Below, in pieces: positions 1-64,000 of a DNA stretch of 64,000 nt. This DNA is from Candidatus Roizmanbacteria bacterium (GTDB lineage Bacteria; Patescibacteriota; Microgenomatia; UBA1406; GWC2-37-13). Where the stretch lies: contig JAAZNM010000004.1 in the NCBI GenBank assembly GCA_012798265.1, positions 1-64,000 of the forward strand. Reading direction: 5' to 3'. Under the pieces are notes generated by a model that saw nothing but the letters and a program-made list of their open reading frames with translations, made no database searches and had not been told where the DNA came from. The translations under genes were made by a program, and so were the position numbers. How positions within the stretch are numbered: position 1 is the stretch's first letter; each line of letters opens with the position of its first letter.

Positions 1-2
1 CC

Positions 3-63
3 CAGCACGACTGTAGATAAAAAACATAGTCTGACTGTCATAGTTTGTGATAGAAAGAGATAA
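3..63 (+). repeat. Diverged direct repeat, copy 1 (relic C-terminal coding end)
   Basis: This 61-nt stretch matches 3549-3609 at about 50 of 61 positions by eye. Read in one frame both copies end in the same kind of peptide: STT, two residues, KKHSL, then a short hydrophobic run, D, G or R, KR and a stop (TAA here, TAG in the other copy). It therefore looks like the 3' end of a gene that exists twice, once on each side of a 3.5 kb accessory segment. The upstream part of this copy lies outside the window. I do not recognise the protein. From here to 157 I see only AT-rich DNA and the promoter of the next gene. Confidence 0.5.
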
Positions 64-157
64 TTAAAACTTCAAAAATACTGCCATAAAACTTCGGAAG
101 AAAAATACGCTGTTCTAATATGCTTTTCCTTTCCCAAAGTGTTATACTATCATAGGA

Positions 158-787
158 ATGGATTATATAAACAATCTAAAAATCCCTGATGTTTGGCAAA
201 TAATAATTAGTATTCTGTCTTCAATTGGCCTTGTCTACATAATTGAATGGTTAAAACAACCTTCGGCATTTATTGAAAAAACCACAGATTCAATATTACC
301 TGACGGAAGAAAAATGCTTAAAGTAAAAGTCAAAATTAGTAAAAAGGGTTTTTTAAGAAAAATATTTCCTTGGACAAATATGGCTTCATATGCTCGTTTA
401 AAAGGAAACCTAATTAGCAACAAATCGGGGAAGGAAATTATTTTGCAAAGTTTTGTCGTAAAATGGGACACACGACCAGAACCATGGGACTATGATAAAA
501 ATAAACCAAAAATAGAGTTGCTTCCTGAAACTTCGGAGCCGGAAAACTTTCTGCCAGAAGATGAATGTACGGCAGCAATAGCTGTTAAACATAGTGACGA
601 AAATCAATTCTATATATATGATGGCAACTATTATGTGAATAGCTCTGTAAATCAATGTGATGAAAAAGAAATAGTAATTCGTTTGATATTTTCATCAAGT
701 AGTGCTACGACAAAAAAAGATTATGTAATTGTTAACAGAAACAAATCTATTGGCGGATTTAATCTAAAAGAGATTAAAAACAGTTAA
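158..787 (+). CDS. Hypothetical membrane-anchored protein
   Basis: Not recognised. A 209-residue protein with one hydrophobic segment near the N terminus (about residues 12-30), followed by a Lys-rich stretch and a soluble domain that looks mostly beta-stranded. The most likely topology is an N-terminal anchor with a cytoplasmic or surface domain. A TATACT box lies 9 nt before the ATG (about 143-148), matching the leaderless promoter pattern seen through the window. It is the first gene of the accessory segment bounded by the direct repeats at 3-63 and 3549-3609, and it runs towards a truncated recombinase on the other strand. No catalytic motif is visible. Confidence 0.6.
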   Translation: MDYINNLKIPDVWQIIISILSSIGLVYIIEWLKQPSAFIEKTTDSILPDGRKMLKVKVKISKKGFLRKIFPWTNMASYARLKGNLISNKSGKEIILQSFVVKWDTRPEPWDYDKNKPKIELLPETSEPENFLPEDECTAAIAVKHSDENQFYIYDGNYYVNSSVNQCDEKEIVIRLIFSSSSATTKKDYVIVNRNKSIGGFNLKEIKNS

Positions 788-790
788 CCC

Positions 791-1141
791 TCATATAAGA
801 TTTTTTTCATGAAGAAGTTTTGGAATTGGAAGTTGCTTAACTAAATCTCTTTTTGCCTTGTTTGTCCCTTCTCGGAGAATATACTTTGCATAATCTTTAA
901 TCCCAACATTAATATCATCCACCAATCGATCAGTGTTGTAAAAGATAGTATCGGAAACCAGTTTCTGGTATTCCATCATGGTTCCTTTCAGTTTTTCAGG
1001 AATCTTAATATCGTTTTCGTTCATATAATCAATAAACTTGATTAAATATCGAAGCAAATCTTTTTCATCAAGATAAGGTTCTTCGCATTTATGGTTTTTA
1101 AATCTTGTGTAGTGATAATACACATGTTTTCGAGCGCCGTT
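791..1141 (-). pseudogene. Truncated serine recombinase, C-terminal fragment
   Basis: About 115 residues resembling the C-terminal end of large serine recombinases: a zinc-ribbon-like strand with a basic residue run and YYHYTR, then a Cys a few residues on, then PYLDEKDL leading into a helical, probably coiled-coil tail. In the family this segment follows the catalytic resolvase domain and the DNA-binding recombinase domain, neither of which is present. Read upstream on the minus strand the homology-like sequence stops at about 1141 and a stop codon follows at 1156-1154. One cysteine of the usual CxxC pair appears replaced by Tyr. The nearest start would be a GTG at 1123, but the piece is best read as a relic. 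It abuts another relic at the same point, suggesting a deletion junction. Confidence 0.6.
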
Positions 1142-1547
1142 TGAGGTTCCTATTTATGGTTCTGCTAATTGTGGCACGGCAACTCTTATAGCTGACGATA
1201 AAATTGAGGGATATATTCAAGTATCGGAATCTTTACTAAAAAATAAAAAAGTAATAGCCCTACGAGTCGTTGGCAACTCTATGAATAAGGCAAATATAGA
1301 CAATTTAACAATTAATGACGGGGATTACGTTCTTGTTGATACTTCAAACAAACAACCAAATAATGGAGACTATGTTTTATCAATAATTGATAACTGTGCC
1401 AATATAAAAAAATTTATTCAAAAGGATAAAAATCAAATAGCTTTAATCTCTGAATCATCTGAGGATTTTGAACCAATTTATATAAGTGAGGTTGATAGAT
1501 ATTTCATTGGAAGGGTGGTAACTCAAGTTATTAAAAAAGCAAACTAA
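1140..1547 (+). pseudogene. Truncated S24/LexA-like peptidase domain
   Basis: The open frame from 1140 encodes a recognisable S24 peptidase C-terminal domain: an EVPIYG opening strand, then a VGNSM motif carrying the probable catalytic Ser (codon 1278-1280), DGDYVLVD, and an IKKF motif holding the probable general-base Lys. These repressor-type proteases self-cleave after DNA damage in phages and integrative elements. The N-terminal DNA-binding part is missing and the frame upstream of 1140 hits a stop at 1116. The only in-frame ATG (1281) lies after the catalytic Ser, so translation from it would give an inactive 88-residue product. The fragment begins where the recombinase relic on the other strand ends. 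Confidence 0.6.
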
Positions 1548-1587
1548 AATTAAATATTCTTTAACATGTGACGTCGTAAATGCGGTA

Positions 1588-3261
1588 TTATACGAGGCTT
1601 AGTTCTTGAGTTTTTGATTCTTCTAAGAAGTGTCTGACCCCCCTTTTTGTTAAATTAAAAGGATGATCTAATTCAGGAATAATGGCACGAACAACAGGTA
1701 TTCCAATTTCTTCTTTTGTCAAGTCAACGTAGGTTGGAGGAAAACCATTACCAATTAATACTACTTCGAGAAGTTTTAAATCTGTATCAACACTGCCAGT
1801 TGATAAGTTTGGAATTTCAGTCATTTCTCTAATATTAGGTTTTAATGTTTTTAAAGTTTTTGTTAAATCACCACCAAAACTTCGTACGTAACCGATACAT
1901 TTTGCCGACAGTTCACAAATTGCTCTAATTAAAGCTATTTTTCCATCAAGATGAGCTCCACTTCCGCTTAATATAGTTCCGTCTTCTAATTGAACGAATG
2001 CTTTATAAGCAGGAATGCCGAAGTCTGTAGTTAAATCAACAAAAGCCGGTTGAAGACCTTTTGCCCTATACCTTGCCATAATATCACCGATAACCTTATC
2101 ATCATTTTTCTCTGGTAAAGTAAAAATTCTTTCCTGAGAGGTAAAAGTAGTATAACAACCATCCCTTTCAAATATTTCAAGTAGTGCGTGCAATTTTGCC
2201 TCCTCAATTGTATTACCTGACGCTAATCCGTTTGATGAATCTTTTAATATTTCTTGTTCATCTAAGTTAGAAAAATGAAAAGCTTTTTGAACAGGAACAT
2301 AAATATCGTGTTCACCATCCTCTGTTTTTATCTGTCCTTTGACCCAATAAATCTGTTGATCGACATAAGGAATCGGTAAGGTAAAACTATTTGGATCGAG
2401 GACGTTTAGCCCCTGACTTTGTAACTCTGTGAGTCTTCCTCGAACTAATTCATCTATGTTTACATAACCTTCTGGCCAATTTGGCGTTGCTCCGGCAATT
2501 GCCGATACTCTTTCTGCTAACTCCATAAAACCTGAAGCGGTTACGGTTTCATGAGTCAATCCTTTACCGCTAACTCCTCCTTTACCTTTTACTCTATAAT
2601 TTGCTCCGTCTAAATCAACGGCCCAGTCGATTTTAAACGGTACAGCCAATGCATACGTTCCACAAAAACCCATACCAAGTGGATTACCATCTATCAATTC
2701 ATTTAACAGTGGATTGTCAGTCACATTTTCAACGGTTACTGAAACATCAACATCTCTTAAAGAAGTTCCTGTATTTATTGAAGGGCTATCTTTCTCAGAA
2801 TCGGCAACTTTTTCATCATAAACTTTTTTAATATCTTTAAGAGGAACAATTGCTGTTATTTCTCGATTTGGTAAAAGATTTTGGGGAATAGGTATTCGCT
2901 TTAATTCATCCTTCATATCATGGATGGACACTAGTTTTTCTCTACTTAATGCTCTTATCCTATCCCAAGCTTCTTCAATCATTTCATAACCAGGATTAAT
3001 AATTCTTGTCCTTGAATCTAAAGATGGAAATTGATCTATTAATTGAGATAAAGCTTCTGCTCCAAGTTCTTTCACTGCTTGAGTAGCGTCGGGAAAATCT
3101 TTTGATCCTAAAAAAGGAATAAGACATTTCATTAATACGGGAGATGGTTTTTCCTTTAATCTTCTGACTAACTCAGGAATATCTTCTGGAGTAGGAGACG
3201 GAATATTAAACCACATGTATTTATCGTTTGGAAAATCAGTTAGATGACTAACTGCGCCCAT
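1588..3261 (-). CDS. YcaO-domain peptide-modifying enzyme
   Basis: A 557-residue YcaO-family protein. YcaO enzymes use ATP to phosphorylate backbone amides, making azolines, thioamides or amidines in peptides, or assist RimO methylthiolation of ribosomal protein S12. The first ATP/Mg motif reads SGFMELAER (about residue 243) and the second, ALLEIFERD (about 359), follows SSNGLASG. The third region, RAICELSA, keeps Glu but lacks the usual following Gln. The C terminus has no Pro-rich PxPxP tail, so a classical cyclodehydratase role is not indicated. About 190 N-terminal residues precede the core and are unassigned, perhaps helical repeats. The ATG at 3261 overlaps the stop of an upstream 42-codon gene (TGATG), which fixes the start and implies coupling. 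No TfuA, E1-like or dehydrogenase partner is adjacent. Confidence 0.85.
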   Translation of the reverse strand: MGAVSHLTDFPNDKYMWFNIPSPTPEDIPELVRRLKEKPSPVLMKCLIPFLGSKDFPDATQAVKELGAEALSQLIDQFPSLDSRTRIINPGYEMIEEAWDRIRALSREKLVSIHDMKDELKRIPIPQNLLPNREITAIVPLKDIKKVYDEKVADSEKDSPSINTGTSLRDVDVSVTVENVTDNPLLNELIDGNPLGMGFCGTYALAVPFKIDWAVDLDGANYRVKGKGGVSGKGLTHETVTASGFMELAERVSAIAGATPNWPEGYVNIDELVRGRLTELQSQGLNVLDPNSFTLPIPYVDQQIYWVKGQIKTEDGEHDIYVPVQKAFHFSNLDEQEILKDSSNGLASGNTIEEAKLHALLEIFERDGCYTTFTSQERIFTLPEKNDDKVIGDIMARYRAKGLQPAFVDLTTDFGIPAYKAFVQLEDGTILSGSGAHLDGKIALIRAICELSAKCIGYVRSFGGDLTKTLKTLKPNIREMTEIPNLSTGSVDTDLKLLEVVLIGNGFPPTYVDLTKEEIGIPVVRAIIPELDHPFNLTKRGVRHFLEESKTQELSLV

Positions 3262-3389
3262 CAAGGTTGTGGGGGGGTAGGAGCAAGTCCAGCCTCTCCC
3301 TTTCCAAGAGACATAGAGAGAATTTCAGATGAATATTTATATGTTATAGGTGGTGTTCTTTGAGGATGTTCTTTCGGTTGCCTAGCCAT
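3261..3389 (-). CDS. Small Pro-rich peptide, candidate RiPP precursor of the YcaO locus
   Basis: A 42-residue reading frame directly upstream of the YcaO gene. Its TGA (3263-3261) shares one base with the YcaO ATG, and its ATG (3389-3387) lies 10 nt downstream of a consensus-like promoter, so it is the first gene of a two-gene transcript. The peptide has a basic, Pro-rich N-terminal half (PKEHPQRTPP), a middle with Tyr17, Tyr19, Ser20, Ser21, Ser25 and Ser27, a GKGEAG turn, and the tail APTPPQP. It has no Cys, so thiazole formation is excluded; Ser/Thr-derived oxazolines, backbone thioamides or amidines remain possible. Position, size and coupling suggest a YcaO substrate, but that is inference. 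It could instead be a leader peptide that only controls translation. Confidence 0.6.
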   Translation of the reverse strand: MARQPKEHPQRTPPITYKYSSEILSMSLGKGEAGLAPTPPQP

Positions 3390-3399
3390 ATAGCTCAGT

Positions 3400-3428
3400 A
3401 TTATACATTACTATAGGTTTTTATTCAA
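3400..3428 (-). promoter_or_regulatory. Promoter of the small peptide-YcaO operon
   Basis: On the minus strand a TTGAAT -35 box (3428-3423), a 17-nt spacer and a perfect TATAAT -10 box (3405-3400) precede the ATG at 3389 by 10 nt. Transcription should start within a few bases of the start codon, giving a near-leaderless mRNA for the 42-residue peptide. Confidence 0.65.
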
Positions 3429-3548
3429 CAAAGGGATTTTAAAATGAGACTCGCCTTTTTATACTGTCTCATTTGTCTCATTTAGCCTGGAGATGGTACA
3501 ATATTACTATTGAGTTATAAGGATGGTTACGGTCCTGATCGACACGTT

Positions 3549-3609
3549 CAGTACAACTTTACATAAAAAACATAGTCTGATTGCCATAGCAAGTGATGGA
3601 AAGAGATAG
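3549..3609 (+). repeat. Diverged direct repeat, copy 2 (end of a 28-codon frame)
   Basis: Second copy of the sequence at 3-63. Here it forms the end of a 28-codon frame that starts with ATG at 3523 and has a TACAAT box at 3497-3502. The shared peptide ending (KKHSL, then SDGKR before the stop) suggests a relic or duplicated short coding sequence rather than a random repeat. The two copies bracket the recombinase, S24 and YcaO segment. The rest of 3429-3768 shows a few GTCTC/GAGAC inverted words near 3443-3480 and otherwise nothing I can name. Confidence 0.5.
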
Positions 3610-3768
3610 GAGAAACTCCTTAAAAACTACACTTTTTAGCAAAAATAAAACGCTTTCGGTTCTAGACTTATAAAAAGCTTTATTTGCCCTAGGGAAAAGT
3701 TTGGAATTGCACAGTTTAATTTTATGGCTATTTTTAATTTAAACTATATTTTATCTATCGAAATCCTC

Positions 3769-3803
3769 TTGACAAATTAGCACTCATTATGTTAAACTGC
3801 TAA
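3769..3803 (+). promoter_or_regulatory. Promoter with CIRCE-like HrcA operator
   Basis: A perfect TTGACA -35 box (3769-3774), a 17-nt spacer and a TTAAAC -10 (3792-3797) overlap an inverted repeat: TTAGCACTC (3777-3785), 9 nt, AACTGCTAA (3795-3803). The CIRCE consensus is TTAGCACTC-N9-GAGTGCTAA, so the left arm and spacing are exact and the right arm matches 7 of 9. This predicts heat-inducible, HrcA-repressed transcription of the small heat-shock gene at 3851. No hrcA gene is in the window. Confidence 0.8.
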
Positions 3804-3850
3804 TTATATTGTTATAAGTTCGAGCATTTAAAGAAAGGGGGTGAAGAACT

Positions 3851-4276
3851 ATGGCAATTATACGATTTGATCCTTTTATCCAACTCCAAAGACAGTTTTT
3901 CCAACCTTTAATGGAAGATAATGAATGGCCAGAATTAACAATGACAGAAGGCCTTAATGTCTATGAAGAAAACAGTAATGTAATAGTTGAGGCGTCAGTC
4001 CCAGGAATTCCTGAAGATAAGTTGGAAATCACTTATGAAGATGGAGTTCTTCACATCAAAGGACGATCTGAGGAAAAAGAAGAAGAAAAAAAGAAAAATA
4101 GAGTAATTCATAGAATGCAGCGAGTATCGTCTTTTGACTATAGTACTTATCTGCCTCGCCCAATTGACGAAAAACAAATTGAGGCGACAGTCAAAAACGG
4201 AGTACTAACAGTGAAAGCGCCAATTGCTGAGGCGGCAAAACCAAAAAGAATTCCGGTTAAATTAAGTTCAAAGTAA
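3851..4276 (+). CDS. Small heat-shock protein, Hsp20 family
   Basis: A 141-residue alpha-crystallin-type chaperone that would bind unfolding proteins in the cytoplasm without ATP. The core runs from about residue 35 to 130 and shows the family pattern: a VEASVPGIPEDKLEIT strand pair, a GVLHIKGR strand, a charged EEKEEEKKK loop, an F-D-Y-S element and an NGVLTVKAP motif close to the C terminus. The final IPVKL resembles the I-x-V/I oligomerisation tail. A strong ribosome-binding site (AAAGGGGGTG, about 3834-3843) lies upstream, unlike most genes here. It is controlled by the CIRCE-like operator at 3777-3803 and is followed by a hairpin terminator, so it is monocistronic. Confidence 0.93.
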   Translation: MAIIRFDPFIQLQRQFFQPLMEDNEWPELTMTEGLNVYEENSNVIVEASVPGIPEDKLEITYEDGVLHIKGRSEEKEEEKKKNRVIHRMQRVSSFDYSTYLPRPIDEKQIEATVKNGVLTVKAPIAEAAKPKRIPVKLSSK

Positions 4277-4286
4277 GTTTTTAATT

Positions 4287-4326
4287 AAAAAATAGACCCT
4301 TCGTTTTCGGAGGGTCTATTTTATTA
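4287..4326. terminator. Rho-independent terminator after hsp20
   Basis: A perfect 10-bp stem, AATAGACCCT (4291-4300) and AGGGTCTATT (4311-4320), with A-rich DNA before and T-rich DNA after it. It follows the small heat-shock gene and could act in both directions. The stretch from 4327 to 4460 holds no gene; it contains one arm of an inverted repeat (4369-4378) paired with 4969-4978. Confidence 0.8.
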
Positions 4327-4460
4327 TTTAGAGCTTAAAATCAAAGTTCGAATCGTAGTCTCCTAACCATTCGACTCGTCGCTTCGTTCCTCGCTTATGG
4401 TTATAGCCATGTCATAAAAAATAGTTGATATAATTCTTTGGAAAATACATAATTATAGTT

Positions 4461-4961
4461 ATGAAAAATACGATAAATGAAAAATTTTATGAAAAATATG
4501 CTTGGATAGTTTTCCTTGTTATTGGAGCATTGATATTGGTGGGGGCAATACCTCATACATTGGGTTTTAATACAGACCCAGCCTTGGTGCAAATTATTAG
4601 CGGCAAGACGATAGATGAACTGAAAATTTCAAATCCATTATTTTTTAACTTATACAATTTCTATTTTAGAGGAGGGGGATTGTCCGACTTGGGCTTTGCT
4701 TTTTTACTCATAGTTATCTCTGCAACTGCTTATAGACAGGCGCAAAAGTGGGCCTGGTATGCTTTCTGGTTTATCCCAGCGTACTTTTCAGGTTGGATAA
4801 TGCTTGGTTCAACCCTCCCATCTGAATCGCAATCTTCTTTGTTCCCACCGTTAACAGTATTTATCATCTTAAGTCTGGCAGGATTATTATTGCCGTTCAG
4901 AAAATTCTTCCCTAAAAGGCGAGGGCATGGTTATAACCCTGAGTTTATCGAAGATCCATAA
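4461..4961 (+). CDS. Hypothetical polytopic membrane protein
   Basis: A 166-residue protein with about four hydrophobic segments (roughly residues 13-33, 74-88, 98-114 and 127-145) and a basic tail (RKFFPKRRGHG). It is an inner-membrane protein without a recognisable catalytic motif. The loop between segments 1 and 2 carries a conserved-looking phrase, LFFNLYNFYFRGGG, which resembles small uncharacterised membrane proteins, but I cannot name a family. The gene lies between two arms of a 10-bp inverted repeat (4369-4378 and 4969-4978). The start follows directly on a TATA-rich stretch with no ribosome-binding site. Confidence 0.6.
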   Translation: MKNTINEKFYEKYAWIVFLVIGALILVGAIPHTLGFNTDPALVQIISGKTIDELKISNPLFFNLYNFYFRGGGLSDLGFAFLLIVISATAYRQAQKWAWYAFWFIPAYFSGWIMLGSTLPSESQSSLFPPLTVFIILSLAGLLLPFRKFFPKRRGHGYNPEFIEDP

Positions 4962-4979
4962 CCAATTGCGAGTCGAATT

Positions 4980-5231
4980 ATGTTTTATTTTTATATCCTC
5001 CGTTGTGCCGACGATACGTTTTACTGTGGACAGACTAATGATCTCGAAAGAAGAATCAAAGAACACAATTATGATAAAAACAAATCGGCCAAATATTTAC
5101 GGGGAAAGACGCCGGTAAAATTGGTTTATTTTGAAAAATTTAGGACGTTACAGGAAGCGATGAAACGCGAATGGCAAGTCAAAAAATGGACTAGAGCAAA
5201 AAAAGAAAAACTTTGGAATAAATATATTTAA
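4980..5231 (+). CDS. GIY-YIG domain protein, YhbQ/UPF0213-like
   Basis: An 83-residue stand-alone GIY-YIG domain. The hallmark strands read FYFYILRC and TFYCGQT in place of the literal GIY and YIG, followed by the conserved Arg in ERRIKEH and a catalytic-type Glu in the helix EAMKREWQVKKW. Small proteins of this family are structure-specific nuclease-like factors of uncertain role in bacteria, often linked to DNA repair or uptake. The length is typical of the single-domain family. It starts 18 nt after the membrane protein gene and may be cotranscribed with it. No ribosome-binding site is evident. Confidence 0.85.
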   Translation: MFYFYILRCADDTFYCGQTNDLERRIKEHNYDKNKSAKYLRGKTPVKLVYFEKFRTLQEAMKREWQVKKWTRAKKEKLWNKYI

Positions 5232-5321
5232 ACCAAAAAATATCTGTCGATTTTTAAGGGTCAACAAAAAGAAGTGTTATCTAAAAGATGAGACTACAAA
5301 ATTAATTGATATACTTTTATA

Positions 5322-5678
5322 ATGAAAAAGTATATAAAAGCCGATAGAGGTCTGATACTCCTTATTGTTTTGTTTGTGATGATATTCGTGTTTAAGGCTT
5401 TCCTTTACAATCTTGTTAATGATGAAACCGTAGCTTTTATAGAGAAAAGCTTAAGCTTTATTCCAGAAAACGTCCAGTTTTACGTTTTGCTCATAATCTA
5501 TTTTGTTTTCATGTTTCCCATAACGTGGTTTCTCGGCAGTTTTCGAGTCTTCAATTCGGGAAGCAATCAGTTCATCGCTTTTTCTTGCGATATTTTTTTG
5601 ACGATCTTTTATCTGGCTTTCTTATATTTTGTCATAAGAAAACTATTCTATTTCTTTAAAAAAGGTAAGGGATTATGA
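5322..5678 (+). CDS. Hypothetical membrane protein, three TM segments
   Basis: A 118-residue protein with hydrophobic segments at about residues 10-31, 50-70 and 83-108 and a lysine-rich C terminus (FFKKGKGL). Nothing in it identifies a family. The start is supported by a TATACT box followed by 6 nt and the ATG, the spacing that recurs before many genes in this window. It precedes another small membrane-anchored protein on the same strand. Confidence 0.55.
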   Translation: MKKYIKADRGLILLIVLFVMIFVFKAFLYNLVNDETVAFIEKSLSFIPENVQFYVLLIIYFVFMFPITWFLGSFRVFNSGSNQFIAFSCDIFLTIFYLAFLYFVIRKLFYFFKKGKGL

Positions 5679-5717
5679 TAATTAATCAATACGTATTTAT
5701 GCTACAATAAAAAACAT

Positions 5718-6026
5718 ATGGTAAAACTTCTATTGGTGTTTTTCTTCGTTATTTTCCTGTCTCCGATATTTTTTTTCCTAAAATACCTTAAAAAAAAGAT
5801 GGGAGAACAAAAAAAATCGTTTTGGAAAGGCATATTGGTTGACAAAAAACATTTCGAATACGAAGACGACGACAGCTCTTACACTAAAGACGCTTATGTA
5901 TTGCATTTCAAAACCGATGACGGCAAGAAAGTAAAGTTCGACGTTTCCCGAAAAATATATGACGACTGGCAACTTAGTGACAGGGCCGAAAAAACCGCCG
6001 GAGAGATGCTCCCTAAAAAAACTTAG
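5718..6026 (+). CDS. Hypothetical N-anchored small domain protein
   Basis: A 102-residue protein with an N-terminal hydrophobic anchor (about residues 3-22), a basic stop (KYLKKKMGEQKK) and a small beta-rich domain with the phrase YVLHFKTDDGKKVKFDVSRK followed by DDWQLSDRAEK. It resembles short uncharacterised domains that carry a hydrophobic anchor, but I cannot assign one safely. A TACAAT box lies 9 nt before the ATG. The stop overlaps the stop of the convergent SurA-N-like gene by 4 nt. Confidence 0.55.
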   Translation: MVKLLLVFFFVIFLSPIFFFLKYLKKKMGEQKKSFWKGILVDKKHFEYEDDDSSYTKDAYVLHFKTDDGKKVKFDVSRKIYDDWQLSDRAEKTAGEMLPKKT

Positions 6027-6664
6027 TAGCTGACGAAATAATTTATCTTTGCCTTGTTCCTTAACTCGGCAACGAAGTCCTGGATTTTTTGCTGAAGTTT
6101 CTGTTGTTTAAGCTGTTGTTTTACCTGATCCGCCGAAAGTTCTTCGGTACCGCTTGCCGATAGTTGTTCCTTTTGGGAGCTTATGTAATCTTCAACTTCT
6201 TTGTCGGTAACGTTGGCGTTGTTGCCGACTATTTTTTGGACAATCAGCTGGATTTTCAGTTCGGCGGCCAGATCGGTTTTTTTCATCCCTTCCTGTTGAA
6301 GCACCTGATCAAGAGTCAGCCCTTGGGCGACGATGCTTTTTTCTATTTTTTTAATTTCGGCATCAATGTCTTTTTGACTAAAGGTGATTTTTCTTTTATT
6401 GGCTTCTTGAAGTATCAACTCCTGGGTGATTATGGTATCGAGCGTGGTTTTGCCTCCCTGTCTTTCCAACTCTTTGACGACCTTTAAACGGCTGATCGGT
6501 TTTCCGTTGACTATGGCGGCAATGAAGGCAAATCTTAAAAAACAGACCAAAGCAAGGAGCGCCAGTACAATCAAAGAAACAAGAATGATTTTTTTAGAAA
6601 CCTTAAATTTTTTTGTTGTTTCGTTGGTTTTTTTTGGAGTTTTTACCGTACTTTTTTTTGACAT
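6023..6664 (-). CDS. SurA N-terminal-domain-like membrane-anchored chaperone
   Basis: A 213-residue protein with a basic N terminus, one TM segment (about residues 25-47) and an extracytoplasmic helical domain typical of the SurA/PrsA N-terminal chaperone fold: VNGKPISRLKVVKEL, then TLDTIITQELILQEA and repeated Gln/Lys-rich helices ending in a coiled coil. The parvulin peptidyl-prolyl isomerase domain of SurA and PrsA is absent, so a holdase role in folding exported proteins is more likely than isomerisation. The start at 6664 follows a TATACT box by 6 nt; a longer reading would run into the divergent gene. Divergent from the polyprenyl synthase gene. Confidence 0.75.
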   Translation of the reverse strand: MSKKSTVKTPKKTNETTKKFKVSKKIILVSLIVLALLALVCFLRFAFIAAIVNGKPISRLKVVKELERQGGKTTLDTIITQELILQEANKRKITFSQKDIDAEIKKIEKSIVAQGLTLDQVLQQEGMKKTDLAAELKIQLIVQKIVGNNANVTDKEVEDYISSQKEQLSASGTEELSADQVKQQLKQQKLQQKIQDFVAELRNKAKINYFVSY

Positions 6665-6722
6665 CGGTTCAGTATACCACATTTTTAAAATTATATTTTT
6701 CCAAGTGTTAAAATAGATCAAT

Positions 6723-7793
6723 ATGCATTTTCCAATAACCAAGGATATTGAAAGGATAAAAAAACTGGTTGACCTGAGGATCGGGGAGATACTTGATCAA
6801 AAAAAGAAACAATACCGGCCTCAAGGGATATTATCAGCTCAAACATTCGAAAAGCTAAAACAGTTTTGCCGGAAAGGAAAATGTATCCGGGGAAGCTTAT
6901 TTTACCGTATGGCCGTAAATTTGGGTAAAGGTCGGCAAGACCTTTACCTTTCCGTTGCTTCAGCTTTGGAGATTTTTCATTCTTCGCTCTTGATCCATGA
7001 TGATATCATCGACAACGATCCCTTAAGGCGCGGATCACCCTCGATCCATATTCAATACATGGATGCCGGGCAGTCGTTGGCAAAGGAAAAGGCCAGTCTG
7101 ATGGGTAAATCGTTGGCTATCTGCGCCGGCGACATCGGTTTTTTTACCTCCCTTGAGATAATGATCGACAGCTTAAAAGATATTCCGAATTTCCGATCGA
7201 TCCTTCATAAATTGATTGTCGAATATAACAATGTCGGCCTAGCCCAGATGGATGATGTTTATTTCGGATCAACCGGTAAAGAACCGACGGCCAAGAATAT
7301 AGAAAATATATACCTTTACAAAACCGCCCATTATTCTTTTTCCTTGCCGATGGTATTGGCGGCTATGGTGACAGAACAGGAAGATGATTTGGTCTTGTCG
7401 TTAGAGGCGGTAGGCGAAAAGATAGGTTTTATTTTCCAGATGGTTGACGATCAGATGGGTCTGTTTTCGCCAACCGGATCAATCGGTAAGCCGGTCGAGT
7501 CGGATATAAGGGAGGACAAAAAAACAATACTCAGACTACTGCTTTATCGATACGCCTCCCCTAAGGAGAGAAAAAATCTGAATAAAATTTTTGGCAACGA
7601 GGATCTTTCCGCGAACGATTTCCAATATATAAAAAAGCTAGTCGTCAAATATAAACTTTTGGAAAAAACCGGGAGCATAATCAATAGTTATAAAAAAGCG
7701 GCGAATGGTTTGATTATCGGACTGCCTCTTAAAAAAGAGAGTAAGACCTGGCTTGGTCGTTTAGTCGATTTTGCGATTGAAAGGGAGAAATGA
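6723..7793 (+). CDS. Polyprenyl diphosphate synthase (FPP/GGPP type)
   Basis: A 356-residue trans-prenyltransferase that would condense IPP with allylic diphosphates to make C15-C20 or longer chains. The first aspartate-rich motif is in HDDIIDND (about residue 92), followed by the usual RRG; the second reads QMVDDQMG (about 240). A GxK-like opening is degenerate. It is longer than the usual 290-330 residues. A TAAAAT box lies 8 nt before the ATG. It ends 33 nt inside the convergent radical SAM gene and, with that gene and UbiA, forms an isoprenoid cluster fed by the mevalonate operon at 56-62 kb. Product length cannot be read safely from the sequence. Confidence 0.88.
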   Translation: MHFPITKDIERIKKLVDLRIGEILDQKKKQYRPQGILSAQTFEKLKQFCRKGKCIRGSLFYRMAVNLGKGRQDLYLSVASALEIFHSSLLIHDDIIDNDPLRRGSPSIHIQYMDAGQSLAKEKASLMGKSLAICAGDIGFFTSLEIMIDSLKDIPNFRSILHKLIVEYNNVGLAQMDDVYFGSTGKEPTAKNIENIYLYKTAHYSFSLPMVLAAMVTEQEDDLVLSLEAVGEKIGFIFQMVDDQMGLFSPTGSIGKPVESDIREDKKTILRLLLYRYASPKERKNLNKIFGNEDLSANDFQYIKKLVVKYKLLEKTGSIINSYKKAANGLIIGLPLKKESKTWLGRLVDFAIEREK

Positions 7794-8990
7794 ACGGTTG
7801 TCAAACCAAAAAAGACGAAACCTGAAATAAAATCGGAACAAAAATCTGACGATCGCCATTTTTGCCTCTAACAAAAAAAACTTCACGTCATGATTTTTCA
7901 ATAAATATTTTGCCTCTTCCGGCAGGATAACCAGGTCAACTTTGATGTTGGGAGCCATATTGACGGGGATGGAGTTGTTGATACAGGTTTGGTAGAGCTT
8001 TCTGAAAACCGGAAGCATCTCCTTTGGTTTCGGCGGAGGTGTTTTTTCCAGATCGGTGCCGAGACATGGGCGGAAAACACAGACAGTCGGTACGGCACCG
8101 ATTTTGCCAAAATGCTCAATCGCCCTGACTGTGTTTTGGGGTGGTTCAAGACCGGCGATTATTTCCGCCGCCACTTTGCCTTTGCCGAACAGTTTGACGC
8201 AGTAATTGATCGCCTCGAAATATTTTTTTCGGCCGATATATTTTGATTTTCCCGGACAGATTTGTTTGAATTTTTTTTCATCAAAAAGTTCCAGACAAAA
8301 AGAAAGGTGGTCGACCCCGATTTTTTTAAGAAGATCATATTTTGACAGATTGTCCGTCGGTGTCGACTGTACTCCGATCAACAAGCCGGTTTTTTCCTTA
8401 ACCGCCTTTATATAAGGAATCAAGATATCCAACTCTTTTCCAAAAAGGAAACCTGTGTTGAAATGAACAAAAGTAATTTTTTCCTCTTTTTTGGCAGCTT
8501 TGACTACTTCCAATACATCTCCGATAGATTTTTCCAGTTCTTCGTTTTTTCCGACATTAAGCCCGACGGAACAGAAGCGACAGTTGGCTCTCGGTTGCAT
8601 CTGCCAGAACCGGCAGACCTGGGTTATATATAAGGCAAGATAGGTCCCCTGCATTATTCCTATCCGCGACATGAGTTTTCCCGAAGATGTTTTTTTGTCA
8701 TAAAACCTCGGTTTAGGGGGAAGTATAACTTCGGTTATTCTCTGGCCGTTTTTTTTGATGAAATAACCATATCTGTTCTTAAACAGAAGAAACGGCGTTT
8801 TTTTGACGAATCGTTCTTCAAGGGGGACGTTGACATAGAGATCGGGTGGTAGGATAAGGTCGAGACCGCTCCCCAAACCGCCTCTGGTCCTTAAGACGGG
8901 ACGGGTGTCATTTTCCAAATCGCAACTTCCGTCTATTTTTATTCCCTGGCAGAACAACTCGAGTTTAAGTAGTCCGGGATTGTATTTCAT
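7761..8990 (-). CDS. Radical SAM protein of unknown reaction, UbiA partner
   Basis: A 409-residue radical SAM-type enzyme. The cluster cysteines are spaced C126-x10-C137-x2-C140 (in CRFW and NCRFCS), longer than the classical Cx3Cx2C, a spacing used by some uncharacterised members. After it come a Gly-rich strand, an FNTGF element, GVQSTP and a hydrophobic barrel. The N-terminal 110 residues are unassigned. The start at 8990 overlaps the UbiA stop by 4 nt (ATGA), so the two genes are translationally coupled and probably act on the same prenylated molecule. Candidate roles include modification of an aromatic or lipid product, but the sequence does not decide. Confidence 0.75.
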   Translation of the reverse strand: MKYNPGLLKLELFCQGIKIDGSCDLENDTRPVLRTRGGLGSGLDLILPPDLYVNVPLEERFVKKTPFLLFKNRYGYFIKKNGQRITEVILPPKPRFYDKKTSSGKLMSRIGIMQGTYLALYITQVCRFWQMQPRANCRFCSVGLNVGKNEELEKSIGDVLEVVKAAKKEEKITFVHFNTGFLFGKELDILIPYIKAVKEKTGLLIGVQSTPTDNLSKYDLLKKIGVDHLSFCLELFDEKKFKQICPGKSKYIGRKKYFEAINYCVKLFGKGKVAAEIIAGLEPPQNTVRAIEHFGKIGAVPTVCVFRPCLGTDLEKTPPPKPKEMLPVFRKLYQTCINNSIPVNMAPNIKVDLVILPEEAKYLLKNHDVKFFLLEAKMAIVRFLFRFYFRFRLFWFDNRSFLPFNRKID

Positions 8991-9856
8991 ATGATGGTAT
9001 AGGCCAGGGCAAAACCTATCTGGCCGGTTATAAGAATGAGATACATATGGATCCACGAAATATGGTTTGTTTCAAGAGTCAGTCGTGAGGGATTTCTCAT
9101 AATCAGTCCGGCGGCATAAAAACCCCAAAGACTAAGTGTGGTTAGCGGCCAAGCCGTCGTTTTGATCAAATTAAAGGCGATTCCCAATGGGATCAGTAAA
9201 AAAGGCAGGTAAAAAAAAGGAGTGATGATCATAGCGGTTTTTTTGGCGCCGTATAATACCGGCAGAGTCATTATGCCGTATTTTTTGTCTCCTTTGATGT
9301 CGGCGAAATCTTTGGTGCTGGCCGCTCCCAAAAGATAAAGAGCAAAGATTAAACCGACAAACCAAGGGGTCGGTGTGGATACGGATCCGACCAAACTCCA
9401 ACCGGCGACAATCAAAAGTAATCCTCGCGATACGGCAATGGCGATATTGCTGATGTAAGGATATTTTTTGAACCTGAGGGGCGGAGCCGAGTAAAAAAAA
9501 CTGATACAGGCCGTTGCCAAAACCAAAACAAAAAACTGCCGGTTTATAAGATAGGCGCAGATGATAACAAAAACATAGAGCGATACGGTAAAGAGGACAG
9601 TTTCTTTTATTGAAATTTCGCCTGACGGCAGGGGTCGGAACGGTTTGTTTATCTTGTCGATCTTTATGTCAAAAATCTGGTTGTTGCTGTTTGAGGCGGC
9701 GTTTAAAAAAGAAGCGAGCAGAGCCCCTACATATATATGGATATTATTCAATCCCGGTAAGCCCGAGACCATGAATGCCCCTGACAGACACCCGACAAAC
9801 GGAGCAATCAAAGTGAAAGGACGGGTTATCAACCAATAGGTTCTTATTTTTTTCAT
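8987..9856 (-). CDS. UbiA-family prenyltransferase
   Basis: A 289-residue polytopic membrane enzyme with about eight or nine TM helices. The first aspartate motif, N-x3-D-x3-D, lies in NNQIFDIKID (N59, D63, D67) and is followed by KPFRPLPSG; the second is DFADIKGDKKYG (about residue 185). Such enzymes transfer a prenyl chain from a diphosphate to an aromatic or glycerol-phosphate acceptor (quinones, hemes, archaeal-type lipids). No quinone genes are nearby. The promoter on the minus strand shows TTGATT, 17 nt and TAATAG. It is translationally coupled to the radical SAM gene downstream. Confidence 0.87.
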   Translation of the reverse strand: MKKIRTYWLITRPFTLIAPFVGCLSGAFMVSGLPGLNNIHIYVGALLASFLNAASNSNNQIFDIKIDKINKPFRPLPSGEISIKETVLFTVSLYVFVIICAYLINRQFFVLVLATACISFFYSAPPLRFKKYPYISNIAIAVSRGLLLIVAGWSLVGSVSTPTPWFVGLIFALYLLGAASTKDFADIKGDKKYGIMTLPVLYGAKKTAMIITPFFYLPFLLIPLGIAFNLIKTTAWPLTTLSLWGFYAAGLIMRNPSRLTLETNHISWIHMYLILITGQIGFALAYTII

Positions 9857-9894
9857 TTTTATTCTTTCTATTATGTCACATTTTCAAAAAAATC

Positions 9895-9931
9895 AAAACA
9901 GCTCCCTTTTTCGGATATCGGGAGCTGTTTT
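9895..9931. terminator. Hairpin between divergent genes
   Basis: A perfect 12-bp stem, AAAACAGCTCCC (9895-9906) and GGGAGCTGTTTT (9920-9931), with a 13-nt loop. It looks like a bidirectional terminator but sits between the starts of two divergent genes, overlapping the putative -35 region of the UbiA gene. It may insulate the two transcription units or act as an operator. Confidence 0.5.
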
Positions 9932-9988
9932 CGGAGATATGAACGAAAACTGAAACAATCTTGCCAATGGTGTAATATTATATTGAAG

Positions 9989-10558
9989 ATGAAAAACTTC
10001 GTGATTGGGGCAGTTTCTACAATAATTGTCCTTGCTGTCGGATTTTTTTCCTATCAGTACGGAAAAAAAGCTAGGGATGGGAGCAATAATGACCTTTCGG
10101 TGATTTCGGTTACGCCTCAGGTAAAGGTTTCGTCAGATACGCCTTTGTTAGGCGGCGACCGGGACGAGCACGGATGTATAGGCTCTGCCGGTTATCAATG
10201 GTGCAAGGAGAAAAATAAATGTTTGCGTTCCTGGGAGGAGGCCTGTGATGATGTTGGTCAAGATGACACGGAGCTTATTAAAAACGCCTTGATTGATAAA
10301 CACGACTGGAACAAAGACGATATCGTCGTGACCGTTTCAAAAAATGACGGCAAGTATGCTTCAGGCGGGGTCAGGGAAAAGAACAGCGAGGTAGGCGGAG
10401 GTTATTTTTTTGCGGTCAAGGCAGAAGGCGGATGGAAGATAGTCGCCGACGGAAATGGCGTTATCCAATGTTCGTCTCTTGCTCCCTATCCCGATTATCC
10501 AAAATCGCTAATCTCCGAATGCTATGATGAGACTACTGGCAAGAACATAGTCAGGTAA
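9989..10558 (+). CDS. Hypothetical secreted or anchored protein with Cys motif
   Basis: A 189-residue protein with an N-terminal membrane segment (about residues 4-22) and a Ser/Thr-rich spacer. It is followed by a small Cys cluster: DEHGCIGSAGYQWC, then NKCLRSWEEAC, which looks like a disulphide-bonded unit outside the cytoplasm. The C-terminal 100 residues form an alpha/beta domain with GGYFFAVKAEGGWKIV and a final pair of cysteines. I cannot name the function. The ATG at 9989 sits directly after a TAATATTATAT stretch; an in-frame TTG at 9983 is the alternative start. Confidence 0.6.
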   Translation: MKNFVIGAVSTIIVLAVGFFSYQYGKKARDGSNNDLSVISVTPQVKVSSDTPLLGGDRDEHGCIGSAGYQWCKEKNKCLRSWEEACDDVGQDDTELIKNALIDKHDWNKDDIVVTVSKNDGKYASGGVREKNSEVGGGYFFAVKAEGGWKIVADGNGVIQCSSLAPYPDYPKSLISECYDETTGKNIVR

Positions 10559-10610
10559 GTTATTCTTCAGGTCGTCTTCAGCCTTTTATCGTTAGAATAT
10601 GATTTTTCTA

Positions 10611-12056
10611 ATGAAAAAGCATAACTTTCTAAGTAGCACTGTTGTATTTTTTTTAGTCGTTTCGTACGTAGTTATTTTTTCTTTTCTTACCGTCAGGAGA
10701 TTGATTAATCTTGACGCTCACTATTATGATCTGGGGATAATGGACCAGGTCGTCTACAACGCGTCAAAAGGAAGAATTTTCCAGATGACTCATCCTGACG
10801 ATATAATCAACATATCCCGTTTAGCAATCCATTTCGACCCGATCATGATGGTTTTTTCACCTTTATATCTGATCAAAGCGACACCAGCAATCCTTTTGGT
10901 CGGACAAACGATAGTCATCGGTCTCGGAGGCATATTCATTTTCCTTATAGCCAAAAAAATCCTTGAATCAAGATGGGCGGCGGTTCTGTTTGTTTTTTTG
11001 TACTTGAATTATTATCCGCTTCATCTGACTAATTTATTTGATTATCATGCCGTAACTTTTGCCACGACCAGCCTTTTGGCGGTTTTTTATTTTTTTGAAT
11101 TTCAGCCTTTGAAAAAAAAATTTATGAATAGGGTGTTGGGTATTTTGTTTATGGCGATCGCTTTCTTGTCAAAGGAAAATATAGCCTTGATACTGGTTTT
11201 TTTGTCGGGATATTTTTTCCTCACCAAAAAAAAAGAAAAAAAACTGTATGCCTCGTTGGTTTTGGCAAACACAATATTATTTATTTTGATCGTATTTAAA
11301 ATTATTCCTTCGTTCAACGGTGATATTTCTTTTGCGGTTAAGTACTATGATTTCCGGTATCCTTTGGCTCTGCTAAGACAACTGGTGTCCCGACGGAGTA
11401 TTTTTTACGTAGGCAATCTGCTGTTACCTTTCAGTTTTCTTTCTTTGTTATCGCCACAGTATTTGGTAATCGCAGCCCCCGAGTTCCTGATAAACCTATT
11501 GTCTTCAAACGACAACATGCGGCAACTGTATTTCCATTATACGGCGGTAATCGCTCCTTTTGTGGCAGTTTCATCCATCTATGGATTCAAAAAATTGCTT
11601 AAGTTGCCGAAATTTTCCGAAAAAATTGCTTTACTGACAACCATATCCTTAACGATAAGCATCCTTTGCAGTTGTCATTTCGAGTTGCCGAAGTTAAGCT
11701 ATCGAACGGCGGATAAAAATACCATAAATGAAGTCAATTATTGGCGTGACGTTTTGAAAAACGATAAGATTAAAGTTTCCGCCACAGGATCGATTGCCCC
11801 GTTTTTTACCGAGAGGGAGTATTTTTTCAACTTTTTATTTGACCCGGCTTATGAATATATGGGCAGAACCTCTGACGAAATACAGAAAAATATCGACAAA
11901 TACGAGGAGGCCGACTACGTAGTTATTTTTGCCGAAGACATCAATCTCAATAACTCGCTGGAGGCCGATTACTACAACCACTTGAAGGCAAATAAAAATT
12001 TTCAGCAAATTGCCAGTAATAATAACATTGAGGTTTATAAGAAATTACCTATATAA
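10611..12056 (+). CDS. DUF2079 polytopic membrane protein
   Basis: A 481-residue protein with roughly ten TM helices. The family signature is clear: after TM1 comes YYDLGIMDQVVYN, then a periplasmic loop with HFDPIMM, and in the next helices FDYHAVTF. DUF2079 proteins resemble GT-C glycosyltransferases, and the acidic residues in these loops may bind a lipid-linked sugar donor, but no member is assigned here. A C-terminal soluble extracytoplasmic domain of about 110 residues follows. A TAGAAT box precedes the ATG at 10611 by 12 nt; an earlier ATG at 10599 abuts that box and is less likely. The next gene begins 8 nt after the stop. Confidence 0.82.
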   Translation: MKKHNFLSSTVVFFLVVSYVVIFSFLTVRRLINLDAHYYDLGIMDQVVYNASKGRIFQMTHPDDIINISRLAIHFDPIMMVFSPLYLIKATPAILLVGQTIVIGLGGIFIFLIAKKILESRWAAVLFVFLYLNYYPLHLTNLFDYHAVTFATTSLLAVFYFFEFQPLKKKFMNRVLGILFMAIAFLSKENIALILVFLSGYFFLTKKKEKKLYASLVLANTILFILIVFKIIPSFNGDISFAVKYYDFRYPLALLRQLVSRRSIFYVGNLLLPFSFLSLLSPQYLVIAAPEFLINLLSSNDNMRQLYFHYTAVIAPFVAVSSIYGFKKLLKLPKFSEKIALLTTISLTISILCSCHFELPKLSYRTADKNTINEVNYWRDVLKNDKIKVSATGSIAPFFTEREYFFNFLFDPAYEYMGRTSDEIQKNIDKYEEADYVVIFAEDINLNNSLEADYYNHLKANKNFQQIASNNNIEVYKKLPI

Positions 12057-12064
12057 TAAGTAAT

Positions 12065-13048
12065 ATGACCTTGTTTCCCAACAAACTGAAAAAAGGCGAT
12101 ACGGTAAGGGTAATAGCTCCTTCCCGCTCTTTGGCGATTATCGGTAAAGACACCCAAAAGATCGCCGATAAAAGATTTGCCGATTTGGGTTTGGTTCTTA
12201 CTTTCGGAAAACATATTAACGAATGCGATGATTTTAGCTCGTCATCGATCGCATCAAGAATAGAGGATCTTCATGAAGCTTTCTCCGATAAGCAAGTGAA
12301 GGCGGTGATTACGGTTATCGGCGGATTTAACAGCAATCAGTTATTCAGATATGTAGATTGGGATCTGTTAAGAAACAATCCGAAAATTTTTTGCGGTTAT
12401 TCGGACATTACCGCTTTGAACAATGCAATCTATGCCAAAACTGGTTTGGTGACTTATTCCGGCCCCCATTATTCGACTTTTGGCCAGAAATTGAATTTCG
12501 ATTATACGCTTGAATATTTCAAAAGATGTTTTTTTTCCGATGAAGCATACAAGATAGATCCGTCGCCTTTTTGGATGGATGACCAATGGTGGGTGAGCCA
12601 GGATAAACGTGAAACCGTCGGTAACAAAGGTTTTTATGTCATAAACCGGGGAAGAGCGGAAGGAGTGTTGTTAGGTGCCAACCTTTGTACCTTTAACCTT
12701 CTTCAGGGAACGGAATATATGCCCAACCTTGAAAACTCAGTCCTTTTCGTCGAGGACGATTACGAATCGGCTCCTCATACTTTTGATAGGGATCTCCAGT
12801 CGCTTATTCATCTGCCCGGATTTTCCGGGGTCAAAGGCGTGGTTATCGGCCGTTTCCAAAAAGGAAGCAACCTCTCAAGAGATCTTTTAACCAAAATAAT
12901 CAAAACGAAAAAAGAACTCGACAGCATTCCGGTCGTCGCCGATGTTGATTTTGGCCATACCGAGCCCAAGATTACTTTCCCGATAGGGGGGACCGTGAGC
13001 GTTGATTTGACGGGGGCAACTCCGGAGATCAATCTAATAAAACACTAA
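12065..13048 (+). CDS. S66 family peptidase (LD-carboxypeptidase/MccF-like)
   Basis: A 327-residue serine carboxypeptidase of family S66. The nucleophile is in the elbow FCGYSDIT (about residue 118), the acidic residue in FVEDDYE (about 234) and the His in DFGHTEP (about 305), all in family order. S66 includes LdcA, which trims the terminal D-Ala from murein tetrapeptides, and MccF, which cleaves the peptidyl-nucleotide antibiotic microcin C. The length is like MccF. The gene follows DUF2079 with an 8-nt gap, so an envelope role is possible; the nearby peptide-modification clusters make a peptide-immunity role worth testing. Confidence 0.87.
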   Translation: MTLFPNKLKKGDTVRVIAPSRSLAIIGKDTQKIADKRFADLGLVLTFGKHINECDDFSSSSIASRIEDLHEAFSDKQVKAVITVIGGFNSNQLFRYVDWDLLRNNPKIFCGYSDITALNNAIYAKTGLVTYSGPHYSTFGQKLNFDYTLEYFKRCFFSDEAYKIDPSPFWMDDQWWVSQDKRETVGNKGFYVINRGRAEGVLLGANLCTFNLLQGTEYMPNLENSVLFVEDDYESAPHTFDRDLQSLIHLPGFSGVKGVVIGRFQKGSNLSRDLLTKIIKTKKELDSIPVVADVDFGHTEPKITFPIGGTVSVDLTGATPEINLIKH

Positions 13049-13278
13049 CCTCTTTTCGTTAACGGAAAAATATACATCACTATTCCGGTAACGAGCATGA
13101 CAAAAAAAACCAGACCGAAAAAAAGGCTGAGTTGGTTATGGAGCCAGCGGATTAATCCGTAATCGGAAAGATGATATTTGAGGATTAGGCCAGTTATTCC
13201 CATGATTGATCCGAGAAAAACAACGGCCATAACCAAAACCCGGTGGATTTTTTTTGAAAAAAGATAAAGTTTTATCAT
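13045..13278 (-). CDS. Small two-TM membrane protein, possible heme-binding partner
   Basis: A 77-residue protein with two long hydrophobic helices (about residues 12-33 and 50-71) and histidines at their edges (KKIHRV and WLHNQ), as in small membrane cytochromes or PepSY-like heme proteins. The start overlaps the stop of the cytochrome b5-like gene by 4 nt (ATGA), so the two are coupled. I infer that it may anchor, or exchange electrons with, the b5 domain. No iron-sulphur or flavin motif is present. The stop overlaps the end of the convergent S66 peptidase gene by 4 nt. Confidence 0.55.
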   Translation of the reverse strand: MIKLYLFSKKIHRVLVMAVVFLGSIMGITGLILKYHLSDYGLIRWLHNQLSLFFGLVFFVMLVTGIVMYIFPLTKRG

Positions 13279-13670
13279 TCGATTGAGACAAGACCAATTC
13301 TTAACGACTCAAGCTCCTGAAAAGCCCGCTGCGAGTGAGAACCCCGTCCGCCTTTAGTCAAAAAAGCCGAGGTGGCGTCTTTGCCGCAATAAGGGACGAT
13401 GATATTGCTGCCACCCGGATGCCGATTCAAATAATCCGATACGTTGTAAACGTTGTTTTGATACATAAGCCAACAGTCGTCGACATTATTGTGTTTAGCT
13501 ACTTCAGCATGGCTGAAAGTGGCGATCTTTTTGGCCGCGGCGTTTGTCGGTGTCGGGAAAGAAATCGCTCCGGTTTTCTTGTCAGGATATCTGGTGATAT
13601 AAAAAAGGCTTATCAAAACAGCAATGACCAATATTATTGATCCGGCTTTTAATTCTTTTTTAAACTCCAC
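13275..13670 (-). CDS. Membrane-anchored cytochrome b5-like heme protein
   Basis: A 131-residue protein with an N-terminal TM helix (about residues 9-27), a short linker with FPTPTNAAAKK, and a cytochrome b5 fold: FSHAEVAKHN, CWLMYQNNVYNV, the heme-ligand motif RHPGG and the second His in RGSHSQRAF. Cytochrome b5 domains carry single electrons to desaturases, hydroxylases or reductases. The GTG at 13670 lies 6 nt downstream of a perfect TATAAT box on the minus strand, so I prefer it over an upstream start that would overlap this promoter. The protein is coupled to the small two-TM protein downstream. An electron-transfer module is unusual for a CPR-like genome. Confidence 0.85.
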   Translation of the reverse strand: MEFKKELKAGSIILVIAVLISLFYITRYPDKKTGAISFPTPTNAAAKKIATFSHAEVAKHNNVDDCWLMYQNNVYNVSDYLNRHPGGSNIIVPYCGKDATSAFLTKGGRGSHSQRAFQELESLRIGLVSIE

Positions 13671-13730
13671 AATTTCATTATAACAACAAAAAAAATGCGT
13701 TTTTGATTTTTTGCGGTACAATATGCTGTA

Positions 13731-14576
13731 ATGGAAAGAAACATAAAGATAATCACCGATTCCGCCTCCGATCTGCCAAAGGAGATATGCGGCAAATACG
13801 GTATTGACAGCATTCCTATTATGGTTAATGCCGGCGAAGCCAGTTATAGGGATGGAGTCGATATTGATATTGAAGGTTTAAAAAAACTTCTCAGAACAAG
13901 CGGTATCGTTCCTAAGACCGGAGTATCGGGTCCGGAAAGATACTTGGAGATATATAATCAATATCCCGAATCAGATATTCTATCAGTCCATCTGGGCGGG
14001 AAATTCAGTCGGGCTTATGATACGGCCATCCTAGCCGCAAGGGAAAGTATTGCCGGTCACAAAATATCTACCTATGATAGCGGGACGGCTTCGCTTGGAC
14101 TGGGGTTTATGGTGATGGAAGCGGCAGCTTTGGCCCAGGACGGGGTCGATCTGAACACGATAATAAATAATTTAGAAGACCTGAAGACACGGTTGGCGGT
14201 CGTTGCTGCCTTTCAAGACATGAATCATCTGAGGGAAAGCGGTCGGGTCAGCCATCTGGCCGGAGTTGTTGGCAGTCTCCTGAAGATAAATCCCGTGCTT
14301 CGGATAGACAATAACCTGATCAGCGTCATTGATAAACCAAGAACCAGAACCAATGCCGTCGCCGTCCTTAATAAGTTTGCTGACGATTTCGGTTGTCTTG
14401 AAAGGGCGGCGGTACTTCATTTTGGCTGCCAAACGGAGGCGGAAAATCTTGCAACGGATATACAAAGGTTGCCCATGAAAAATAAGGATATAATGATTTG
14501 TGAATTGGGCCCGGCATTGGCTTGTCATGGTGGAGTCGGGACTTTGGGCCTCTGTTTAATAAAACAAAAAAAATAA
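13731..14576 (+). CDS. DegV family fatty-acid-binding protein
   Basis: A 281-residue DegV protein. It shows IITDSASDLP at the N terminus, the TSGVSGPER-like lipid-contact segment, the LSVHLGGKFSRAYDTA motif (family form is SSxLSGTYQSA) and YDSGTASLGLG. DegV/FakB proteins bind a fatty acid and present it to the FakA kinase for phosphorylation, feeding exogenous acyl chains into phospholipids. No FakA-like DAK2 protein is in the window. The gene starts 8 nt after a TACAAT box and is followed by a glycerophosphodiesterase after 7 nt, so the two may form a lipid-scavenging operon. Confidence 0.88.
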   Translation: MERNIKIITDSASDLPKEICGKYGIDSIPIMVNAGEASYRDGVDIDIEGLKKLLRTSGIVPKTGVSGPERYLEIYNQYPESDILSVHLGGKFSRAYDTAILAARESIAGHKISTYDSGTASLGLGFMVMEAAALAQDGVDLNTIINNLEDLKTRLAVVAAFQDMNHLRESGRVSHLAGVVGSLLKINPVLRIDNNLISVIDKPRTRTNAVAVLNKFADDFGCLERAAVLHFGCQTEAENLATDIQRLPMKNKDIMICELGPALACHGGVGTLGLCLIKQKK

Positions 14577-14583
14577 TTATCAT

Positions 14584-15285
14584 ATGAAGCCTTTGATGAT
14601 AGCTCACCGGGGCGATAGGATAAACTTTCCGGAAAACACGATTGAAGCTTTTGCCTCTGCTTTCGAAAAAGGGGCCGACGGAGTGGAGATGGATCTGCAG
14701 TTTGCTCGAGGTAATCTTGTCATTGTCCATGACTATATGTTTGACGAAAGAAAAAAATACCCTTTTTTATCCGAAGCGCTTGATCTTTTTGCCAAACGGG
14801 GACGGCTTGAGATTGAGATTAAATCCATGGATCTGGATTTTTTACCTTCTTTCAAAAAGCTTTTGTCTCAATACGGCAAAGCCAACGTAGAGATCACAAC
14901 CAGCGTTTATCCGTTGGTTAAATATTTAAGGCAGGAGTTTCCGAAGGTTTCGATCGGAATCATATATAACGAAAAAGAATTTGAATGGTGGATGGATGGT
15001 AAATTTATAAATAATAAGATAGTTAAATACACCAAGCTTTATCAAGCTAATGTCGCTCACGTTCCTTGGAAAGCCGCAAGCAGGGAAATGGCCGATCAAT
15101 GCCATAAAAATAATCTGAAGCTCCATAGCCACATATTAAAGCAGAGTCTAAGCAAACAAATAAGGACTTACCGGGAGATGCGGGAGGCGGGGATAGATCA
15201 GTGTACTTTTGACGACATATTCGTACTTCAGGCTATAAAAAGATCCACCCAATATCCAAACGGTCGATTATCCTATAATACTTGA
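14584..15285 (+). CDS. Glycerophosphodiester phosphodiesterase
   Basis: A 233-residue GDPD-family enzyme that would hydrolyse deacylated phospholipid head groups to glycerol-3-phosphate and an alcohol. The active-site elements are in place: HRGDRINFPENT with the first catalytic His, GVEMDLQFA with the metal-binding Glu and Asp, the second His in IVHDY and a later EIEIKS. Length is normal for cytoplasmic members and no signal peptide is visible. It lies 7 nt after the DegV gene. The stop at 15285 overlaps the promoter of the structured RNA region that follows. Confidence 0.9.
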   Translation: MKPLMIAHRGDRINFPENTIEAFASAFEKGADGVEMDLQFARGNLVIVHDYMFDERKKYPFLSEALDLFAKRGRLEIEIKSMDLDFLPSFKKLLSQYGKANVEITTSVYPLVKYLRQEFPKVSIGIIYNEKEFEWWMDGKFINNKIVKYTKLYQANVAHVPWKAASREMADQCHKNNLKLHSHILKQSLSKQIRTYREMREAGIDQCTFDDIFVLQAIKRSTQYPNGRLSYNT

Positions 15286-15310
15286 TTTTCTTCTGATTTT
15301 ATGGTATTAT
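15282..15310 (+). promoter_or_regulatory. Promoter upstream of a structured RNA region
   Basis: TTGATT (15282-15287), a 17-nt spacer and TATTAT (15305-15310) form a good sigma70-like promoter at the end of the GDPD gene. Start of transcription is expected near 15317, about 320 nt before the next coding sequence, an exceptionally long leader for this genome. Confidence 0.6.
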
Positions 15311-15316
15311 AGGTCA

Positions 15317-15490
15317 ATCAAATATTGCCGGACGCATGGCAATATTTTTGTGTATTAAAGGCACCTTGATAATTGGAGAGGGAGAAGAATAAGAAAACAA
15401 AACCTCCTTTCCCGGCTTGACGCAAGGTCAGGACTGGGGAAGTAGTCTCCACTTTGTATCTGAAGATTTCAGGTATAGGGCGGAGGCTAT
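15317..15490 (+). ncRNA. Candidate structured leader RNA or small RNA
   Basis: The long gap before the 86-residue protein folds well by eye. Hairpin A is AATATTGCC (15321-15329) with GGCAATATT (15338-15346), followed by T5. An outer stem pairs CCTCC and CCC (15403-15407, 15411-15413) with GGG and GGAGG (15478-15480, 15482-15486). It encloses CTTGAC/GTCAGG (15416-15421, 15427-15432), GACT/AGTC (15432-15435, 15444-15447) and ATCTGAA/TTCAGGT (15458-15464, 15468-15474). GGAGAGG (15375-15381) could instead pair with CCTTTCC (15406-15412), competing with the outer stem as in a switch. Compared with SRP RNA, RNase P, tmRNA and the manganese riboswitch, none fits. Class unknown. Confidence 0.5.
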
Positions 15491-15633
15491 TTTAATTTAA
15501 AAAAAATAAAAAGGAGGAAGAATAAGATAAATCAAATAAAACGACAGACAAATTATCGGTAAATTAAAGTGTTTTAATAAACAAGAAAAATAATAAAAAA
15601 ACAACAAACAAATAAATATAAGGAGATAATCCC

Positions 15634-15894
15634 ATGTCAAAAATTCTTACTTTATCGTCGATTGATAATATCCCTTCCGAAATTCAGGGGATAATAGACG
15701 CAATTTTGTCGTCATCGGAGCCCGTAAAAGAAATAAGCAGCGAAGAACTCATCAACAGTATTGTTCAGAGAATAAGATCTGGAGAAACTGGATGTCGATG
15801 TGGCGATCCCCACTGTGTCATCAATCTGCTTTTTAAAGCAGTATTGGCCGGGCAAGAGTTAGCTTCAAAGGAAAAAAATTTTCCTCATGAATAA
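15634..15894 (+). CDS. Small hypothetical protein with CxC-x4-C motif
   Basis: An 86-residue soluble protein, not recognised. The N-terminal half is acidic and helical; the centre carries GCRCGDPHC, a tight Cys/His cluster that could hold a metal, and a hydrophobic helix (VINLLFKAVLAGQ) follows. It has a perfect ribosome-binding site (AAGGAG, about 15620-15625) 8 nt before the ATG, which is rare in this window and marks it as efficiently translated. The gene lies between the structured RNA region and a second series of hairpins at 15973-16061. It may be the regulated product of the leader RNA. Confidence 0.55.
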   Translation: MSKILTLSSIDNIPSEIQGIIDAILSSSEPVKEISSEELINSIVQRIRSGETGCRCGDPHCVINLLFKAVLAGQELASKEKNFPHE

Positions 15895-15912
15895 TATAAG
15901 AAAGGAGACGAT

Positions 15913-16020
15913 TTGAAGCAAGAGATATTTGATTTGAAGCACGTAGGGTCCTTGGGACTCACCATCGTTATCAACAAAGGAGGGGGCTTTTTTAGCTCCT
16001 CTTTTGTTTGGATGGGATAG
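15913..16020 (+). CDS. Possible 35-residue peptide with TTG start
   Basis: An uncertain short frame. AAAGGAG (15901-15907) stands 5 nt before a TTG at 15913, from which 35 codons run to TAG at 16018-16020. The product would have a charged N-terminal part (KQEIFDLKH), a hydrophobic middle (GLTIVIN), then KGGGFF followed by three Ser and FVWMG at the end. It follows the 86-residue protein gene by 18 nt. The frame overlaps a stem-loop (15973-16008), so it may be chance. If real, its size and composition resemble a small secreted peptide. Confidence 0.25.
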   Translation: MKQEIFDLKHVGSLGLTIVINKGGGFFSSSFVWMG

Positions 16021-16061
16021 AGATTTGTCTCTTTCCAGACCCCCACCGGTCTTAAATCTCT
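15973..16061 (+). other. Pair of stem-loops after the small protein gene
   Basis: Two inverted repeats follow one another. The first pairs AACAAAGGAG and following bases (from 15973) with CTCCTCTTTTGTT (to 16008) around a T6 loop, with two G-T pairs. The second pairs AGAGATTT (16019-16026) with AAATCTCT (16054-16061), enclosing GACC/GGTC (16038-16041, 16048-16051). Neither is followed by a good T-tract, so they are weak terminators at best. They could be the 3' part of the structured transcript that begins at about 15317. The stretch 16062-16168 shows nothing I can name. Confidence 0.45.
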
Positions 16062-16168
16062 CCTTCTCACCCATTACACCTTAAATTCATAAAGCAAATC
16101 AACAGAGATTGGCTTTAGGAGTGCGGTGTAATGGTAAAGCAAGTTTTGCTCGAAAGTTATCAAGGTCG

Positions 16169-16214
16169 AAACCCGTTCTTTTGGTACAAGCTGCCATCAA
16201 GGAACGGGTTTTTT
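16169..16214 (+). terminator. Strong terminator before the VTT-domain gene
   Basis: AAACCCGTTC (16169-16178) pairs with GAACGGGTTT (16202-16211) and is followed by a T-run (16209-16214). The 23-nt loop can itself pair (TTGGTA with TGC and CAA), making a compact composite hairpin. It ends whatever transcript crosses 15.3-16.2 kb and lies just upstream of the promoter of the next gene. Confidence 0.7.
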
Positions 16215-16244
16215 ATTGGTGATTTATCAGTTAGAATATTAACT

Positions 16245-16814
16245 ATGTCCAAAAAAAAGAACGATAAACCAAGCAACAGATTTTGGACGTTGATAGGCAT
16301 GGTTTTTTTGGTCGTGGCCGTTTTTTATGTAGCTAAAAATATGAGGGATGTCCGGACGATAGTCAGCCGTGCCGGTCTGGCCGGACCGGTAGTCCTCATC
16401 TTCCTTTACGGTTTTTTTGCGGTTACCCCGATTACCACCGATCCTTTGACCGTCGTCAGCGGCGTTTTTTTCGGTCCCATAGGCGGAGTTTTTATAAGCT
16501 GGATAGGCAACAATTTGGCCGCTATGGTTGAGTATTATTTCGGTCGCCACATAGGTAAGGTTGCCAACTTCAAAAAAATAAAGGAAAAACTTCCCTTCGG
16601 ATTAAGTCGGTTGCCGGTCGACTCTCCCTGGGTCCTTATATTCGGCAGACTTGTTCCCGGATACGGGGGCAAGGTGATAAGCATCATGGGCGGTATCTAC
16701 CATGTGCCGGTGAGGCGTTATCTTTGGACATCGGCCTTAACCAATTTTTTCGGTTCTCTCCTGTTGTCTCTGGGAGGCTACCAACTGATCCATTTTCTCA
16801 AGCTTCTTAAATGA
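16245..16814 (+). CDS. VTT (TVP38/TMEM64, DedA-like) membrane protein
   Basis: A 189-residue polytopic protein. After a basic N terminus and a first TM helix it shows the VTT signature: VTPITTDPLTVVSGVFFGPIGG, a re-entrant loop, then GNNLAAMVEYYFGRHIG and FGRLVPGYGGKVISIMGG before two last helices. These proteins are linked to lipid scrambling and undecaprenyl-phosphate or phospholipid recycling. A TAGAAT box (16232-16237) lies 7 nt before the ATG at 16245; longer upstream frames pass through the terminator at 16169-16214 and are not credible. The stop lies close to the end of the convergent metG gene. Confidence 0.85.
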   Translation: MSKKKNDKPSNRFWTLIGMVFLVVAVFYVAKNMRDVRTIVSRAGLAGPVVLIFLYGFFAVTPITTDPLTVVSGVFFGPIGGVFISWIGNNLAAMVEYYFGRHIGKVANFKKIKEKLPFGLSRLPVDSPWVLIFGRLVPGYGGKVISIMGGIYHVPVRRYLWTSALTNFFGSLLLSLGGYQLIHFLKLLK

Positions 16815-16822
16815 AGGTTATC

Positions 16823-18496
16823 TTATATTTCCTCATCCTCTATCTTGGAGAATAACGGTTGCGGTCGGTCTTTGAAACTGGCTTTATTAAGAATCTTTGT
16901 CAAAGCCGGTATCTCTTTGTTTTTTTCCGGCCAGAGATCGGGAGTTTTTACCTTGAGCGTTTTAAAAAGCCTGTCTCCTCCTTCGGGGAGAAGGGGAAGC
17001 ATAAGATAACCCAAAGATATGACAATCAAATAAAGCTGTTTCATTATTTTGATAAATCTATCTTTATCGTTTTTTTTCAGGGTCCAGACTTGTTCCTTGT
17101 CCACCAGGGAGTTGCCGTAGGTTGACAGATCCAAAACGGTACTCAGATAGTTTCTGAATTGACAGCGGTCAAGCAGGTCTTTGGCTTTTCCAAAAGAGTC
17201 GGTAACCTGTTTCTTGACTTCCCGGTCAAAAGCAATTTCGTCGAACTTTTCCTTGTCAAGCCCGCGTCCGAGGGAAAGTACCCGGTGGATGAAGTTGCCT
17301 AAGTTGGCGACCAGTATGCCGTTGACCTTTTTTTGGAAGTCAAGCCAGATGAAACTGGAGTCTTTAAGTTCCGGCATGATAAACGTCAGATAAAATCTCA
17401 CCCGGTCGTTGCCGAATTTTTCGACGATCTCTTTAATATCCACGATTACCCCCCGGCTTTTTGAAAACTTCTTTTTGTCAAAATCAAGGAACATATTTAT
17501 CGACGGAACATCGGGCAGATGAATCTTCGGGTCATAAATCATGAGTTTTCCCGGCCAGAAAATCGTGTGGAAAACCAGATTGTCTTTGCCCATGAAGTAA
17601 TAATGCTTGAGGTTTTTGCCGTACCAAAATTCCTTCCAGTTCTTTTTATTGGTTTTGCCCCAAAGCTTTGATGCCGACAGATAACCGATTACGGCATCAA
17701 ACCAGACGTAAAGCCTTTTGTTTTTTACGTCTTCGATAAGCATGTTTTTTGGGATTTTTTTGTAAGGGATGGGTACGCCCCAGTCTATATTTCTGGTGGT
17801 GGCCCGAGGTTTAAGCCCTTCCTTAAGCCAGCCCATGGTTTCGTTGTATACCCAGGTTTTCCACTGGTCCTTTTTCGGTTTAACATAAGTCTCTATCCTG
17901 TTTTGGAGTTTTGGCCAGTCGATAAAATAATGTTTCGATTTTTTCAAAACGACCGGCGTTTTGGAAAGGTTGCTTCGCGGATTTTTAAGTTCTCCTTGTT
18001 CAAGCAGCTTGCCGCAGTTGTCGCACTGGTCGCTGCGGGCATCCGAAAAACCGCAATGGGGGCATTGGCCGACAACATACCTGTCGGGAAGGAATCTTTT
18101 TTCCGAAGGCGAATAATATTCGTCGGCTTCGTTGATAAACAGTAGTCCTTTTTCAAGCAACTTGAGAAAAACCTCTTGAACGACTTTAATATGATGGGGA
18201 TGGTCGGTTTTGGTATAGATGTCGTAGCTCAAATGAAGGGTTTTTTTAAAAAGCTGGGAATCTCTTTTATGATATTCGGCGACGACTTCTTTCGGCTGCT
18301 TCTTTTTTTTGTCGGCTTCGACGGTGATTGGAGTTCCAAAACAATCTGACCCTGAAGCCATCAACACTTTATTTCCAACAAGTTTATTGTATCTGGCACA
18401 TATGTCGGCGGGTAGCAAATATCCGGCCAGATGACCGACATGAAGAATGCCGTTGACGTATGGCCAAGCGACACCAATGAAAACCTTCTTTTTCAT
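16823..18496 (-). CDS. metG: Methionyl-tRNA synthetase
   Basis: A 557-residue class I aminoacyl-tRNA synthetase that charges tRNA-Met. The HIGH motif appears as HVGH (about residue 18), the KMSKS motif as KFSKS (about 325), and the connective-peptide zinc knuckle as CPHC and CDNC around residues 145-160. The anticodon-binding helical domain follows, and the C-terminal tRNA-binding (EMAP-like) domain is absent, so this is the short form. The ATG at 18496 lies 7 nt downstream of a TAAAAT box on the minus strand; upstream extension would enter the divergent SPASM gene promoter. Confidence 0.95.
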   Translation of the reverse strand: MKKKVFIGVAWPYVNGILHVGHLAGYLLPADICARYNKLVGNKVLMASGSDCFGTPITVEADKKKKQPKEVVAEYHKRDSQLFKKTLHLSYDIYTKTDHPHHIKVVQEVFLKLLEKGLLFINEADEYYSPSEKRFLPDRYVVGQCPHCGFSDARSDQCDNCGKLLEQGELKNPRSNLSKTPVVLKKSKHYFIDWPKLQNRIETYVKPKKDQWKTWVYNETMGWLKEGLKPRATTRNIDWGVPIPYKKIPKNMLIEDVKNKRLYVWFDAVIGYLSASKLWGKTNKKNWKEFWYGKNLKHYYFMGKDNLVFHTIFWPGKLMIYDPKIHLPDVPSINMFLDFDKKKFSKSRGVIVDIKEIVEKFGNDRVRFYLTFIMPELKDSSFIWLDFQKKVNGILVANLGNFIHRVLSLGRGLDKEKFDEIAFDREVKKQVTDSFGKAKDLLDRCQFRNYLSTVLDLSTYGNSLVDKEQVWTLKKNDKDRFIKIMKQLYLIVISLGYLMLPLLPEGGDRLFKTLKVKTPDLWPEKNKEIPALTKILNKASFKDRPQPLFSKIEDEEI

Positions 18497-18547
18497 TGCC
18501 AGTATTTTAACAGAAAATATGTAATAATGGTAGGACAAAGCCGAATT

Positions 18548-19462
18548 ATGCAAAATAATCTCTGTCTCACGTATCCTAAATTCATTACGATGGAACTGAA
18601 TAGACTAAAGGGAGGCAGATTGGTCAATATCGACAAGAATTTTTTCGAAAAAATCGATCTAAACGAAGTCGTCTCTGTTTCTTTTTTTGGCGACAAGGTT
18701 TTCGACCATCCTCATCTTGATTTTTTTTTACATAAACTTCAATCCAAAAAAATCATCAGTTCGGTAGATATTTTAGCTAAAAGAGACGATTTTTTCAGGT
18801 TGAAGGAAAAGACAAGGTTATTTTCCCAAATAAGGCTCCATGTCTTTAGTGCCGACAAAAAATTGCACGATAGATTAATCGGCGAAAAAAACAACTTTGC
18901 GGATTTTGAGAAATACGTAGTCAATAATAAAGATAAGGATTTCATAAAAAAATCAAAAGTCATTTTGATGCCGATAGGCGAATCAAACGATAGCGAAAAA
19001 GAAATCGACAATTTATATAAACTGGCCAAAAAGAATGGTTTTTTCTTTTCGCCTTTTATTTCTTCTAAATTTGACCGCATCGGTAAACTAAGTAAAAAAA
19101 AATACAAAAGAATAACCCAGATCCTAGCCGATCTTTACCGAAAAGACCGGCAGAGGATAATGTTTTTGGACGAACCGCTTATCTGTCTATTCACTCACGA
19201 AGCCAACCTTTGTCCGGCAGGGAGATTATTAATCCATATCGATGTCGAAGGCGATTATTATCCTTGCCGATACTCGACATACCAGGTCGGTAGGGCCGGC
19301 CTCAGTTTAACATCTGTCTGGAAAAGCTTTTCAAAAAAAAGAGAAGTTTGCGAAGAATGCAAAGACTGCCAAAAAGCATCTATCTGCGGATATGGCTGTA
19401 TTGCAACAAAAGAAAAATATTTGTATAATAAAGACAGTTTTTGCTTTTATAGCAATTCTTAA
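18548..19462 (+). CDS. SPASM-domain protein lacking the radical SAM cysteines
   Basis: A 304-residue protein whose C-terminal third is a SPASM domain: CPAGR, a GDYYPCRYS strand about 15 residues later, an SVW helix, then CEECKDC, SICGYGC and a last Cys near the end. This domain normally holds two auxiliary iron-sulphur clusters in peptide-modifying radical SAM enzymes. The N-terminal two thirds look like a worn SAM barrel but have no Cx3Cx2C, so SAM cleavage is unlikely. It opens the operon, and its TAA overlaps the ATG of the next gene (TAATG). I infer a non-catalytic partner or electron relay for the two intact radical SAM enzymes. Start at 18548 chosen from promoter spacing; 18527 is possible. 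Confidence 0.7.
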   Translation: MQNNLCLTYPKFITMELNRLKGGRLVNIDKNFFEKIDLNEVVSVSFFGDKVFDHPHLDFFLHKLQSKKIISSVDILAKRDDFFRLKEKTRLFSQIRLHVFSADKKLHDRLIGEKNNFADFEKYVVNNKDKDFIKKSKVILMPIGESNDSEKEIDNLYKLAKKNGFFFSPFISSKFDRIGKLSKKKYKRITQILADLYRKDRQRIMFLDEPLICLFTHEANLCPAGRLLIHIDVEGDYYPCRYSTYQVGRAGLSLTSVWKSFSKKREVCEECKDCQKASICGYGCIATKEKYLYNKDSFCFYSNS

Positions 19463-20484
19463 TGAGCAAAAAAGTTTTAGATTCCAACCCAATTTTTTCC
19501 ACGATCTTTGTCACTAACGCATGCAATCTCAGATGCCGCCATTGTATCTTTTCTTCAGGAACCAAATCTCCAAAGGAACTTTCGGACGACGAAATATTTA
19601 GTTTGATCACAAAACTTGCCAACTTAGGAGTAATCTGCTTGGATTTTAGCGGAGGCGAAACGTTAATCCATCCGTCGATTTTCAGATTCATTAATTTCGC
19701 GTTTGATGCCGGTATTAAGTTTGTCAGTATGGCCACCAACGCTACTTTGATTAACCAGAAGACAGTTGATGAAATTCTAAAACTGAAAAAACAGGGAAGG
19801 CAGCTTAACTTAAGGATAAGTCTTGACGGCGATGAAGAATCTTACGATTGGTTAAGGGGTAAGGGTGTATTTAAAAAAGCCATAGGCGGTTTGGACATGC
19901 TTAAAAAAAACAATATCAGGCCAAGAGAGATAAATTTGGTTTTGCATAAAAAAAATATCGGAAAGATAGAAGCGGTTATCGATATAATCAAACCCTACAA
20001 ACCTTATACGCTGATTATTATGCCGTTGGTTTTGGACGGTCGGGCCAAACAACTTATGGGAGATTACCAGATAACCAGTCTTATGTGGAAAAAAATTCTT
20101 TTAGAAAAACCGCTCTTGCAAAAAAAACACCCCGAACTGGAAATTACTATCGACGGACCGGTAGGGTCGATCCTTGAGAAAAACCTTGATCTTAATGTCC
20201 CAAGGCCTTGTATGTGCGGTTTACAGTACATTGGTATCTCACCCGAGGGTGAAATACTAGTTTGCCCCATATCTCTTTTATCGGTAGGAAACGTCAGGAG
20301 TAATAAAGACATTCAAAAAATTTGGAGGGAATCGCCGGTCTTGAAAAAAATAAGGGATCATAATGCTTTAAAAGGCAAGTGCCGCCACTGCCGATTCAAA
20401 ATCGTATGCCGCGGAGGATGCCGGGGGTTGGCGGAATCAATTTATGGGGATATCCTTAAACCCGATCCCCTTTGCTGGTTATGA
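19462..20484 (+). CDS. Radical SAM/SPASM peptide maturase 1
   Basis: A 340-residue radical SAM enzyme with the classical cluster motif C21-x3-C25-x2-C28 (in NACNLRCRHC), a GGETLIHP motif for SAM binding and a complete C-terminal SPASM domain (CMCGLQY, VCP, GKCRHC, VCRGGC and a final Cys before the stop). Proteins of this architecture install thioether, C-C or other crosslinks in ribosomal peptides. The start overlaps the previous stop (TAATG) and its own stop overlaps the PqqD-like gene (ATGA), so expression is tightly coupled. The adjacent recognition protein and 34-residue peptide support a RiPP role; the actual bond formed cannot be read from sequence. Confidence 0.85.
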   Translation: MSKKVLDSNPIFSTIFVTNACNLRCRHCIFSSGTKSPKELSDDEIFSLITKLANLGVICLDFSGGETLIHPSIFRFINFAFDAGIKFVSMATNATLINQKTVDEILKLKKQGRQLNLRISLDGDEESYDWLRGKGVFKKAIGGLDMLKKNNIRPREINLVLHKKNIGKIEAVIDIIKPYKPYTLIIMPLVLDGRAKQLMGDYQITSLMWKKILLEKPLLQKKHPELEITIDGPVGSILEKNLDLNVPRPCMCGLQYIGISPEGEILVCPISLLSVGNVRSNKDIQKIWRESPVLKKIRDHNALKGKCRHCRFKIVCRGGCRGLAESIYGDILKPDPLCWL

Positions 20485-20777
20485 AAAATATATTAAAGTC
20501 GAGGCCGATCAGGAGAAGTAAAATAGCCGGGAGAAGCCTTCTTGAAAGAATGGAAAAAGACGACAGCATCCTTTTGACCAATACCGTCAGTCACAAAATG
20601 TTTCTGTTGAACAGTTTTTCCGCCGAGATATGGATGTTATGCGACGGGAATATCACTACCGAGGAAATAATCAAAAAGATCTCCAAAAAATATGATCTAA
20701 AAAAAGAAACGGTCGAGGCAAAGATATGCTTTTTTTTGGATAATTTCCTGAAAAACGATTTAATCGATTTAATATGA
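20481..20777 (+). CDS. PqqD-like RiPP recognition element
   Basis: A 98-residue stand-alone PqqD-like domain. It has the three-strand, three-helix pattern of RiPP recognition elements: a strand pair DDSILLTNTVSHKMFLLN, a helix beginning SFSAEIWMLCDG, then TTEEIIKKISKKYDL and a final helix with FLDNFL. These domains bind the leader of a precursor peptide and deliver it to the modifying enzyme. The start at 20481 overlaps the stop of radical SAM enzyme 1 and its stop overlaps the start of enzyme 2, both as ATGA. This position between two SPASM enzymes is strong contextual support. Confidence 0.85.
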   Translation: MKNILKSRPIRRSKIAGRSLLERMEKDDSILLTNTVSHKMFLLNSFSAEIWMLCDGNITTEEIIKKISKKYDLKKETVEAKICFFLDNFLKNDLIDLI

Positions 20778-21772
20778 ACAAAAAAGGACGTTACGGACTT
20801 CATTTGGCCAATATCGAATTGACAGACTGCTGTAACCTGAGGTGCAAACACTGTTACGGAAATTTTCCGAACAAATCGATTATGTCGGAAAAAGAAGTCG
20901 ATCTTTGCATCGATGAACTTGATAGGGCCGGTTGTTGGTCGGTAACGCTTACCGGTGGGGAGCCGTTGATACTGGGGAAGAAGTTTTTTTCTTACGCCGA
21001 TAAATTCAGAAAAGTATTCGAAAGAGTGATAGTTACCACAAACGGAACGTTGGTTGACAAATACGATCCAGGTTTGTTCACTATGTTTGATTTGGTTCAA
21101 ATCAGCGTTGACGGTCCAGAAAAAATACATAATAATATTCGCGGCAATAACGTCTTTGAGAAAACGGTTGAAAATTTACTATCCCTGAAAAGGAATGGGG
21201 TCAAAGTAGCCGTGATGATGACTTTGAATAAGATCAATCATAGTTATTTTTTAGAGACATTTAATTTTTTCAAGGATTTGGGTGTCATAATGTATTATGA
21301 ACGTTATACGCCTGCCCATAATAAGGATTTAGAACTGACGCCTCGTCAATATAAAAAAGTTTTGGAAACGGCCAAAAGAAACAAAATAAGTTCCTCGGAT
21401 CCTATACTTAGATCTTATTGTTTTGATAACCTTTCATCTGTAAAAACCAAGAATAGGATAGTCGGTGGTTGCAGCGCCGGAATATCGGGAATTGCGATTT
21501 CCTCAAACCTTGACGTATTTCCTTGCGTCAGGATGAGAATAGTCCTGGGGAATCTAAAAAAAAACCATTTGTTGAAGATATGGTCCAATAATGATATCCT
21601 TAATCAATTAAGAGATACGGCTTTGCTTAAAGGAAGATGCGGTTCGTGTATTTTTGTTGAAAGCTGTCGCGGTTGTCGGGCTGATGCCTATCTGGAAGGC
21701 GATCTTCTTAAAGAAGATAAGCTATGCCCAATTAATAAACCAAAAAGGAAGGGGGTGAGGAAATATGACTAA
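20774..21772 (+). CDS. Radical SAM/SPASM peptide maturase 2
   Basis: A 332-residue radical SAM enzyme with C20-x3-C24-x2-C27 (in CCNLRCKHC), LTGGEPL for SAM binding, and a SPASM domain made of GGCSAG, FPCVRMR, GRCGSC, ESCRGC and a terminal LCP. It is clearly a paralogue of, but not a duplicate of, enzyme 1, so each may make a different bond or act in sequence on one substrate. The gene overlaps the PqqD-like gene at its start, and its last codons overlap the first 8 nt of the small peptide gene. A GGGGGTGAGG ribosome-binding site within its 3' end drives that peptide. Confidence 0.85.
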   Translation: MNKKGRYGLHLANIELTDCCNLRCKHCYGNFPNKSIMSEKEVDLCIDELDRAGCWSVTLTGGEPLILGKKFFSYADKFRKVFERVIVTTNGTLVDKYDPGLFTMFDLVQISVDGPEKIHNNIRGNNVFEKTVENLLSLKRNGVKVAVMMTLNKINHSYFLETFNFFKDLGVIMYYERYTPAHNKDLELTPRQYKKVLETAKRNKISSSDPILRSYCFDNLSSVKTKNRIVGGCSAGISGIAISSNLDVFPCVRMRIVLGNLKKNHLLKIWSNNDILNQLRDTALLKGRCGSCIFVESCRGCRADAYLEGDLLKEDKLCPINKPKRKGVRKYD

Positions 21773-21869
21773 AAAAAAGGCAAATAAAGTATCAAAAAAA
21801 GCCTGGAAATTAAACGTCAAAGAATTCCGATATGCGGCTTGTATGATGAATGCGGGAGCGGCTGATTAA
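21765..21869 (+). CDS. Candidate RiPP precursor peptide, 34 residues
   Basis: A short gene beginning inside the end of radical SAM enzyme 2, with a strong purine-rich ribosome-binding site (about 21751-21760). The N-terminal half is very basic (seven Lys in the first 15 residues), as expected of a leader. The rest contains Trp14, Phe21, Tyr23, one Cys (26) and the ending MMNAGAAD. Thus the likely core is FRYAACMM plus the Asn-Ala-Gly tail, with Trp, Phe, Tyr and Cys as possible crosslink sites. No double-Gly cleavage site is evident. Position after a PqqD-like protein and two SPASM enzymes makes it the obvious substrate. I do not recognise it as a member of a named precursor family. Confidence 0.72.
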   Translation: MTKKKANKVSKKAWKLNVKEFRYAACMMNAGAAD

Positions 21870-21890
21870 GAGATTTTTGATTTTAGATAT

Positions 21891-22772
21891 ATGAGGTGCG
21901 ATCTTTGCGGCATAGACCGAAGTATTTTTAGTACTAAATTTATAAAAAGACAAAAAAAGATATATTGTTCTGCGTGTATTCGTTTTTTGGGACGAAAACG
22001 GCCTTCCCGTAAGGAATATAAAAAGGAGATCGAGCAAATTTTGAAGACATCCGATAAAAGTTCTGCTTATGGGGCGATAGTGCTTCTTTCCGGAGGTAAA
22101 GACAGTGTTGCCGCTTTGTATGTAGCGGTGAAGTATTACAAACTGAAAGTGCTTGCCGTTACCGTAGATAACGGTTTTTTGAGCAACGAAGCTAAAAAAA
22201 ACATCGAAAAAGTTACCGCTTTCTTAAAAGTAGATCACAAACTCATCTTAGACAAAAGTTGGTTCGATTCTATCAAAAACTCTATAAAAAATAACGACCT
22301 ACCTTGTTTGAAGATATGCGCCGGTCATAAGTTAAACAACATAATGAAGCTTCACAAACGGTTTCCGGACATTAAGTGTTTTATAACCGGAGACGAACTG
22401 CCCTTTGTTTTTGACGATAATTATTCTTCAGTAAAAAAGGCGAATGGGTTTTTTTTGTTGAGAGTTCTGTGCGGTTGGATAAAAAAAGAAAAGGACGTTT
22501 ACGGAATTATTTCGGACTTACCTTGGGAGAAACATCCTTTTTACGGTTATACGAGCGATTGTTTGGCAGTTGGTTATGCACTCGAGAAGTACAAAAAAAT
22601 CCACGGTCTTAATCCTGAAGAGATCTATCTTTCAGATAGGGTCAGGCACGGACTAATCAACAAAAGACAGTTTATGTCGTTTCTCAACAAAAGGAATAAA
22701 AACCTGCCACGACACTCAGCCTTGGTGAAAAACATCCTTCTTCAAAAAAAAGATATAGACTATCAAAGATAG
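21891..22772 (+). CDS. PP-loop ATPase with N-terminal zinc ribbon
   Basis: A 293-residue N-type ATP pyrophosphatase. The nucleotide-binding PP-loop is SGGKDS (about residue 68). The N terminus carries a zinc ribbon (CDLCG and CSAC), and a further CLKIC pair lies near residue 140, reminiscent of tRNA-thiolation enzymes (TtcA/Ncs6) and of N-type pyrophosphatases that adenylate carbonyl groups. It begins 21 nt after the small peptide gene on the same strand, so it probably belongs to the same operon. An adenylating or sulphur-transfer step on the peptide is plausible, but it could be a tRNA-modifying enzyme. Its end overlaps the convergent MFS gene by 57 nt. Confidence 0.75.
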   Translation: MRCDLCGIDRSIFSTKFIKRQKKIYCSACIRFLGRKRPSRKEYKKEIEQILKTSDKSSAYGAIVLLSGGKDSVAALYVAVKYYKLKVLAVTVDNGFLSNEAKKNIEKVTAFLKVDHKLILDKSWFDSIKNSIKNNDLPCLKICAGHKLNNIMKLHKRFPDIKCFITGDELPFVFDDNYSSVKKANGFFLLRVLCGWIKKEKDVYGIISDLPWEKHPFYGYTSDCLAVGYALEKYKKIHGLNPEEIYLSDRVRHGLINKRQFMSFLNKRNKNLPRHSALVKNILLQKKDIDYQR

Positions 22773-23909
22773 GAAGGTACAGGCTGACGCAAAAATGAAA
22801 GTGGTTTTGGCCCCAAGCGCCGACCAGATGAAACCGGCGATAACCGAAGCAAACAAAGTTCCGACGCTGGTTACGGTCTGACTTAGACCGTAGGCGGTAC
22901 CAGCCTCCTCTTTTTTGATGATATTTCCTATCAAAGCTTTTGAGACACCGTCGGTAAAGGCAATATAGGCGCCGTAAGCGGCAAATAATATCCATATATA
23001 TTGGACGTTTCTATTAAAGGCAAATCCCAGATAAACGATGCCGTATATAAACAGTCCGGCCGGAAAAACGTTTTTTGCCCCTAACCTGTCGGCCAGAATT
23101 CCGGCCGGCGTCGAAAGGAGAGTGTACACAAGATTGTAAACGATATAGACCAAAACTACGCTTGAAACCGACAGGCCCAGACTTTTTGATTGGAGAATAA
23201 GAAAACTGTCGGAACTGTTCCCAAGAGAAAATAAAGCGGTTACCACGAGAAAGACTTTAAAATTGTTTGGAATCGACGAAAAGTCGAAAGAAAAAGACTT
23301 TTTGGCGGTTTTAACATTTTTTTTAGCTTCTTTGATAAAGAAAAAAAATAACAGGCCGATAAAAGACGGGATGGCGGCAATCATCAAGATTGTCCGGATG
23401 TTTTCCGAAAATGATTTGAGCAGAATCAAAGTAATTAGTGGTCCGACCACGGCTCCGGCCGAATCAATGCTCCGGTGAATGCCGAATATGAGGCCTTTAT
23501 TTGACCTATCGGTTGTTTCAAGAAGCATGGCGTCACGGGCACCGGTACGAATACCTTTCCCGAGCCTGTCCGTAAATCGTCCCAAAAAGACCATCGGCCA
23601 GGTGGAGGAGACGGCAATGATTATTTTGGAAAAGGCCGATGCCGAGTAACCGGAAACAACAAATATTTTTCTTCTTTGCAATCGGTCGGAGAGACGTCCG
23701 AAAACACTTTTAAAAAAAGCTGACGCTCCTTCAGCGATTCCATCGATAATACCTACTACAAACACAGGTGCCCCCAGTATCTGGGTAATGAAGATGGGCA
23801 TAACCGGATAAAGCATCTCCGAGGCGATATCGTTGAAAAAACTGACGGCACTTAACAGATAAACGACAACCGGGACGGAGTTATTTTTTGCGGGCCCGCT
23901 TTTTTTCAT
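22716..23909 (-). CDS. MFS transporter
   Basis: A 397-residue major facilitator with 12 predicted helices. The loop 2-3 signature reads GRLSDRLQRRK, and the region DRLGKGIRTGARDAM with the following PL helix identifies a common bacterial clade of drug or metabolite exporters of unknown substrate. The ATG at 23909 lies 11 nt after a TATAAT box on the minus strand; a TTG 9 nt upstream is in frame. It runs convergently into the PP-loop ATPase gene. A link to export of the modified peptide is possible by proximity, but opposite orientation argues against shared regulation. Confidence 0.85.
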   Translation of the reverse strand: MKKSGPAKNNSVPVVVYLLSAVSFFNDIASEMLYPVMPIFITQILGAPVFVVGIIDGIAEGASAFFKSVFGRLSDRLQRRKIFVVSGYSASAFSKIIIAVSSTWPMVFLGRFTDRLGKGIRTGARDAMLLETTDRSNKGLIFGIHRSIDSAGAVVGPLITLILLKSFSENIRTILMIAAIPSFIGLLFFFFIKEAKKNVKTAKKSFSFDFSSIPNNFKVFLVVTALFSLGNSSDSFLILQSKSLGLSVSSVVLVYIVYNLVYTLLSTPAGILADRLGAKNVFPAGLFIYGIVYLGFAFNRNVQYIWILFAAYGAYIAFTDGVSKALIGNIIKKEEAGTAYGLSQTVTSVGTLFASVIAGFIWSALGAKTTFIFASACTFLSLIVYIFFLKKDVFHQG

Positions 23910-23966
23910 AGGACACAATAATTATAAGTAAAGACCTTTGTTTTTACCATATAATGTATCCAAATT

Positions 23967-25307
23967 ATGTTGAAATCATTTTCTGAGGCAAAAGAATTCC
24001 TTTACGAGCATATTCCCAGGTCCAATACGCAAAAATTTCCTGGTTCACTTGGCCTTGACAGAACCAAGTACCTGTTAAGCCTGTTAGGCAACCCCCAGGA
24101 TAAACTGAAGATTATCCATGTGGCCGGAACGTCGGGAAAGGGATCGACCGCTTTTTACGCAAGTTCGGTCCTCCAAGGTTTGGGTTTTAAAACAGGACTT
24201 CATTTATCGCCCCATTTGCTTGACATCAGGGAACGTTTCCAAATAAACAATAATCTTATCAGCAAAAAACAGTTCGTTGGGTATTTAAATTTTTTAGTTC
24301 CCTACATAAATGAAGTTAATCGTTCCAAATACGGTCAGGTGACTTACTTTGAGATTTTAACGGTTTTATCTTTTTTTATTTTTTGCGAAAAAAAAGTCGA
24401 CTATGCGGTAGTTGAAACCGGTATGGGAGGCAGGTACGATGCGACCAATACCGTATCCAGGGGAGATAAGGTCGCCGTTATTACAAAAATAGGTCTTGAT
24501 CACACCAATATACTCGGGCGGACTATAAGCGAAATCGCAAAACAAAAATCCGGGATAATAAAACAGGAAAATACTGTCTTTTCCGTCAAACAGAGTAATC
24601 CGGTCGATGGAATAATCGACAAAACCGCCGTAGAGAACGATGGGATATTTTATTGTCTGGAAAAACGATCTTGTTTCAGGAACATGAGGCTCACCGATGC
24701 AGGGCTTTTTTTTGATTTTTATTTTTTTGACTTTGTCGTTAGGGAGGTTTTTTTGAAGACCAAGTTGTTGCCGCAGGTGGAAAATTGTGGTCTGGCTTTG
24801 GCGGTTATTGCTTTTTTGAGCAGGCGCGACGGCTTTGGATTTGACAAGGAAAAAATCCTGAAGGCACTAGAACAAGGCAGTTTTCGCGGGAGAATGGAGA
24901 TCTTTAAAAAAGATAAAGTAACGATAATTGTCGATGGGGCCCATAATCCCCAAAAGATGTCGGCTTTTATCAGTAGTTTAAATAAAGCTTATCCATCAAA
25001 AAAGCACATATTTCTTTTGGCTTTTAAAAAAGGGAAGGACTTCCGGTCGATGTTAAAGATCATAACTCCGCTGGCAGCCAAAATCATCCTGACAAGTTTT
25101 TTTACGGACGATCAGGATCATGTTCAGTCCTCCGAAGATCCGAAAAAGCTTGCCGACTATCTGTCAAGGCTCAATTTCGAAAACCATATAACGATCGTCG
25201 ACCCTCTTGATGCTTTAAAGCAGTCGTTGACATTAGGAGAAGACATAATCATTACCGGATCATTCTATCTGCTGGGACGTCTTTATCGTGGTCTTAGGAA
25301 AAAATAG
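23967..25307 (+). CDS. folC: Folylpolyglutamate/dihydrofolate synthase-type Mur ligase
   Basis: A 446-residue enzyme with the FolC layout. The P-loop is AGTSGKGST (about residue 52), followed by LSPHLLDIRERF, a VETGMGGRYDATN motif and KIGLDHTNILG with the metal-binding His, then a C-terminal domain with VDGAHNPQKM. FolC adds glutamate residues to folates (and in the dihydrofolate form to dihydropteroate). No other folate gene is present, so only polyglutamylation of imported folate may be served. A TATAAT box precedes the ATG by about 13 nt. Family assignment is firm; substrate is inferred. Confidence 0.88.
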   Translation: MLKSFSEAKEFLYEHIPRSNTQKFPGSLGLDRTKYLLSLLGNPQDKLKIIHVAGTSGKGSTAFYASSVLQGLGFKTGLHLSPHLLDIRERFQINNNLISKKQFVGYLNFLVPYINEVNRSKYGQVTYFEILTVLSFFIFCEKKVDYAVVETGMGGRYDATNTVSRGDKVAVITKIGLDHTNILGRTISEIAKQKSGIIKQENTVFSVKQSNPVDGIIDKTAVENDGIFYCLEKRSCFRNMRLTDAGLFFDFYFFDFVVREVFLKTKLLPQVENCGLALAVIAFLSRRDGFGFDKEKILKALEQGSFRGRMEIFKKDKVTIIVDGAHNPQKMSAFISSLNKAYPSKKHIFLLAFKKGKDFRSMLKIITPLAAKIILTSFFTDDQDHVQSSEDPKKLADYLSRLNFENHITIVDPLDALKQSLTLGEDIIITGSFYLLGRLYRGLRKK

Positions 25308-25327
25308 GAAAAGTGGACTCCAAGAAC

Positions 25328-25789
25328 TTATTGTCTTGGAGTGCCACTTATGTTCCTTAATACCGGATTCAGTTGTATATTGGAGGCGGTGATGCTGCCG
25401 TCGGTATTCTGAGTGCCAAAAACAGCAACCTGACTACCGGTTGTCAGATCTTTGGCTGAAGCGGTGGCCGCTTTATTGATGGCGGTCGATTCTGACAGCA
25501 AAACGATTTTTGAACTTCCATCCCTCATTTTGACGGTTATGGACTGGCTGTCTTGACTTATGACCTCTCCCATAACCTGTCCTCCGCCGCTTCGAGTACG
25601 GGTTTGACCTTGTTGATCGGCCGGTAAATTGCGGCCATTAAATTGACTTCCGTTGGTTTGACCGGCAAACTGACCGGGTTGTCCGAATGAGGACAATGAT
25701 TTATTACCCTGAAACTTTGTTCCGGCGAAAAAACCGATAATTAGGGCAACGATTGCGGCGAAAATCGTAATTAGATTGTTTGTTTTCAT
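25328..25789 (-). CDS. DUF5666-like protein of the efflux operon
   Basis: A 153-residue protein with an N-terminal signal anchor (about residues 8-24), a Gln/Gly/Asn-rich spacer, and a small beta-domain with GEVISQDSQSITVKMRDG, a Thr/Ala stretch, DLTTGSQVAVFGTQNTDGS and TASNIQL. This matches the repeat domain commonly called DUF5666, found in extracytoplasmic proteins of unknown function, often near exporters. It is the last gene of the operon running from the response regulator at 30.9 kb, separated from the permease by 104 nt of AT-rich repetitive DNA (25790-25893). Confidence 0.7.
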   Translation of the reverse strand: MKTNNLITIFAAIVALIIGFFAGTKFQGNKSLSSFGQPGQFAGQTNGSQFNGRNLPADQQGQTRTRSGGGQVMGEVISQDSQSITVKMRDGSSKIVLLSESTAINKAATASAKDLTTGSQVAVFGTQNTDGSITASNIQLNPVLRNISGTPRQ

Positions 25790-25799
25790 ATGTCATCAC

Positions 25800-25893
25800 C
25801 CCCTTTCAGAAAATCACAAATTACAAATAACAAACTTAAATTAAAATTCAAAACTCAAAATTCAAAAGGCAAAAGCTTTATAATTTTTAATTT
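25800..25893. repeat. AT-rich low-complexity intergenic repeat
   Basis: A run of near-repeated words (CACAAATTACAAATAACAAA, then AATTCAAAACTCAAAATTCAAAA). Related words, some inverted, occur at 59184-59220. Such A/C-rich spacers are seen between genes of several bacterial lineages; no coding potential or stem is obvious. Confidence 0.5.
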
Positions 25894-27117
25894 TTATTCG
25901 TATCTAAGCGCTTCGATAGGCTGCAGACCGGCGGCTCTTTTGGCCGGATACCAGCCGAAAATAATTCCGATGCCGGCAGAGACGACAAAAGCCAAAACGA
26001 TCGAAAAAGGCGATATTATAAAAGGCATACTTATGAGTTTCGATATGATATAGGAGGCAATTATTCCAAACAAAGCTCCGATGACGCCGCCGCTAAAAGT
26101 TAATATGATCGCTTCGGTCAAAAACTGGGTAGTGATTGTCTTTTTTTTGGCACCCAAGGCTTTTCTGAGTCCTATCTCTCTTGTCCTTTCGGTAACGGTG
26201 ACAAGCATTATATTCATAATACCGATTCCTCCGACAAGCAGAGAGATGGCAGCGATTCCGGAAAGAAGTGCTGTAAACGTCCCGGTCGTCGACGAGGCCA
26301 TATTGAGGATATCTTGTTGTGACATGATTGAAAAATCGGCTTTTGTCGGGTCGGTGATTTTGTGACGGGCCAAAAGGAAATAACCGACTTCGTCTTGGGC
26401 CGCCACCATAAGGTCGGCGCTTTTTGCCTCGAGGGCAATCGAACTCAGATGGCTGGCACCAAAAAGCTGCTTTTGGGCGGTGGTTAAAGGTACGTAAACT
26501 ATACTGTCCTGATTCATAAAGCCCGATCCGCCTTTTGATTCGGTTATTCCGATAATCGTCAGCATCTGTCCGTTTATTCTTATAGTCTGTCCGATGACGT
26601 TAGTTTGGTCAGGAAAAAGATCGGAAACAATCTGCGGTCCGACTACCGCTACTTTAGCCATACTGTCTACGTCACTTTCAGTGATGAAGTTGCCGGAGGC
26701 AATATCAATTTTGTGGACTTCGGTATAAACGGGCGTGGCGCCGACAACTTGGGCATTGGTATTATTGCTGCCGGTTATTATTTGGGTACGGCCGGAATAT
26801 TCTGGGGAGACTTTGCTGATGGTGGTGATCTGATCGGATTTGGTTATTTCCTTGGCGTCGTCCAAAGTGAGGGTAGTGCGACCACCAGCAGCGCTTCGGA
26901 CGGCTCCTTGATTAAAAGATCCGGGTTGGACGGTCAATAAATTAGATCCCAAAGATTGGATTTGGGATTGAATTGCTTGCTGGCTGGCTTGACCCAAAGA
27001 AACAAGAGCTATAACGCTGCCTATCCCGATAACTATACCCAAAATAGCCAGACCGGTTCTGGTCTTGTTTAAGGTCAACGTTCCCAGACTTTCTATAAAA
27101 AGTTCAATTAAATCCAT
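25894..27117 (-). CDS. MacB-like ABC transporter permease
   Basis: A 407-residue permease of the MacB/FtsX type. An N-terminal TM helix with the conserved LGIVIGIGSVIALVSLG segment precedes a large extracytoplasmic MacB periplasmic-core domain (about residues 45-250), then three C-terminal FtsX helices with TERTREIGLRKALGAKK, the mark of this class. MacB-type systems couple ATP hydrolysis to movement of peptides, lipoproteins or antibiotics outside the inner membrane. It is separated from the ATPase gene by 9 nt and from the adaptor gene in the same operon, so the three proteins form one exporter. Confidence 0.92.
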   Translation of the reverse strand: MDLIELFIESLGTLTLNKTRTGLAILGIVIGIGSVIALVSLGQASQQAIQSQIQSLGSNLLTVQPGSFNQGAVRSAAGGRTTLTLDDAKEITKSDQITTISKVSPEYSGRTQIITGSNNTNAQVVGATPVYTEVHKIDIASGNFITESDVDSMAKVAVVGPQIVSDLFPDQTNVIGQTIRINGQMLTIIGITESKGGSGFMNQDSIVYVPLTTAQKQLFGASHLSSIALEAKSADLMVAAQDEVGYFLLARHKITDPTKADFSIMSQQDILNMASSTTGTFTALLSGIAAISLLVGGIGIMNIMLVTVTERTREIGLRKALGAKKKTITTQFLTEAIILTFSGGVIGALFGIIASYIISKLISMPFIISPFSIVLAFVVSAGIGIIFGWYPAKRAAGLQPIEALRYE

Positions 27118-27126
27118 ATATATTGA

Positions 27127-27840
27127 TCAATTTTTGATGATACGTTGTTTATGATTGTTTTTATTGTCTATGATTTTGCCGTCGCGGATATAAATTATCC
27201 TTTTTGCGTGTTGTCCGATATCTGGTTCATGGGTAATCATAACTATGGTGTGACCTTCGTTGTTTAATTTCTGAAAGATTGCCATAATTTCCTCGGCCTG
27301 GGCCGAGGCGATATTACCCGTAGGTTCGTCAGCCAGAAGAATTGCCGGATTCATAACTAAAGCCCTGGCGATGGCGACTCTTTGTTGTTGTCCGCCTGAC
27401 AACTGGTTTGAAGTGTGTTCCATCCTGTTATTGAGACCGACCATCTCCAGATATTTTTTGGCTTTGGCCAACCGTTCTTCTTTATCGATTCCTGCGTAAG
27501 CCATAGGAAGCATGACGTTTTTTAGGGCGGTTGTTCTCGGCAGAAGATTGTAGGCCTGAAAAATAAAACCTATCTTCCTATTTCTGATATCGGCCAGTTG
27601 ATCATCAGTCAGTTTTTCGACGTTTTTTCCATCAAGTATATACTGACCGCTGCTTGGTAGATCAAGTGCCCCAAGAATATGCATTAGGGTGGATTTGCCC
27701 GATCCCGAAGGGCCCATAATTGCGACGAACTCGCCTTTATCTATCGAAATCGAAATATTGTCTAAAGCCGTGGTCTCAAGAGATCCTAATCTATATATCT
27801 TGGAAAGATTGGCGGTTTGGATTATGGCGTTATTTTTCAT
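27127..27840 (-). CDS. MacB/LolD-like ABC transporter ATPase
   Basis: A 237-residue ATP-binding protein. Walker A is GPSGSGKST, the Q-loop lies in FIFQAYNLLP, the signature is LSGGQQQRV and Walker B ends LLADEPTGN followed by the H-loop ITHEP. The Leu-Asp before Gly-Asn in the D-loop region and the length match the LolD/MacB group that pairs with FtsX-type permeases. The permease lies 9 nt downstream and the adaptor 8 nt upstream, so all three should assemble. The C-terminal tail is Lys- and Asn-rich. Confidence 0.94.
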   Translation of the reverse strand: MKNNAIIQTANLSKIYRLGSLETTALDNISISIDKGEFVAIMGPSGSGKSTLMHILGALDLPSSGQYILDGKNVEKLTDDQLADIRNRKIGFIFQAYNLLPRTTALKNVMLPMAYAGIDKEERLAKAKKYLEMVGLNNRMEHTSNQLSGGQQQRVAIARALVMNPAILLADEPTGNIASAQAEEIMAIFQKLNNEGHTIVMITHEPDIGQHAKRIIYIRDGKIIDNKNNHKQRIIKN

Positions 27841-27848
27841 AAGGTTGG

Positions 27849-29147
27849 TTACCTCATTCTTGCTCCCGACATGCCTCCAAATATGGAAGTGGTTTGCCCG
27901 CTTTGTTTGGTAGTGTTTACCGTTGAGGTACCGGTGACGACCTTATCGTTTTCAGACAGACCCGAGACGATCTCCGTTTCAGTGGCGGATGAGAGACCGG
28001 TTTCGACGGTCGTTTCCTGTTGTTTGCTATTTTTGATGACGGTGACATATGAGGTGCCGTCGGTTTTCTTATGGACGCTGCTTGAAGGGACGATCAGGGC
28101 ATTGTTTTTTATTCCGGTGACAATGCTAGCCGAGGCAGCCATATTGGGGAGAATAAACTCCGATTCGGTGTCGAAGCGGATGACGGTCGGATAGGTGGTT
28201 ACTCCTGAACTTACGCTACCGGCCGTATCGATACTGACGACCTTTCCCGTAAAAGTTTTGTCGGAAAGAGCATCAAGCTTGATAGTGGCTTTATCTCCCA
28301 GTTTGATCTTCGGAATATCTATTTCGGTCAAGTTGATTGAAACCATAGGTAACGCCTTGGTTTTTATGGTGGCGATCTTGGTGGCGCTTTGGGCGCTGTT
28401 TGAAGTGTTGGTTGATTCGACGATCACCGATCCTTCCTGTAAAGACAGGCCAGATATCGTACCTGAGATTGGAGCGTAGATAGTCGGTGAAGTCTGCTGG
28501 TAAGACAACCAGGCGGCGTTAAGAGCTGTTTGCGATTGGGTAACCACATTTTGCTGGTTTTTATACTTGGCTTCAGAAGCAAGCCAGTTGTCTTCGGATA
28601 TATGATATTCCGCCAAAGCCCTGTTGGTATCGTTGGCGCTTCCGTCGGAATTTTGGTAAGTGGAGTTGGTGGCCAAGTCATAATGCTTTTTCCAGTTGGT
28701 AAGCATGTCGGATTGAAGCGTGTACAAAGAGGTTTTGGCGCTTTCGAGATTATTTTTGGCGCTTTGATAACTCGAGAGGGCCTGGGCGACATTTTGTTGT
28801 CCTTTAAGGTCAAGTTCGATCTCGGCAATTTTATCGCCGGTTTTCACTTCATCGCCGTCTTTTACGTAAAGTTTGGATACGACACCGGTCGCAAGCGTAC
28901 TTATGGTACCGTTATTGGCAGTGGAAACCGTTCCGGATCCGGTTACCGACGAAACTATCGTACCGCGCGTAACCGAGGTCGTTTGATAGGCGGATGTTTT
29001 GGTTTTGCTGCCGGTAAATTTTGAAAATAAAAACCATCCACCACCGACCAAAACGACAGCTATCAGTATTTTCATCAAAAAAGAAGTTTTCTTGAACCAA
29101 TTTAAAAAAAGGGAAATTTTGTTTCCGATGGATTGAAATATTTTCAT
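27849..29147 (-). CDS. HlyD/MacA-like periplasmic adaptor
   Basis: A 432-residue membrane-fusion-type protein. It has an N-terminal TM helix (about residues 27-45), a lipoyl-like half with VVSKLYVKDGDEVKTGDKIAEI, a helical hairpin (about 120-215, Ser/Gln-rich), the second lipoyl half ending in YAPISGTISGL, and a beta-barrel with a C-terminal membrane-proximal domain. Such adaptors link MacB permeases to the outside. In a CPR-like cell with a single membrane it would reach across the cell wall. The gene lies between the histidine kinase and the ABC ATPase in one operon. A Thr/Ser/Gly-rich tail ends in MSGARMR. Confidence 0.9.
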   Translation of the reverse strand: MKIFQSIGNKISLFLNWFKKTSFLMKILIAVVLVGGGWFLFSKFTGSKTKTSAYQTTSVTRGTIVSSVTGSGTVSTANNGTISTLATGVVSKLYVKDGDEVKTGDKIAEIELDLKGQQNVAQALSSYQSAKNNLESAKTSLYTLQSDMLTNWKKHYDLATNSTYQNSDGSANDTNRALAEYHISEDNWLASEAKYKNQQNVVTQSQTALNAAWLSYQQTSPTIYAPISGTISGLSLQEGSVIVESTNTSNSAQSATKIATIKTKALPMVSINLTEIDIPKIKLGDKATIKLDALSDKTFTGKVVSIDTAGSVSSGVTTYPTVIRFDTESEFILPNMAASASIVTGIKNNALIVPSSSVHKKTDGTSYVTVIKNSKQQETTVETGLSSATETEIVSGLSENDKVVTGTSTVNTTKQSGQTTSIFGGMSGARMR

Positions 29148-29193
29148 ATTTGTGCAATTTTATTAGCTATTGCTGAAAACGGGCTGAATAGAA

Positions 29194-30234
29194 TCATTTG
29201 TTTTTAACTGGTAACTTGACCGTAAAAGAACTTCCTTGATTGATTTTGGATTTTACCGATACAGATCCTTTGTGGCTGGCGACGATTTTTTTGGCGATGG
29301 ATAGCCCTAGTCCGTAGCCGCTGGCTCCGTCTTTGGTGCGGGCGCTGTCGGCCCGATAAAAGCGATCGAATATAAAAGGCAGATCCTTTTCATGGATTCC
29401 TATGCCGGTATCTTTAATATCTATAAAAACGAAACCGTTGTTTTGGGATGAGGTTATCTCGACAGTGCCTTTTAAAGGACTGTATTTAATGGCATTGTCA
29501 AGAAGTATCGTAAAAAGGTCAGTCAATCCGTATCTGTTTCCTTCTACCTGGACCTCGGCAATATTTTTTTTGATAACGATTTTTTTTTGGTCGGCCAGTA
29601 TTTTTGTTTTGGCGATCGCCTCTGTCACAAATTCACCGATTTTAAGAGTTTCAAATCTTATCGGATGATTGGGTTTTTGGTATTGGGCCAATTGCAGTAA
29701 ACCATCTGACAATGACTGAAGTTTATTGACCTCGTTAATGCTTCCTGCGATAAGTTTTTTGACCGTCGCCAAAGTGGTTTTTTTATCCCTTAAAGTGACT
29801 TCCATCGAGGTTTTTAAGGCGGTCAACGGAGTCCGTAACTCGTGGGAAGCATCCGATATGAAGCGGTTTTGTTCATCCACCATAATCTGTATGGGTTTTA
29901 ACGTCCGTCCGGCCAGAAGGTAACCGAGACCGCCGGCTACGAAAAATATACCGGTATTGATCCCGATCAAAACGATAAGGATTCTCCGGTTCGTTTCGTT
30001 AACTAGGTCCGGATCAAATAAGGGGATCGAAGGAGGAGGATACATCTGGCGAGTGTCGGAATAATTAAGGTTTGCGTCAAGTAAGCTTCTTTCTATCCTG
30101 ACTCTTTGGACTCGGGCGAATCTTTTTACTTCAGCGGTCAGCGTTTCATAAATAATGACGCTAAAAAAAATACTGATCACCATAATAATTAACAAATACC
30201 AGCCGGTAAGTTTGAGTCGGGCGTTTCTAAACAT
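29194..30234 (-). CDS. Sensor histidine kinase
   Basis: A 346-residue membrane kinase. Two TM helices (about residues 11-30 and 82-106) enclose a short sensory loop with a PPPSIPLF segment; no HAMP domain is clear. The dimerisation helix carries SDASHELRTPLTALK with the phospho-acceptor His. The ATPase domain has LLDNAIKYSP (N box), DTGIGI (G1) and GYGLGLSIAKK (G2). Its ATG overlaps the TAA of the response regulator (TAATG), giving fixed stoichiometry. With the downstream MacAB-like exporter it forms a typical envelope- or peptide-stress response unit. Confidence 0.93.
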   Translation of the reverse strand: MFRNARLKLTGWYLLIIMVISIFFSVIIYETLTAEVKRFARVQRVRIERSLLDANLNYSDTRQMYPPPSIPLFDPDLVNETNRRILIVLIGINTGIFFVAGGLGYLLAGRTLKPIQIMVDEQNRFISDASHELRTPLTALKTSMEVTLRDKKTTLATVKKLIAGSINEVNKLQSLSDGLLQLAQYQKPNHPIRFETLKIGEFVTEAIAKTKILADQKKIVIKKNIAEVQVEGNRYGLTDLFTILLDNAIKYSPLKGTVEITSSQNNGFVFIDIKDTGIGIHEKDLPFIFDRFYRADSARTKDGASGYGLGLSIAKKIVASHKGSVSVKSKINQGSSFTVKLPVKNK

Positions 30235-30917
30235 TATTTTTTTACCCTTTCTATCTTATAACCAAAACCTCTAACCGTATGGATCAAAGGCGGATCTTTT
30301 TTAAAGGGGTTGTCTATTTTGTTCCTAAGGTTTTTTATGTATACCTCAACCGTATTAGGGAGTATATCGGCATCGTAGTTCCAGACATGACTGATTATCT
30401 GTTCTTTCGACAAGGTTTGTCCGGCGTTGCGCATCAAATATTCAAGCAGCGAAAATTCCTTGCTGGATAGCTGAACATCAACCCCCCCTCTTTTTATTTG
30501 AAAGGATTTTGTATCCATCTGGAGGTTGTCGACGGCAATGACGGAGTCCAAAGATCTTTTTGGCCTTCTGATAAGCGCCCTTATCCGGGCAAGCAGTTCT
30601 TCAAAAGAAAAGGGTTTGGTCAGGTAATCGTCGGCTCCGGCGTCCAGTCCTTCGACTTTGTTTACGATCTGGCCTTTGGCGGTAAGTATCAATATGGGAA
30701 AATGAATATTGTTTTTTCTCAATTCTTTGCATATAGTCAATCCGTCCATGCCGGGAATCATCAGATCTAATATGGCCAGATCATAGTCTTCGGTGGAGGC
30801 CAAGTCATAGGCATCGGTACCGTTATAGACGACGTCGACGGCATAGTTTTCCTGGGTTAAACCTTTTTTTATGGAGTTGGCAATCAGATGTTCGTCTTCA
30901 ACGACAAGAATTCTCAT
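30234..30917 (-). CDS. OmpR-family response regulator
   Basis: A 227-residue regulator. The receiver has ED (residues 7-9), the phospho-acceptor Asp in LAILDLM (about 51), Thr in ILTAKG and Lys in YLTKPF; the winged-helix DNA-binding domain has LSSKEFSLLEYLM, VEVYIKNLRNKID and the C-terminal IHTVRGFGYKIE. A perfect TATAAT box (minus strand, 30929-30924) ends 6 nt before the ATG, so transcription should begin at or next to the start codon. It opens the operon with the kinase, adaptor, ABC ATPase, permease and DUF5666 protein. Confidence 0.95.
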   Translation of the reverse strand: MRILVVEDEHLIANSIKKGLTQENYAVDVVYNGTDAYDLASTEDYDLAILDLMIPGMDGLTICKELRKNNIHFPILILTAKGQIVNKVEGLDAGADDYLTKPFSFEELLARIRALIRRPKRSLDSVIAVDNLQMDTKSFQIKRGGVDVQLSSKEFSLLEYLMRNAGQTLSKEQIISHVWNYDADILPNTVEVYIKNLRNKIDNPFKKDPPLIHTVRGFGYKIERVKK

Positions 30918-30923
30918 GGTTCT

Positions 30924-30929
30924 ATTATA
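30924..30929 (-). promoter_or_regulatory. -10 box of the two-component/exporter operon
   Basis: TATAAT on the minus strand, 6 nt before the ATG at 30917. No convincing -35 box is present at 17 nt (CAGCCA), suggesting dependence on an activator, possibly the regulator itself. Confidence 0.55.
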
Positions 30930-31008
30930 TTGTTATAACTGAAAATTGGCTGAAGAGCAATATATTTACCGCTTGTATTTTTTTTTGGTTTGATTAACAT
31001 ATTAGTTT

Positions 31009-31824
31009 ATGCTTCCTGAAGATAAAGAAAACAATTTGGCGATTGAGGTCAAGAGTCTGACAAAAAAATTCAACGATTTTACCGCCGTCAACAATATTTC
31101 TTTTTCAGTCGACAAGGCGGAAATATTTGCTTTTTTGGGACCGAACGGTGCCGGGAAATCGACTACCATAAAGATACTGACGACTCTTTTGAAGCCGACC
31201 GAAGGGAAAATAAGGATTAACGGTTTTGATCCCGTCAAAGAACAAGACAGGGTACGCAAATCTTTCGGGATAGTTTTTCAGGATCCAAGCCTTGATGATG
31301 AATTAACCGCTTATGAGAATATGGATTTTCACGGGGTTCTCTATAATCTCGATGGGGATCTGCGGAAAAAGAGGATAGAAGAATTGTTAAAAATCGTTGA
31401 ACTTTGGGATAAAAAAGATCTACTGGTCAAGACTTTTTCAGGAGGAATGAAAAGAAGACTGGAGATAGCCAGGGGTCTTTTGCATCATCCTAAAGTTTTT
31501 TTTCTTGATGAACCGACGTTAGGTCTTGATCCTCAGACGAGAAATCAAATGTGGAGTTATATAGTAGATCTAAATAAAAAAGAAGGGATTACGGTTTTTT
31601 TTACCACCCATTATATGGGGGAAGCGGAAAAAATTGCCCGCAGAATCGCGATAATAGATCATGGGACAATCATAAAACTCGGGACAGCCGAGGAGTTAAA
31701 AAAGAGCACCGGCACCAATTCGTTGGAAGAGGCTTTTCTACAGTTGACCGGACACAAGATAAGGGAGGAACACTCCAGTCCGCTTGACAAGATGAGACAG
31801 AGGCGCCGGATGTTCCACCGTTAA
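31009..31824 (+). CDS. DrrA-like ABC transporter ATPase
   Basis: A 271-residue ATP-binding protein: Walker A GPNGAGKST, Q-loop IVFQDPSLD, signature FSGGMKRRLEIARGL, Walker B FFLDEPTLGLDPQTR and H-loop TTHYMGEAE. The short C-terminal extension with NSLEEAFLQLTGH is typical of the DrrA (daunorubicin exporter) group that works with ABC-2 permeases. Its permease follows 7 nt downstream. The gene is divergent from the two-component operon, so the two exporters share the intergenic region 30918-31008. Substrate is unknown; hydrophobic drugs, peptides or cell-wall polymers are usual. Confidence 0.93.
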   Translation: MLPEDKENNLAIEVKSLTKKFNDFTAVNNISFSVDKAEIFAFLGPNGAGKSTTIKILTTLLKPTEGKIRINGFDPVKEQDRVRKSFGIVFQDPSLDDELTAYENMDFHGVLYNLDGDLRKKRIEELLKIVELWDKKDLLVKTFSGGMKRRLEIARGLLHHPKVFFLDEPTLGLDPQTRNQMWSYIVDLNKKEGITVFFTTHYMGEAEKIARRIAIIDHGTIIKLGTAEELKKSTGTNSLEEAFLQLTGHKIREEHSSPLDKMRQRRRMFHR

Positions 31825-31831
31825 TACAGAT

Positions 31832-32578
31832 ATGAAAGCAATATATATCCTTTGGTTAAGGCAGATAAAGCGATATCTCCGTTCCCGATCCAGGTTGATT
31901 GGTTCATTGGGTCAACCGATATTATTTTTGGTTGCTTTGGGTTTCGGATTCGGCCCGATCTATAAAAGAGCCGGTGGCGGCAATTATATTAACTTTTTAG
32001 CTCCCGGCATTATTGCTCAAGGGGTTCTTTTTACGGCGATTTTCTCCGGTATCGAACTTATCTGGGACAGGCAGTTTGGGTTTTTAAAAGAGACATTGGT
32101 GGCGCCGGTATCAAGGTTCGAAATTATGCTGGGAAAAACTTTGGGAGGAGCGACAATTGCCGCGATGCAAGGGATAATAATTTTTTTCCTTAGTCTATTG
32201 GTGGGATTTCGTCCCGCAAATATCATAATGCTTCCTCTTGCGTTTTTATTCATGTTCGTGGTTGCCCTATTCTTTACGGGTGTTGGCACTGCCATTGCCT
32301 CGACCCTGGAGGATTTTCACGGTTTTCAAATGATAATGAATTTTTTAGTCATGCCATTATTTTTTTTGTCCGGTGCTTTGTTTCCATTAAATGATCTGCC
32401 GAAGCTCATCGATACTTTATCCCGTCTCAATCCTTTAACGTATGGAGTCGACGGTTTGCGGGCGTCTTTAGTCGGAATCTCCCATTTCGGTTTTGCGGTT
32501 GATATGGCGGTTTTAAGTATCCTCTCGTTGGCGATTCTATCCATCGGCAGCTATCTTTTTTCAAAAATCCAAATTTAA
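31832..32578 (+). CDS. ABC-2 type (DrrB-like) permease
   Basis: A 248-residue membrane protein with six predicted helices. It begins with a short amphipathic helix (YILWLRQIKRYLRSRSRL) and has the ABC-2 signature in the fifth-helix region (MNFLVMPLFFLSGALFPLNDLP), then LSRLNPLTYGVDGLR. It pairs with the DrrA-like ATPase 7 nt upstream. A P-type ATPase gene follows 26 nt downstream and may be cotranscribed. Confidence 0.92.
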   Translation: MKAIYILWLRQIKRYLRSRSRLIGSLGQPILFLVALGFGFGPIYKRAGGGNYINFLAPGIIAQGVLFTAIFSGIELIWDRQFGFLKETLVAPVSRFEIMLGKTLGGATIAAMQGIIIFFLSLLVGFRPANIIMLPLAFLFMFVVALFFTGVGTAIASTLEDFHGFQMIMNFLVMPLFFLSGALFPLNDLPKLIDTLSRLNPLTYGVDGLRASLVGISHFGFAVDMAVLSILSLAILSIGSYLFSKIQI

Positions 32579-32604
32579 AAAAACAATTTGTTACCATTAA
32601 GATA

Positions 32605-35169
32605 ATGGACGACAGTCACATATTGAACAAACATCGTGGTTTAACCGAAAAACAAGTCCGTGAAAAAATCAGGGAAGAGGGATATAACGAACTTCCTTCA
32701 CAAAAAAAACAAAATATTTTCGAGATTCTCCTTAACGTTGTTCGGGAACCGATGCTTATCATGCTTATTGCCTGTGGGACTATCTACCTTTTTCTTGGGG
32801 AGGCAAAAGACGCTCTCATGCTTCTGACTTTTGTCGGAGTAGTCATCGGGATCACCTTTTATCAAGAAAGAAAAACGGAGAGGGCTCTTGAGGCTTTGCG
32901 AGATCTTTCCAGCCCTCGGGCTTTGGTAATCAGAGAAGGTAGGCAGATAAGGGTGAGTGGCCGGGAGGTCGTTACCGAGGATATCCTCATCCTCAGAGAA
33001 GGAGATCGGGTGCCGGCCGATGCCGTCATCCTTTCGTCGTCCAATCTATTAGTCGACGAGTCTTTGCTAACAGGCGAATCTCTGCCGGTTAGAAAGACGG
33101 AATGGGACGGAAAGACAAAGAATCAATCTCCCGGAGGAGACGATCTTCCTTTTATCTATTCCGGTACGTTGGTTACTCAAGGCCGCGGTATAGCCAAGGT
33201 AATCTCGACGGGTTTGAATACCGAAATGGGCAAAATCGGTAAGGCGCTTTCAGCCATAAAAGAAGAAGAAACGCTTTTGAAAAAAGAGACCAACCGACTG
33301 GTAAAAAATTTTGCCTTGATCGGTATTTTACTGTGCGTCATAGTCGTGATGGTTTACGGTTTTGTTCGTGGAGATTGGTTGAAAGGTTTTTTGTCAGGAT
33401 TGACTTTGAGTATGGCGATGTTGCCGGAAGAGTTTTCCGTGGTTTTGGTGATTTTTCTCACGCTGGGGGCCTGGAGGATATCTAAAAGAAAGGTTCTTAC
33501 CCGGCATACGGCGGCGATCGAGACTCTTGGAGCAGCAAAGACCCTTTGCGTTGACAAGACCGGAACACTGACTCTTAACAGAATGACCCTTGTTTCTTTG
33601 ATGGGTAACGGTAGTCTATTGAACTTGGATTCTGGAAAAAAAACCGGGTTACCAGAAAGTTACCATCCATTAATGGAGTATGCTATTTTGGCAAGTCAAA
33701 GAGATCCGTTTGACCCGATAGAAAAAGAGATAAAAAAAGTCGGCGAGGAAAGGTTGGGGAAGACGGAACATATCCATAGCAACTGGCATTTGGTTAAAGA
33801 ATATCCTCTTTCAAAGAAGCTGCTTTCTCTTTCCCATGTTTGGGAGTCTGAAGACAAAACGGAGTATATTATCGCCGCCAAAGGAGCTCCGGAGACCATT
33901 ATCGATCTGTGTCATCTGAACAAAAAGGAAAGCGAAAAGATAGAAAAAAAAATCCAAGAGATGTCAAATCAAGGACTAAGATTGATAGGTGTCGCCAAAG
34001 CTTATTTCAAAAAAACCACGCTACCTGACAACCAACATGATTTCGAGTTTAAATTTATCGGTTTATTGGGTTTTATCGATCCCGTAAGGTCAACGGTTAA
34101 AGAAGCCGTATCCGAGTGTTATCGGGCCGGAATCCGCGTCTGCATGATTACCGGCGATTATCCGGGAACGGCGAGTCATATAGCTAAACAAATCGGTTTG
34201 GAAAACCCCACCAAGGTAATTACCGGAGCCGAACTGCAAAGATTGGATCATCTGCAGTTGAGGGAAAAAATAAAAAACACCAATGTTTTTGCCCGAGTGG
34301 TTCCGGAGCAAAAGTTACTGATAGTCAATGCCTTAAAAGCTAACGGAGAGATAGTCGCTATGACCGGAGATGGGGTCAACGATGCTCCGGCCTTGAAATC
34401 GGCTCATATAGGTATTGCTATGGGGGAGAGAGGAACCGATGTTGCCCGTGAAGCATCAGACCTCGTGCTTCTCAATGACGATTTTTCGGCAATAGTTCAG
34501 GCGGTTAAGATGGGGCGAAGGATATTCGATAACCTTAAGAAGGCTATGGCCTACATTTTCGCCGTTCATATTCCGATAGCCGGCATATCGTTGCTGCCTA
34601 TCGTGTTCAATCTTCCTGTCGTTTTGTTACCGGCCCACATCGCTTTTCTGGAGTTGATTATCGATCCTGCCTGTTCGGTTGTTTTTGAGTCTGAAAAAGA
34701 GGAATATAGCCTTATGCATCGGCCACCGCGTAACCTTTACGAACCTTTATTTGACAAAAAAGCCATGATTGTTAGTTTTGTCCAAGGGGTAAGCATCCTG
34801 GTGATGACTTTTTTGGTTTTCATTTCGGCCTTATATATGAAAAAAGGAGAGGGTGAGGCCCGAACGTTGACGTTTGCCACTCTGGTTTTTGCCAATCTCG
34901 GACTTATAGTCACCAATCTTTCTTGGACGGAAAACTTCATAAAAATCCTTCAGAACAAAAACAAAGCGCTTCTATGGGTTTTGACCGGAACCGCTTTAAG
35001 CCTGATCCTTATCATATCGGTCCCTTTCTTGAAAAACATCTTTCATTTTACCAATCTCCATCCAGAGGATCTGTTGGTTACTTTTACGGTCGGACTGATC
35101 AGTATATTATGGTTTGAGGGATTGAAGATATACAATAACCTTCGGCAGAAAACCTTTTTCACTTCGTGA
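32605..35169 (+). CDS. P-type cation-transporting ATPase (P2-like)
   Basis: An 854-residue P-type ATPase. Domains in order: N-terminal cation-ATPase domain (LTEKQVREKIREEGYNEL), actuator with LTGESLP, phosphorylation motif CVDKTGTLT, nucleotide-binding domain with KGAPE, hinge MTGDGVNDAPALKSAHIGIAMG, and a six-helix C-terminal membrane block. The ion-site helix M4 reads MLPEEFSVV, a PEE variant rather than the PEGLP of Ca2+ pumps, so the ion cannot be named with confidence; Ca2+, Mg2+, K+ or Na+ remain possible. The Na+/Ca2+-type antiporter at 39.5 kb suggests cation homeostasis. The C-terminal tail ends after KIYNNLRQK. Confidence 0.93.
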   Translation: MDDSHILNKHRGLTEKQVREKIREEGYNELPSQKKQNIFEILLNVVREPMLIMLIACGTIYLFLGEAKDALMLLTFVGVVIGITFYQERKTERALEALRDLSSPRALVIREGRQIRVSGREVVTEDILILREGDRVPADAVILSSSNLLVDESLLTGESLPVRKTEWDGKTKNQSPGGDDLPFIYSGTLVTQGRGIAKVISTGLNTEMGKIGKALSAIKEEETLLKKETNRLVKNFALIGILLCVIVVMVYGFVRGDWLKGFLSGLTLSMAMLPEEFSVVLVIFLTLGAWRISKRKVLTRHTAAIETLGAAKTLCVDKTGTLTLNRMTLVSLMGNGSLLNLDSGKKTGLPESYHPLMEYAILASQRDPFDPIEKEIKKVGEERLGKTEHIHSNWHLVKEYPLSKKLLSLSHVWESEDKTEYIIAAKGAPETIIDLCHLNKKESEKIEKKIQEMSNQGLRLIGVAKAYFKKTTLPDNQHDFEFKFIGLLGFIDPVRSTVKEAVSECYRAGIRVCMITGDYPGTASHIAKQIGLENPTKVITGAELQRLDHLQLREKIKNTNVFARVVPEQKLLIVNALKANGEIVAMTGDGVNDAPALKSAHIGIAMGERGTDVAREASDLVLLNDDFSAIVQAVKMGRRIFDNLKKAMAYIFAVHIPIAGISLLPIVFNLPVVLLPAHIAFLELIIDPACSVVFESEKEEYSLMHRPPRNLYEPLFDKKAMIVSFVQGVSILVMTFLVFISALYMKKGEGEARTLTFATLVFANLGLIVTNLSWTENFIKILQNKNKALLWVLTGTALSLILIISVPFLKNIFHFTNLHPEDLLVTFTVGLISILWFEGLKIYNNLRQKTFFTS

Positions 35170-35178
35170 AAAAACATT

Positions 35179-35222
35179 TTGACAACAATACTCAATTATT
35201 ATATAATTAGATAGTTATCTAA
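35179..35222 (+). promoter_or_regulatory. Consensus promoter overlapped by a palindromic operator (sdpRI)
   Basis: TTGACA (35179-35184), a 17-nt spacer and TATAAT (35202-35207) form the best promoter in the window. The last base of the -10 box begins a perfect palindrome, TTAGATA-GT-TATCTAA (35207-35222), which covers the expected start site. This is the ideal place for repression by the SdpR-like protein encoded directly downstream. Confidence 0.82.
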
Positions 35223-35232
35223 ATATTTATAT

Positions 35233-35490
35233 ATGGACATCGTTTTTAAAGCAATGGCAGATAAAAACCGGAGACGGATTCTGGGAATCTTGAAAAAAAA
35301 AGATATGACCGTTTCCGAAATAGGACGAAACTTCACAATCACCGGCGCTTCTTTATCCCATCATCTTGATGCCCTAAAAAGAGCCAATCTGGTGATCTCG
35401 CAACGCAAAGGACAGTTTATCTATTATTCGCTTAACACTTCGGTTTTTGAGGAAGTTATTAAAGCGTTTATCAATTATTTTCAGAAATGA
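35233..35490 (+). CDS. sdpR: SdpR-like ArsR-family repressor
   Basis: An 85-residue winged-helix repressor of the ArsR family. MAMADKNRRRILGIL-type helix 1 appears as KAMADKNRRRILGIL, followed by DMTVSEIGRNFTITGASLSHHLDAL (recognition helix in its centre, written here in part) and a wing with LVISQRKGQFIYYSL. No metal-binding Cys is present, as in the SdpR subgroup that represses its own sdpRI operon. The palindrome at 35207-35222 is the likely operator. The SdpI-like gene begins 1 nt after its stop codon. Confidence 0.88.
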   Translation: MDIVFKAMADKNRRRILGILKKKDMTVSEIGRNFTITGASLSHHLDALKRANLVISQRKGQFIYYSLNTSVFEEVIKAFINYFQK

Positions 35491-35491
35491 T

Positions 35492-36286
35492 ATGAAAAAA
35501 TATCGCAACCTGTTGTTTAACGTAGTTATGATTATTTTTATGGTATCGGTTAATCTTCTATTGTTCAACCGTCTGCCGCAGCAGATGCCTACGCATTGGA
35601 ACATTCACGGGCAGATCGACAGCTATATGCCTAAACAAACAGCCGTTTGGCTTTTACCGGCACTGGCTTTATTTTTTTTGGTTCTGTTTAGGATTATTCC
35701 TTATTTTGATCCAAAGAAGAACAAATATCGTCTCTTTAAAAAAGAGTGGGAGATCATTCAAACGGTTTTCGTCGGTTTTTTTGTTTATATGCATGGAATC
35801 ACTCTTTATCTTTCCATAAATAAAACCGGCCGGATAATGCCGCTGATGTTTATCGGGCTTGGTTCTTTGTTCATTCTGCTCGGTAACTATCTCTCGAAGA
35901 TAAGGCAGAATTATTTTATAGGGATTAAGACGCCATGGACGATAGAGAATGAAGAAAACTGGAATAAGACTCACCGCTTTGCCAGTTGGTGTTTTGTCAT
36001 AGTCGGAATTATCACCCTGATTGAAGCCTACTTCGTTTGGTATGCTCCGGTAATCATCTTTGGCGGAATTATGGTCGCGGCGTTTTTGCCGATAATTTAC
36101 TCTTTTTTGATATTCAAAAAAAATGAGGAAAAAATGAAATACATTTATCTGGTTATTCTTATATTGATAACATTACTTGCTTTTGTTCGTTTGATAAGCG
36201 GAGAAGATGATTGGATATGCAAAGACAAACAGTGGGTAAAACACGGTAATCCGACGGCTCCAAAACCTGTTTATGAATGTCGTTAA
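35492..36286 (+). CDS. sdpI: SdpI-like immunity membrane protein with a C-terminal extension
   Basis: A 264-residue membrane protein. The N terminus has the DUF1648 motif (LPQQMPTHWNIHGQID) and the centre the SdpI motif (RQNYFIGIKTPWTIEN, then WNKTHRFASW). In Bacillus, SdpI both protects against the SdpC toxin and sequesters SdpR when toxin is bound. Seven or eight TM helices are predicted. After the SdpI region comes an extra helix and a tail, DDWICKDKQWVKHGNP then PVYEC, a two-Cys motif that I do not recall from classical SdpI. No SdpC-like toxin is visible nearby. Start at 35492 follows the sdpR stop; the gene overlaps the end of the next minus-strand gene by 4 nt. Confidence 0.87.
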   Translation: MKKYRNLLFNVVMIIFMVSVNLLLFNRLPQQMPTHWNIHGQIDSYMPKQTAVWLLPALALFFLVLFRIIPYFDPKKNKYRLFKKEWEIIQTVFVGFFVYMHGITLYLSINKTGRIMPLMFIGLGSLFILLGNYLSKIRQNYFIGIKTPWTIENEENWNKTHRFASWCFVIVGIITLIEAYFVWYAPVIIFGGIMVAAFLPIIYSFLIFKKNEEKMKYIYLVILILITLLAFVRLISGEDDWICKDKQWVKHGNPTAPKPVYECR

Positions 36287-38391
36287 TATTGGTAGGTGGC
36301 GCCGATTTCAAAAACAAAAGGTTTTGATCGATCGATCGCTCCCAATCGGGGATGGTTAACCGGATCTAGATGATCGGCCGATCCGACATAAAAATGAAGA
36401 CGATAGATATCCATGTCAGGACTGATTTTTAGGGGAAGTCGTTTATCCAGTTCTTTTTGTTCGATAATCCCGACTAATATCTTATCAGTCGATATGTGGT
36501 AAGCTGCTTGTTCTATTTCAGATATAGTTCTTCGGACTTCTTTTTCGGTCAATCTTAATTGAGAGGAGATTCTGCCTTTAACAAAATCTTTAACCCCGCT
36601 TTTATCAACAATCCAACCCGTTGAAGGTTGATCGAACTTGATCGGCGAGTATTCATAATACAAAAAGTCCCTAACCCCTCCCGTTGTTTGCAGTTTTCCT
36701 TGGCCAAGGGTTTTAACCAACCATACTTTATCCCTTTGGAACAAAGGGTCGACATAAGTGATATCTGTGTCTTTTACGGAAACGGTTATGTTTTTGTGAG
36801 GGTTATCGTAGACAAAAATGGATGGCGAGATGCCACTGGCCCTGACGGCGCAGTTTTGATTGCCAACCGCTTTCAAATAATCCCTAACAAAGTCCTGGAC
36901 CGATCTCTGGAAGATATGGGCTGACTTTAAGGCGCTGATAAGGGAGTTGGCATCAAGCAATCCTTCCGGAATATAATATTTATTGTTCCAGGTTTTACCA
37001 AGTTCGGTATAACTGTAATCGCCTATTTTAAGGCCTTTTATTTGTCTGATGTTGCTCAACATGTTGGTTGAGATTATTTCGTAACCGTCGCTGATGACGC
37101 AGTTTCCTTTATTTATCACTACGGTAGGCGAAGATGACGGATGACTTGATGGTTGGGACGGATGGGGGGTTGGGGTTTTCGTCGGAAACTCAACCGTTGA
37201 CTGTTGTTGACCCTGGGGTGTAATCTGGTCAGTCGACTCGCCAAGGACTTGGGTATCTGTAGCTTTGACTGAAGCGATAAAGTTAACCCGGTAACCCGAT
37301 TCCAGGTCGGCGTACCCTTTAAAAATATAAAAAGGCATAAGACTGCTCTGGGCACCATTATATGGTTCTTCAAGATAAGCAAGACTTGTGTCGGTGATTA
37401 TGGCTTTTTTAGCCAGAATCCGGTTTTTCGGATAGACTTTTTCAAAATTCGGAGTGCCTTGACCTGATGGTTGGGTGATAAGAGATTGGTATTTGCCTGT
37501 CTTTAGCCTAGATAAAGCCTCTTCAAAAGAGATTGTGGTCTCTGTTTTGGTTTTGGAGTAGTCTATTGCTTTAAGATTTGAGTTAAGTCCGACGATTGAA
37601 TTTTTTTGTTCATCTTTAATTACGGTTAAGCTATTAAAATCAGTTTGTCTCGTATACCCGTCTTTATTATCGGTTGTTTGGAAGATATTTTTATCCGGCA
37701 ATAAGTCATCGGTTTTTGCCGACAGCGATAAAGACGAAAGAGCTCGATCTTCAGGAAGACTCAAAATGCCTATGGCGTTAAAAACCGGCAGACCGATTTT
37801 TTGCCAATCGCGATGGTACTCATAATACTTGAGACCGGGTTGATCTCTACGGCTGTAAGAAGCGGCTAACGTCAAACTGGCATCATTGGCATAAATACTT
37901 TTGATCAAACTGTCAGCTGTCTGGGATATCCCTTCGGTCGATGCATAAGAAAAACTTCCGGTATCGTTATTGAAAAAAATCATCGCTGCCTTATTGTTTT
38001 TTTTGTTTTCAGTATAAAGGGCCGTCAGTTTATTACTTTTTTCAGTTCTGATCTCGTTATCTATCCCAAGTTTTTTAGCCAAGGAGTACAGGTCCTGCTC
38101 GTTATGCCTATTGTTAATAGGATAAGTACGTAAAGAAAGGGGAAAGGGATTGATTTTTTTCGCTTGAAAGATCCATTCCTCGACATTTATTTCGGGATAT
38201 GAAGGAGAACTGGTCTCTTGTTCACTGTTTATCGAATTAGTCGGTCGAGTCTGCGAATAAGCAGGACTATTTTTTTTGTTTTGAGGCTTTTTGTTCAAAA
38301 TGACCATTATCAGGCAAAGGTAGATTATTGAAAGAAGCGCCAGTCCCGTAATGAGATAAAACAAAACTTTTTTCTTATTATTTTTTACCAT
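36283..38391 (-). CDS. Large surface protein, single N-terminal anchor
   Basis: A 702-residue protein with one TM helix (about residues 11-34) and a long extracytoplasmic part. The first half (about 60-390) contains repeated beta-rich segments; then comes a Pro/Ser/Thr-rich linker (about 395-430, SQPSSHPSSSPT) typical of wall-spanning spacers, and a second domain (about 435-700) with LSTDK-free helices and a final DHLDPVNHPRLGAIDRSKP segment. I do not recognise either domain. It is likely displayed on the cell surface. The start at 38391 avoids overlap with the divergent gene. Confidence 0.6.
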   Translation of the reverse strand: MVKNNKKKVLFYLITGLALLSIIYLCLIMVILNKKPQNKKNSPAYSQTRPTNSINSEQETSSPSYPEINVEEWIFQAKKINPFPLSLRTYPINNRHNEQDLYSLAKKLGIDNEIRTEKSNKLTALYTENKKNNKAAMIFFNNDTGSFSYASTEGISQTADSLIKSIYANDASLTLAASYSRRDQPGLKYYEYHRDWQKIGLPVFNAIGILSLPEDRALSSLSLSAKTDDLLPDKNIFQTTDNKDGYTRQTDFNSLTVIKDEQKNSIVGLNSNLKAIDYSKTKTETTISFEEALSRLKTGKYQSLITQPSGQGTPNFEKVYPKNRILAKKAIITDTSLAYLEEPYNGAQSSLMPFYIFKGYADLESGYRVNFIASVKATDTQVLGESTDQITPQGQQQSTVEFPTKTPTPHPSQPSSHPSSSPTVVINKGNCVISDGYEIISTNMLSNIRQIKGLKIGDYSYTELGKTWNNKYYIPEGLLDANSLISALKSAHIFQRSVQDFVRDYLKAVGNQNCAVRASGISPSIFVYDNPHKNITVSVKDTDITYVDPLFQRDKVWLVKTLGQGKLQTTGGVRDFLYYEYSPIKFDQPSTGWIVDKSGVKDFVKGRISSQLRLTEKEVRRTISEIEQAAYHISTDKILVGIIEQKELDKRLPLKISPDMDIYRLHFYVGSADHLDPVNHPRLGAIDRSKPFVFEIGATYQY

Positions 38392-38460
38392 CTGGTCTTC
38401 CACAGTCTTTATACTATGAAAAAGATCAAAGGTAGTCAAGCGTTCCGCTATAATCATTTT

Positions 38461-39492
38461 ATGGATTATCGGAAAATCGTTGATTTTTTTACGTCTTACC
38501 GGGGGAAAATTTTAGCTTCGTTGATAGCGGCCTTTTTTTTGTCAAGAATCGGTTATGACTATTTGGTTTTGGGTAAACGATACAGTTTATCTCCGCTATT
38601 GTCAGCTTCGAAGGATTATTTATCAACCGCTAAAAATACTTTGGGGAATATATTTTCAACCAATATTTTTCCGGATATGACAACGGGTCCGGTGTCTCGT
38701 CAACCGACCAATATACCGGGCGGTTCGGTGGAGTTTCCGAGCGGAACCGTCCCAAGCGGACAGATTAATCCTTCTTTATCGCCAACCGGTAGTCCAATAA
38801 CACCGTTTCCATCGACAGTTTTTCCGTCATCATACATAACCCCAACCGGAGTTTATTCTCCGACCAATACTCCAAAACCGACCAAAGTTCCCAAGGCAAC
38901 CAACACCCCTAAGCCAACCCCAATCGTCCTTGCCAATCGACGCCCCGGCAACAATGTCGATGAAGTCATTGAAAACGTATATAAAATCATCTGTGTTCCC
39001 AAACCGATGTTAAGAGCTGTCCTGGAAATAGAGTATGGTCCTTGGTTAGGCAAGCTGCAGAATGAATGGGAACAGAGGAATACCCTTACTTGTCCTCCGG
39101 CCGGTTGCGATCAAAGCAATCCCGTCTGCAACGGAGATCAGACGATAAGCGGGGTGATGCAGATGATGAGCGATACCTGGTGCCGCATATATCCGTACGT
39201 AAGGCAAAAGGTTGGTAACTCCGTTCTCAGCATTAACGTTACCTATGATGCGATTTTGGGAGCGGGGTATCATCTGAAAAACATAAGTTTAAACAGGGAT
39301 AAGGATTGTGAGGATTGGGATTTGAAATCAATCGCCAAAGCCGCCTGTAAGTACGGCGGTTCTTGTGGAGGGGGTGATAACTACTGCGGTCGGGTATGCG
39401 CGTATTACAACCAGTTCACTACCGGCCCGAAAAAAAACTGCGCCCAGTTGCCTAATGTTATCAGTATGGATGGGCTTTGTCAGTTAAAATAA
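38461..39492 (+). CDS. Secreted lysozyme/transglycosylase-like protein with PT-rich linker
   Basis: A 343-residue protein: N-terminal TM anchor (about residues 13-30), a long Pro/Thr/Ser linker (about 75-155, with TPKPTKVPKATNTPKPT), and a C-terminal Cys-rich domain. In that domain VLEIEYGP offers a catalytic-type Glu, and ISGVMQMMSDTWCRIYP followed by DAILGAGYHLK matches the lytic transglycosylase/lysozyme-like fold. Several Cys pairs suggest disulphides outside the cell. It would cut peptidoglycan or act on a wall component. A TATAAT box (38449-38454) precedes the ATG at 38461 by 6 nt; an earlier ATG at 38416 lacks such support. A 3-nt gap separates it from the antiporter gene. Confidence 0.72.
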   Translation: MDYRKIVDFFTSYRGKILASLIAAFFLSRIGYDYLVLGKRYSLSPLLSASKDYLSTAKNTLGNIFSTNIFPDMTTGPVSRQPTNIPGGSVEFPSGTVPSGQINPSLSPTGSPITPFPSTVFPSSYITPTGVYSPTNTPKPTKVPKATNTPKPTPIVLANRRPGNNVDEVIENVYKIICVPKPMLRAVLEIEYGPWLGKLQNEWEQRNTLTCPPAGCDQSNPVCNGDQTISGVMQMMSDTWCRIYPYVRQKVGNSVLSINVTYDAILGAGYHLKNISLNRDKDCEDWDLKSIAKAACKYGGSCGGGDNYCGRVCAYYNQFTTGPKKNCAQLPNVISMDGLCQLK

Positions 39493-39495
39493 ACT

Positions 39496-40434
39496 ATGGC
39501 AATAAGGATAATCTTGTATCTGGCATGTTTTGTTTTTATCTGGTTCGGTTCTGGTCTTATCGTAAGGTCGGTGGATAAGTTTTCCAGAAGACTCAAAATT
39601 TCCTCGTTTGCCGTCTCATTTTTTGTCTTGGGTATTTTAACCTCGATTCCGGAGTTGGCGGTCGGCATAACTTCTGTTGTCGACAGAAAGCCCGAGATTT
39701 TTGTCGGTAATCTGATAGGAGGAGTGATCATTATTTTTTTACTGATAATTCCAACACTGGCGATACTGGGTAACGGTATAAAACTCAGTCATAACCTGAA
39801 CAAAAAAAATCTTTTGCTGTCGCTTTTGGTGGTAGCGGCACCGGCGTTCTTGATCTCCGATCAAAAAGTGACTGTTTTTGAAGGCGTCTTAATGGTATTC
39901 CTTTATATTACCCTTTTTTATTTTATTGAAAAAAAGAAAGGACTGATTGAAACAGTTGAACAAAAATTCATCCAAGAGGAAAAGATGCTGTTTATTGACC
40001 TTTTTAATGTCTTATCCGGAATAGCTATTATATTTCTGTCAAGTAATTTCATCGTCAGTCAAACCATATATTTTTCATCCATGATAAAAATATCACCTTT
40101 TTTTATCAGTCTAATTATCCTTTCTTTAGGGACGAACCTTCCTGAGCTGTCAGTCGGTATTCGATCGATCAGGTCCGGAAAAAAAGATATCGCCTTTGGC
40201 GACTATATCGGATCAGCCGCCGCAAACACCCTTTTTTTTGGCCTACTGACTTTGGTTAACCGTGGGGATATAACGATCCCCAACCATTTTTTGCTTCGTT
40301 TTGTCTTTATTGCCGTCGGTCTGTTTATGTTTTATATATTCTCCCGCTCCAAACACGATATTTCCCGTCATGAAGGTTTGGCCCTTTTATCTGTTTACGT
40401 CCTATTTCTCCTGATAGAGATATTCGTAAGGTAG
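39496..40434 (+). CDS. Na+/Ca2+ exchanger-family (CaCA) antiporter
   Basis: A 312-residue membrane antiporter made of two inverted repeats of about five helices. The alpha-repeat motifs are LGILTSIPELAVGITSV in the first half and LSLGTNLPELSVGIRSI in the second, each with the ion-binding Glu, followed by FVGNLIGG and FGDYIGSAAANT. A cytoplasmic loop with FIEKKKG and EQKFIQEEK joins the halves. These exchangers move Ca2+ against Na+ or H+ and may complement the P-type ATPase at 32.6 kb. The start lies 3 nt after the preceding stop. Confidence 0.9.
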   Translation: MAIRIILYLACFVFIWFGSGLIVRSVDKFSRRLKISSFAVSFFVLGILTSIPELAVGITSVVDRKPEIFVGNLIGGVIIIFLLIIPTLAILGNGIKLSHNLNKKNLLLSLLVVAAPAFLISDQKVTVFEGVLMVFLYITLFYFIEKKKGLIETVEQKFIQEEKMLFIDLFNVLSGIAIIFLSSNFIVSQTIYFSSMIKISPFFISLIILSLGTNLPELSVGIRSIRSGKKDIAFGDYIGSAAANTLFFGLLTLVNRGDITIPNHFLLRFVFIAVGLFMFYIFSRSKHDISRHEGLALLSVYVLFLLIEIFVR

Positions 40435-40479
40435 ATAATAATCCTTATTAAGAAAATTTAATTATGTTAGAATCTCCAT

Positions 40480-40668
40480 ATGGCAATAATACTCGATAAA
40501 AACAAATGCGTTCACAATCACCGTTGCCTTGCCGCTGACTCTTGTCCCGGAGGGGCTTTGACCCAGGATGATGAAAATAGCTATCCCAAGATTGATCATA
40601 CAAAATGTTTGGAATGCGGGCTTTGCACGACCATATGTCCCAACAACGCCTTGAAACAAAACGCTTAA
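40480..40668 (+). CDS. Small ferredoxin-like 4Fe-4S protein
   Basis: A 62-residue protein with two cysteine clusters. The second is classical, CLECGLCTTICP (Cx2Cx3... variant: C-x2-C-x2... ending CP), and can ligate a 4Fe-4S cluster. The first, CVHNHRCLAADSCP, has wider spacing. In 2[4Fe-4S] ferredoxins each motif supplies three ligands to one cluster and one to the other, so the first site may be altered or lost. A TAGAAT box lies 6 nt before the ATG. An electron donor for the radical SAM enzymes in this window is a reasonable but unproven role. Confidence 0.8.
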   Translation: MAIILDKNKCVHNHRCLAADSCPGGALTQDDENSYPKIDHTKCLECGLCTTICPNNALKQNA

Positions 40669-40691
40669 TATCCCACCCCAAAAGATCTCCC

Positions 40692-41402
40692 ATGTTAAGT
40701 CAAATGATAAAGGACTTTGAAGGGCTAAAAAATCCCAAAAAGGCCAAAGATCTTTCAAGATTCTTCAAAACCGATAAAGGCGAGTACGGCGAAGGTGATG
40801 TTTTCTTGGGAGTTGTCGTTCCCCTACAAAGACAGTTGTCAAAAAAATATCAGGATTTGAATTTGGGCGACTTGCAGCAATTGTTGTCCAGTAAAGTCCA
40901 TGAATATCGTCTGACATCATTGATGATTTTAGTTATAAAGTTTTCCAAAGCCAAAGAAAGAGAAAAAAAGGAGATAGTTGACTTTTATTTGAGGAATACG
41001 GTACGGATTAATAACTGGGATCTGGTTGATCTTTCGGCTCACTATATTTTAGGCAGATATCTGATTGACCGGGATAAAAAAATCATATACCGACTGGCAA
41101 AATCAAATAACCTTTGGGAAAAAAGGATAAGCGTCCTAACCACATTCTGGTTCATAAAAAACAACCAGTTTTCAGATAGTCTGAAGATTGCCGAAATATT
41201 GCTTAGGGATGAACATGACCTGATCCATAAGGCGGTCGGTTGGATGCTGCGTGAGATCGGCAAACGAAATCTGAAAACAGAGGAAGGCTTTTTAAACAAA
41301 TACTACAAGGAAATGCCGCGGACAATGCTTCGCTATGCCATTGAAAAATTTCCCGAAGGGAAAAGGCAGTTTTATCTTCAAAAAAACAAAGGCTCATCTT
41401 GA
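40692..41402 (+). CDS. AlkD-like DNA alkylation repair protein
   Basis: A 236-residue all-helical HEAT-like protein of the AlkC/AlkD family. Conserved segments are FFKTDKGEYGEGDVFLGVVVP near residue 25 (in parts), EYRLTSLMIL, NNWDLVDLSAHYILG with the DNA-facing Trp-Asp pair, RRISVLTTFW-like WEKRISVLTTFWFI, and HKAVGWMLREIGKR. AlkD excises N3- and N7-alkylated bases without base flipping. Length matches the family. The ATG at 40692 is preferred; longer frames overlap the ferredoxin gene. It lies 23 nt after that gene. Confidence 0.87.
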   Translation: MLSQMIKDFEGLKNPKKAKDLSRFFKTDKGEYGEGDVFLGVVVPLQRQLSKKYQDLNLGDLQQLLSSKVHEYRLTSLMILVIKFSKAKEREKKEIVDFYLRNTVRINNWDLVDLSAHYILGRYLIDRDKKIIYRLAKSNNLWEKRISVLTTFWFIKNNQFSDSLKIAEILLRDEHDLIHKAVGWMLREIGKRNLKTEEGFLNKYYKEMPRTMLRYAIEKFPEGKRQFYLQKNKGSS

Positions 41403-41448
41403 TTTTTCGTCTTAAAAACACAAGAAATGATAGAATTGGGGTCTAATT

Positions 41449-41832
41449 ATGACAAAGGAACGCTTGAATTCTTACTTTAAAACATTAACCCCTTTAACTC
41501 TGATTTTCATCATTTCTTTTGCCGCTTTTTCCAAAGACACCAAAAAAAAGGCAATTGAAGAAAGGGGTTATAGATGCGAATCTTGTGGTAATAACGAAGA
41601 TTATTTGTATCCCCATCATAAACTGCCGGAACAGATGGGAGGCAATGACTCGATAGAAAATCTATTTTTAGCTTGCGGTGATTGTCATCCGGGTTTGGAT
41701 AAAAAAGCGATAAGGCACGGGCTTCTGGCTGATGGTTTATCGGTCAGAGACGTATTAACCGACGAACCGGAATTGGTTGGCGACAGGAATAAATTTATGA
41801 AAGCCCTTCGTAGATTTGATCGAAAAATCTGA
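41449..41832 (+). CDS. HNH endonuclease domain protein with N-terminal hydrophobic segment
   Basis: A 127-residue protein whose C-terminal part is an HNH nuclease: CESCGN, then HHKLPEQMGGNDSIENLFLAC and DCHP, giving the zinc cysteines, the His pair and the Asn. The surprise is a hydrophobic stretch at residues 12-28 (ending IISFAAF), which looks like a signal or membrane anchor and would place the nuclease outside the cytoplasm. The ATG at 41449 follows a TAGAAT box by 12 nt. If translation began later the segment would be lost, but no good internal start is seen before the zinc site. Possible roles are extracellular DNA degradation or uptake processing. Confidence 0.75.
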   Translation: MTKERLNSYFKTLTPLTLIFIISFAAFSKDTKKKAIEERGYRCESCGNNEDYLYPHHKLPEQMGGNDSIENLFLACGDCHPGLDKKAIRHGLLADGLSVRDVLTDEPELVGDRNKFMKALRRFDRKI

Positions 41833-41858
41833 ATTTATTAATTCTATATAATCATAAT

Positions 41859-42281
41859 ATGAGAGGTCCGGAAGAAGGCCATCGGGAAAGACTTCCCAAA
41901 TTTGATTTGCGGAGTAACCAAGGTTGGATAGACAGCTATGGGACTATTCCCTATAGAATCAGATATTCGATAACTACATCGGATATAGTCAGTGATAAAG
42001 ATCCGGGACGTAACATGATTACTCCCAATACCGGCGGCGGTTTTTCTTTAAGCGTGTTTATCCACAAATCGGTTCCCAAACATTTTCGTCAGGCAGTCTT
42101 GTTACATGAACTAAAGGAAGCGGAGTATATGTATGGGGAGGAACGTTTGGAACAGAAAGAAGCTCATAAAAAAGCCGCTCAGGAGGCGGATAGTTATGCC
42201 CAGAAGTATCTTTCCCAGGACGAGTACAGGGCCTATAAAGAATGGAAATCAACCCTCATTGATCCATTCTCTGTTTCTTGA
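41859..42281 (+). CDS. Hypothetical protein with HELKE metalloprotease-like motif
   Basis: A 140-residue soluble protein. The central helix reads LLHELKEAEY, an HExxE/HExxH-like arrangement, followed by a His about 20 residues later (EAHKKAAQEAD) and DEYRAYKEWK. This resembles minimal zincin-like proteins often found in bacterial operons, but the third ligand is uncertain. A TATAAT box lies 6 nt before the ATG. It follows the HNH gene by 26 nt and ends at a palindromic hairpin. I cannot assign a substrate. Confidence 0.6.
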   Translation: MRGPEEGHRERLPKFDLRSNQGWIDSYGTIPYRIRYSITTSDIVSDKDPGRNMITPNTGGGFSLSVFIHKSVPKHFRQAVLLHELKEAEYMYGEERLEQKEAHKKAAQEADSYAQKYLSQDEYRAYKEWKSTLIDPFSVS

Positions 42282-42291
42282 CAAACTTTTG

Positions 42292-42316
42292 TTTTTACAC
42301 CTTAGAGGTGTAAAAA
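42292..42316. terminator. Perfect palindromic hairpin between convergent genes
   Basis: TTTTTACACCT (42292-42302) and AGGTGTAAAAA (42306-42316) form an 11-bp perfect stem with a 3-nt loop. It lies between convergent genes, so a bidirectional terminator is most likely. The stem is A/T-sided rather than GC-rich. Confidence 0.6.
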
Positions 42317-42368
42317 TCTATTTATTTAACTACTGCCTTGATTAGAAATATTATTTGGCAAGACACGC

Positions 42369-43610
42369 TTAAACCTTTTCTTCCCTAAACGCTTTTGCCA
42401 ACTGATCAATGTCTTTTTTAGTGTGGACGGCACTTATTTGGACTCTGATCTCGTCGCGGCCTTTGGGTACGACCGGGTAGCTGATATTGGTGACGATAAT
42501 GTTTTTTTTGAAAAGCCTGGTGACTAAAACGTTGGTTTTAACAGGATCACCAATAAGTACCGGTTGGATGGGGTGGTTTGAGTTGGCGGCAAAGGTAAAA
42601 CCGGCAGCTTCCATCTGTTTTTTAAAATAGACGACATTGTTTCTTAAACTTTTCAATAATTTTTTGCCAGCAGGTTTGTCTAAAAGTTGGACGGCCGTTA
42701 GAGCGGCGGCAGCTGTGCCGGGCGGAATTGAGTTGGAATAGATATAGGTGGCGGCCGACTCCCTTAGATAATCAACGATCGTCTGATTGGCTGCCGCATA
42801 TCCGCCATCAGCCCCAAAAGCCTTACCAAATGTTCCGATAAGAACATCGGCTTCAATGCCGGCGATTTCTTCAATACCCCGGCCGGTTTTTCCGGCGACG
42901 CCAACGCCATGGGCGTCATCGACAACAAGCAAAACTCCGTTTTCATACTCTTTATCGTATCTGTCAACCACAGTTCTTATTTTTTTTAGTTCCTGATATT
43001 CGCCTAACATGCTAAAAACCCCGTCGGTTATAACCAAAGCTCTTTTATAGATTTTTTTATTGTTTTCCAAGACGGTGGCCAAATGATTCGGATCCATATG
43101 TTTAAAAATTGTCCGTTGTTCTTTAGGTAGGTTGGCAATCCTTATTCCGTCAATAATACTGCGGTGGTTTAAAGCATCGGAGATGACAATGGCATTGGAA
43201 TCAACCAGCGAGTCTTTGTTCTGACCGGCAAGAAGGCAGAATATAACCGCCATATTAGTTGCAAAAGCTGAAGAAAAAACCATCGCATCATCTTTTTTGT
43301 GAAATTTGGCAACGGCTTTTTCCAATTCTTTATGGATCTTAAGGCTGCCGGAGATAAAACGGACCGCTCCCGGTCCGGTCCCATATTTTTTCGACGAGGC
43401 GTGTTCGGCTTTTCTCAAAGCCGGATGATGGCGCAGTCCAAGATAATCATTGGAGTTGAAAACCTGGAACTTTTTTTTGCCGATGATCGCATGGGGTGAC
43501 TTTTCTTTGGTAAACCCTTCAATAACTTTTTCAAAACGTTTTGAGGTTTTGGTTTTATCGATACGGGCGACTTCATTATTTAATATTGAGAAAAAATTTT
43601 TCCGTGGCAT
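42369..43610 (-). CDS. kbl: Glycine C-acetyltransferase (2-amino-3-ketobutyrate CoA ligase) type enzyme
   Basis: A 413-residue PLP enzyme of the alpha-oxoamine synthase family. It shows NSNDYLGL, YGTGPGAVRFISG (glycine-loop), DALNHRSIIDG, VDDAHGVGV with the PLP-pairing Asp and GTFGKAFGADGGY with the Lys that binds PLP. Members make KBL, serine palmitoyltransferase, 8-amino-7-oxononanoate synthase or 5-aminolevulinate synthase. The gene next to it (43612-44556, 1-nt gap) encodes a threonine dehydrogenase-like enzyme, which points to KBL: 2-amino-3-ketobutyrate plus CoA to glycine and acetyl-CoA. The N-terminal 30 residues are Lys-rich. Confidence 0.86.
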   Translation of the reverse strand: MPRKNFFSILNNEVARIDKTKTSKRFEKVIEGFTKEKSPHAIIGKKKFQVFNSNDYLGLRHHPALRKAEHASSKKYGTGPGAVRFISGSLKIHKELEKAVAKFHKKDDAMVFSSAFATNMAVIFCLLAGQNKDSLVDSNAIVISDALNHRSIIDGIRIANLPKEQRTIFKHMDPNHLATVLENNKKIYKRALVITDGVFSMLGEYQELKKIRTVVDRYDKEYENGVLLVVDDAHGVGVAGKTGRGIEEIAGIEADVLIGTFGKAFGADGGYAAANQTIVDYLRESAATYIYSNSIPPGTAAAALTAVQLLDKPAGKKLLKSLRNNVVYFKKQMEAAGFTFAANSNHPIQPVLIGDPVKTNVLVTRLFKKNIIVTNISYPVVPKGRDEIRVQISAVHTKKDIDQLAKAFREEKV

Positions 43611-43611
43611 A

Positions 43612-44556
43612 TTATTTATTGGAAATTTTTAACTTTAATCCGTTGAACATGATTTTAGTCATTTTTTTAAGATCGTATTGGTGACTCCAACCCCAGTCGC
43701 GTCTGGCTTGCGAATCGTCAATACTTTTTGGCCAAGAGTCGGCGATCTTTTGCCGCTGATCAGGTTTGTAGTCGCATTTGAATCCGGGAGACAGTTTTTT
43801 GATTTGCTCAACTAGCTCTTCCGGGGAAAAATTAATCGCTCCGAAGTTATAGCTGGTACGTATGGAAATTCTTTCAGATGATGCCCCCATTAATTTTATG
43901 GTGCCGTTTATCGCATCATCTATATACATCATCGGTAAGCGAGTATCTTTTTTCAGGAAACAAGTGTATTTGTTGTCGCTGATGGCTCCGTAAAAAATAT
44001 GGACGGAATATTCGGTGGTGCCGTCTCCCGGAGGGGTTTTATAACCTATAAGTCCGGGATAACGGAGACTGCGGACGTCAACCTGATATTTTATGAAATA
44101 ATATTGACATAAAAGTTCGCCGGCGACTTTATTGACCCCATACATAGTTGTTGGTTCAAGGACTGTATGTTGCGGGGTATTGTTTTTTTTGGTTGTTGGC
44201 CCGAAAGCGGCGATTGAGCTTGGCCAAAAAACCTTGAGTTTGTATTTGACGGCAAGATCCAATACTTTTTTCAAGCTGCCGAGGTTGATTTCCCAAGCGA
44301 GATTCGGACTCTTCTCGCTGGCAACCGAAAGTAGTCCGGCCAGATGGTAAACCGTTCCGATATGATGTTTTTTTATGATTTTTTCCAGATTTTTTTCATC
44401 GCGGACATCGCCTTTTTCCGAGATGACGTCAAATTGATTATGAATCGTACTGTGCGATAGAGTAACAATCTCATTTTTCTTGCACTTTTTCCTAAGGGCC
44501 AAAACCAAATCGGTGCCGACTAACCCATAAGCGCCGGTGACCAGTATTTTTTTCAT
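43612..44556 (-). CDS. NAD-dependent L-threonine 3-dehydrogenase, SDR type
   Basis: A 314-residue extended short-chain dehydrogenase. The Rossmann motif is TGAYGLVGTDLV, the acidic turn DVRDEKNL, and the catalytic YxxxK is YGVNKVAGE with Ser in WPSSIAAFGP. The segment LRYPGLIGYKTPPGDGTTEYSVHIFYGAI with a following YMYIDDAINGT-type element (here MMYIDDAINGT) is characteristic of SDR-type threonine dehydrogenases, as opposed to zinc-dependent Tdh. It oxidises L-threonine to 2-amino-3-ketobutyrate, which the adjacent KBL-type enzyme cleaves. A TAGAAT box lies 7 nt before the ATG. Epimerases share the fold but not the YSVHIFY segment. Confidence 0.85.
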   Translation of the reverse strand: MKKILVTGAYGLVGTDLVLALRKKCKKNEIVTLSHSTIHNQFDVISEKGDVRDEKNLEKIIKKHHIGTVYHLAGLLSVASEKSPNLAWEINLGSLKKVLDLAVKYKLKVFWPSSIAAFGPTTKKNNTPQHTVLEPTTMYGVNKVAGELLCQYYFIKYQVDVRSLRYPGLIGYKTPPGDGTTEYSVHIFYGAISDNKYTCFLKKDTRLPMMYIDDAINGTIKLMGASSERISIRTSYNFGAINFSPEELVEQIKKLSPGFKCDYKPDQRQKIADSWPKSIDDSQARRDWGWSHQYDLKKMTKIMFNGLKLKISNK

Positions 44557-44643
44557 ATAGCCTATTCTACTAAATTACCAAAAGCCGGACCAATTTTTGA
44601 TTTTAAATTTAGAATTTATAATTCTAATGTGGACTATAATCCA

Positions 44644-44695
44644 TTGACAAACGAAGTTTTTCAAGTTATAAAGTTATTCAAGTCCATAAAGTCAT
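44644..44695 (+). promoter_or_regulatory. Direct repeats next to a TTGACA box
   Basis: TTGACA at 44644-44649 is followed 17 nt later by TATAAA-like sequence. Two near-identical direct repeats, TCAAGT-TATAAAGTTAT (44661-44677) and TCAAGT-CCATAAAGTCAT (44678-44695), cover the expected -10 and start region. They may be a regulatory site for the zinc-ribbon gene at 44748. The rest of 44557-44747 is AT-rich and shows nothing else. Confidence 0.35.
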
Positions 44696-44747
44696 TGATT
44701 TTGATAAACTGGTTACTTGATGAGCTTATTACTAGTTTTTAATTTAT

Positions 44748-45215
44748 ATGGATGACAACAATAAATGTCCCAAGTGCGGATCGGCTTTGGGGGAAGTGGT
44801 GACGACCAAATCTGGTAAAAGGTTACAACGTTGTTCAGCCGGCAGCTGGAACGAAGGCAAGGTTGAAGGCTGTGACTATGTTAAGTGGTTGCCTTTTGAG
44901 CCGCAGGCCCTTGATGAGAAATGTCCCAAATGCGGCGCTCCACTGATGCTTAATGTCACCCGTTTTGGAAAAAGAATGAAAAAATGTTCGACCAACCGTT
45001 GGGATCCTCAAACAAAAACAGCGTCCGGATGCGACTATATCGAGTGGATAAAGGCCACGACGGAGAATCTTGACGAAGACTGCCCGAAATGCGGTAGTAA
45101 GTTAGTGATGGTAACGACATCGGCGGGAAAGCGTTTTAAAAAATGTTCGACCAACCAGTGGGATCGGGAAAACAAAACAGCCACAGGTTGCGACTATATC
45201 GAGTGGCAAAAATAA
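44748..45215 (+). CDS. Triple topoisomerase-like zinc-ribbon protein
   Basis: A 155-residue protein built from three tandem copies of a four-Cys module, roughly residues 6-47, 58-101 and 110-154. Each has CPKCG, a strand with GKR, KCS or RCS with Trp a few residues on, and GCDY. This is the C-terminal zinc-ribbon repeat of topoisomerase I, here as a free protein without the topoisomerase core. Such ribbons bind single-stranded nucleic acid or RNA polymerase. The modules differ enough to be old duplications. A perfect hairpin terminator (45260-45283) follows the gene. Confidence 0.85.
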   Translation: MDDNNKCPKCGSALGEVVTTKSGKRLQRCSAGSWNEGKVEGCDYVKWLPFEPQALDEKCPKCGAPLMLNVTRFGKRMKKCSTNRWDPQTKTASGCDYIEWIKATTENLDEDCPKCGSKLVMVTTSAGKRFKKCSTNQWDRENKTATGCDYIEWQK

Positions 45216-45259
45216 GCCTTTTTTGGTAAAATACTCCTTAATAAACCACATATAGTGCT

Positions 45260-45283
45260 GACACGCTATTGCGTGTCTTTTTT
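45260..45283 (+). terminator. Rho-independent terminator upstream of typA
   Basis: GACACGC (45260-45266), a TATT loop and GCGTGTC (45271-45277) followed by T6. It closes the zinc-ribbon gene. A TAAAAT box near 45229 lies upstream of it, so it could also act as an attenuator in the leader of typA, which begins 20 nt after it. Confidence 0.85.
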
Positions 45284-45302
45284 ATTGGTATCAGTCAATA
45301 TT

Positions 45303-47135
45303 ATGGAAATTAGAAATATTGCCATCATAGCCCACGTTGATCACGGAAAGACCACTTTGGTGGATGCTATGCTTAAACAGACAAAAACATTCCGCGACAA
45401 TCAAAAGGAAATGAGCCAGACTTTGATCATGGATTCGAATGATCTGGAAAAAGAAAAAGGAATTACGATTTTGGCAAAAAACACATCGGTCTATTATCGT
45501 GGCACAAAAATAAACATTATCGACACTCCCGGTCATGCCGACTTTGGTGGTGAGGTGGAAAGAACCATTAATATGGCGGACGGAGCGATCCTTTTGGTTG
45601 ATGCCGCCGAAGGGCCTTTGCCCCAAACCAAGTTCGTTTTGAAAAAAGCCCTCCAATCAGGATTAAAAATAATATTGGTTATAAACAAGGTAGATAAAAA
45701 GGACGCCAGGCCGGCAGAGATTTTAAGCCAGGTCGAAGACCTTTTTTTGGACCTTGCCGAAGATTCCTCATCTTTGCATTTTGTGACCTTATACGCAGTA
45801 GGGCGAGACGGAAAAGCTTTTTTCAACTGTCCGGAAAAGTATTCTGACGATGGGCACGACGATCTGCAGCCCTTGTTCGAAACCATCCTAAAAGAGGTGC
45901 CGAATTCGGTAGTCAACGAGGATAAACCTTTTCAAATGCTTATTTCCACCCTTGATTATGACAATTACGTCGGAAAACTTTGCATCGGCAAGGTCCACCA
46001 AGGCGTTTTGAAAAAAGACCAGCCGATAATCTTGGTTGAGAATCAGAAAGTAATCGGCAGTTACAAAGCCCAAAAACTTTATACAACAGTCGGGTTACAA
46101 AGACAAGAAGTCAATGAGGTGTCGTCAGGAGATATCGTTACCATAGCCGGTATTCCCCAGTTGACTATCGGTCAGACAGTTTGCGATCCGGTTCTTCCGG
46201 AAAGTCTGCCGACAATTGCGGTAAGCGAGCCGACCATAAAGATCAGTCTTGGAGCCAATACAAGTCCCTTTAGCGGTCGCGAAGGAAAATACTGCACTTC
46301 CCGCCAGATCAGGGAACGGTTGATGAAGGAAAAAGAGGTTAATCTGGGTTTACGGATAGAAGACGACCCTCAGACCGGTAAGTTTGTCGTCTCCGGTCGG
46401 GGAGAGCTTCATCTGGCAATATTGATCGAGTCGATGAGGCGGGAAGGGTACGAGATGGAGGTTTCCAAACCACAGGTAATCTATAAAAAAGTCAATAACG
46501 AACTTTGCGAACCGTATGAAGAAGTGACTATCGAGGTTGATAAGGAGTTCGTTGGTTTGGTCAATGAAGAAATGGGTAAACGGCGCGCGATTATGATTGA
46601 CCACAAAGAAACCAGTCAAAACTCGACCGTGAGGCTTATTTTTAAAATTTCCAGCCAAAATCTGTTGGGAATCAGGAACAGTCTTTTGACAAAAACCCGG
46701 GGAACGGTCCAAATAAGTTCCTATTTTTTGGGTTTCGAAAAAACTGGACCAAAGATGGGTTCTTTGAGAAACGGCGCTTTGATAGCTACTAAAAGCGGTA
46801 CGACTCTTTCTTACGGCTTAATCAACGCCCAGGAAAGAGGGGTCCTTTTTGTCGGTATGGGAGTGGAAGTTTATGAAGGAATGATCGTTGGTTTGGCAAG
46901 CAGAACCGATGATATCGAGGTGAATGTCTGCAAGGCTAAACAGTTAACTAACAATCGGTCGAAAGGTGAAGGGGTTACCGCTGCCTTGACTCCGGCAACC
47001 ATCCTGAATTTAGAGCAGTCGCTGGACTTTATAAACGATGATGAATTGCTTGAAGTCACTCCTTTAAATTTGCGTCTGAGGAAAAAGCTTCTTACCGAGT
47101 CGGAAAGACGAGTACAGCGCCGTCAGGACCGATAA
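45303..47135 (+). CDS. typA: TypA/BipA ribosome-associated translational GTPase
   Basis: A 610-residue GTPase of the elongation-factor family. G1 is AHVDHGKTT, the switch region KGITILAKNTS, G3 DTPGHADFGGEVER, G4 NKVDKKDARP; then domains II, III and the BipA-specific C-terminal domain with RGTVQISSYFLGFEK-type segment and MGSLRNGALIATKSG. BipA helps 50S assembly and growth under stress or cold. Length matches the family (600-620). The ATG at 45303 starts MEIRNIAIIAHVDH exactly as in homologues; longer frames run into the terminator hairpin. The 3' end overlaps the convergent acyltransferase gene by 72 nt. Confidence 0.95.
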   Translation: MEIRNIAIIAHVDHGKTTLVDAMLKQTKTFRDNQKEMSQTLIMDSNDLEKEKGITILAKNTSVYYRGTKINIIDTPGHADFGGEVERTINMADGAILLVDAAEGPLPQTKFVLKKALQSGLKIILVINKVDKKDARPAEILSQVEDLFLDLAEDSSSLHFVTLYAVGRDGKAFFNCPEKYSDDGHDDLQPLFETILKEVPNSVVNEDKPFQMLISTLDYDNYVGKLCIGKVHQGVLKKDQPIILVENQKVIGSYKAQKLYTTVGLQRQEVNEVSSGDIVTIAGIPQLTIGQTVCDPVLPESLPTIAVSEPTIKISLGANTSPFSGREGKYCTSRQIRERLMKEKEVNLGLRIEDDPQTGKFVVSGRGELHLAILIESMRREGYEMEVSKPQVIYKKVNNELCEPYEEVTIEVDKEFVGLVNEEMGKRRAIMIDHKETSQNSTVRLIFKISSQNLLGIRNSLLTKTRGTVQISSYFLGFEKTGPKMGSLRNGALIATKSGTTLSYGLINAQERGVLFVGMGVEVYEGMIVGLASRTDDIEVNVCKAKQLTNNRSKGEGVTAALTPATILNLEQSLDFINDDELLEVTPLNLRLRKKLLTESERRVQRRQDR

Positions 47136-48083
47136 AATCAACTGCAAGATAACGCTAAGAAACAAAACGACAATTGTAAATCCAATCCAGTCGAGCCGGC
47201 GATAAACAGGAGTGTGAAAGATAAAATAAATAACAATGTAATGTATAAAAAAAAGCGAATAGGAATGACGGCTGAAAAAACCGAAGATTTTGTTTACCAA
47301 ACCTAATTGATAAAGAAATTTTTTGTGGAAGAAGTAAAGTAAGCTTGTCCAGAAAATGCCGTAGGACAGATAATATAAATTAGGCGGATATTTGTTGTTT
47401 TGAAAAATCATGGAGTGACCGGTTTGTTTTATGAGGAACCAAAAACAGATAAAGAAAAGACCAGCGGGTATGATCGACTTCGACGGCGAACAGCCATTTT
47501 TTTCCCAGTCTGCCAGATAATAGCTGAAGATTATAATGGTACTCCAAGGTAACCACATGATCAATCTATAGTCAAACGGAGGATAATGGTTAAGGAAAAT
47601 AAAACCGCTTGCCAGGGAAGCCATAGAAAAAACCGCAAACAAGACCGGCAATTTTTTCTTAACTGCGTAAACAAAGGGAGTCAATATGACAAAATAAATG
47701 AACAAAACCACCAGCCAATTGATATCGACTCCGCCGGTCAACGTCAAGTTTCTTATGATTATGTCGAGGTTTATTTTTTTCGGTTCGAAAAAAAAGACCA
47801 GCAGGAAATAAAATAGCAGAAAAACATAGTATGGGACAAGCAACCTGATAACCCTTTTTTTGAAAAACGGGAAAAACCCGGAAAGATCGGCTGCCGGTTG
47901 ATGATAATAAATGTAGGAAGAACAAAAAACAAATATCGGGACGACGAAATGGATAATGTCCCAAAGCCTATAAACGGATTTTATACTTAGGAAGTAAGCG
48001 GTTGTATGGGTGAGGATCATTATCAAAATCGCCAATCCTCTAAGAAAGTCAAGAGTTTTGTTTCTTGGTTTGTTTTTTGTCAT
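47064..48083 (-). CDS. Acyltransferase 3 family membrane protein
   Basis: A 339-residue protein with about ten TM helices. The start has the family motif RNKTLDFLRGLAILIMILTHTTAY (in parts), with the catalytic-type His in ILTH, and further on the FFKKRVIRLLVPYYVF segment with the conserved Arg. Acyltransferase 3 proteins O-acylate sugars of the envelope (peptidoglycan, capsule, exopolysaccharide). The gene follows a 43-residue small protein gene on the same strand with 8 nt between. The last 24 codons overlap the end of typA, an unusually long convergent overlap. Confidence 0.85.
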   Translation of the reverse strand: MTKNKPRNKTLDFLRGLAILIMILTHTTAYFLSIKSVYRLWDIIHFVVPIFVFCSSYIYYHQPAADLSGFFPFFKKRVIRLLVPYYVFLLFYFLLVFFFEPKKINLDIIIRNLTLTGGVDINWLVVLFIYFVILTPFVYAVKKKLPVLFAVFSMASLASGFIFLNHYPPFDYRLIMWLPWSTIIIFSYYLADWEKNGCSPSKSIIPAGLFFICFWFLIKQTGHSMIFQNNKYPPNLYYLSYGIFWTSLLYFFHKKFLYQLGLVNKIFGFFSRHSYSLFFIHYIVIYFIFHTPVYRRLDWIGFTIVVLFLSVILQLILSVLTALYSSFRLGKKLFPQTQI

Positions 48084-48091
48084 CTGAAAGT

Positions 48092-48223
48092 TTAATTGTC
48101 CAGAGGGTCAACGTCAATCTGATAAGGTTTATCCTTTGTTCCTTTATAGGTTTTTGCCGTCGCTCCTACTTTAAGAACGCCGATTCTTTTCAGAAAGTCG
48201 ATGATTTTTTTAATCATATCCAT
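48092..48223 (-). CDS. Small 43-residue protein upstream of the acyltransferase
   Basis: A short frame with an amphipathic, Lys-rich N-terminal helix (MIKKIIDFLKRIGVL) and a polar tail (TAKTYKGTKDKPYQIDVDPLDN, here given in outline). A TAAAAT box lies 8 nt upstream of its ATG on the minus strand, and its stop is 8 nt before the acyltransferase ATG, so it is the first gene of that transcript. No family is recognised. The rest of 48224-48378 contains divergent promoter sequence only. Confidence 0.5.
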   Translation of the reverse strand: MDMIKKIIDFLKRIGVLKVGATAKTYKGTKDKPYQIDVDPLDN

Positions 48224-48378
48224 AATTTACAATTTTAAAGTATTTAAACAAATATGTATACTGCTCAACTTTTGAGCTTTGATTTTACAATATGCCTAAC
48301 GCATCTTTAAAAAATTTGCAAGCGAAGGGGTGCAAATTTGACTTGGAGAATAGAGATTTATATACTTTGTATATCAAA

Positions 48379-48888
48379 ATGGGAAAAGGAGTTGCTATTT
48401 TACCGATAGTTTTTGTCATCTTGGCTTTTGGACTGGGTTTGGGTATCGGTGTTAAGATTTTATCGCCGAGATTGAGTCCTTCAACAAACCCGCCCCAGGC
48501 AATTAATTCTAAAGTCCAAGTTCCCTTGCCTTCAGGAGAGGATACGATCAGGACTTTTTTTAATCTGATTCAAGAAAAAAAACCTAACGAGGCTTTAAAG
48601 ATGTTAACGGTTTCCTATATCGGTAACGATTGCTCAAGAACTTCGTGGTTGAACCAGTTCAAAAGCTTTGAAAATGTTTCTGTGGACAAAATTGATTTGG
48701 AAAACGGCAGCTCGGCCAACGGCAAAAAAATTTATAAAGTCACGATAAGCGCCAGAATGTTGCCAACGGCCACCTCGGCTCCGATTCCCAACTATGGTTG
48801 GGAAAACGGACAAAATGTCAGATGGATAACTTTAAGTGAAAACAATAAGAACATTTGGAAGATAGCCGGAATCAGTACCGGCCCATAA
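48379..48888 (+). CDS. Hypothetical anchored extracytoplasmic protein
   Basis: A 169-residue protein with an N-terminal TM helix (about residues 5-27), a Pro/Ser linker (LSPRLSPSTNPPQ) and a small alpha/beta domain resembling NTF2-like or lumazine-binding folds: EDTIRTFFNLIQEKKPNEALKML-type first helices, FKSFENVSVDKI, a KIYKVTISARM strand and a final WKIAGI strand. Such domains are common as wall-side ligand-binding units. The ATG at 48379 is preferred because a TATACT box stands 12 nt before it; an earlier ATG at 48292 directly abuts a TACAAT box. Confidence 0.55.
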   Translation: MGKGVAILPIVFVILAFGLGLGIGVKILSPRLSPSTNPPQAINSKVQVPLPSGEDTIRTFFNLIQEKKPNEALKMLTVSYIGNDCSRTSWLNQFKSFENVSVDKIDLENGSSANGKKIYKVTISARMLPTATSAPIPNYGWENGQNVRWITLSENNKNIWKIAGISTGP

Positions 48889-48949
48889 TCCCGATGTCTA
48901 AGCTTCATCGTTAAATATTTATTTTTTGCCGGTATAATATTCATAGATT

Positions 48950-50146
48950 ATGAACGACCAGATTGTTTGTCCTAACTGCGGAAAACCGATTCCGCTTACC
49001 CAGGCCTTATCCCATGAAATAAAAGAAAAACTTCAAAAAGAAAAAACTATCGAACTGGCCGAGGAAAAAAAAAGATTGAATGAAGAGGCGGCAATTTGGC
49101 GTAAAGAACAAATAACCAAAATAGAAGATAAGGTTAAGAGGGAATCCGAGTATAATTTGAAGAACGCCAAAGAAGAGACGGAAGATCTCAAAAAACAGAA
49201 CAAAAATCTTCAAGAGCAGTTGCTCGAATTGAACAGGCTTATGCGTCAGATAAGGACGGAAAGGGAGCAGGAAAAGATAAATCTGGAAAAAAAATTGGTT
49301 AACGAGCAAGATAAAATCAGGGCGGAAGAGAAAAAAAGATCTGAGGAAGAGTTCAGATTGAAGATTCTGGAAAAAGACAAAAAACTCGGCGATGCTTTGA
49401 AAATGGTCGATGAGTACAAAAGAAAATTGGAACAGGGATCCCAGCAGCTGCAGGGAGAGATTATGGAGTTGGAAATCGAAAAAATCCTGAAAAATACCTT
49501 TCCTCAGGATGAAGTAAAAGAAGTCCCAAAAGGAATAACCGGGGCCGACGTGATCCACATTGTCAAAAATAACTCCGGTCGTCCGTGCGGTACCATTATT
49601 TGGGAGCTGAAAAGAACCAAGGCTTGGAGTGACGGTTGGCTGGTTAAACTTAAGGAAGACCAACGCCGGATTAAAGCCGAAATAGCCGTTATTATTTCAG
49701 AAGTTCTTCCTGAGAACATAAAGACCTTCGGTTTGAAAGATTCCGTTTGGATAGGGAACTTCAATTCGGTTGTCGGCCTGGCTTCGGCTTTAAGGAAAAA
49801 TCTCATAGATCTGGAACTGGTCAGGTTATCGACCGTCGGAAAGAAAGAAAAGATGGAAATACTTTGGCAATATCTTAACGGTACCGAGTTCATACAAAGG
49901 GTTGAGGCGATAGTGGAAGCTTTTACCTCTCTTCAAGAAGATGTGGAGCAGGAAAAGCGTTGGTTCGTAAAAAAATGGTCAAAACAGGAAAAAAATATCC
50001 GTAAAGTGATCGATAACACTTTCGGTATGCATGGGGATCTGCAAAGCATTGTGGGTAAGGCATTGCCGGAGATTAAAGGCATTGAAGCTTTACCTGAGGG
50101 CTCGGTTTCCGATCAAGATGATTTATTCAAAGATGAAAAAAAATAA
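48950..50146 (+). CDS. DUF2130 domain protein with coiled coil
   Basis: A 398-residue cytoplasmic protein. An N-terminal zinc-ribbon half (CPNCGKPI) is followed by about 150 residues of charged coiled coil (residues 20-170) and a DUF2130 domain (about 175-370) with GADVIHIV, TIIWELKRTKAWSDGWLVKLK and the acidic and basic pattern of a nuclease-like fold (E..K in WELKRTK). The function of DUF2130 is unknown; a role in DNA metabolism is suggested by the fold. The TATAAT box is 11 nt before the ATG. The next gene begins within its last 5 codons. Confidence 0.85.
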   Translation: MNDQIVCPNCGKPIPLTQALSHEIKEKLQKEKTIELAEEKKRLNEEAAIWRKEQITKIEDKVKRESEYNLKNAKEETEDLKKQNKNLQEQLLELNRLMRQIRTEREQEKINLEKKLVNEQDKIRAEEKKRSEEEFRLKILEKDKKLGDALKMVDEYKRKLEQGSQQLQGEIMELEIEKILKNTFPQDEVKEVPKGITGADVIHIVKNNSGRPCGTIIWELKRTKAWSDGWLVKLKEDQRRIKAEIAVIISEVLPENIKTFGLKDSVWIGNFNSVVGLASALRKNLIDLELVRLSTVGKKEKMEILWQYLNGTEFIQRVEAIVEAFTSLQEDVEQEKRWFVKKWSKQEKNIRKVIDNTFGMHGDLQSIVGKALPEIKGIEALPEGSVSDQDDLFKDEKK

Positions 50147-50729
50147 TATATCCAAAATGGCCATAATCGTCATCTTTCTGGTTGCTTTTACCGTGCTTAT
50201 GGTTAACCTTAACAGGAATGAACTTAATCCTCGTTTCAACACCGGCAGGATCGCAAGTACGACCGTAACTCCGTCTCCGACAACTTCCTTCAAAATTAAT
50301 TTGAAAGGGCCATGGAAATGTTTCTTTTATGATAAGGAAACGTCGATAAGCGCCGTCATAAAAGACAGACATCTTAAGGTCGAGATGGAAGACAAAAAAA
50401 CAACCAGCAAGTTTTTATTCAAAGACGACTGTCTTTACCGTTGGGAAAAAAACAAGTTTTATGGAGAAAGAATATGCGGTTTGGGTCAGATTGTTTCAGT
50501 TATAGATACGGTGTCAAACTTAGCCGGTGGAATAGATGTGAACAACCTGATTAATTATTTGCCCCAGGCCGGCTTTGATCAATCGAAGATTAACTTGATA
50601 AAAGGACTGGATATCGAAAAAGGCTGCCGTCAGGAAAACCCCGACGAGAAAGTTTTTATTTTGCCGACCAATGTGATTTTTCAGGATAAAGTTGCGGTAA
50701 CTTCGCCACCGGTAAAAAATAAACAATGA
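50133..50729 (+). CDS. Hypothetical anchored protein
   Basis: A 198-residue protein with an N-terminal TM helix (about residues 7-24), a Thr/Ser/Pro linker (TTVTPSPTTS) and an extracytoplasmic domain with four or five cysteines (WKCFFYD, DDCLYRW, RICGLG and KGCRQ), likely disulphide-bonded. It starts inside the end of the DUF2130 gene (14-nt overlap), which supports cotranscription. The C terminus ends in PPVKNKQ. No function can be assigned. The gap to the 5S rRNA gene contains a small hairpin (CTTTCC with GGAAAG, 50770-50788). Confidence 0.55.
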   Translation: MKKNNISKMAIIVIFLVAFTVLMVNLNRNELNPRFNTGRIASTTVTPSPTTSFKINLKGPWKCFFYDKETSISAVIKDRHLKVEMEDKKTTSKFLFKDDCLYRWEKNKFYGERICGLGQIVSVIDTVSNLAGGIDVNNLINYLPQAGFDQSKINLIKGLDIEKGCRQENPDEKVFILPTNVIFQDKVAVTSPPVKNKQ

Positions 50730-50802
50730 CCTTTTAGGTGGATTTCGGTGAGTTTGATCCTCATTAACCCTTTCCATACTCGGAAAGTGTGAGCACAAAA
50801 AA

Positions 50803-50925
50803 TGCCCCGGCTACGACCTACTTTCCCTTTTGACGAAGTCAAAAAGTATCATTGGCGCTGACCCGTTTCACTTCCTTGTTCGGGATGGGAAAGGGTGGTG
50901 CCAGGTCGCTCCAGTAACCAGGGCA
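50803..50925 (-). rRNA. rrf: 5S ribosomal RNA, stand-alone
   Basis: The minus strand holds a 123-nt 5S rRNA. The ends pair over 9 bp (TGCCCTGGT at 50925 with GCCGGGGCA at 50803, with G-U pairs). The internal landmarks are ACCACCCTTTCCCATCCCGAACAAGGAAGT-like sequence (in parts: CCCATCCCGAAC and GGAAGTGAAACGG), CGCCAATGATACT and GGGAAAGTAGGTCG. No 16S or 23S gene is in the window and protein genes flank it on both sides, so it is unlinked from the rRNA operon. A T6 run follows the 3' end. Confidence 0.95.
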
Positions 50926-50931
50926 AAGCCA

Positions 50932-50960
50932 ATTATAAAAAATTTATGCGAAGATAGCAA
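50932..50960 (-). promoter_or_regulatory. Promoter of the stand-alone 5S rRNA gene
   Basis: On the minus strand TTGCTA (50960-50955), 17 nt, TATAAT (50937-50932) and 6 nt precede the 5S 5' end at 50925. This is exactly the spacing expected for initiation at the first base of the mature RNA. Confidence 0.75.
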
Positions 50961-50987
50961 TAGATATTTAGTCTATAATATAAAGTA

Positions 50988-51536
50988 ATGAAAGATACCA
51001 ATGCCAGCCATAACCTTTGGCACTCGTTTTGTATCCATCCCGGACTGCGTTTCGCCGAACAGAACGATGATGAAAAAATCATTCTTGCGGTCAGGGCCCA
51101 TCCGATATCCCAGATCCATTGGTTTCTCAACAGCTTTTTTTTCGTAATTTGCATGGTCATTCTTAATGTTTTTTTACCGAGTGTGTTAAACATAGGTCAA
51201 CTCTTTTTTATTAATTTTTTTGGCGTAGCCATTATTGTTTCCTATGTTTGGCTAAATGTTTTGGCCTGGCATTTTAACGTCGGGATAATTACCGACCAGC
51301 GAATATTGGACGTTGATTTTCATACGATCCTTTATAAAGAGGTGACGACGGCCATGTTAAGTAAAGTCGAGGATGTTACGGCAAAAACCGGCGGTTTTTT
51401 TGCTTCGTTTGCAGATTACGGCAATGTTTTCGTCCAAACGGCCGGAAGCGAAGCCAATATCGAGTTCATGAATATTCCCAGACCGTCGGAAACGGCAAAA
51501 ATAATCAACAGTTTGCTTAATAAAAAACAGCCATGA
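50988..51536 (+). CDS. PH-like (YdbS/bPH2) membrane protein
   Basis: A 182-residue protein. An N-terminal soluble part with DDEKIILAVRAHP is followed by two TM helices (about residues 45-66 and 71-92) and a bacterial PH-like domain, with the phrase WHFNVGIITDQRILDVDF and the strand VTTAMLSKVEDVTAKTGGF. Bacterial PH domains in this arrangement occur in small membrane proteins of unknown function. A TATAAT box lies 8 nt before the ATG. The next gene overlaps the stop by 4 nt (ATGA). Confidence 0.78.
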   Translation: MKDTNASHNLWHSFCIHPGLRFAEQNDDEKIILAVRAHPISQIHWFLNSFFFVICMVILNVFLPSVLNIGQLFFINFFGVAIIVSYVWLNVLAWHFNVGIITDQRILDVDFHTILYKEVTTAMLSKVEDVTAKTGGFFASFADYGNVFVQTAGSEANIEFMNIPRPSETAKIINSLLNKKQP

Positions 51537-51763
51537 ACTGGAATCAGCTAATATTAAACGGCGACATCGTTTATCTGTTTTTCAAAGCATTTTCTTTGAT
51601 TTTTTCATTCATGTATTTTATCTATGCGTTGGTTATCTATCGTCAGACTCAGATAATGAACAAAGCCCTTGATACGGAAAGGAAAAACATTTTTTCCTCA
51701 ATCTCTTTTTTGCAATTGACGGTGGCGTTAATTATCATATTATTAGCCCTATTGCTGGTATAA
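51533..51763 (+). CDS. Small two-TM membrane protein
   Basis: A 76-residue protein with hydrophobic helices at about residues 13-36 and 55-75 and a charged connection (RQTQIMNKALDTERK). It starts inside the stop of the PH-like gene and ends 3 nt before the next gene, so the three form a coupled unit. No family assigned; it may be a subunit or anchor for the neighbour proteins. Confidence 0.6.
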   Translation: MNWNQLILNGDIVYLFFKAFSLIFSFMYFIYALVIYRQTQIMNKALDTERKNIFSSISFLQLTVALIIILLALLLV

Positions 51764-51766
51764 AAT

Positions 51767-53527
51767 ATGTGGTCTTTGTTTAGCGTTTATCTTGGCAAGG
51801 ATCGGGAAGCGGGAATAATCGGTTTTATCGCCGAGGAAAATTTTTTTCTGATTATCGAAGACGGTAACAATGAATTCTCCAAGGAAAAAAACCGGGATAT
51901 CCTCAGTCAAATAAGGGAAGGGGTAAAAGCGCTGAAAATATCCAGTCTTGCCCAGTTTGAAGAGTTTGTTAACGATATCATAAAGAAATATAATCTACCC
52001 GCCAGTATTTCTTTGGCTTCCGGTTATCTTTCCGATAGGCTTTTTTATCTTAAGACCGTTGGCCATGGCAGAATTTTTTTGAAAAGAAGCGGACAATTTA
52101 AACGGATAATCGAAGGCGATACAAGTGCTTCAGGATATATAGAAGAGGAAGATTATTTCATATTTGCCAACAGCCGTTTCGTGGATATATTCGGACGGGA
52201 GCAGGATCTCCATAAAATATTTGATCATCGTCGGCCGAATGAAGTGATTGATTTCCTTACGCCTCAGTTGAAGAGCAAAGAAGATGAGGGAGCGATCGCT
52301 TTATTTGTCCAGTTCGGGATAAAAGAGTCGTCTTTGGGAGATTCGAAACAGGATATTTTCATCAAACCGTCATTTTTCGAAGGAGTAAAGCCGTTGTTGA
52401 CTAAGATAAAAAACAAGTTGGGTTTCAAACAGCAGGAAAACAGTCCGAAAAGAACGCTTACTCTTTTTGCGATTGTTGTTATCCTGATAATTCTTTTATG
52501 GAGTGTCGGTTTGGGATACCGGCGTCGACAGGAAAGTTTGATCAGCCAAAAAATAAAGGCAAGTCGGGAACTTATTGTCCAAAAGCTGTCTCAGGCTGAA
52601 GAAGTAGCTTTTTTAAATCTTCCCAGAGCTCAGATTTTTATCAGTGAGGCCAAGATCGAGCTAAACAGACTGAAAAGCGATCTTAAGGACGACAAAAACA
52701 AGGAATGGTTGCAGATATCTGCCCTGATAGAGGAGAAAGAGAATAAGATAGTCAAAAAAGAAGAGAGGCCGTCTTCGGAATTCTTTGATCTTGCAGTGGA
52801 CAGTAAAGAGGCTAAGGGCGAAAAAATGTATTTGGACGGTGACAATCTGTCTATCTTAGACGGATCGGGCGGAGCGATTTATCTTCTTTCCTTGGAAAAA
52901 AAATCTCTTGAAAAAAAAGCGTTCAAAGAAATAAAAAGATCGGAACTTATCAGTTTTTACGGAGAAGAATATTTCTTTGGCAGTACCGACACCGGCATTT
53001 ATAAAATCGGTAAGGAAAACAAGTCGAAGAAAGTGATCGAAAAGGATAAAGATTGGGGCAAACTTATTGACATGGCTGTTTATAACGGCAATATCTATCT
53101 GATCGATCGGGAAAAAGATCAGATATACAAATATCTGGTGACGGAAAACGGTTATTCGGCCAAAAACAACTATTTTAAGTCTGGTCAAGACATAAGTCTC
53201 AGGCAGGCTAACTCCCTGGCGATAGATTCCTCTCTCTATATCGGTTTGGATGAATCGGTGGTTAAGTATACGGCCGGAGAAAGGGATGGTTTTAAGACGG
53301 ATTATCCGGAAGAAAATGTGGTTGTCAAAAAAGTTGTCACCAATAAGGATTTGGACAAGGTATATGTTTGGGACAAAAATAAAGGAGTCTATATCCTTGA
53401 CAAAAACGGCAGTTACGAAAGACAGATAAGATCTTCTTCGCTTGCTAAAGCCACGGATATAGTGGTTTACCAGAATAACATATACGCCTTACTAGGCAGC
53501 AAAATATTCAAGATCTCCGCCGATTAA
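51767..53527 (+). CDS. Three-part membrane protein: PP2C-like, TM/coiled coil, propeller-like
   Basis: A 586-residue protein with an unusual layout. Residues 1-215 read like a PP2C-type fold (opening strand SVYLGKDREAGIIGFIAEEN, later GHGRIFLKRSG and DYFIFANSRFVDIFG) but without the metal-binding Asp residues, so probably inactive. A TM helix (about 228-247) and a coiled coil (250-330) follow. The last 240 residues look like beta-propeller blades with repeated DKNG/YLID-type turns, as in extracytoplasmic NHL or YVTN-like folds. It might sense an outside state and pass it to the cytoplasm, or the reverse. It is coupled to the two small membrane genes upstream. Confidence 0.6.
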   Translation: MWSLFSVYLGKDREAGIIGFIAEENFFLIIEDGNNEFSKEKNRDILSQIREGVKALKISSLAQFEEFVNDIIKKYNLPASISLASGYLSDRLFYLKTVGHGRIFLKRSGQFKRIIEGDTSASGYIEEEDYFIFANSRFVDIFGREQDLHKIFDHRRPNEVIDFLTPQLKSKEDEGAIALFVQFGIKESSLGDSKQDIFIKPSFFEGVKPLLTKIKNKLGFKQQENSPKRTLTLFAIVVILIILLWSVGLGYRRRQESLISQKIKASRELIVQKLSQAEEVAFLNLPRAQIFISEAKIELNRLKSDLKDDKNKEWLQISALIEEKENKIVKKEERPSSEFFDLAVDSKEAKGEKMYLDGDNLSILDGSGGAIYLLSLEKKSLEKKAFKEIKRSELISFYGEEYFFGSTDTGIYKIGKENKSKKVIEKDKDWGKLIDMAVYNGNIYLIDREKDQIYKYLVTENGYSAKNNYFKSGQDISLRQANSLAIDSSLYIGLDESVVKYTAGERDGFKTDYPEENVVVKKVVTNKDLDKVYVWDKNKGVYILDKNGSYERQIRSSSLAKATDIVVYQNNIYALLGSKIFKISAD

Positions 53528-54411
53528 TCAACAAAATTTCCTTCCTCCTTTTTCAAGGATTCGACATAGGTTGAAGAGATCTGGTATACAAGGTCCGACT
53601 CGGAAATCTTAAGATAATAATTGTAATTATCTTTACGATAAAAACCCAGGGTTTTGTTTTGGTTTTTTATTTTGAGGTTGATGACCAGCGATTTTTCCAG
53701 ATTACCCAGTTCGGGGTTGCTGGTAAAAACATCGTTACCTTTTAGCGTTGCCAATTCATTGATAAAAAAATCAATCCGTTCTTTTTTGATCTCTTTATTA
53801 TTTAAAACCCAACGTTCACCTTGTTTTTTCAGCGACAGTTTCTTTGAGTTATGGTCTAAAGAGATTTCGGTTATGTCGTTTTCGTTTTTAATCAAATTGA
53901 CTTTAAGATCGCGGCAGTCAGCATCGGAAAAAACTCCGTAAAAACCTCCTCCAATAAAAACGTCGTTTTCTTCGTTCAGGCGAAGATAGTTTTTGTCATA
54001 ACCGACATTTTTTCCGACGTACACGGAAAACGTTTTACCGTCATTGACAATGCTAACTTTCTGGGAGTTAACTTCAAAGTTGGCATGTTTTTTGGCATTA
54101 TTGGAGACGATCTCGTCTTTTTTCAGAGACAGGAAAGCGCTGATAATTTTTTTGACGTTTTCCTCATTGGCTTTGAAGGTCTGGTTGTTTTTTTTGCAGT
54201 ACCAGGTACCGTTTTTCAAGAAATAAGGGATTTTGTCACGACCGCCGACAAGCTCTATCTGGGTAATATTTTTTTTATCATCGCTTATAATAATGTCGCC
54301 ATTATTGGGCAAAATAAGGTCTTTTATTTTTTCTTTAAAGAGATAAAAAAAGCAAAGGAAAACTAAAATCCCAATCAACATAACAAGTCTTTTCCGGATT
54401 TTTTTTCTCAT
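53524..54411 (-). CDS. DUF4340-like anchored protein
   Basis: A 295-residue protein with an N-terminal TM helix (about residues 10-27) and an extracytoplasmic beta-rich region with two related modules, each carrying W-Y/L and F-like strands (GTWYCKKNNQTFKANEENVKKI, given in part, and GERWVLNNKEIKKERIDFF). This matches the DUF4340 pattern, a repeat domain of unknown function found near gliding or exopolysaccharide genes. Its ATG lies 10 nt from the -10 box it shares with the divergent sigma-factor gene. The end overlaps the preceding convergent gene by 4 nt. Confidence 0.75.
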   Translation of the reverse strand: MRKKIRKRLVMLIGILVFLCFFYLFKEKIKDLILPNNGDIIISDDKKNITQIELVGGRDKIPYFLKNGTWYCKKNNQTFKANEENVKKIISAFLSLKKDEIVSNNAKKHANFEVNSQKVSIVNDGKTFSVYVGKNVGYDKNYLRLNEENDVFIGGGFYGVFSDADCRDLKVNLIKNENDITEISLDHNSKKLSLKKQGERWVLNNKEIKKERIDFFINELATLKGNDVFTSNPELGNLEKSLVINLKIKNQNKTLGFYRKDNYNYYLKISESDLVYQISSTYVESLKKEEGNFVD

Positions 54412-54421
54412 ATTGTAAAAT

Positions 54422-54429
54422 ATTATAAT
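54422..54429. promoter_or_regulatory. Shared palindromic -10 box for divergent genes
   Basis: The 8-bp palindrome ATTATAAT serves as TATAAT on both strands. The sigma-factor ATG (54434, plus) is 4 nt away and the DUF4340 ATG (54411, minus) 10 nt away. One DNA element therefore appears to drive two divergent transcripts. Confidence 0.55.
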
Positions 54430-54433
54430 ACAC

Positions 54434-54982
54434 ATGAGCTGTCTTCAAGAAGATAAAAACATAGTTAAAAAGATCATCAATCGTGATGAAAAAGCCCTGT
54501 TGCATCTATACAGGCAGTATCAGAAAGACATCTTTTATTTTGTGGATCGGCGGTTGAACGACCACGGACTGTCCGAAGAAATCACCCAAGATGTTTTCGT
54601 CGACTTCCTTGATGGTCTTCGCGATTTTCGATACCAGTCGTCGTTAAAAACTTTTTTGTTCTCCATCGCCAAAAACAAGACGATAGACGTCATAAGAAAG
54701 AAAAAAATAAAAAAAATATTTTTTTCCGCTCTGCCTCAGCCGATAGTTGAGGGATTGAAGGTTATTTTGATCGATGATGAAATCGACAGGAGGGAGATGT
54801 CGGAAAAAATAAAAAAGGCTTTAGGTAAGTTACCAAATGATTATCAATTCGTATTGAGACTAAAGTATATGGAAGGGATTAAAGTTAGGGAGATCTCAAG
54901 GAAATTGAGGTTGGGTTTTAAAGCGACCGAGAGTTTGATATTCAGGGCCCGTAAGGCTTTTGTTAATGTTTTTGAAAAATGA
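54434..54982 (+). CDS. ECF-type RNA polymerase sigma factor
   Basis: A 182-residue sigma factor of the extracytoplasmic-function type. Region 2 has LYRQYQKDIFYFVDRRL, ITQDVFVDFLDGLRDFR and FLFSIAKNKTIDVIRKKK; region 4 has LPNDYQFVLRLKYMEGIKVREISRKL and a recognition helix with TESLIFRARKAF. It would direct RNA polymerase to a stress regulon. No zinc-binding anti-sigma factor is evident, but the next gene begins 4 nt before its stop and encodes a small membrane protein that could hold it at the membrane. The genes downstream on the same strand lead into the mevalonate operon. Confidence 0.9.
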   Translation: MSCLQEDKNIVKKIINRDEKALLHLYRQYQKDIFYFVDRRLNDHGLSEEITQDVFVDFLDGLRDFRYQSSLKTFLFSIAKNKTIDVIRKKKIKKIFFSALPQPIVEGLKVILIDDEIDRREMSEKIKKALGKLPNDYQFVLRLKYMEGIKVREISRKLRLGFKATESLIFRARKAFVNVFEK

Positions 54983-55215
54983 TGAAAACACTATCGTTTC
55001 AGTTGACTGAAAAAATGAACGAAGTATTCTTGACCAAACCGGCCGATCTCGGGTTTGTTTTTTTAACCCATTGGTATAAAAGGTTTACATCCATAATAAA
55101 AACCGCTCCTTTTATAATAATCGTTCCGTTGTCTTTGCTTTTTTCTTTATTGACATATCTTGTCTTCGGTTATCTTCTGGTAAAGTTAACCAGTATTTTG
55201 CAATATGGTTTTTAG
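54979..55215 (+). CDS. Small membrane protein, possible anti-sigma factor
   Basis: A 78-residue protein starting inside the sigma-factor stop (ATGA overlap). It has an N-terminal soluble stretch of about 40 residues with alternating charges and one TM helix (about residues 44-65). Size, topology and coupling are what one expects of a minimal anti-sigma factor, but there is no zinc motif and I have no sequence match. The next gene overlaps its end by 11 nt. Confidence 0.55.
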   Translation: MMKTLSFQLTEKMNEVFLTKPADLGFVFLTHWYKRFTSIIKTAPFIIIVPLSLLFSLLTYLVFGYLLVKLTSILQYGF

Positions 55216-55816
55216 CAATTTCGTCATTGATTTTTTCAGTTCGCTCATCTTGATATTCAAAAGGTTCTTTCTTTTGATTTTTTTTCCATACAAGACAATG
55301 AGAAAAATCAGTTTGGAAAAAGACTTGTTTCAGCCGATTATCATATTTATGATGGTTTTCGGGTACTTTCAGTTAAGTAGTGGTTTTCGTCGGACTGCCT
55401 ATTCTTCATCGGTGACTTTTTTTGTTTTTCTTAGTTATTTTTTGGTTTCGGCTTTTTTCTTTTATCTATTGGGAAAGTTTTTCGAAAAAAAAACTGATTT
55501 TTTCAGTTATCTGATAACTTTTTCGTATTCGCTTTTCCCTACCTTGGTTTGGTTTATGGCTAACTTTATCTTTTACATATTGGTTCCGCCTCCGAGAACC
55601 GTTTCTTTTTTAGGAAAGGGATTCAGTATTTTTTTTACCGCTTTTTCGCTAAGTCTACTTTTATGGAAACTGATTCTTTTTTACCTGTCTATTCGTTTTT
55701 CGTCAAAAGCCCAATTCTATCGGATTGTGTATTTTATTTTTTTGTTTTTTTGCTGGTTTATCCCTTTATCCGTAGGTCTTTATCAGATTAAGATGTTTCG
55801 GATCCCCTTTATCTGA
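55205..55816 (+). CDS. Yip1-like polytopic membrane protein
   Basis: A 203-residue membrane protein with five predicted helices. The layout, an N-terminal amphipathic part (SSLILIFKRFF, then MRKISLEKD) followed by five evenly spaced helices, fits the Yip1/YIPF domain found in many bacterial membrane proteins of unknown role. It overlaps the preceding small membrane gene by 11 nt and ends 43 nt before the HMG-CoA reductase gene, so it may belong to a transcript that continues into the mevalonate operon. Confidence 0.65.
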   Translation: MVFSNFVIDFFSSLILIFKRFFLLIFFPYKTMRKISLEKDLFQPIIIFMMVFGYFQLSSGFRRTAYSSSVTFFVFLSYFLVSAFFFYLLGKFFEKKTDFFSYLITFSYSLFPTLVWFMANFIFYILVPPPRTVSFLGKGFSIFFTAFSLSLLLWKLILFYLSIRFSSKAQFYRIVYFIFLFFCWFIPLSVGLYQIKMFRIPFI

Positions 55817-55859
55817 TCTGCCTTAAAAAGAATGATTTGACCTGCCTGAACCGACTAAT

Positions 55860-56975
55860 ATGACTATGGACTTAAAGAGGTTGAAAACAGCTTCTCAAAG
55901 GCGATCGGCCGTTGGAAAAATGACCGGTGTCGGAATAGAGGAGTTGGCTTTGCCGCTTGTTGATGACGAAAGAAAAATCCATTGTGAGAACTTAATCGGA
56001 GCCGTTTCCTTGCCGTTGGGGATAGCCGGACCAATTACGATAAAATCACAACAACATTTTGTTCCTTTGGCGACGACCGAAGGGGCTTTGGTTGCATCGG
56101 TAAACCGCGGTTGTAAAGCCGTAAATGAGTCGGGAGGGATAAAGGTATTTATGCGCAATTCCGGCGCCAGTCGCGGACCGGTGTTTGAGACCGACGGTCT
56201 GGAACAAAGTTTCTTTCTGGAAGACTGGTTGGACAGCAACTACGACTTAATAAAAAAGACGGCAGAGACAACTTCTGCACACCTTAAACTATCAAAATTT
56301 GAGATAAAAATTGTCGGACAATATGTCTATATCAGGTTTTCCTTCAATACCGACGAAGCAATGGGAATGAACATGGTCACGATAGCCACGCAAAAAATAG
56401 TCGATCTTATTGAAGAAAAAACAGGGGTAAAATGTCTGTCTTTGGCCGGTAACTACGATGTCGACAAAAAACCGTCATGGCTTAATTTCATCTCTGGACG
56501 GGGACGGCAGATGTGGGCGGAAATAATTATCAGTCAGTCGGTTACGGAGAAAATACTTAAAACTTCGACCGACAGACTTTTTTCCGTTTGGTTGGGGAAA
56601 AATCTGATGGGCTCGGGCATAAGCGGATCTTTAGGGTTCAACGGTCATTTTGCCAATATCGTCGCCGCTTTTTTCGCCGCTACCGGCCAGGATTTGGCTC
56701 ATACGGTTGAGGGTAGTCTCGGGGTGACAACGGCCAGACTTAACCGGGACGGCAGCCTGTATTTTTCCGTTTATCTGCCCGATATCATGATGGGGACGGT
56801 CGGCGGCGGAACAAACTTAAAAACGCAGAAGTTGGTTCAAAAAATAACCGGAGTTGATAACGCCGACGATTTAGCTCGGGTGATGACAGGGGCGGTTTTG
56901 GCGGGAGAGTTGTCGTTATTAGCCTCTCTTGCCGAAGGATCGTTGGCCAAAGCTCATAAAAAATTAGGAAGATAA
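55860..56975 (+). CDS. hmgA: Hydroxymethylglutaryl-CoA reductase, class I (archaeal-like)
   Basis: A 371-residue HMG-CoA reductase that reduces HMG-CoA to mevalonate with two NADPH, the committing step of the pathway. Motifs: CENLIGAVSLPLGIAGP for HMG-CoA, PLATTEGALVASVNRG with the catalytic Glu, TDEAMGMNM for NADPH, GTVGGGT near residue 315 and a C-terminal His in KAHKK. The DAMGMNM-type motif and length match the class I soluble (archaeal) enzymes rather than class II. The first ATG (55860) or the one 6 nt later could be used. The HMG-CoA synthase gene follows after 37 nt. Confidence 0.95.
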   Translation: MTMDLKRLKTASQRRSAVGKMTGVGIEELALPLVDDERKIHCENLIGAVSLPLGIAGPITIKSQQHFVPLATTEGALVASVNRGCKAVNESGGIKVFMRNSGASRGPVFETDGLEQSFFLEDWLDSNYDLIKKTAETTSAHLKLSKFEIKIVGQYVYIRFSFNTDEAMGMNMVTIATQKIVDLIEEKTGVKCLSLAGNYDVDKKPSWLNFISGRGRQMWAEIIISQSVTEKILKTSTDRLFSVWLGKNLMGSGISGSLGFNGHFANIVAAFFAATGQDLAHTVEGSLGVTTARLNRDGSLYFSVYLPDIMMGTVGGGTNLKTQKLVQKITGVDNADDLARVMTGAVLAGELSLLASLAEGSLAKAHKKLGR

Positions 56976-57012
56976 ATTAGTTACTCAAAAATTTTTAATT
57001 AAAAATTTATCT

Positions 57013-58035
57013 ATGGTTGGTATAGTCTCTTACGGTTTTTATATTCCGAAATACAGGTTGAAGACTGAGGAAATAGCCAGAGTCTGGGGTAAAAATCCCA
57101 ACGAGATACTCAGGTCGTTGAAAGTGGTTGAAAAATCGGTTTCAAACATTGACGAAGACTCTTTAACTATGGGTTATGAATCTTCGTCAATGGCTCTGGA
57201 AGGAATCGACGTCGACCGGAAAGAAATAAAAGCCGTTTTTTTCGGATCCGAATCCCATCCGTATGCCGTCAATCCCACCTCAACTATTCTGGCTGAGTTT
57301 TTGGGAATAGAAAAAAACTACTTGGCTTATGATACCGAATTCGCTTGCAAGGCGGCTACCGGCGCTTTAATCTCCGGATTTGGTTTGATTAAATCGGGAT
57401 TTTGCGACTACGGGTTAATTACCGCCTCCGATAAAGCTACCGGTCGACCTCATGATGCCCTTGAATATACGGCCGCTTCAGGATCGGTATCGTTTTTTTT
57501 GGGCAAAAAGGATCTGATACTGGAGCTGGTTGATTGTCAGTCGTTTTCCTCCGATACCCCCGACTTTTGGCGGCGCGAGGGAATAAGGTATCCTTCCCAT
57601 GGTGGTCGGTTTACCGGAAAACCGGCGTATTTCCATCATGTGACGGAAGCTACCCGGCTTGTCCTTGAAAAAAATAATCTTGAACCGAAAGATTTTTCCC
57701 AAGTGATTTTTCATATGCCTAACGGAAAGTTCCCGGTGCAAGCAGCTTTGTCAATGGGATTTGAAAAAAAACAGATAGAAAGATCCCTGGTCATCCGCAA
57801 TCTGGGCAACTCTTATACCGCCTCAGCCTTGATGGGGTTTGTTGCCACTTTGGATACTTCAAAAAAAGACGATCTGGTTTTACTTACCTCTTATGGTTCG
57901 GGCGCCGGGTCAGACAGTTTCGTGTTCAGGGTCACAGAAAATTTAGACAAAAGACGGCGCAACTTTTCAGAAGCAAACGCAGATAAAAGTTATATCGATT
58001 ATCCCAGATACTTAAAATTTATGGACATAATATGA
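57013..58035 (+). CDS. Hydroxymethylglutaryl-CoA synthase, archaeal type
   Basis: A 340-residue condensing enzyme that joins acetyl-CoA and acetoacetyl-CoA into HMG-CoA. The catalytic Cys is C112 in EFACKAATG, with Glu in GSESHPYAVNP and the later His in YFHHVTEA. The N terminus MVGIVSYGFYIPKYRL is typical of the archaeal form, which is shorter than the eukaryotic and Gram-positive MvaS. The ATG of the thiolase gene overlaps its stop (ATGA), as in archaea where synthase, thiolase and a DUF35 protein form one channelled complex. Confidence 0.93.
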   Translation: MVGIVSYGFYIPKYRLKTEEIARVWGKNPNEILRSLKVVEKSVSNIDEDSLTMGYESSSMALEGIDVDRKEIKAVFFGSESHPYAVNPTSTILAEFLGIEKNYLAYDTEFACKAATGALISGFGLIKSGFCDYGLITASDKATGRPHDALEYTAASGSVSFFLGKKDLILELVDCQSFSSDTPDFWRREGIRYPSHGGRFTGKPAYFHHVTEATRLVLEKNNLEPKDFSQVIFHMPNGKFPVQAALSMGFEKKQIERSLVIRNLGNSYTASALMGFVATLDTSKKDDLVLLTSYGSGAGSDSFVFRVTENLDKRRRNFSEANADKSYIDYPRYLKFMDII

Positions 58036-59183
58036 GTTCTGTCATCGGCTATTACACAACGAAGTTTGGCGAACTTTGGGATAAATCGCTCTTTGATCTG
58101 GTGGAGGAGGCGATTAAAGGAGTTTTAGAGAATTCCAGATTGGAACGTCGGCAGATAGATGCGATTTTCTTTGGCAATATGCTGGCCGGAGTTCTGGAAA
58201 ACAACCTTCATAGTCCGTCAAGAATAGCGGAGATAATTGGCACCAATATCCCGATATTCCGGGTTGAAGCCGCTTGCGCTTCCGGAGGCATGGCTTTTCA
58301 TTTGGCTAATAATTATCTTAAAGCTAATCCTGGTAAAACCGTAATGGTGCTTGGCGGAGAAAAAATGACGGATTATTCGCCTGAAGAAACAACCGAGGCG
58401 TTGATGTCGGCTTCGTCAGGCGAAGAACAAGAAGCTGGTTTGACTTTTCCCGGTCTTTACGCGGTGATGGCCAATTACTATTTGGAAAAGTACGGTTACG
58501 ATGAGGAAAACCTGGCTTATATAGGATACAAGAATCATTTGCATGGCAGTCTTAACGACAGAGCCCATTTTCAAAAAAAAGTCAGCGTAGAGGATGTTTT
58601 AAAAAGCAGTTATGTCGCTTGCCCGTTGAAGGTATTGGATTGTTCGCCGATTTCAGACGGAGCCGCCGCCGTGATAATCTCGAACGACAAAAAAATCGTC
58701 GGCCGGTCGGAGAAACAGATTCAGATATTGGCTTCGGAAGTCGCGACCGATACCATTTCTTTAAAAACAAGAAAAAGCTTGGGTGAGATCTTGGCTACCA
58801 AGATAGCCGGAGATAAGGCCTTCAAAGAGAGCAAACTAAATAGGAAAAAAATCAATGTTGCCGAGTTGCACGACTGTTTTTCGATCGCCGAGATCCTGGC
58901 GATGGAGGATCTGGGTTTTTGGGAGAAGGGTGAGGGTGGCCGTGTTGTCAAGACCCTCGTTTCACTATATGACAGCGGGTCAGGTTTGGCCGTCAATACC
59001 TCCGGCGGATTAAAGGCGGCCGGTCATCCGGTCGGAGCAACCGGCATAAAACAGATCGGCGAAATTTTTTTGCAGTTGACCGGACAGGCGGGTAGAAGGC
59101 AAGTAAAGAAAGCCCGCTGCGGATTGACCCAGAATGTCGGCGGATCAGGCGGTACGGCCGTCGTAAGTATATTTGCTGTTTAA
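58032..59183 (+). CDS. Acetyl-CoA acetyltransferase (archaeal-type thiolase)
   Basis: A 383-residue thiolase that condenses two acetyl-CoA to acetoacetyl-CoA. The nucleophile is C82 in VEAACASGGMAF, the His is in GHPVGATG and the second Cys in KKARCGLTQNVGGSGG. It is coupled by ATGA to HMG-CoA synthase and is followed by a DUF35 gene after 46 nt, the same trio that forms a thiolase-HMGCS-DUF35 channelling complex in archaea. It lacks the extra features of fatty-acid degradative thiolases. A short AT-rich repeat-like spacer (59184-59229) follows. Confidence 0.93.
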   Translation: MSSVIGYYTTKFGELWDKSLFDLVEEAIKGVLENSRLERRQIDAIFFGNMLAGVLENNLHSPSRIAEIIGTNIPIFRVEAACASGGMAFHLANNYLKANPGKTVMVLGGEKMTDYSPEETTEALMSASSGEEQEAGLTFPGLYAVMANYYLEKYGYDEENLAYIGYKNHLHGSLNDRAHFQKKVSVEDVLKSSYVACPLKVLDCSPISDGAAAVIISNDKKIVGRSEKQIQILASEVATDTISLKTRKSLGEILATKIAGDKAFKESKLNRKKINVAELHDCFSIAEILAMEDLGFWEKGEGGRVVKTLVSLYDSGSGLAVNTSGGLKAAGHPVGATGIKQIGEIFLQLTGQAGRRQVKKARCGLTQNVGGSGGTAVVSIFAV

Positions 59184-59229
59184 AATTACAAATCACAAAC
59201 ATCAATTTTAAGTTTTGAGTTTTTTATAT
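59184..59229. repeat. AT-rich low-complexity spacer
   Basis: TTACAAATCACAAACATC followed by TTTTAAGTTTTGAGTTTT resembles, partly in inverted form, the repeat at 25800-25860. It sits between the thiolase and DUF35 genes and contains nothing else. Confidence 0.4.
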
Positions 59230-59529
59230 ATGTTAAGTCCGGTGAAAATTTGGCGAAGACAAAAAGAAATACGTCTAATTTTAGGTAAAAAGGGAAAGAT
59301 TATCTCTTGGACGAAGATCCTTACTCCGCCGCCCGACTTCAAAAAATACGCTCCTTATGCCGTAGTTTTGGTAGATTTTGGTGATGGGACCAAGGCTTTT
59401 GGTCAGTTGGTGGACTATGAAGATCGCGATCTTGCAACTGGGAAAAAAGTAAAGGCTGTTTTGCGCAAAATCAGAGATTCTTACAGCGAAGGGGTGATCG
59501 CATACGGCATTAAGTTTAGACCAATATGA
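59230..59529 (+). CDS. DUF35-type OB-fold protein lacking the zinc ribbon
   Basis: A 99-residue OB-fold protein matching the C-terminal half of DUF35 proteins: KIWRRQKE at the start, then GKGKIISWTKI-like strands (KKGKIISWTKILTPPPDF), PYAVVLVDFGDG and GKKVKAVLRKI, ending in YGIKFRP. In archaeal homologues a Cx2C...Cx2C zinc ribbon lies between the KIWR opening and the OB strands; here that segment is missing and no Cys is present in the protein. DUF35 scaffolds hold thiolase and HMG-CoA synthase together. Neighbour order supports that role. The start at 59230 matches the domain boundary; a longer frame adds 5 residues only. Confidence 0.88.
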   Translation: MLSPVKIWRRQKEIRLILGKKGKIISWTKILTPPPDFKKYAPYAVVLVDFGDGTKAFGQLVDYEDRDLATGKKVKAVLRKIRDSYSEGVIAYGIKFRPI

Positions 59530-60461
59530 AAGTTGTTTTTTCCGCTCCGGCCAAGGTAATAGTTTCCGGCGAACATGCGGTTGTTTACGGCAAACCGGCT
59601 TTGGTATCGGCTATAGATCTTAGGTTGGTTTTCTCTCTTTGGAATAAAGAAAACTCAGTCAAAGACGAAAATGTACTTTTCATCTCCAAAACAGTCAAAC
59701 GTTTTTTGACGGCTCAAAAAATAAAGTTCGAAGACAAGCCGTTTGACTTTTCGGTCGTATCGGACATTCCGGTTGGCCGTCATCTTGGTTCGTCGGCCGC
59801 CTTTTCGGTTGCCGGGACAGCCGCATTTTTGAAGTTCCTGTCGGGAAAGAACTTCCCTAAAGGAACAATCAACGATCTGTCCTATGAAGTAGAAAAAAGA
59901 TTTCATCTTAACCCGTCCGGAGTGGATAACAGTACCGTTTGTTTTGGAGGGCTGATCTATTACCGTAAAGAGTTTGAGTTCCTTAAAAGCATATCTTCCC
60001 TTAGGTATAAGGTTCCAAACGATATCGAGCGCAACCTATTTTTGATCGATACCGGCCAACCCGAAGAAACGACCGGCGAGATGGTCGGTTTGGTCAACCG
60101 CTTTTACAGCAAAAACAGAAAAAAAACCGACGCCATCCTGGATCGGATTGAGAAATGTACCCAAAAGATTACCCTTTCCCTTACTGAAGGTAATCGGGCT
60201 TCGTTTATGTCCGGCATCGTTGAAAATCAGGCGCTTCTTGAGAGTTTGGGTGTGGTGTCGGAATCAGCCAAAGGTACACTTGTCAACCTGTCTCGATTTG
60301 GTGTCGGTAAAGTTACCGGCGGCGGAGGCAAGCGGGCGGGATCAGGGTTTATAATATTCTTTAGCGAAGATAGGGGGAAATTGACGGCTTATTTGAAGGA
60401 ACGAAGGATTGCTTATTATCATTTCCGTCAGGATTTTAAAGGATTATATGAAGAAAGTTAA
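59526..60461 (+). CDS. mvk: Mevalonate kinase
   Basis: A 311-residue GHMP kinase that phosphorylates mevalonate. Motif 1 is APAKVIVSGEHAVVYGKPAL, given in part as GEHAVVYGKPAL; motif 2 is PVGRHLGSSAAFSVA; the substrate loop NPSGVDNSTVCFGG is the PSGxDN form typical of mevalonate kinase; motif 3 is KVTGGGGKRAGSG. The ATG overlaps the DUF35 stop (ATGA). A second GHMP kinase follows, overlapping by 14 nt. The first Asp-like catalytic residue lies in the PSGVD segment. Assignment to mevalonate rather than phosphomevalonate kinase rests on this loop. Confidence 0.87.
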   Translation: MKVVFSAPAKVIVSGEHAVVYGKPALVSAIDLRLVFSLWNKENSVKDENVLFISKTVKRFLTAQKIKFEDKPFDFSVVSDIPVGRHLGSSAAFSVAGTAAFLKFLSGKNFPKGTINDLSYEVEKRFHLNPSGVDNSTVCFGGLIYYRKEFEFLKSISSLRYKVPNDIERNLFLIDTGQPEETTGEMVGLVNRFYSKNRKKTDAILDRIEKCTQKITLSLTEGNRASFMSGIVENQALLESLGVVSESAKGTLVNLSRFGVGKVTGGGGKRAGSGFIIFFSEDRGKLTAYLKERRIAYYHFRQDFKGLYEES

Positions 60462-61371
60462 AGTATCGGCTCCAGGTAAGCTGATGATCATGGGAGAACA
60501 TGCGGTCGTTTATGGTCATCCTTGTTTGGTGACGGCCGTAGACAAAAGACTTTATGTCGAGATGGAACTGTCGAACCAATTAAAAGACGAGATCATCACT
60601 CCCCAGGTAAAGGAAAGCCGTTTTGTGCTGGAGACGATTGCCTATTTTAAGCAGAAGTTTAATATAAAGAACAACGTCAGAATCGTCACAAAGGGAGATT
60701 TTTCCCATCAGGTCGGTTTGGGTTCGTCTTCGGCGGTAACGGTCGCTACCTTTAAAGCCATGTCATTGCTTTTTAATCTCAACCTGTCACCAAAGGAGAT
60801 CTTTGAGATGAGTTATAGGGTAACTCTCCTTATCCAGGGAGTTGGGTCGGGATTTGATATCGCCGCGGCCACATTTGGGAATACCCTGTATTTTGTGAGG
60901 GGCGGAAAAGAGACGGAAAATTTACCGGTAAAGGAACTACCACTTATAGTCGGTTATTCCGGCGTAAAAGCCGATACCCCTTTTTACATAAGAAAGGTTG
61001 CTGAGGATTTTAAAAACAGAAGGGGAGATATGGAGCGTGTTTTTGCGGATATTCATCGATTGGTGGTTGATGCCAAACGGGCATTTTTCGATGACGATCT
61101 TAGAGAGGCCGGTATTCTGATGACCAAAAACCATGCTCTCCTTAAGGAGCTGGGAGTAAGTACGGATAAACTTGATAGGATGGTATCTGCCGCCGTCAAA
61201 GCCGGTGCTTATGGGGCCAAGTTGTCGGGTGCCGGCGGAGGAGACTGCATGATCGCTTTGGTTAATCGTCTTAACAGGGAAAAAGTAATCGAAGCTATAG
61301 ATAAAGTTGGGGGAGAGATAATCAACGTTAATGTTAATGTAGAAGGGGTAAAAGTTGAAAAAACATTATGA
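60448..61371 (+). CDS. Second GHMP kinase, probably phosphomevalonate kinase
   Basis: A 307-residue kinase paralogous to its neighbour. Motif 1 is APGKLMIMGEHAVVYGHP, motif 2 VGLGSSSAVTVATF, and motif 3 KLSGAGGGDCM. The substrate loop reads GVGSGFDIAAATFGNTLYF, with SGFD in place of PSGVDN, as in phosphomevalonate kinases of the ERG8/MvaK2 type, whereas the C-terminal part looks more like mevalonate kinase. The pathway needs both kinases, and this is the only other candidate, so phosphomevalonate kinase is favoured. The start overlaps the first kinase by 14 nt and its stop overlaps the decarboxylase ATG (ATGA). Confidence 0.7.
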   Translation: MKKVKVSAPGKLMIMGEHAVVYGHPCLVTAVDKRLYVEMELSNQLKDEIITPQVKESRFVLETIAYFKQKFNIKNNVRIVTKGDFSHQVGLGSSSAVTVATFKAMSLLFNLNLSPKEIFEMSYRVTLLIQGVGSGFDIAAATFGNTLYFVRGGKETENLPVKELPLIVGYSGVKADTPFYIRKVAEDFKNRRGDMERVFADIHRLVVDAKRAFFDDDLREAGILMTKNHALLKELGVSTDKLDRMVSAAVKAGAYGAKLSGAGGGDCMIALVNRLNREKVIEAIDKVGGEIINVNVNVEGVKVEKTL

Positions 61372-62348
61372 AAACGACCGTAATGGCTCCGTCCAATATC
61401 GCTTTTATAAAATACTGGGGAAAAAAGGACGACCGGTTGCGTTTGCCGACCAACGGCAGTGTTTCGGTTAACCTCAGTAATCTGTCTACCACAACTACCG
61501 TCGAGTTCGTCCGCCACTTGAGAACCGATCAAATTGAGGTAAACGGAGTTGCGGTTGACGATATGAATAGTCGTATCGGCAAGCACTTAGACCGGATAAG
61601 ACAACTGTTTAAGACCGATCTTCGGGCTAAAGTGGTCAGCAAAAACAACTTCCCAACGGCCTCAGGTCTGGCTTCGTCGGCATCAGGCTTTGCCGCTTTG
61701 ACCTTGGCGGCCGTCAAATCGATCGGTCTTGACCTGTCGGAAAGACAGATATCGTCCTTGGCCCGTCAAGGGTCAGGCTCGGCCTGTCGATCCATACCCG
61801 ACGGATTTGTCGAATGGAGAGAGGGTAATGACGATAGTTCATCTTATGCTGAGTCTATTTTTCCAGCCGGACATTGGGATTTGAGTATCGTCGTCTGTCT
61901 TTTTTCCGATTCTCCAAAAAAAACCCTGACTACCGCCGGTCAAAACTTAGCTTTTACCAGCCCCTTTTTTCTTACCCGCCTTAAAAAAATCAACGATAAA
62001 ATATTTACCATAAAAAAACTTATTGAAAAACGGAGTTTCGACGAGTTTGGACAACTGATTGAACACGAGGCTTTAGAACTTCATGCAATTATGTTAACCT
62101 CGACTCCACCTCTTATTTATTGGTCTCCGGAAACAGTCAAACTGATGAAATTAATACAGGAATTGCGTGAGGATAAAGGTGTGCCGGTTTACTTCACTAT
62201 TGACGCCGGTGCCCATATGCATCTTATTTGCGAAACCGGCAGTTTGAAAAAGGTCATTTCTTTTTTGGGCAGACAAGATTTTATCAAACAGACAATAATC
62301 AATAAGCCTTTTTCAGGGGCAAGGGTAATTAATCAGCACCTGTTCTGA
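61368..62348 (+). CDS. mvaD: Diphosphomevalonate decarboxylase
   Basis: A 326-residue GHMP-type enzyme that converts diphosphomevalonate to isopentenyl diphosphate. It has APSNIAFIKYWGKKD and LPTNGSVSVNL near the N terminus, NFPTASGLASSASGFAAL as the ATP loop, GSGSACRSI with the catalytic region, and the C-terminal TIDAGAHMHLI. All are hallmarks of the classical (eukaryotic-type) route and not of the archaeal phosphomevalonate decarboxylase or bisphosphomevalonate routes. It overlaps the kinase stop by ATGA and ends the operon, just 3 nt from the convergent pilin-like genes. Confidence 0.95.
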   Translation: MKTTVMAPSNIAFIKYWGKKDDRLRLPTNGSVSVNLSNLSTTTTVEFVRHLRTDQIEVNGVAVDDMNSRIGKHLDRIRQLFKTDLRAKVVSKNNFPTASGLASSASGFAALTLAAVKSIGLDLSERQISSLARQGSGSACRSIPDGFVEWREGNDDSSSYAESIFPAGHWDLSIVVCLFSDSPKKTLTTAGQNLAFTSPFFLTRLKKINDKIFTIKKLIEKRSFDEFGQLIEHEALELHAIMLTSTPPLIYWSPETVKLMKLIQELREDKGVPVYFTIDAGAHMHLICETGSLKKVISFLGRQDFIKQTIINKPFSGARVINQHLF

Positions 62349-62351
62349 CTT

Positions 62352-62690
62352 TTAGAGGTGGGGAAGTGTGATTTCCCAGCCGCCAGAGGTACGTTTAAAC
62401 AATCCTAAAATATCAACTCCGATTACCTCAAACACGACAATAACCACAACCACGACCAGTATTCCAATGACGGCATTGGTGATCTTGGTTTGAGCCTTAA
62501 GAAGTTTGTCTTTTTCTCCGCCTGAGGCAATCCAATCCCAGGCTCCCCATAGACCGTAAATAAGCACTGACATAAAAGCGACGATCATGAACAGTTTGAT
62601 ACCGGTGCCGGCCAGCGTTCCGAAAGCCGTCTGCGGATCGCTAGGGATAGAACTTACCGGAGGACTGATTGAACCAAATATTTGATCCAT
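62352..62690 (-). CDS. T4SS pilin-like small membrane protein B
   Basis: A 112-residue protein with an N-terminal Pro/Ser segment and two TM helices (about residues 31-52 and 69-92) separated by a polar loop with ASGGEKDKLLKAQTKI. This two-helix hairpin with a G-E/D-x-x-K-loop is the pattern of VirB2/TrbC-like T4SS pilin proteins common in CPR genomes. Its start lies 4 nt after the stop of a sister gene. It may be a pilin-like or membrane scaffold subunit; the class is only a structural resemblance. Confidence 0.7.
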   Translation of the reverse strand: MDQIFGSISPPVSSIPSDPQTAFGTLAGTGIKLFMIVAFMSVLIYGLWGAWDWIASGGEKDKLLKAQTKITNAVIGILVVVVVIVVFEVIGVDILGLFKRTSGGWEITLPHL

Positions 62691-62694
62691 ATGA

Positions 62695-62997
62695 TTATTG
62701 TAATATTTGCACGCCAATTATGTAACCGATTACCCTGACTAGCACAAAACTAACAAGAACAATTACAAGGCCGATTATGGCTGATGTGAAAACCGCCTGG
62801 GCCTTTTTCATGTTTTCCGCGCTGTCGCCGGCCGTAATCCACTGATAAGCCCCCAGAAGGAGCATAGCCAGGAAGATGACCGCTGCTCCGGTCATAAGAA
62901 GCGGGAGAATTACATTAAGAATGGTGGCGAAGTTGGCTATTTTTGCCGGACCGAAGGTTGATTCATTTATGACAACTTCCGCATGGACTACATTCAT
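62695..62997 (-). CDS. T4SS pilin-like small membrane protein A
   Basis: A 100-residue protein with two TM helices (about residues 25-50 and 71-95) and a loop AGDSAENMKKAQAVF between them, strikingly parallel to the next protein downstream (SGGEKDKLLKAQTKI). The pair is likely an old duplication. Sequence style matches VirB2/TrbC-like pilin subunits. A TATAAT box on the minus strand precedes the ATG by 11 nt. Sits opposite UppS, whose promoter lies in the same gap. Confidence 0.7.
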   Translation of the reverse strand: MNVVHAEVVINESTFGPAKIANFATILNVILPLLMTGAAVIFLAMLLLGAYQWITAGDSAENMKKAQAVFTSAIIGLVIVLVSFVLVRVIGYIIGVQILQ

Positions 62998-63063
62998 AGC
63001 AAAAGTTTATTATAAATGATTTTTCTAGTCAAGGAGACTATATATAATATAGTTAAATATAAA

Positions 63064-63093
63064 GCCTCTGCGACCTCGCAGGTCGCCGGAGGC
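63064..63093 (+). other. Long GC-rich hairpin in the uppS leader
   Basis: GCCTC, T, GCGACCT (63064-63076), a 3-nt loop, AGGTCGC, CG and GAGGC (63080-63093) form a nearly perfect 12-bp stem in otherwise AT-rich DNA. No T-run follows, so it is not a standard terminator. It lies between the TATAAT box (63043-63048) and the ATG at 63109, so it would be in the mRNA leader and could limit or regulate translation, or be a mobile palindrome. Confidence 0.5.
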
Positions 63094-63108
63094 CAAATAA
63101 GAACAGTC

Positions 63109-63789
63109 ATGAATAACATACCTCAACATGTCGCCCTTATTCCCGACGGTAACCGACGTTGGGCAAAAAGACGAGGTTTGCCGGCCATGATTGGTCATCG
63201 CCAAGCCTCGGAGACCACTCTTCCTAAGCTGGTAGATCAGGCGGCGGAGTCGGGAATAAAGTATTTTACTTTTTGGGCGCTTTCAACCGATAACTTTGTA
63301 AAAAGGGATAAGGAAGAATTGAATAACTTACTTCATTTAATCGAGGTATTCGTAAAAACCAGATTGGCTGATTTTCAGAAAAAAAAATACAGATTATTGA
63401 CGATAGGCGATCTTTCAAAACTGCCCGAGTCGGTCAGAAACAGTATAGACCACGCCCGGCAAGCTACTTGCGGGAATAACGGCATGGTGCTAATCCTGGC
63501 AATAAATTACGGAGGTCAAGACGAAATAATAAGGGCTATAAACAAATTGGATAAAAATAAGACGGTTGACAAACAATCTTTTTCCCGGATTTTGGATACC
63601 GGCGATATTCCCAACCCCGATTTGATTATCAGGACCGGTGGGGAAAACCGATTGTCCGGTTTCTTACTTTGGCAGAGCGAATACAGCGAACTGTATTTTT
63701 CCGACAGATATTTTCCCGACTTCAACCAGTCGGATTTCGAACTGAGTCTTAAAGAATACAGCGAAAGGCAAAGACGATTCGGCAAATAG
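63109..63789 (+). CDS. uppS: Isoprenyl transferase (undecaprenyl diphosphate synthase)
   Basis: A 226-residue cis-prenyltransferase that extends farnesyl diphosphate with IPP to the long carrier of cell-wall synthesis. Motifs: HVALIPDGNRRWAKRRGL with the catalytic Asp, TFWALSTDNF, AINYGGQDEI, and PDLIIRTGGENRLSGFLLWQ with SEYSELYF, which matches the substrate and IPP-binding end. Length is a little short but complete. The ATG at 63109 starts a sequence matching the family (MNNIPQHVALIPDGN). It uses the products of the mevalonate operon just upstream. The leader carries a stable hairpin. Confidence 0.93.
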   Translation: MNNIPQHVALIPDGNRRWAKRRGLPAMIGHRQASETTLPKLVDQAAESGIKYFTFWALSTDNFVKRDKEELNNLLHLIEVFVKTRLADFQKKKYRLLTIGDLSKLPESVRNSIDHARQATCGNNGMVLILAINYGGQDEIIRAINKLDKNKTVDKQSFSRILDTGDIPNPDLIIRTGGENRLSGFLLWQSEYSELYFSDRYFPDFNQSDFELSLKEYSERQRRFGK

Positions 63790-63822
63790 GAAAAAGAAAA
63801 CTTTGTTATAATAGTTTTTGCC

Positions 63823-64000
63823 ATGTTTACTCCCCAATACAGCATCACTAATAAGATTCTAAACAACATATCAAAAATAGAAGCAGCCGAAGAAATTATT
63901 AAACATTCGCCCCTTTTACCTCTCTGGGAAAAGCAGTTCAAAGAAGATGCTATCGTCAGGTCGGTCTATCACGGGACCCATATCGAAGGTAACCAGCTGA
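63823..64000 (+). CDS. Fic-family-like protein, N-terminal fragment (runs off the window)
   Basis: Only the first 59 codons are present. They include a helical start (ILNNISKIEAAEEIIKHS), then LPLWEKQF and SVYHGTHIEGNQL, which is the inhibitory-helix-like SxxIEGN motif that precedes the Fic domain in AMP-transferring proteins. The catalytic HPFxxGN motif would lie beyond the window, so it cannot be checked. A TATAAT box (63807-63812) lies 10 nt before the ATG. Family assignment is tentative. Confidence 0.65.
   Translation, partial: MFTPQYSITNKILNNISKIEAAEEIIKHSPLLPLWEKQFKEDAIVRSVYHGTHIEGNQL

Follow-up and report, generated by a model that had tools for sequence, protein, structure and literature searches.

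A probable ribosomal peptide cassette of Patescibacteria that may combine SPASM crosslinking with PP-loop sulfur insertion

A six-gene operon of a Candidatus Roizmanbacteria bacterium looks like the locus of a real kind of modified ribosomal peptide that has not been described before, because its peptide core recurs in a distant second genome, next to relatives of its enzymes. The operon lies within the 64,000 nucleotides of contig JAAZNM010000004.1 that were analysed here (the window). Support for its RiPP status is strong, and we consider it fairly probable that it is a biosynthetic cassette combining SPASM crosslinking with sulfur insertion by a PP-loop enzyme, the product of the latter step possibly being a YcaO-independent thioamide. 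The fuller proposal is tentative, and we hold it with slightly less than even confidence: a new RiPP class of Patescibacteria whose ribosomal peptide receives sulfur, as a thioamide or thioacid, through a [4Fe-4S] PP-loop (AANH) sulfurtransferase without YcaO-TfuA, alongside two radical SAM/SPASM crosslinking enzymes.

Results

An ORF check of the sequence confirmed six frames, all on the + strand, between 18548 and 22772, in exactly the order and with the overlaps given in a preliminary description of this DNA. A SPASM-domain protein lacking the CxxxCxxC motif (18548..19462, 304 aa) is followed, through a TAATG overlap, by radical SAM/SPASM enzyme 1 (rSAM1; 19462..20484, 340 aa), which carries CNLRCRHC (Radical_SAM 1e-21, SPASM 5.6e-8). 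ATGA overlaps then join a PqqD-like peptide recognition protein (20481..20777, 98 aa) to rSAM1 and radical SAM/SPASM enzyme 2 (rSAM2; 20774..21772, 332 aa; CNLRCKHC; Radical_SAM 6.3e-20, SPASM 9.7e-7) to the PqqD gene. The gene of the 34-residue peptide MTKKKANKVSKKAWKLNVKEFRYAACMMNAGAAD (21765..21869) overlaps that of rSAM2 by 8 nt, and a gap of 21 nt separates it from the gene of a PP-loop ATPase (21891..22772, 293 aa). The strong ribosome-binding site claimed for the peptide was borne out: its Shine-Dalgarno sequence (21746..21760, AAGGAAGGGGGTGAGGAAAT-ATG) forms a duplex of -12.1 kcal/mol, placing it in the top 0.24% of the 1682 ATGs of the window, and is by far the best of the operon, rSAM1, rSAM2 and the PP-loop gene having essentially none. 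No promoter or terminator signal rose above shuffled sequences, the GC content of the operon, at 37.9%, does not stand out within the window, and no protease or transporter gene is present in the operon. A neighbouring MFS gene was considered as a further member and left out because it occurs in 26 of 72 family genomes, never with metG or folC adjoining it elsewhere.

The PqqD-like protein matches PF05402 above the cut-off (8.6e-12), which provides the leader recognition element (PqqD/RRE) expected of a RiPP locus. The first protein of the operon had been described as cysteine-less, which is wrong: it lacks only the N-terminal CxxxCxxC and contains ten cysteines, the majority in the SPASM region. 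Its SPASM assignment is itself marginal (TIGR04085, 28.1 bits, barely above the cut-off of 27; Pfam SPASM, 0.0018, below the cut-off), and hhalign aligns it to the radical SAM profile over the SPASM part only (1.5e-5). It is probably a catalytically degenerate partner.

The second locus, found on JAHIPV010000012.1 from a distant Patescibacteria genome (G709), encodes a 53-residue peptide together with two radical SAM/SPASM enzymes and a PP-loop protein that is related to that of the window over its full length (3e-13), in a different gene order. The absence of a short frame beside the same enzymes in another genome had been set in advance as grounds for refutation; the G709 peptide gene, which lies between the PP-loop gene and the two radical SAM/SPASM genes, passes that check, and also meets the general expectation that a RiPP precursor gene be short, adjacent to its maturases and conserved with them. 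The rSAM2 proteins of the two loci are reciprocal best matches among 34 radical SAM proteins (130 bits), with a tree support of UFBoot 74; no such reciprocity holds for the rSAM1 proteins. Neither a PqqD nor a SPASM-only gene adjoins the G709 locus, and PqqD domains occur elsewhere in that genome.

Both peptides contain W-x9-A-x-C-x2-N-A and end in Asp. In the 34-mer these positions are W14, A24, C26, N29, A30 and D34, so that the probable core spans W14 to D34 (21804..21866), aligned without gaps to the G709 peptide as far as A30 and sharing the last Asp, with an inferred leader/core boundary. Only 3 of 5000 shuffles equalled this gapless match, and the G709 peptide ranked first of the 78 short ORFs at its locus. 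Among the residues that had been singled out as important, namely Trp14, Phe21, Tyr23 and Cys26, only Trp14 and Cys26 can be aligned with the G709 peptide without gaps. The shared Trp/Ala/Cys/Asn-Ala/C-terminal Asp pattern thus supports the proposal that the 34-mer is a RiPP substrate, its modification not having been demonstrated. A weak second peptide match in the genome from which the window comes (contig C3, 44843) lies inside a 279-aa protein and was rejected as chance.

Only these two loci are known in the genomes sampled. No further system was found with PP-loop homologues in 83 genomes of the order, in a single-sequence search of 380 genomes of the phylum, or in the order of G709 and a third class; a profile search of the 380 genomes returned only the protein itself and two WbuX-like proteins. 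The PqqD family is present in 11 of these 380 genomes, none other of which has this system. A scan of genome contigs with two weak patterns, which was not exhaustive, recovered G709 only; viral contigs searched with rSAM2 yielded unrelated radical SAM loci, and plasmids and phages searched with the PP-loop enzyme gave nothing but remote relatives.

Discussion

The identity of the PP-loop enzyme decides what chemistry can be proposed. It has an N-terminal Cys4 ribbon (C3/C6/C26/C29), SGGKDS at residue 67 and three further cysteines, C139, C143 and C224. This triad is invariant in five PP-loop proteins, those of the window and of G709 and three proteins or domains in or beside carrier-protein (NRPS/ACP-type) genes, and is missing from six sugar-type relatives. 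The five-protein alignment is the basis of this observation; in another multiple alignment the NRPS domain was wrongly placed in its cysteine region. The best PDB match of the enzyme profile is the [4Fe-4S] enzyme LarE (3.4e-10, with the LarE CYNC aligned), and NcsA, whose cluster ligands are Cys142/145/233 (PMC10067955), is matched at 2.3e-5. The first two cysteines of the triad align with the [4Fe-4S] ligands C122/C125 of TtcA (2.9e-7) and with the CxxC of archaeal LarE, their spacing being CxxxC and not CxxC in both RiPP-linked enzymes; the third is matched by motif and register only, without a structural model. With that reservation, the combination of a PP-loop and three cluster-type cysteines that marks [4Fe-4S] sulfurtransferases is met. 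AlphaFold models (pLDDT 38 and 46) were too poor for cysteine geometry, and the best Foldseek matches, NcsA, LarE and TtuA (TM 0.24-0.34), rest on such a poor model. From sequence, then, the enzyme is predicted to be a [4Fe-4S] sulfurtransferase, Fe-S binding and sulfur insertion being inferences for which there are no biochemical data.

The rival reading that survives best, though unlikely in our judgement, accepts the RiPP cassette and assigns the PP-loop enzyme an amide- or ligase-type role: modelled on WbuX/PseA sugar amidotransferases or asparagine synthetase, it would adenylate the C-terminus of Asp34 or Asp/Glu side chains and add ammonia or an amine, its cysteines binding zinc. The Asp at the end of both peptides would suit such a reaction, and homology to the N-acetyl sugar amidotransferases WbuX/PseA is detectable: they share the PP-loop fold and the Cys4 ribbon, solved WbuX (8wex) is matched at 5.4e-9, and WbuX (TIGR03573) is the best NCBIfam match. 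However, the latter reaches 58 bits against a cut-off of 203, over the N-terminal part only; the operon has no glutaminase gene; the top profile match is a [4Fe-4S] sulfurtransferase; and the triad, invariant in the natural-product-linked members, is missing from the sugar-type enzymes, which lie in sugar loci wherever their context was read. Judged by its sequence, the enzyme does not belong to the WbuX-type sugar amidotransferases, a more precise assignment than had been given before. The triad motif C-x2/3-C ... [ST][DN]C[LM] offers a simple way to tell natural-product-linked PP-loops from similar sugar amidotransferases.

If the sulfurtransferase prediction is correct, its closest analogues are CtaC, TtcA/TtuA/NcsA and the LarE of M. 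maripaludis, which likewise have SGGxDS, a C-x2/3-C about 70-95 residues further on and, after another 80-125 residues or so, a third cysteine, and whose known chemistry is ATP-dependent exchange of O for S. These enzymes have carrier proteins, tRNA or the LarA cofactor as partners; the PP-loop protein of the window differs in sharing its operon with a ribosomal peptide and a pair of radical SAM/SPASM enzymes, and in having the CxxxC spacing and the WbuX-type ribbon.

Next in standing, and also unlikely as we see it, is the possibility that the peptide is not secreted in modified form but serves as a scaffold, with a small cofactor-like molecule being cut out of it in the way that PQQ arises from PqqA and mycofactocin from MftA. 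PqqD and SPASM partners are common to those pathways, the small conserved core lies close to the C-terminus, and the operon has no exporter or protease; rSAM1 reaches 142 bits with the mycofactocin maturase model, under the cut-off of 265. Against this, cofactor-type downstream genes are absent from both loci, a distribution restricted to two genomes is unlike that of a cofactor, and no co-occurring dehydrogenase family or other cofactor users were seen, although none were sought.

More generally, a short precursor, a PqqD-like protein and SPASM radical SAM enzymes share an operon in PQQ (PqqA/PqqD/PqqE), mycofactocin, GeoRSP, SynChlorMet, sactipeptide and ranthipeptide systems; here, by contrast, the precursor has no family match, the enzymes fall far under the cut-offs and a PP-loop enzyme is added. 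That the operon belongs to a catalogued system such as GeoRSP or SynChlorMet, which also join SPASM proteins with PqqD, is very improbable: the GeoRSP models (TIGR04302/04303/04304) score 29 bits against 100, 134 and 110 against 400 (GeoRSP_rSAM) and 16 against 300 (GeoRSP_SPASM), and the SynChlorMet models (TIGR04248/04250/04251) 35 against 100 (ScmD), at most 104 against 400 and at most 94 against 400. A tetrapyrrole substrate for AhbD/NirJ-like radical SAM enzymes, with the 34-mer a spurious frame, can scarcely be entertained, since the best NCBIfam match of both enzymes, TIGR04545 AhbD (163 and 133 bits), has a cut-off of 500, and the operon has PqqD, a strong ribosome-binding site on the 34-mer and a peptide conserved in G709. 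The earlier impression that no recognised class fits this combination held: the operon proteins stay below the cut-offs of all curated NCBIfam RiPP systems, and no paper in the literature searched joins a RiPP with a PP-loop enzyme. RiPP clusters, some with SPASM enzymes, are known from CPR bacteria as graspetides (PMC8939145), but none of the six operon proteins has the ATP-grasp domain that defines these. Thioamitides would resemble the present system in being thioamidated ribosomal peptides, should the sulfur prediction hold; unlike them, the operon encodes no YcaO or TfuA domain in its six proteins, and the sulfur would come via a PP-loop Fe-S enzyme.

For the proposed crosslinked and sulfur-bearing peptide, the following pathway can be envisaged. 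The strong ribosome-binding site would allow the 34-mer to be made in excess over the translationally coupled enzymes, and its Lys-rich N-terminus would act as a leader delivered by PqqD, this recognition being inferred. One or two radical SAM/SPASM enzymes would modify the core W14...A24-x-C26-x2-N29-A30...D34, the SPASM-only protein serving as a degenerate structural partner; the crosslink type is likewise inferred, the most likely being a bond that links Cys26, Trp14 or both to a carbon atom in a neighbouring residue. The PP-loop enzyme may adenylate a peptide carbonyl, either a backbone amide or the C-terminal carboxylate, and swap its O for S via a [4Fe-4S] cluster on C139/C143/C224, a step analogous to that of TtcA/TtuA/NcsA/LarE on RNA or cofactor substrates and of CtaC on closthioamide, the precedent for sulfur insertion by a PP-loop enzyme (PMC6772006). 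Maturation and export are inferred too.

Should this proposal be true, a PP-loop Fe-S enzyme would represent a second, independent route of thioamidation for ribosomal peptides. To our knowledge, thioamidation of RiPPs depends on YcaO-TfuA in all known cases, and we know of peptide sulfur insertion by a [4Fe-4S] PP-loop (AANH) enzyme only for the nonribosomal closthioamide. The route would be small, relying on a protein of 293 aa, and is directly testable with a 34-residue substrate. CPR bacteria have genomes near 1 Mb, and the finding, if true, would mean that they keep costly peptide chemistry beyond the graspetides.

A coupled operon and its 34-residue peptide

The six frames, gene order and coupling claimed in the preliminary description for positions 18548-22772 are all present in the sequence. 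Pfam and NCBIfam identify a SPASM protein (18548-19462), the radical SAM/SPASM enzymes rSAM1 (19462-20484) and rSAM2 (20774-21772), a PqqD protein between them (20481-20777) and a PP-loop protein (21891-22772), while the intervening 34-mer (21765-21869) matched no family in these or the other libraries searched. The first protein is not 'cysteine-less', as had been proposed: its SPASM cysteines are retained and only the CxxxCxxC motif is missing. Hhalign aligns its SPASM part only, which does not show that its N-terminal half decayed from a radical SAM domain. The source genome (954 kb, 8 contigs) is 99% complete.

Directly 5′ of the 34-mer gene lies AAGGAAGGGGGTGAGGAAAT, and the anti-Shine-Dalgarno duplex energy (-12.1 kcal/mol, top 0.24% of 1682 window ATGs) bears out the strong ribosome-binding site noted there. 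The same scan found no Shine-Dalgarno at rSAM1, rSAM2 or the PP-loop gene. We infer that such a signal, against coupled enzymes, is the pattern expected for a precursor produced in excess.

A second locus in a distant genome

A search of 373 class genomes with rSAM1 led to contig 8 of a distant Patescibacteria genome (G709), which carries two neighbouring rSAM/SPASM genes; a GTDB contig scan returned the same record (JAHIPV010000012.1, isolate KR13_S3.mb.84). A divergent PP-loop gene (322 aa) lies next to the pair, and between them is a 53-residue ORF with the C-terminal end NPTWRMVAEDAFRAGCLINAD. This ORF ranks first among 78 short ORFs of the locus against the 34-mer, and the gapless alignment (KKANKVSKKAWKLNVKEFRYAACMMNA versus KKPSGSHNPTWRMVAEDAFRAGCLINA) brings K-K, W, A, C and N-A into register with a score attained by 3 of 5000 shuffles. 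The short frame is thus found beside related enzymes in another genome. The two PP-loop proteins can be aligned along most of their sequence (3e-13), and the rSAM2 proteins are reciprocal best matches among 34 rSAMs (130 bits), grouped in the tree with UFBoot 74. Since peptide, rSAM2 and PP-loop are conserved across both loci and the rSAM1 proteins are not reciprocal best matches, the common unit, judged from sequence, is peptide, rSAM2 and PP-loop, each locus having a second rSAM as well. The full gene set therefore recurs only in part: PqqD and the SPASM-only gene belong to the window locus alone.

The PqqD domains of G709 sit elsewhere, one fused to an rSAM. On contig 22 (retrieved record L078:5405-7169), a GNAT acetyltransferase gene precedes a PqqD-radical SAM/SPASM fusion. 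Another GNAT gene lies immediately downstream of rSAM2 at the second locus, near the contig end (L045:9110-9733), and its product is possibly a tailoring enzyme.

No third instance appeared in 83 genomes of the window's order, in 380 of the phylum, in G709's order or in a third class; the GTDB scan used two patterns only and is hence not exhaustive. Among the genomes sampled, the peptide/rSAM/PP-loop system is rare and patchy.

PqqD genes also occur in loci that seem to be of polysaccharide type. Two of these loci (L019:6501-8697, source genome C3:42500-44700; L077:3636-5870, G709 contig 14) contain a sugar transferase as well as an S24-peptidase/nucleotidyltransferase-like ORF; the third (L027:9453-10577) has a glycosyltransferase together with an HprK-like ORF. 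On IMG/VR phage contigs (L058:2680-7248, L061:4035-7323, L064), radical SAM ORFs stand side by side in twos or threes. In the first two contigs they directly follow, on the downstream side, an ORF with HSD and Asp/Cys-rich repeats that resembles a tail or adhesin gene; the radical SAM ORFs perhaps encode phage-borne maturases of a structural protein.

Identity of the PP-loop enzyme

The family that scores best on the window PP-loop protein is the N-acetyl sugar amidotransferase WbuX, whose 58 bits fall short of the 203-bit cut-off. Sugar-type relatives share its N-terminal Cys4 ribbon and PP-loop and lack C139, C143 and C224. These three cysteines are invariant in an alignment of the window, G709 and three plasmid proteins. 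One of the plasmid relatives is embedded in a Roseovarius NRPS, another belongs to a condensation-domain protein from Streptomyces NBC_01216, and the third neighbours genes for acyl-carrier and ketosynthase proteins in Streptomyces NBC_00470 (L033:5980-7050; L115:4932-7112; L116:4704-5852); all have C-x2-C about 70-90 residues past the PP-loop, then [ST]NC[LM].

The five-protein profile best matches, among PDB entries, M. maripaludis LarE with its [4Fe-4S] cluster (3.4e-10), LarE CYNC aligning with C-x2/3-C, followed by WbuX 8wex (5.4e-9) and, lower, NcsA (2.3e-5). Hhalign places the same pair on TtcA TTCSLC (2.9e-7); the third cysteine, C224, was assigned by motif and register alone. Foldseek ranks NcsA, LarE and TtuA near the top, only a lead because the AlphaFold models are poor. 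The NcsA cluster ligands are Cys142, Cys145 and Cys233 (PMC10067955), and CtaC, an Fe-S member of the PP-loop superfamily, thioamidates closthioamide while it is carrier-bound (PMC6772006). The plasmid PP-loop domains, which are WbuX-like, carry the triad and go under the labels NRPS, 'condensation domain' or 'hypothetical', are candidate thioamide synthetases.

Proposed mechanism

GeoRSP, SynChlorMet, thioamitide and graspetide membership were each excluded, their defining features not being met, in agreement with the earlier view that no recognised class fits. RiPPs do occur in CPR bacteria, as graspetides (PMC8939145). Our literature search found no paper combining a RiPP with a PP-loop enzyme, which is weak evidence because most subscription journals lie outside its coverage.

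The main rival reading is that the PP-loop enzyme instead amidates or ligates at Asp34; the last residue is Asp in both peptides. We consider sulfurtransfer by this enzyme reasonably likely, and that the cassette is a RiPP system very probable. It would work in like manner to SPASM RiPP systems: most likely, PqqD would hand the leader to the SPASM enzymes, these would link a residue close by to Cys26 and/or Trp14 through bonds of unknown exact type, and adenylation of a peptide carbonyl by the PP-loop enzyme would lead to exchange of O for S.
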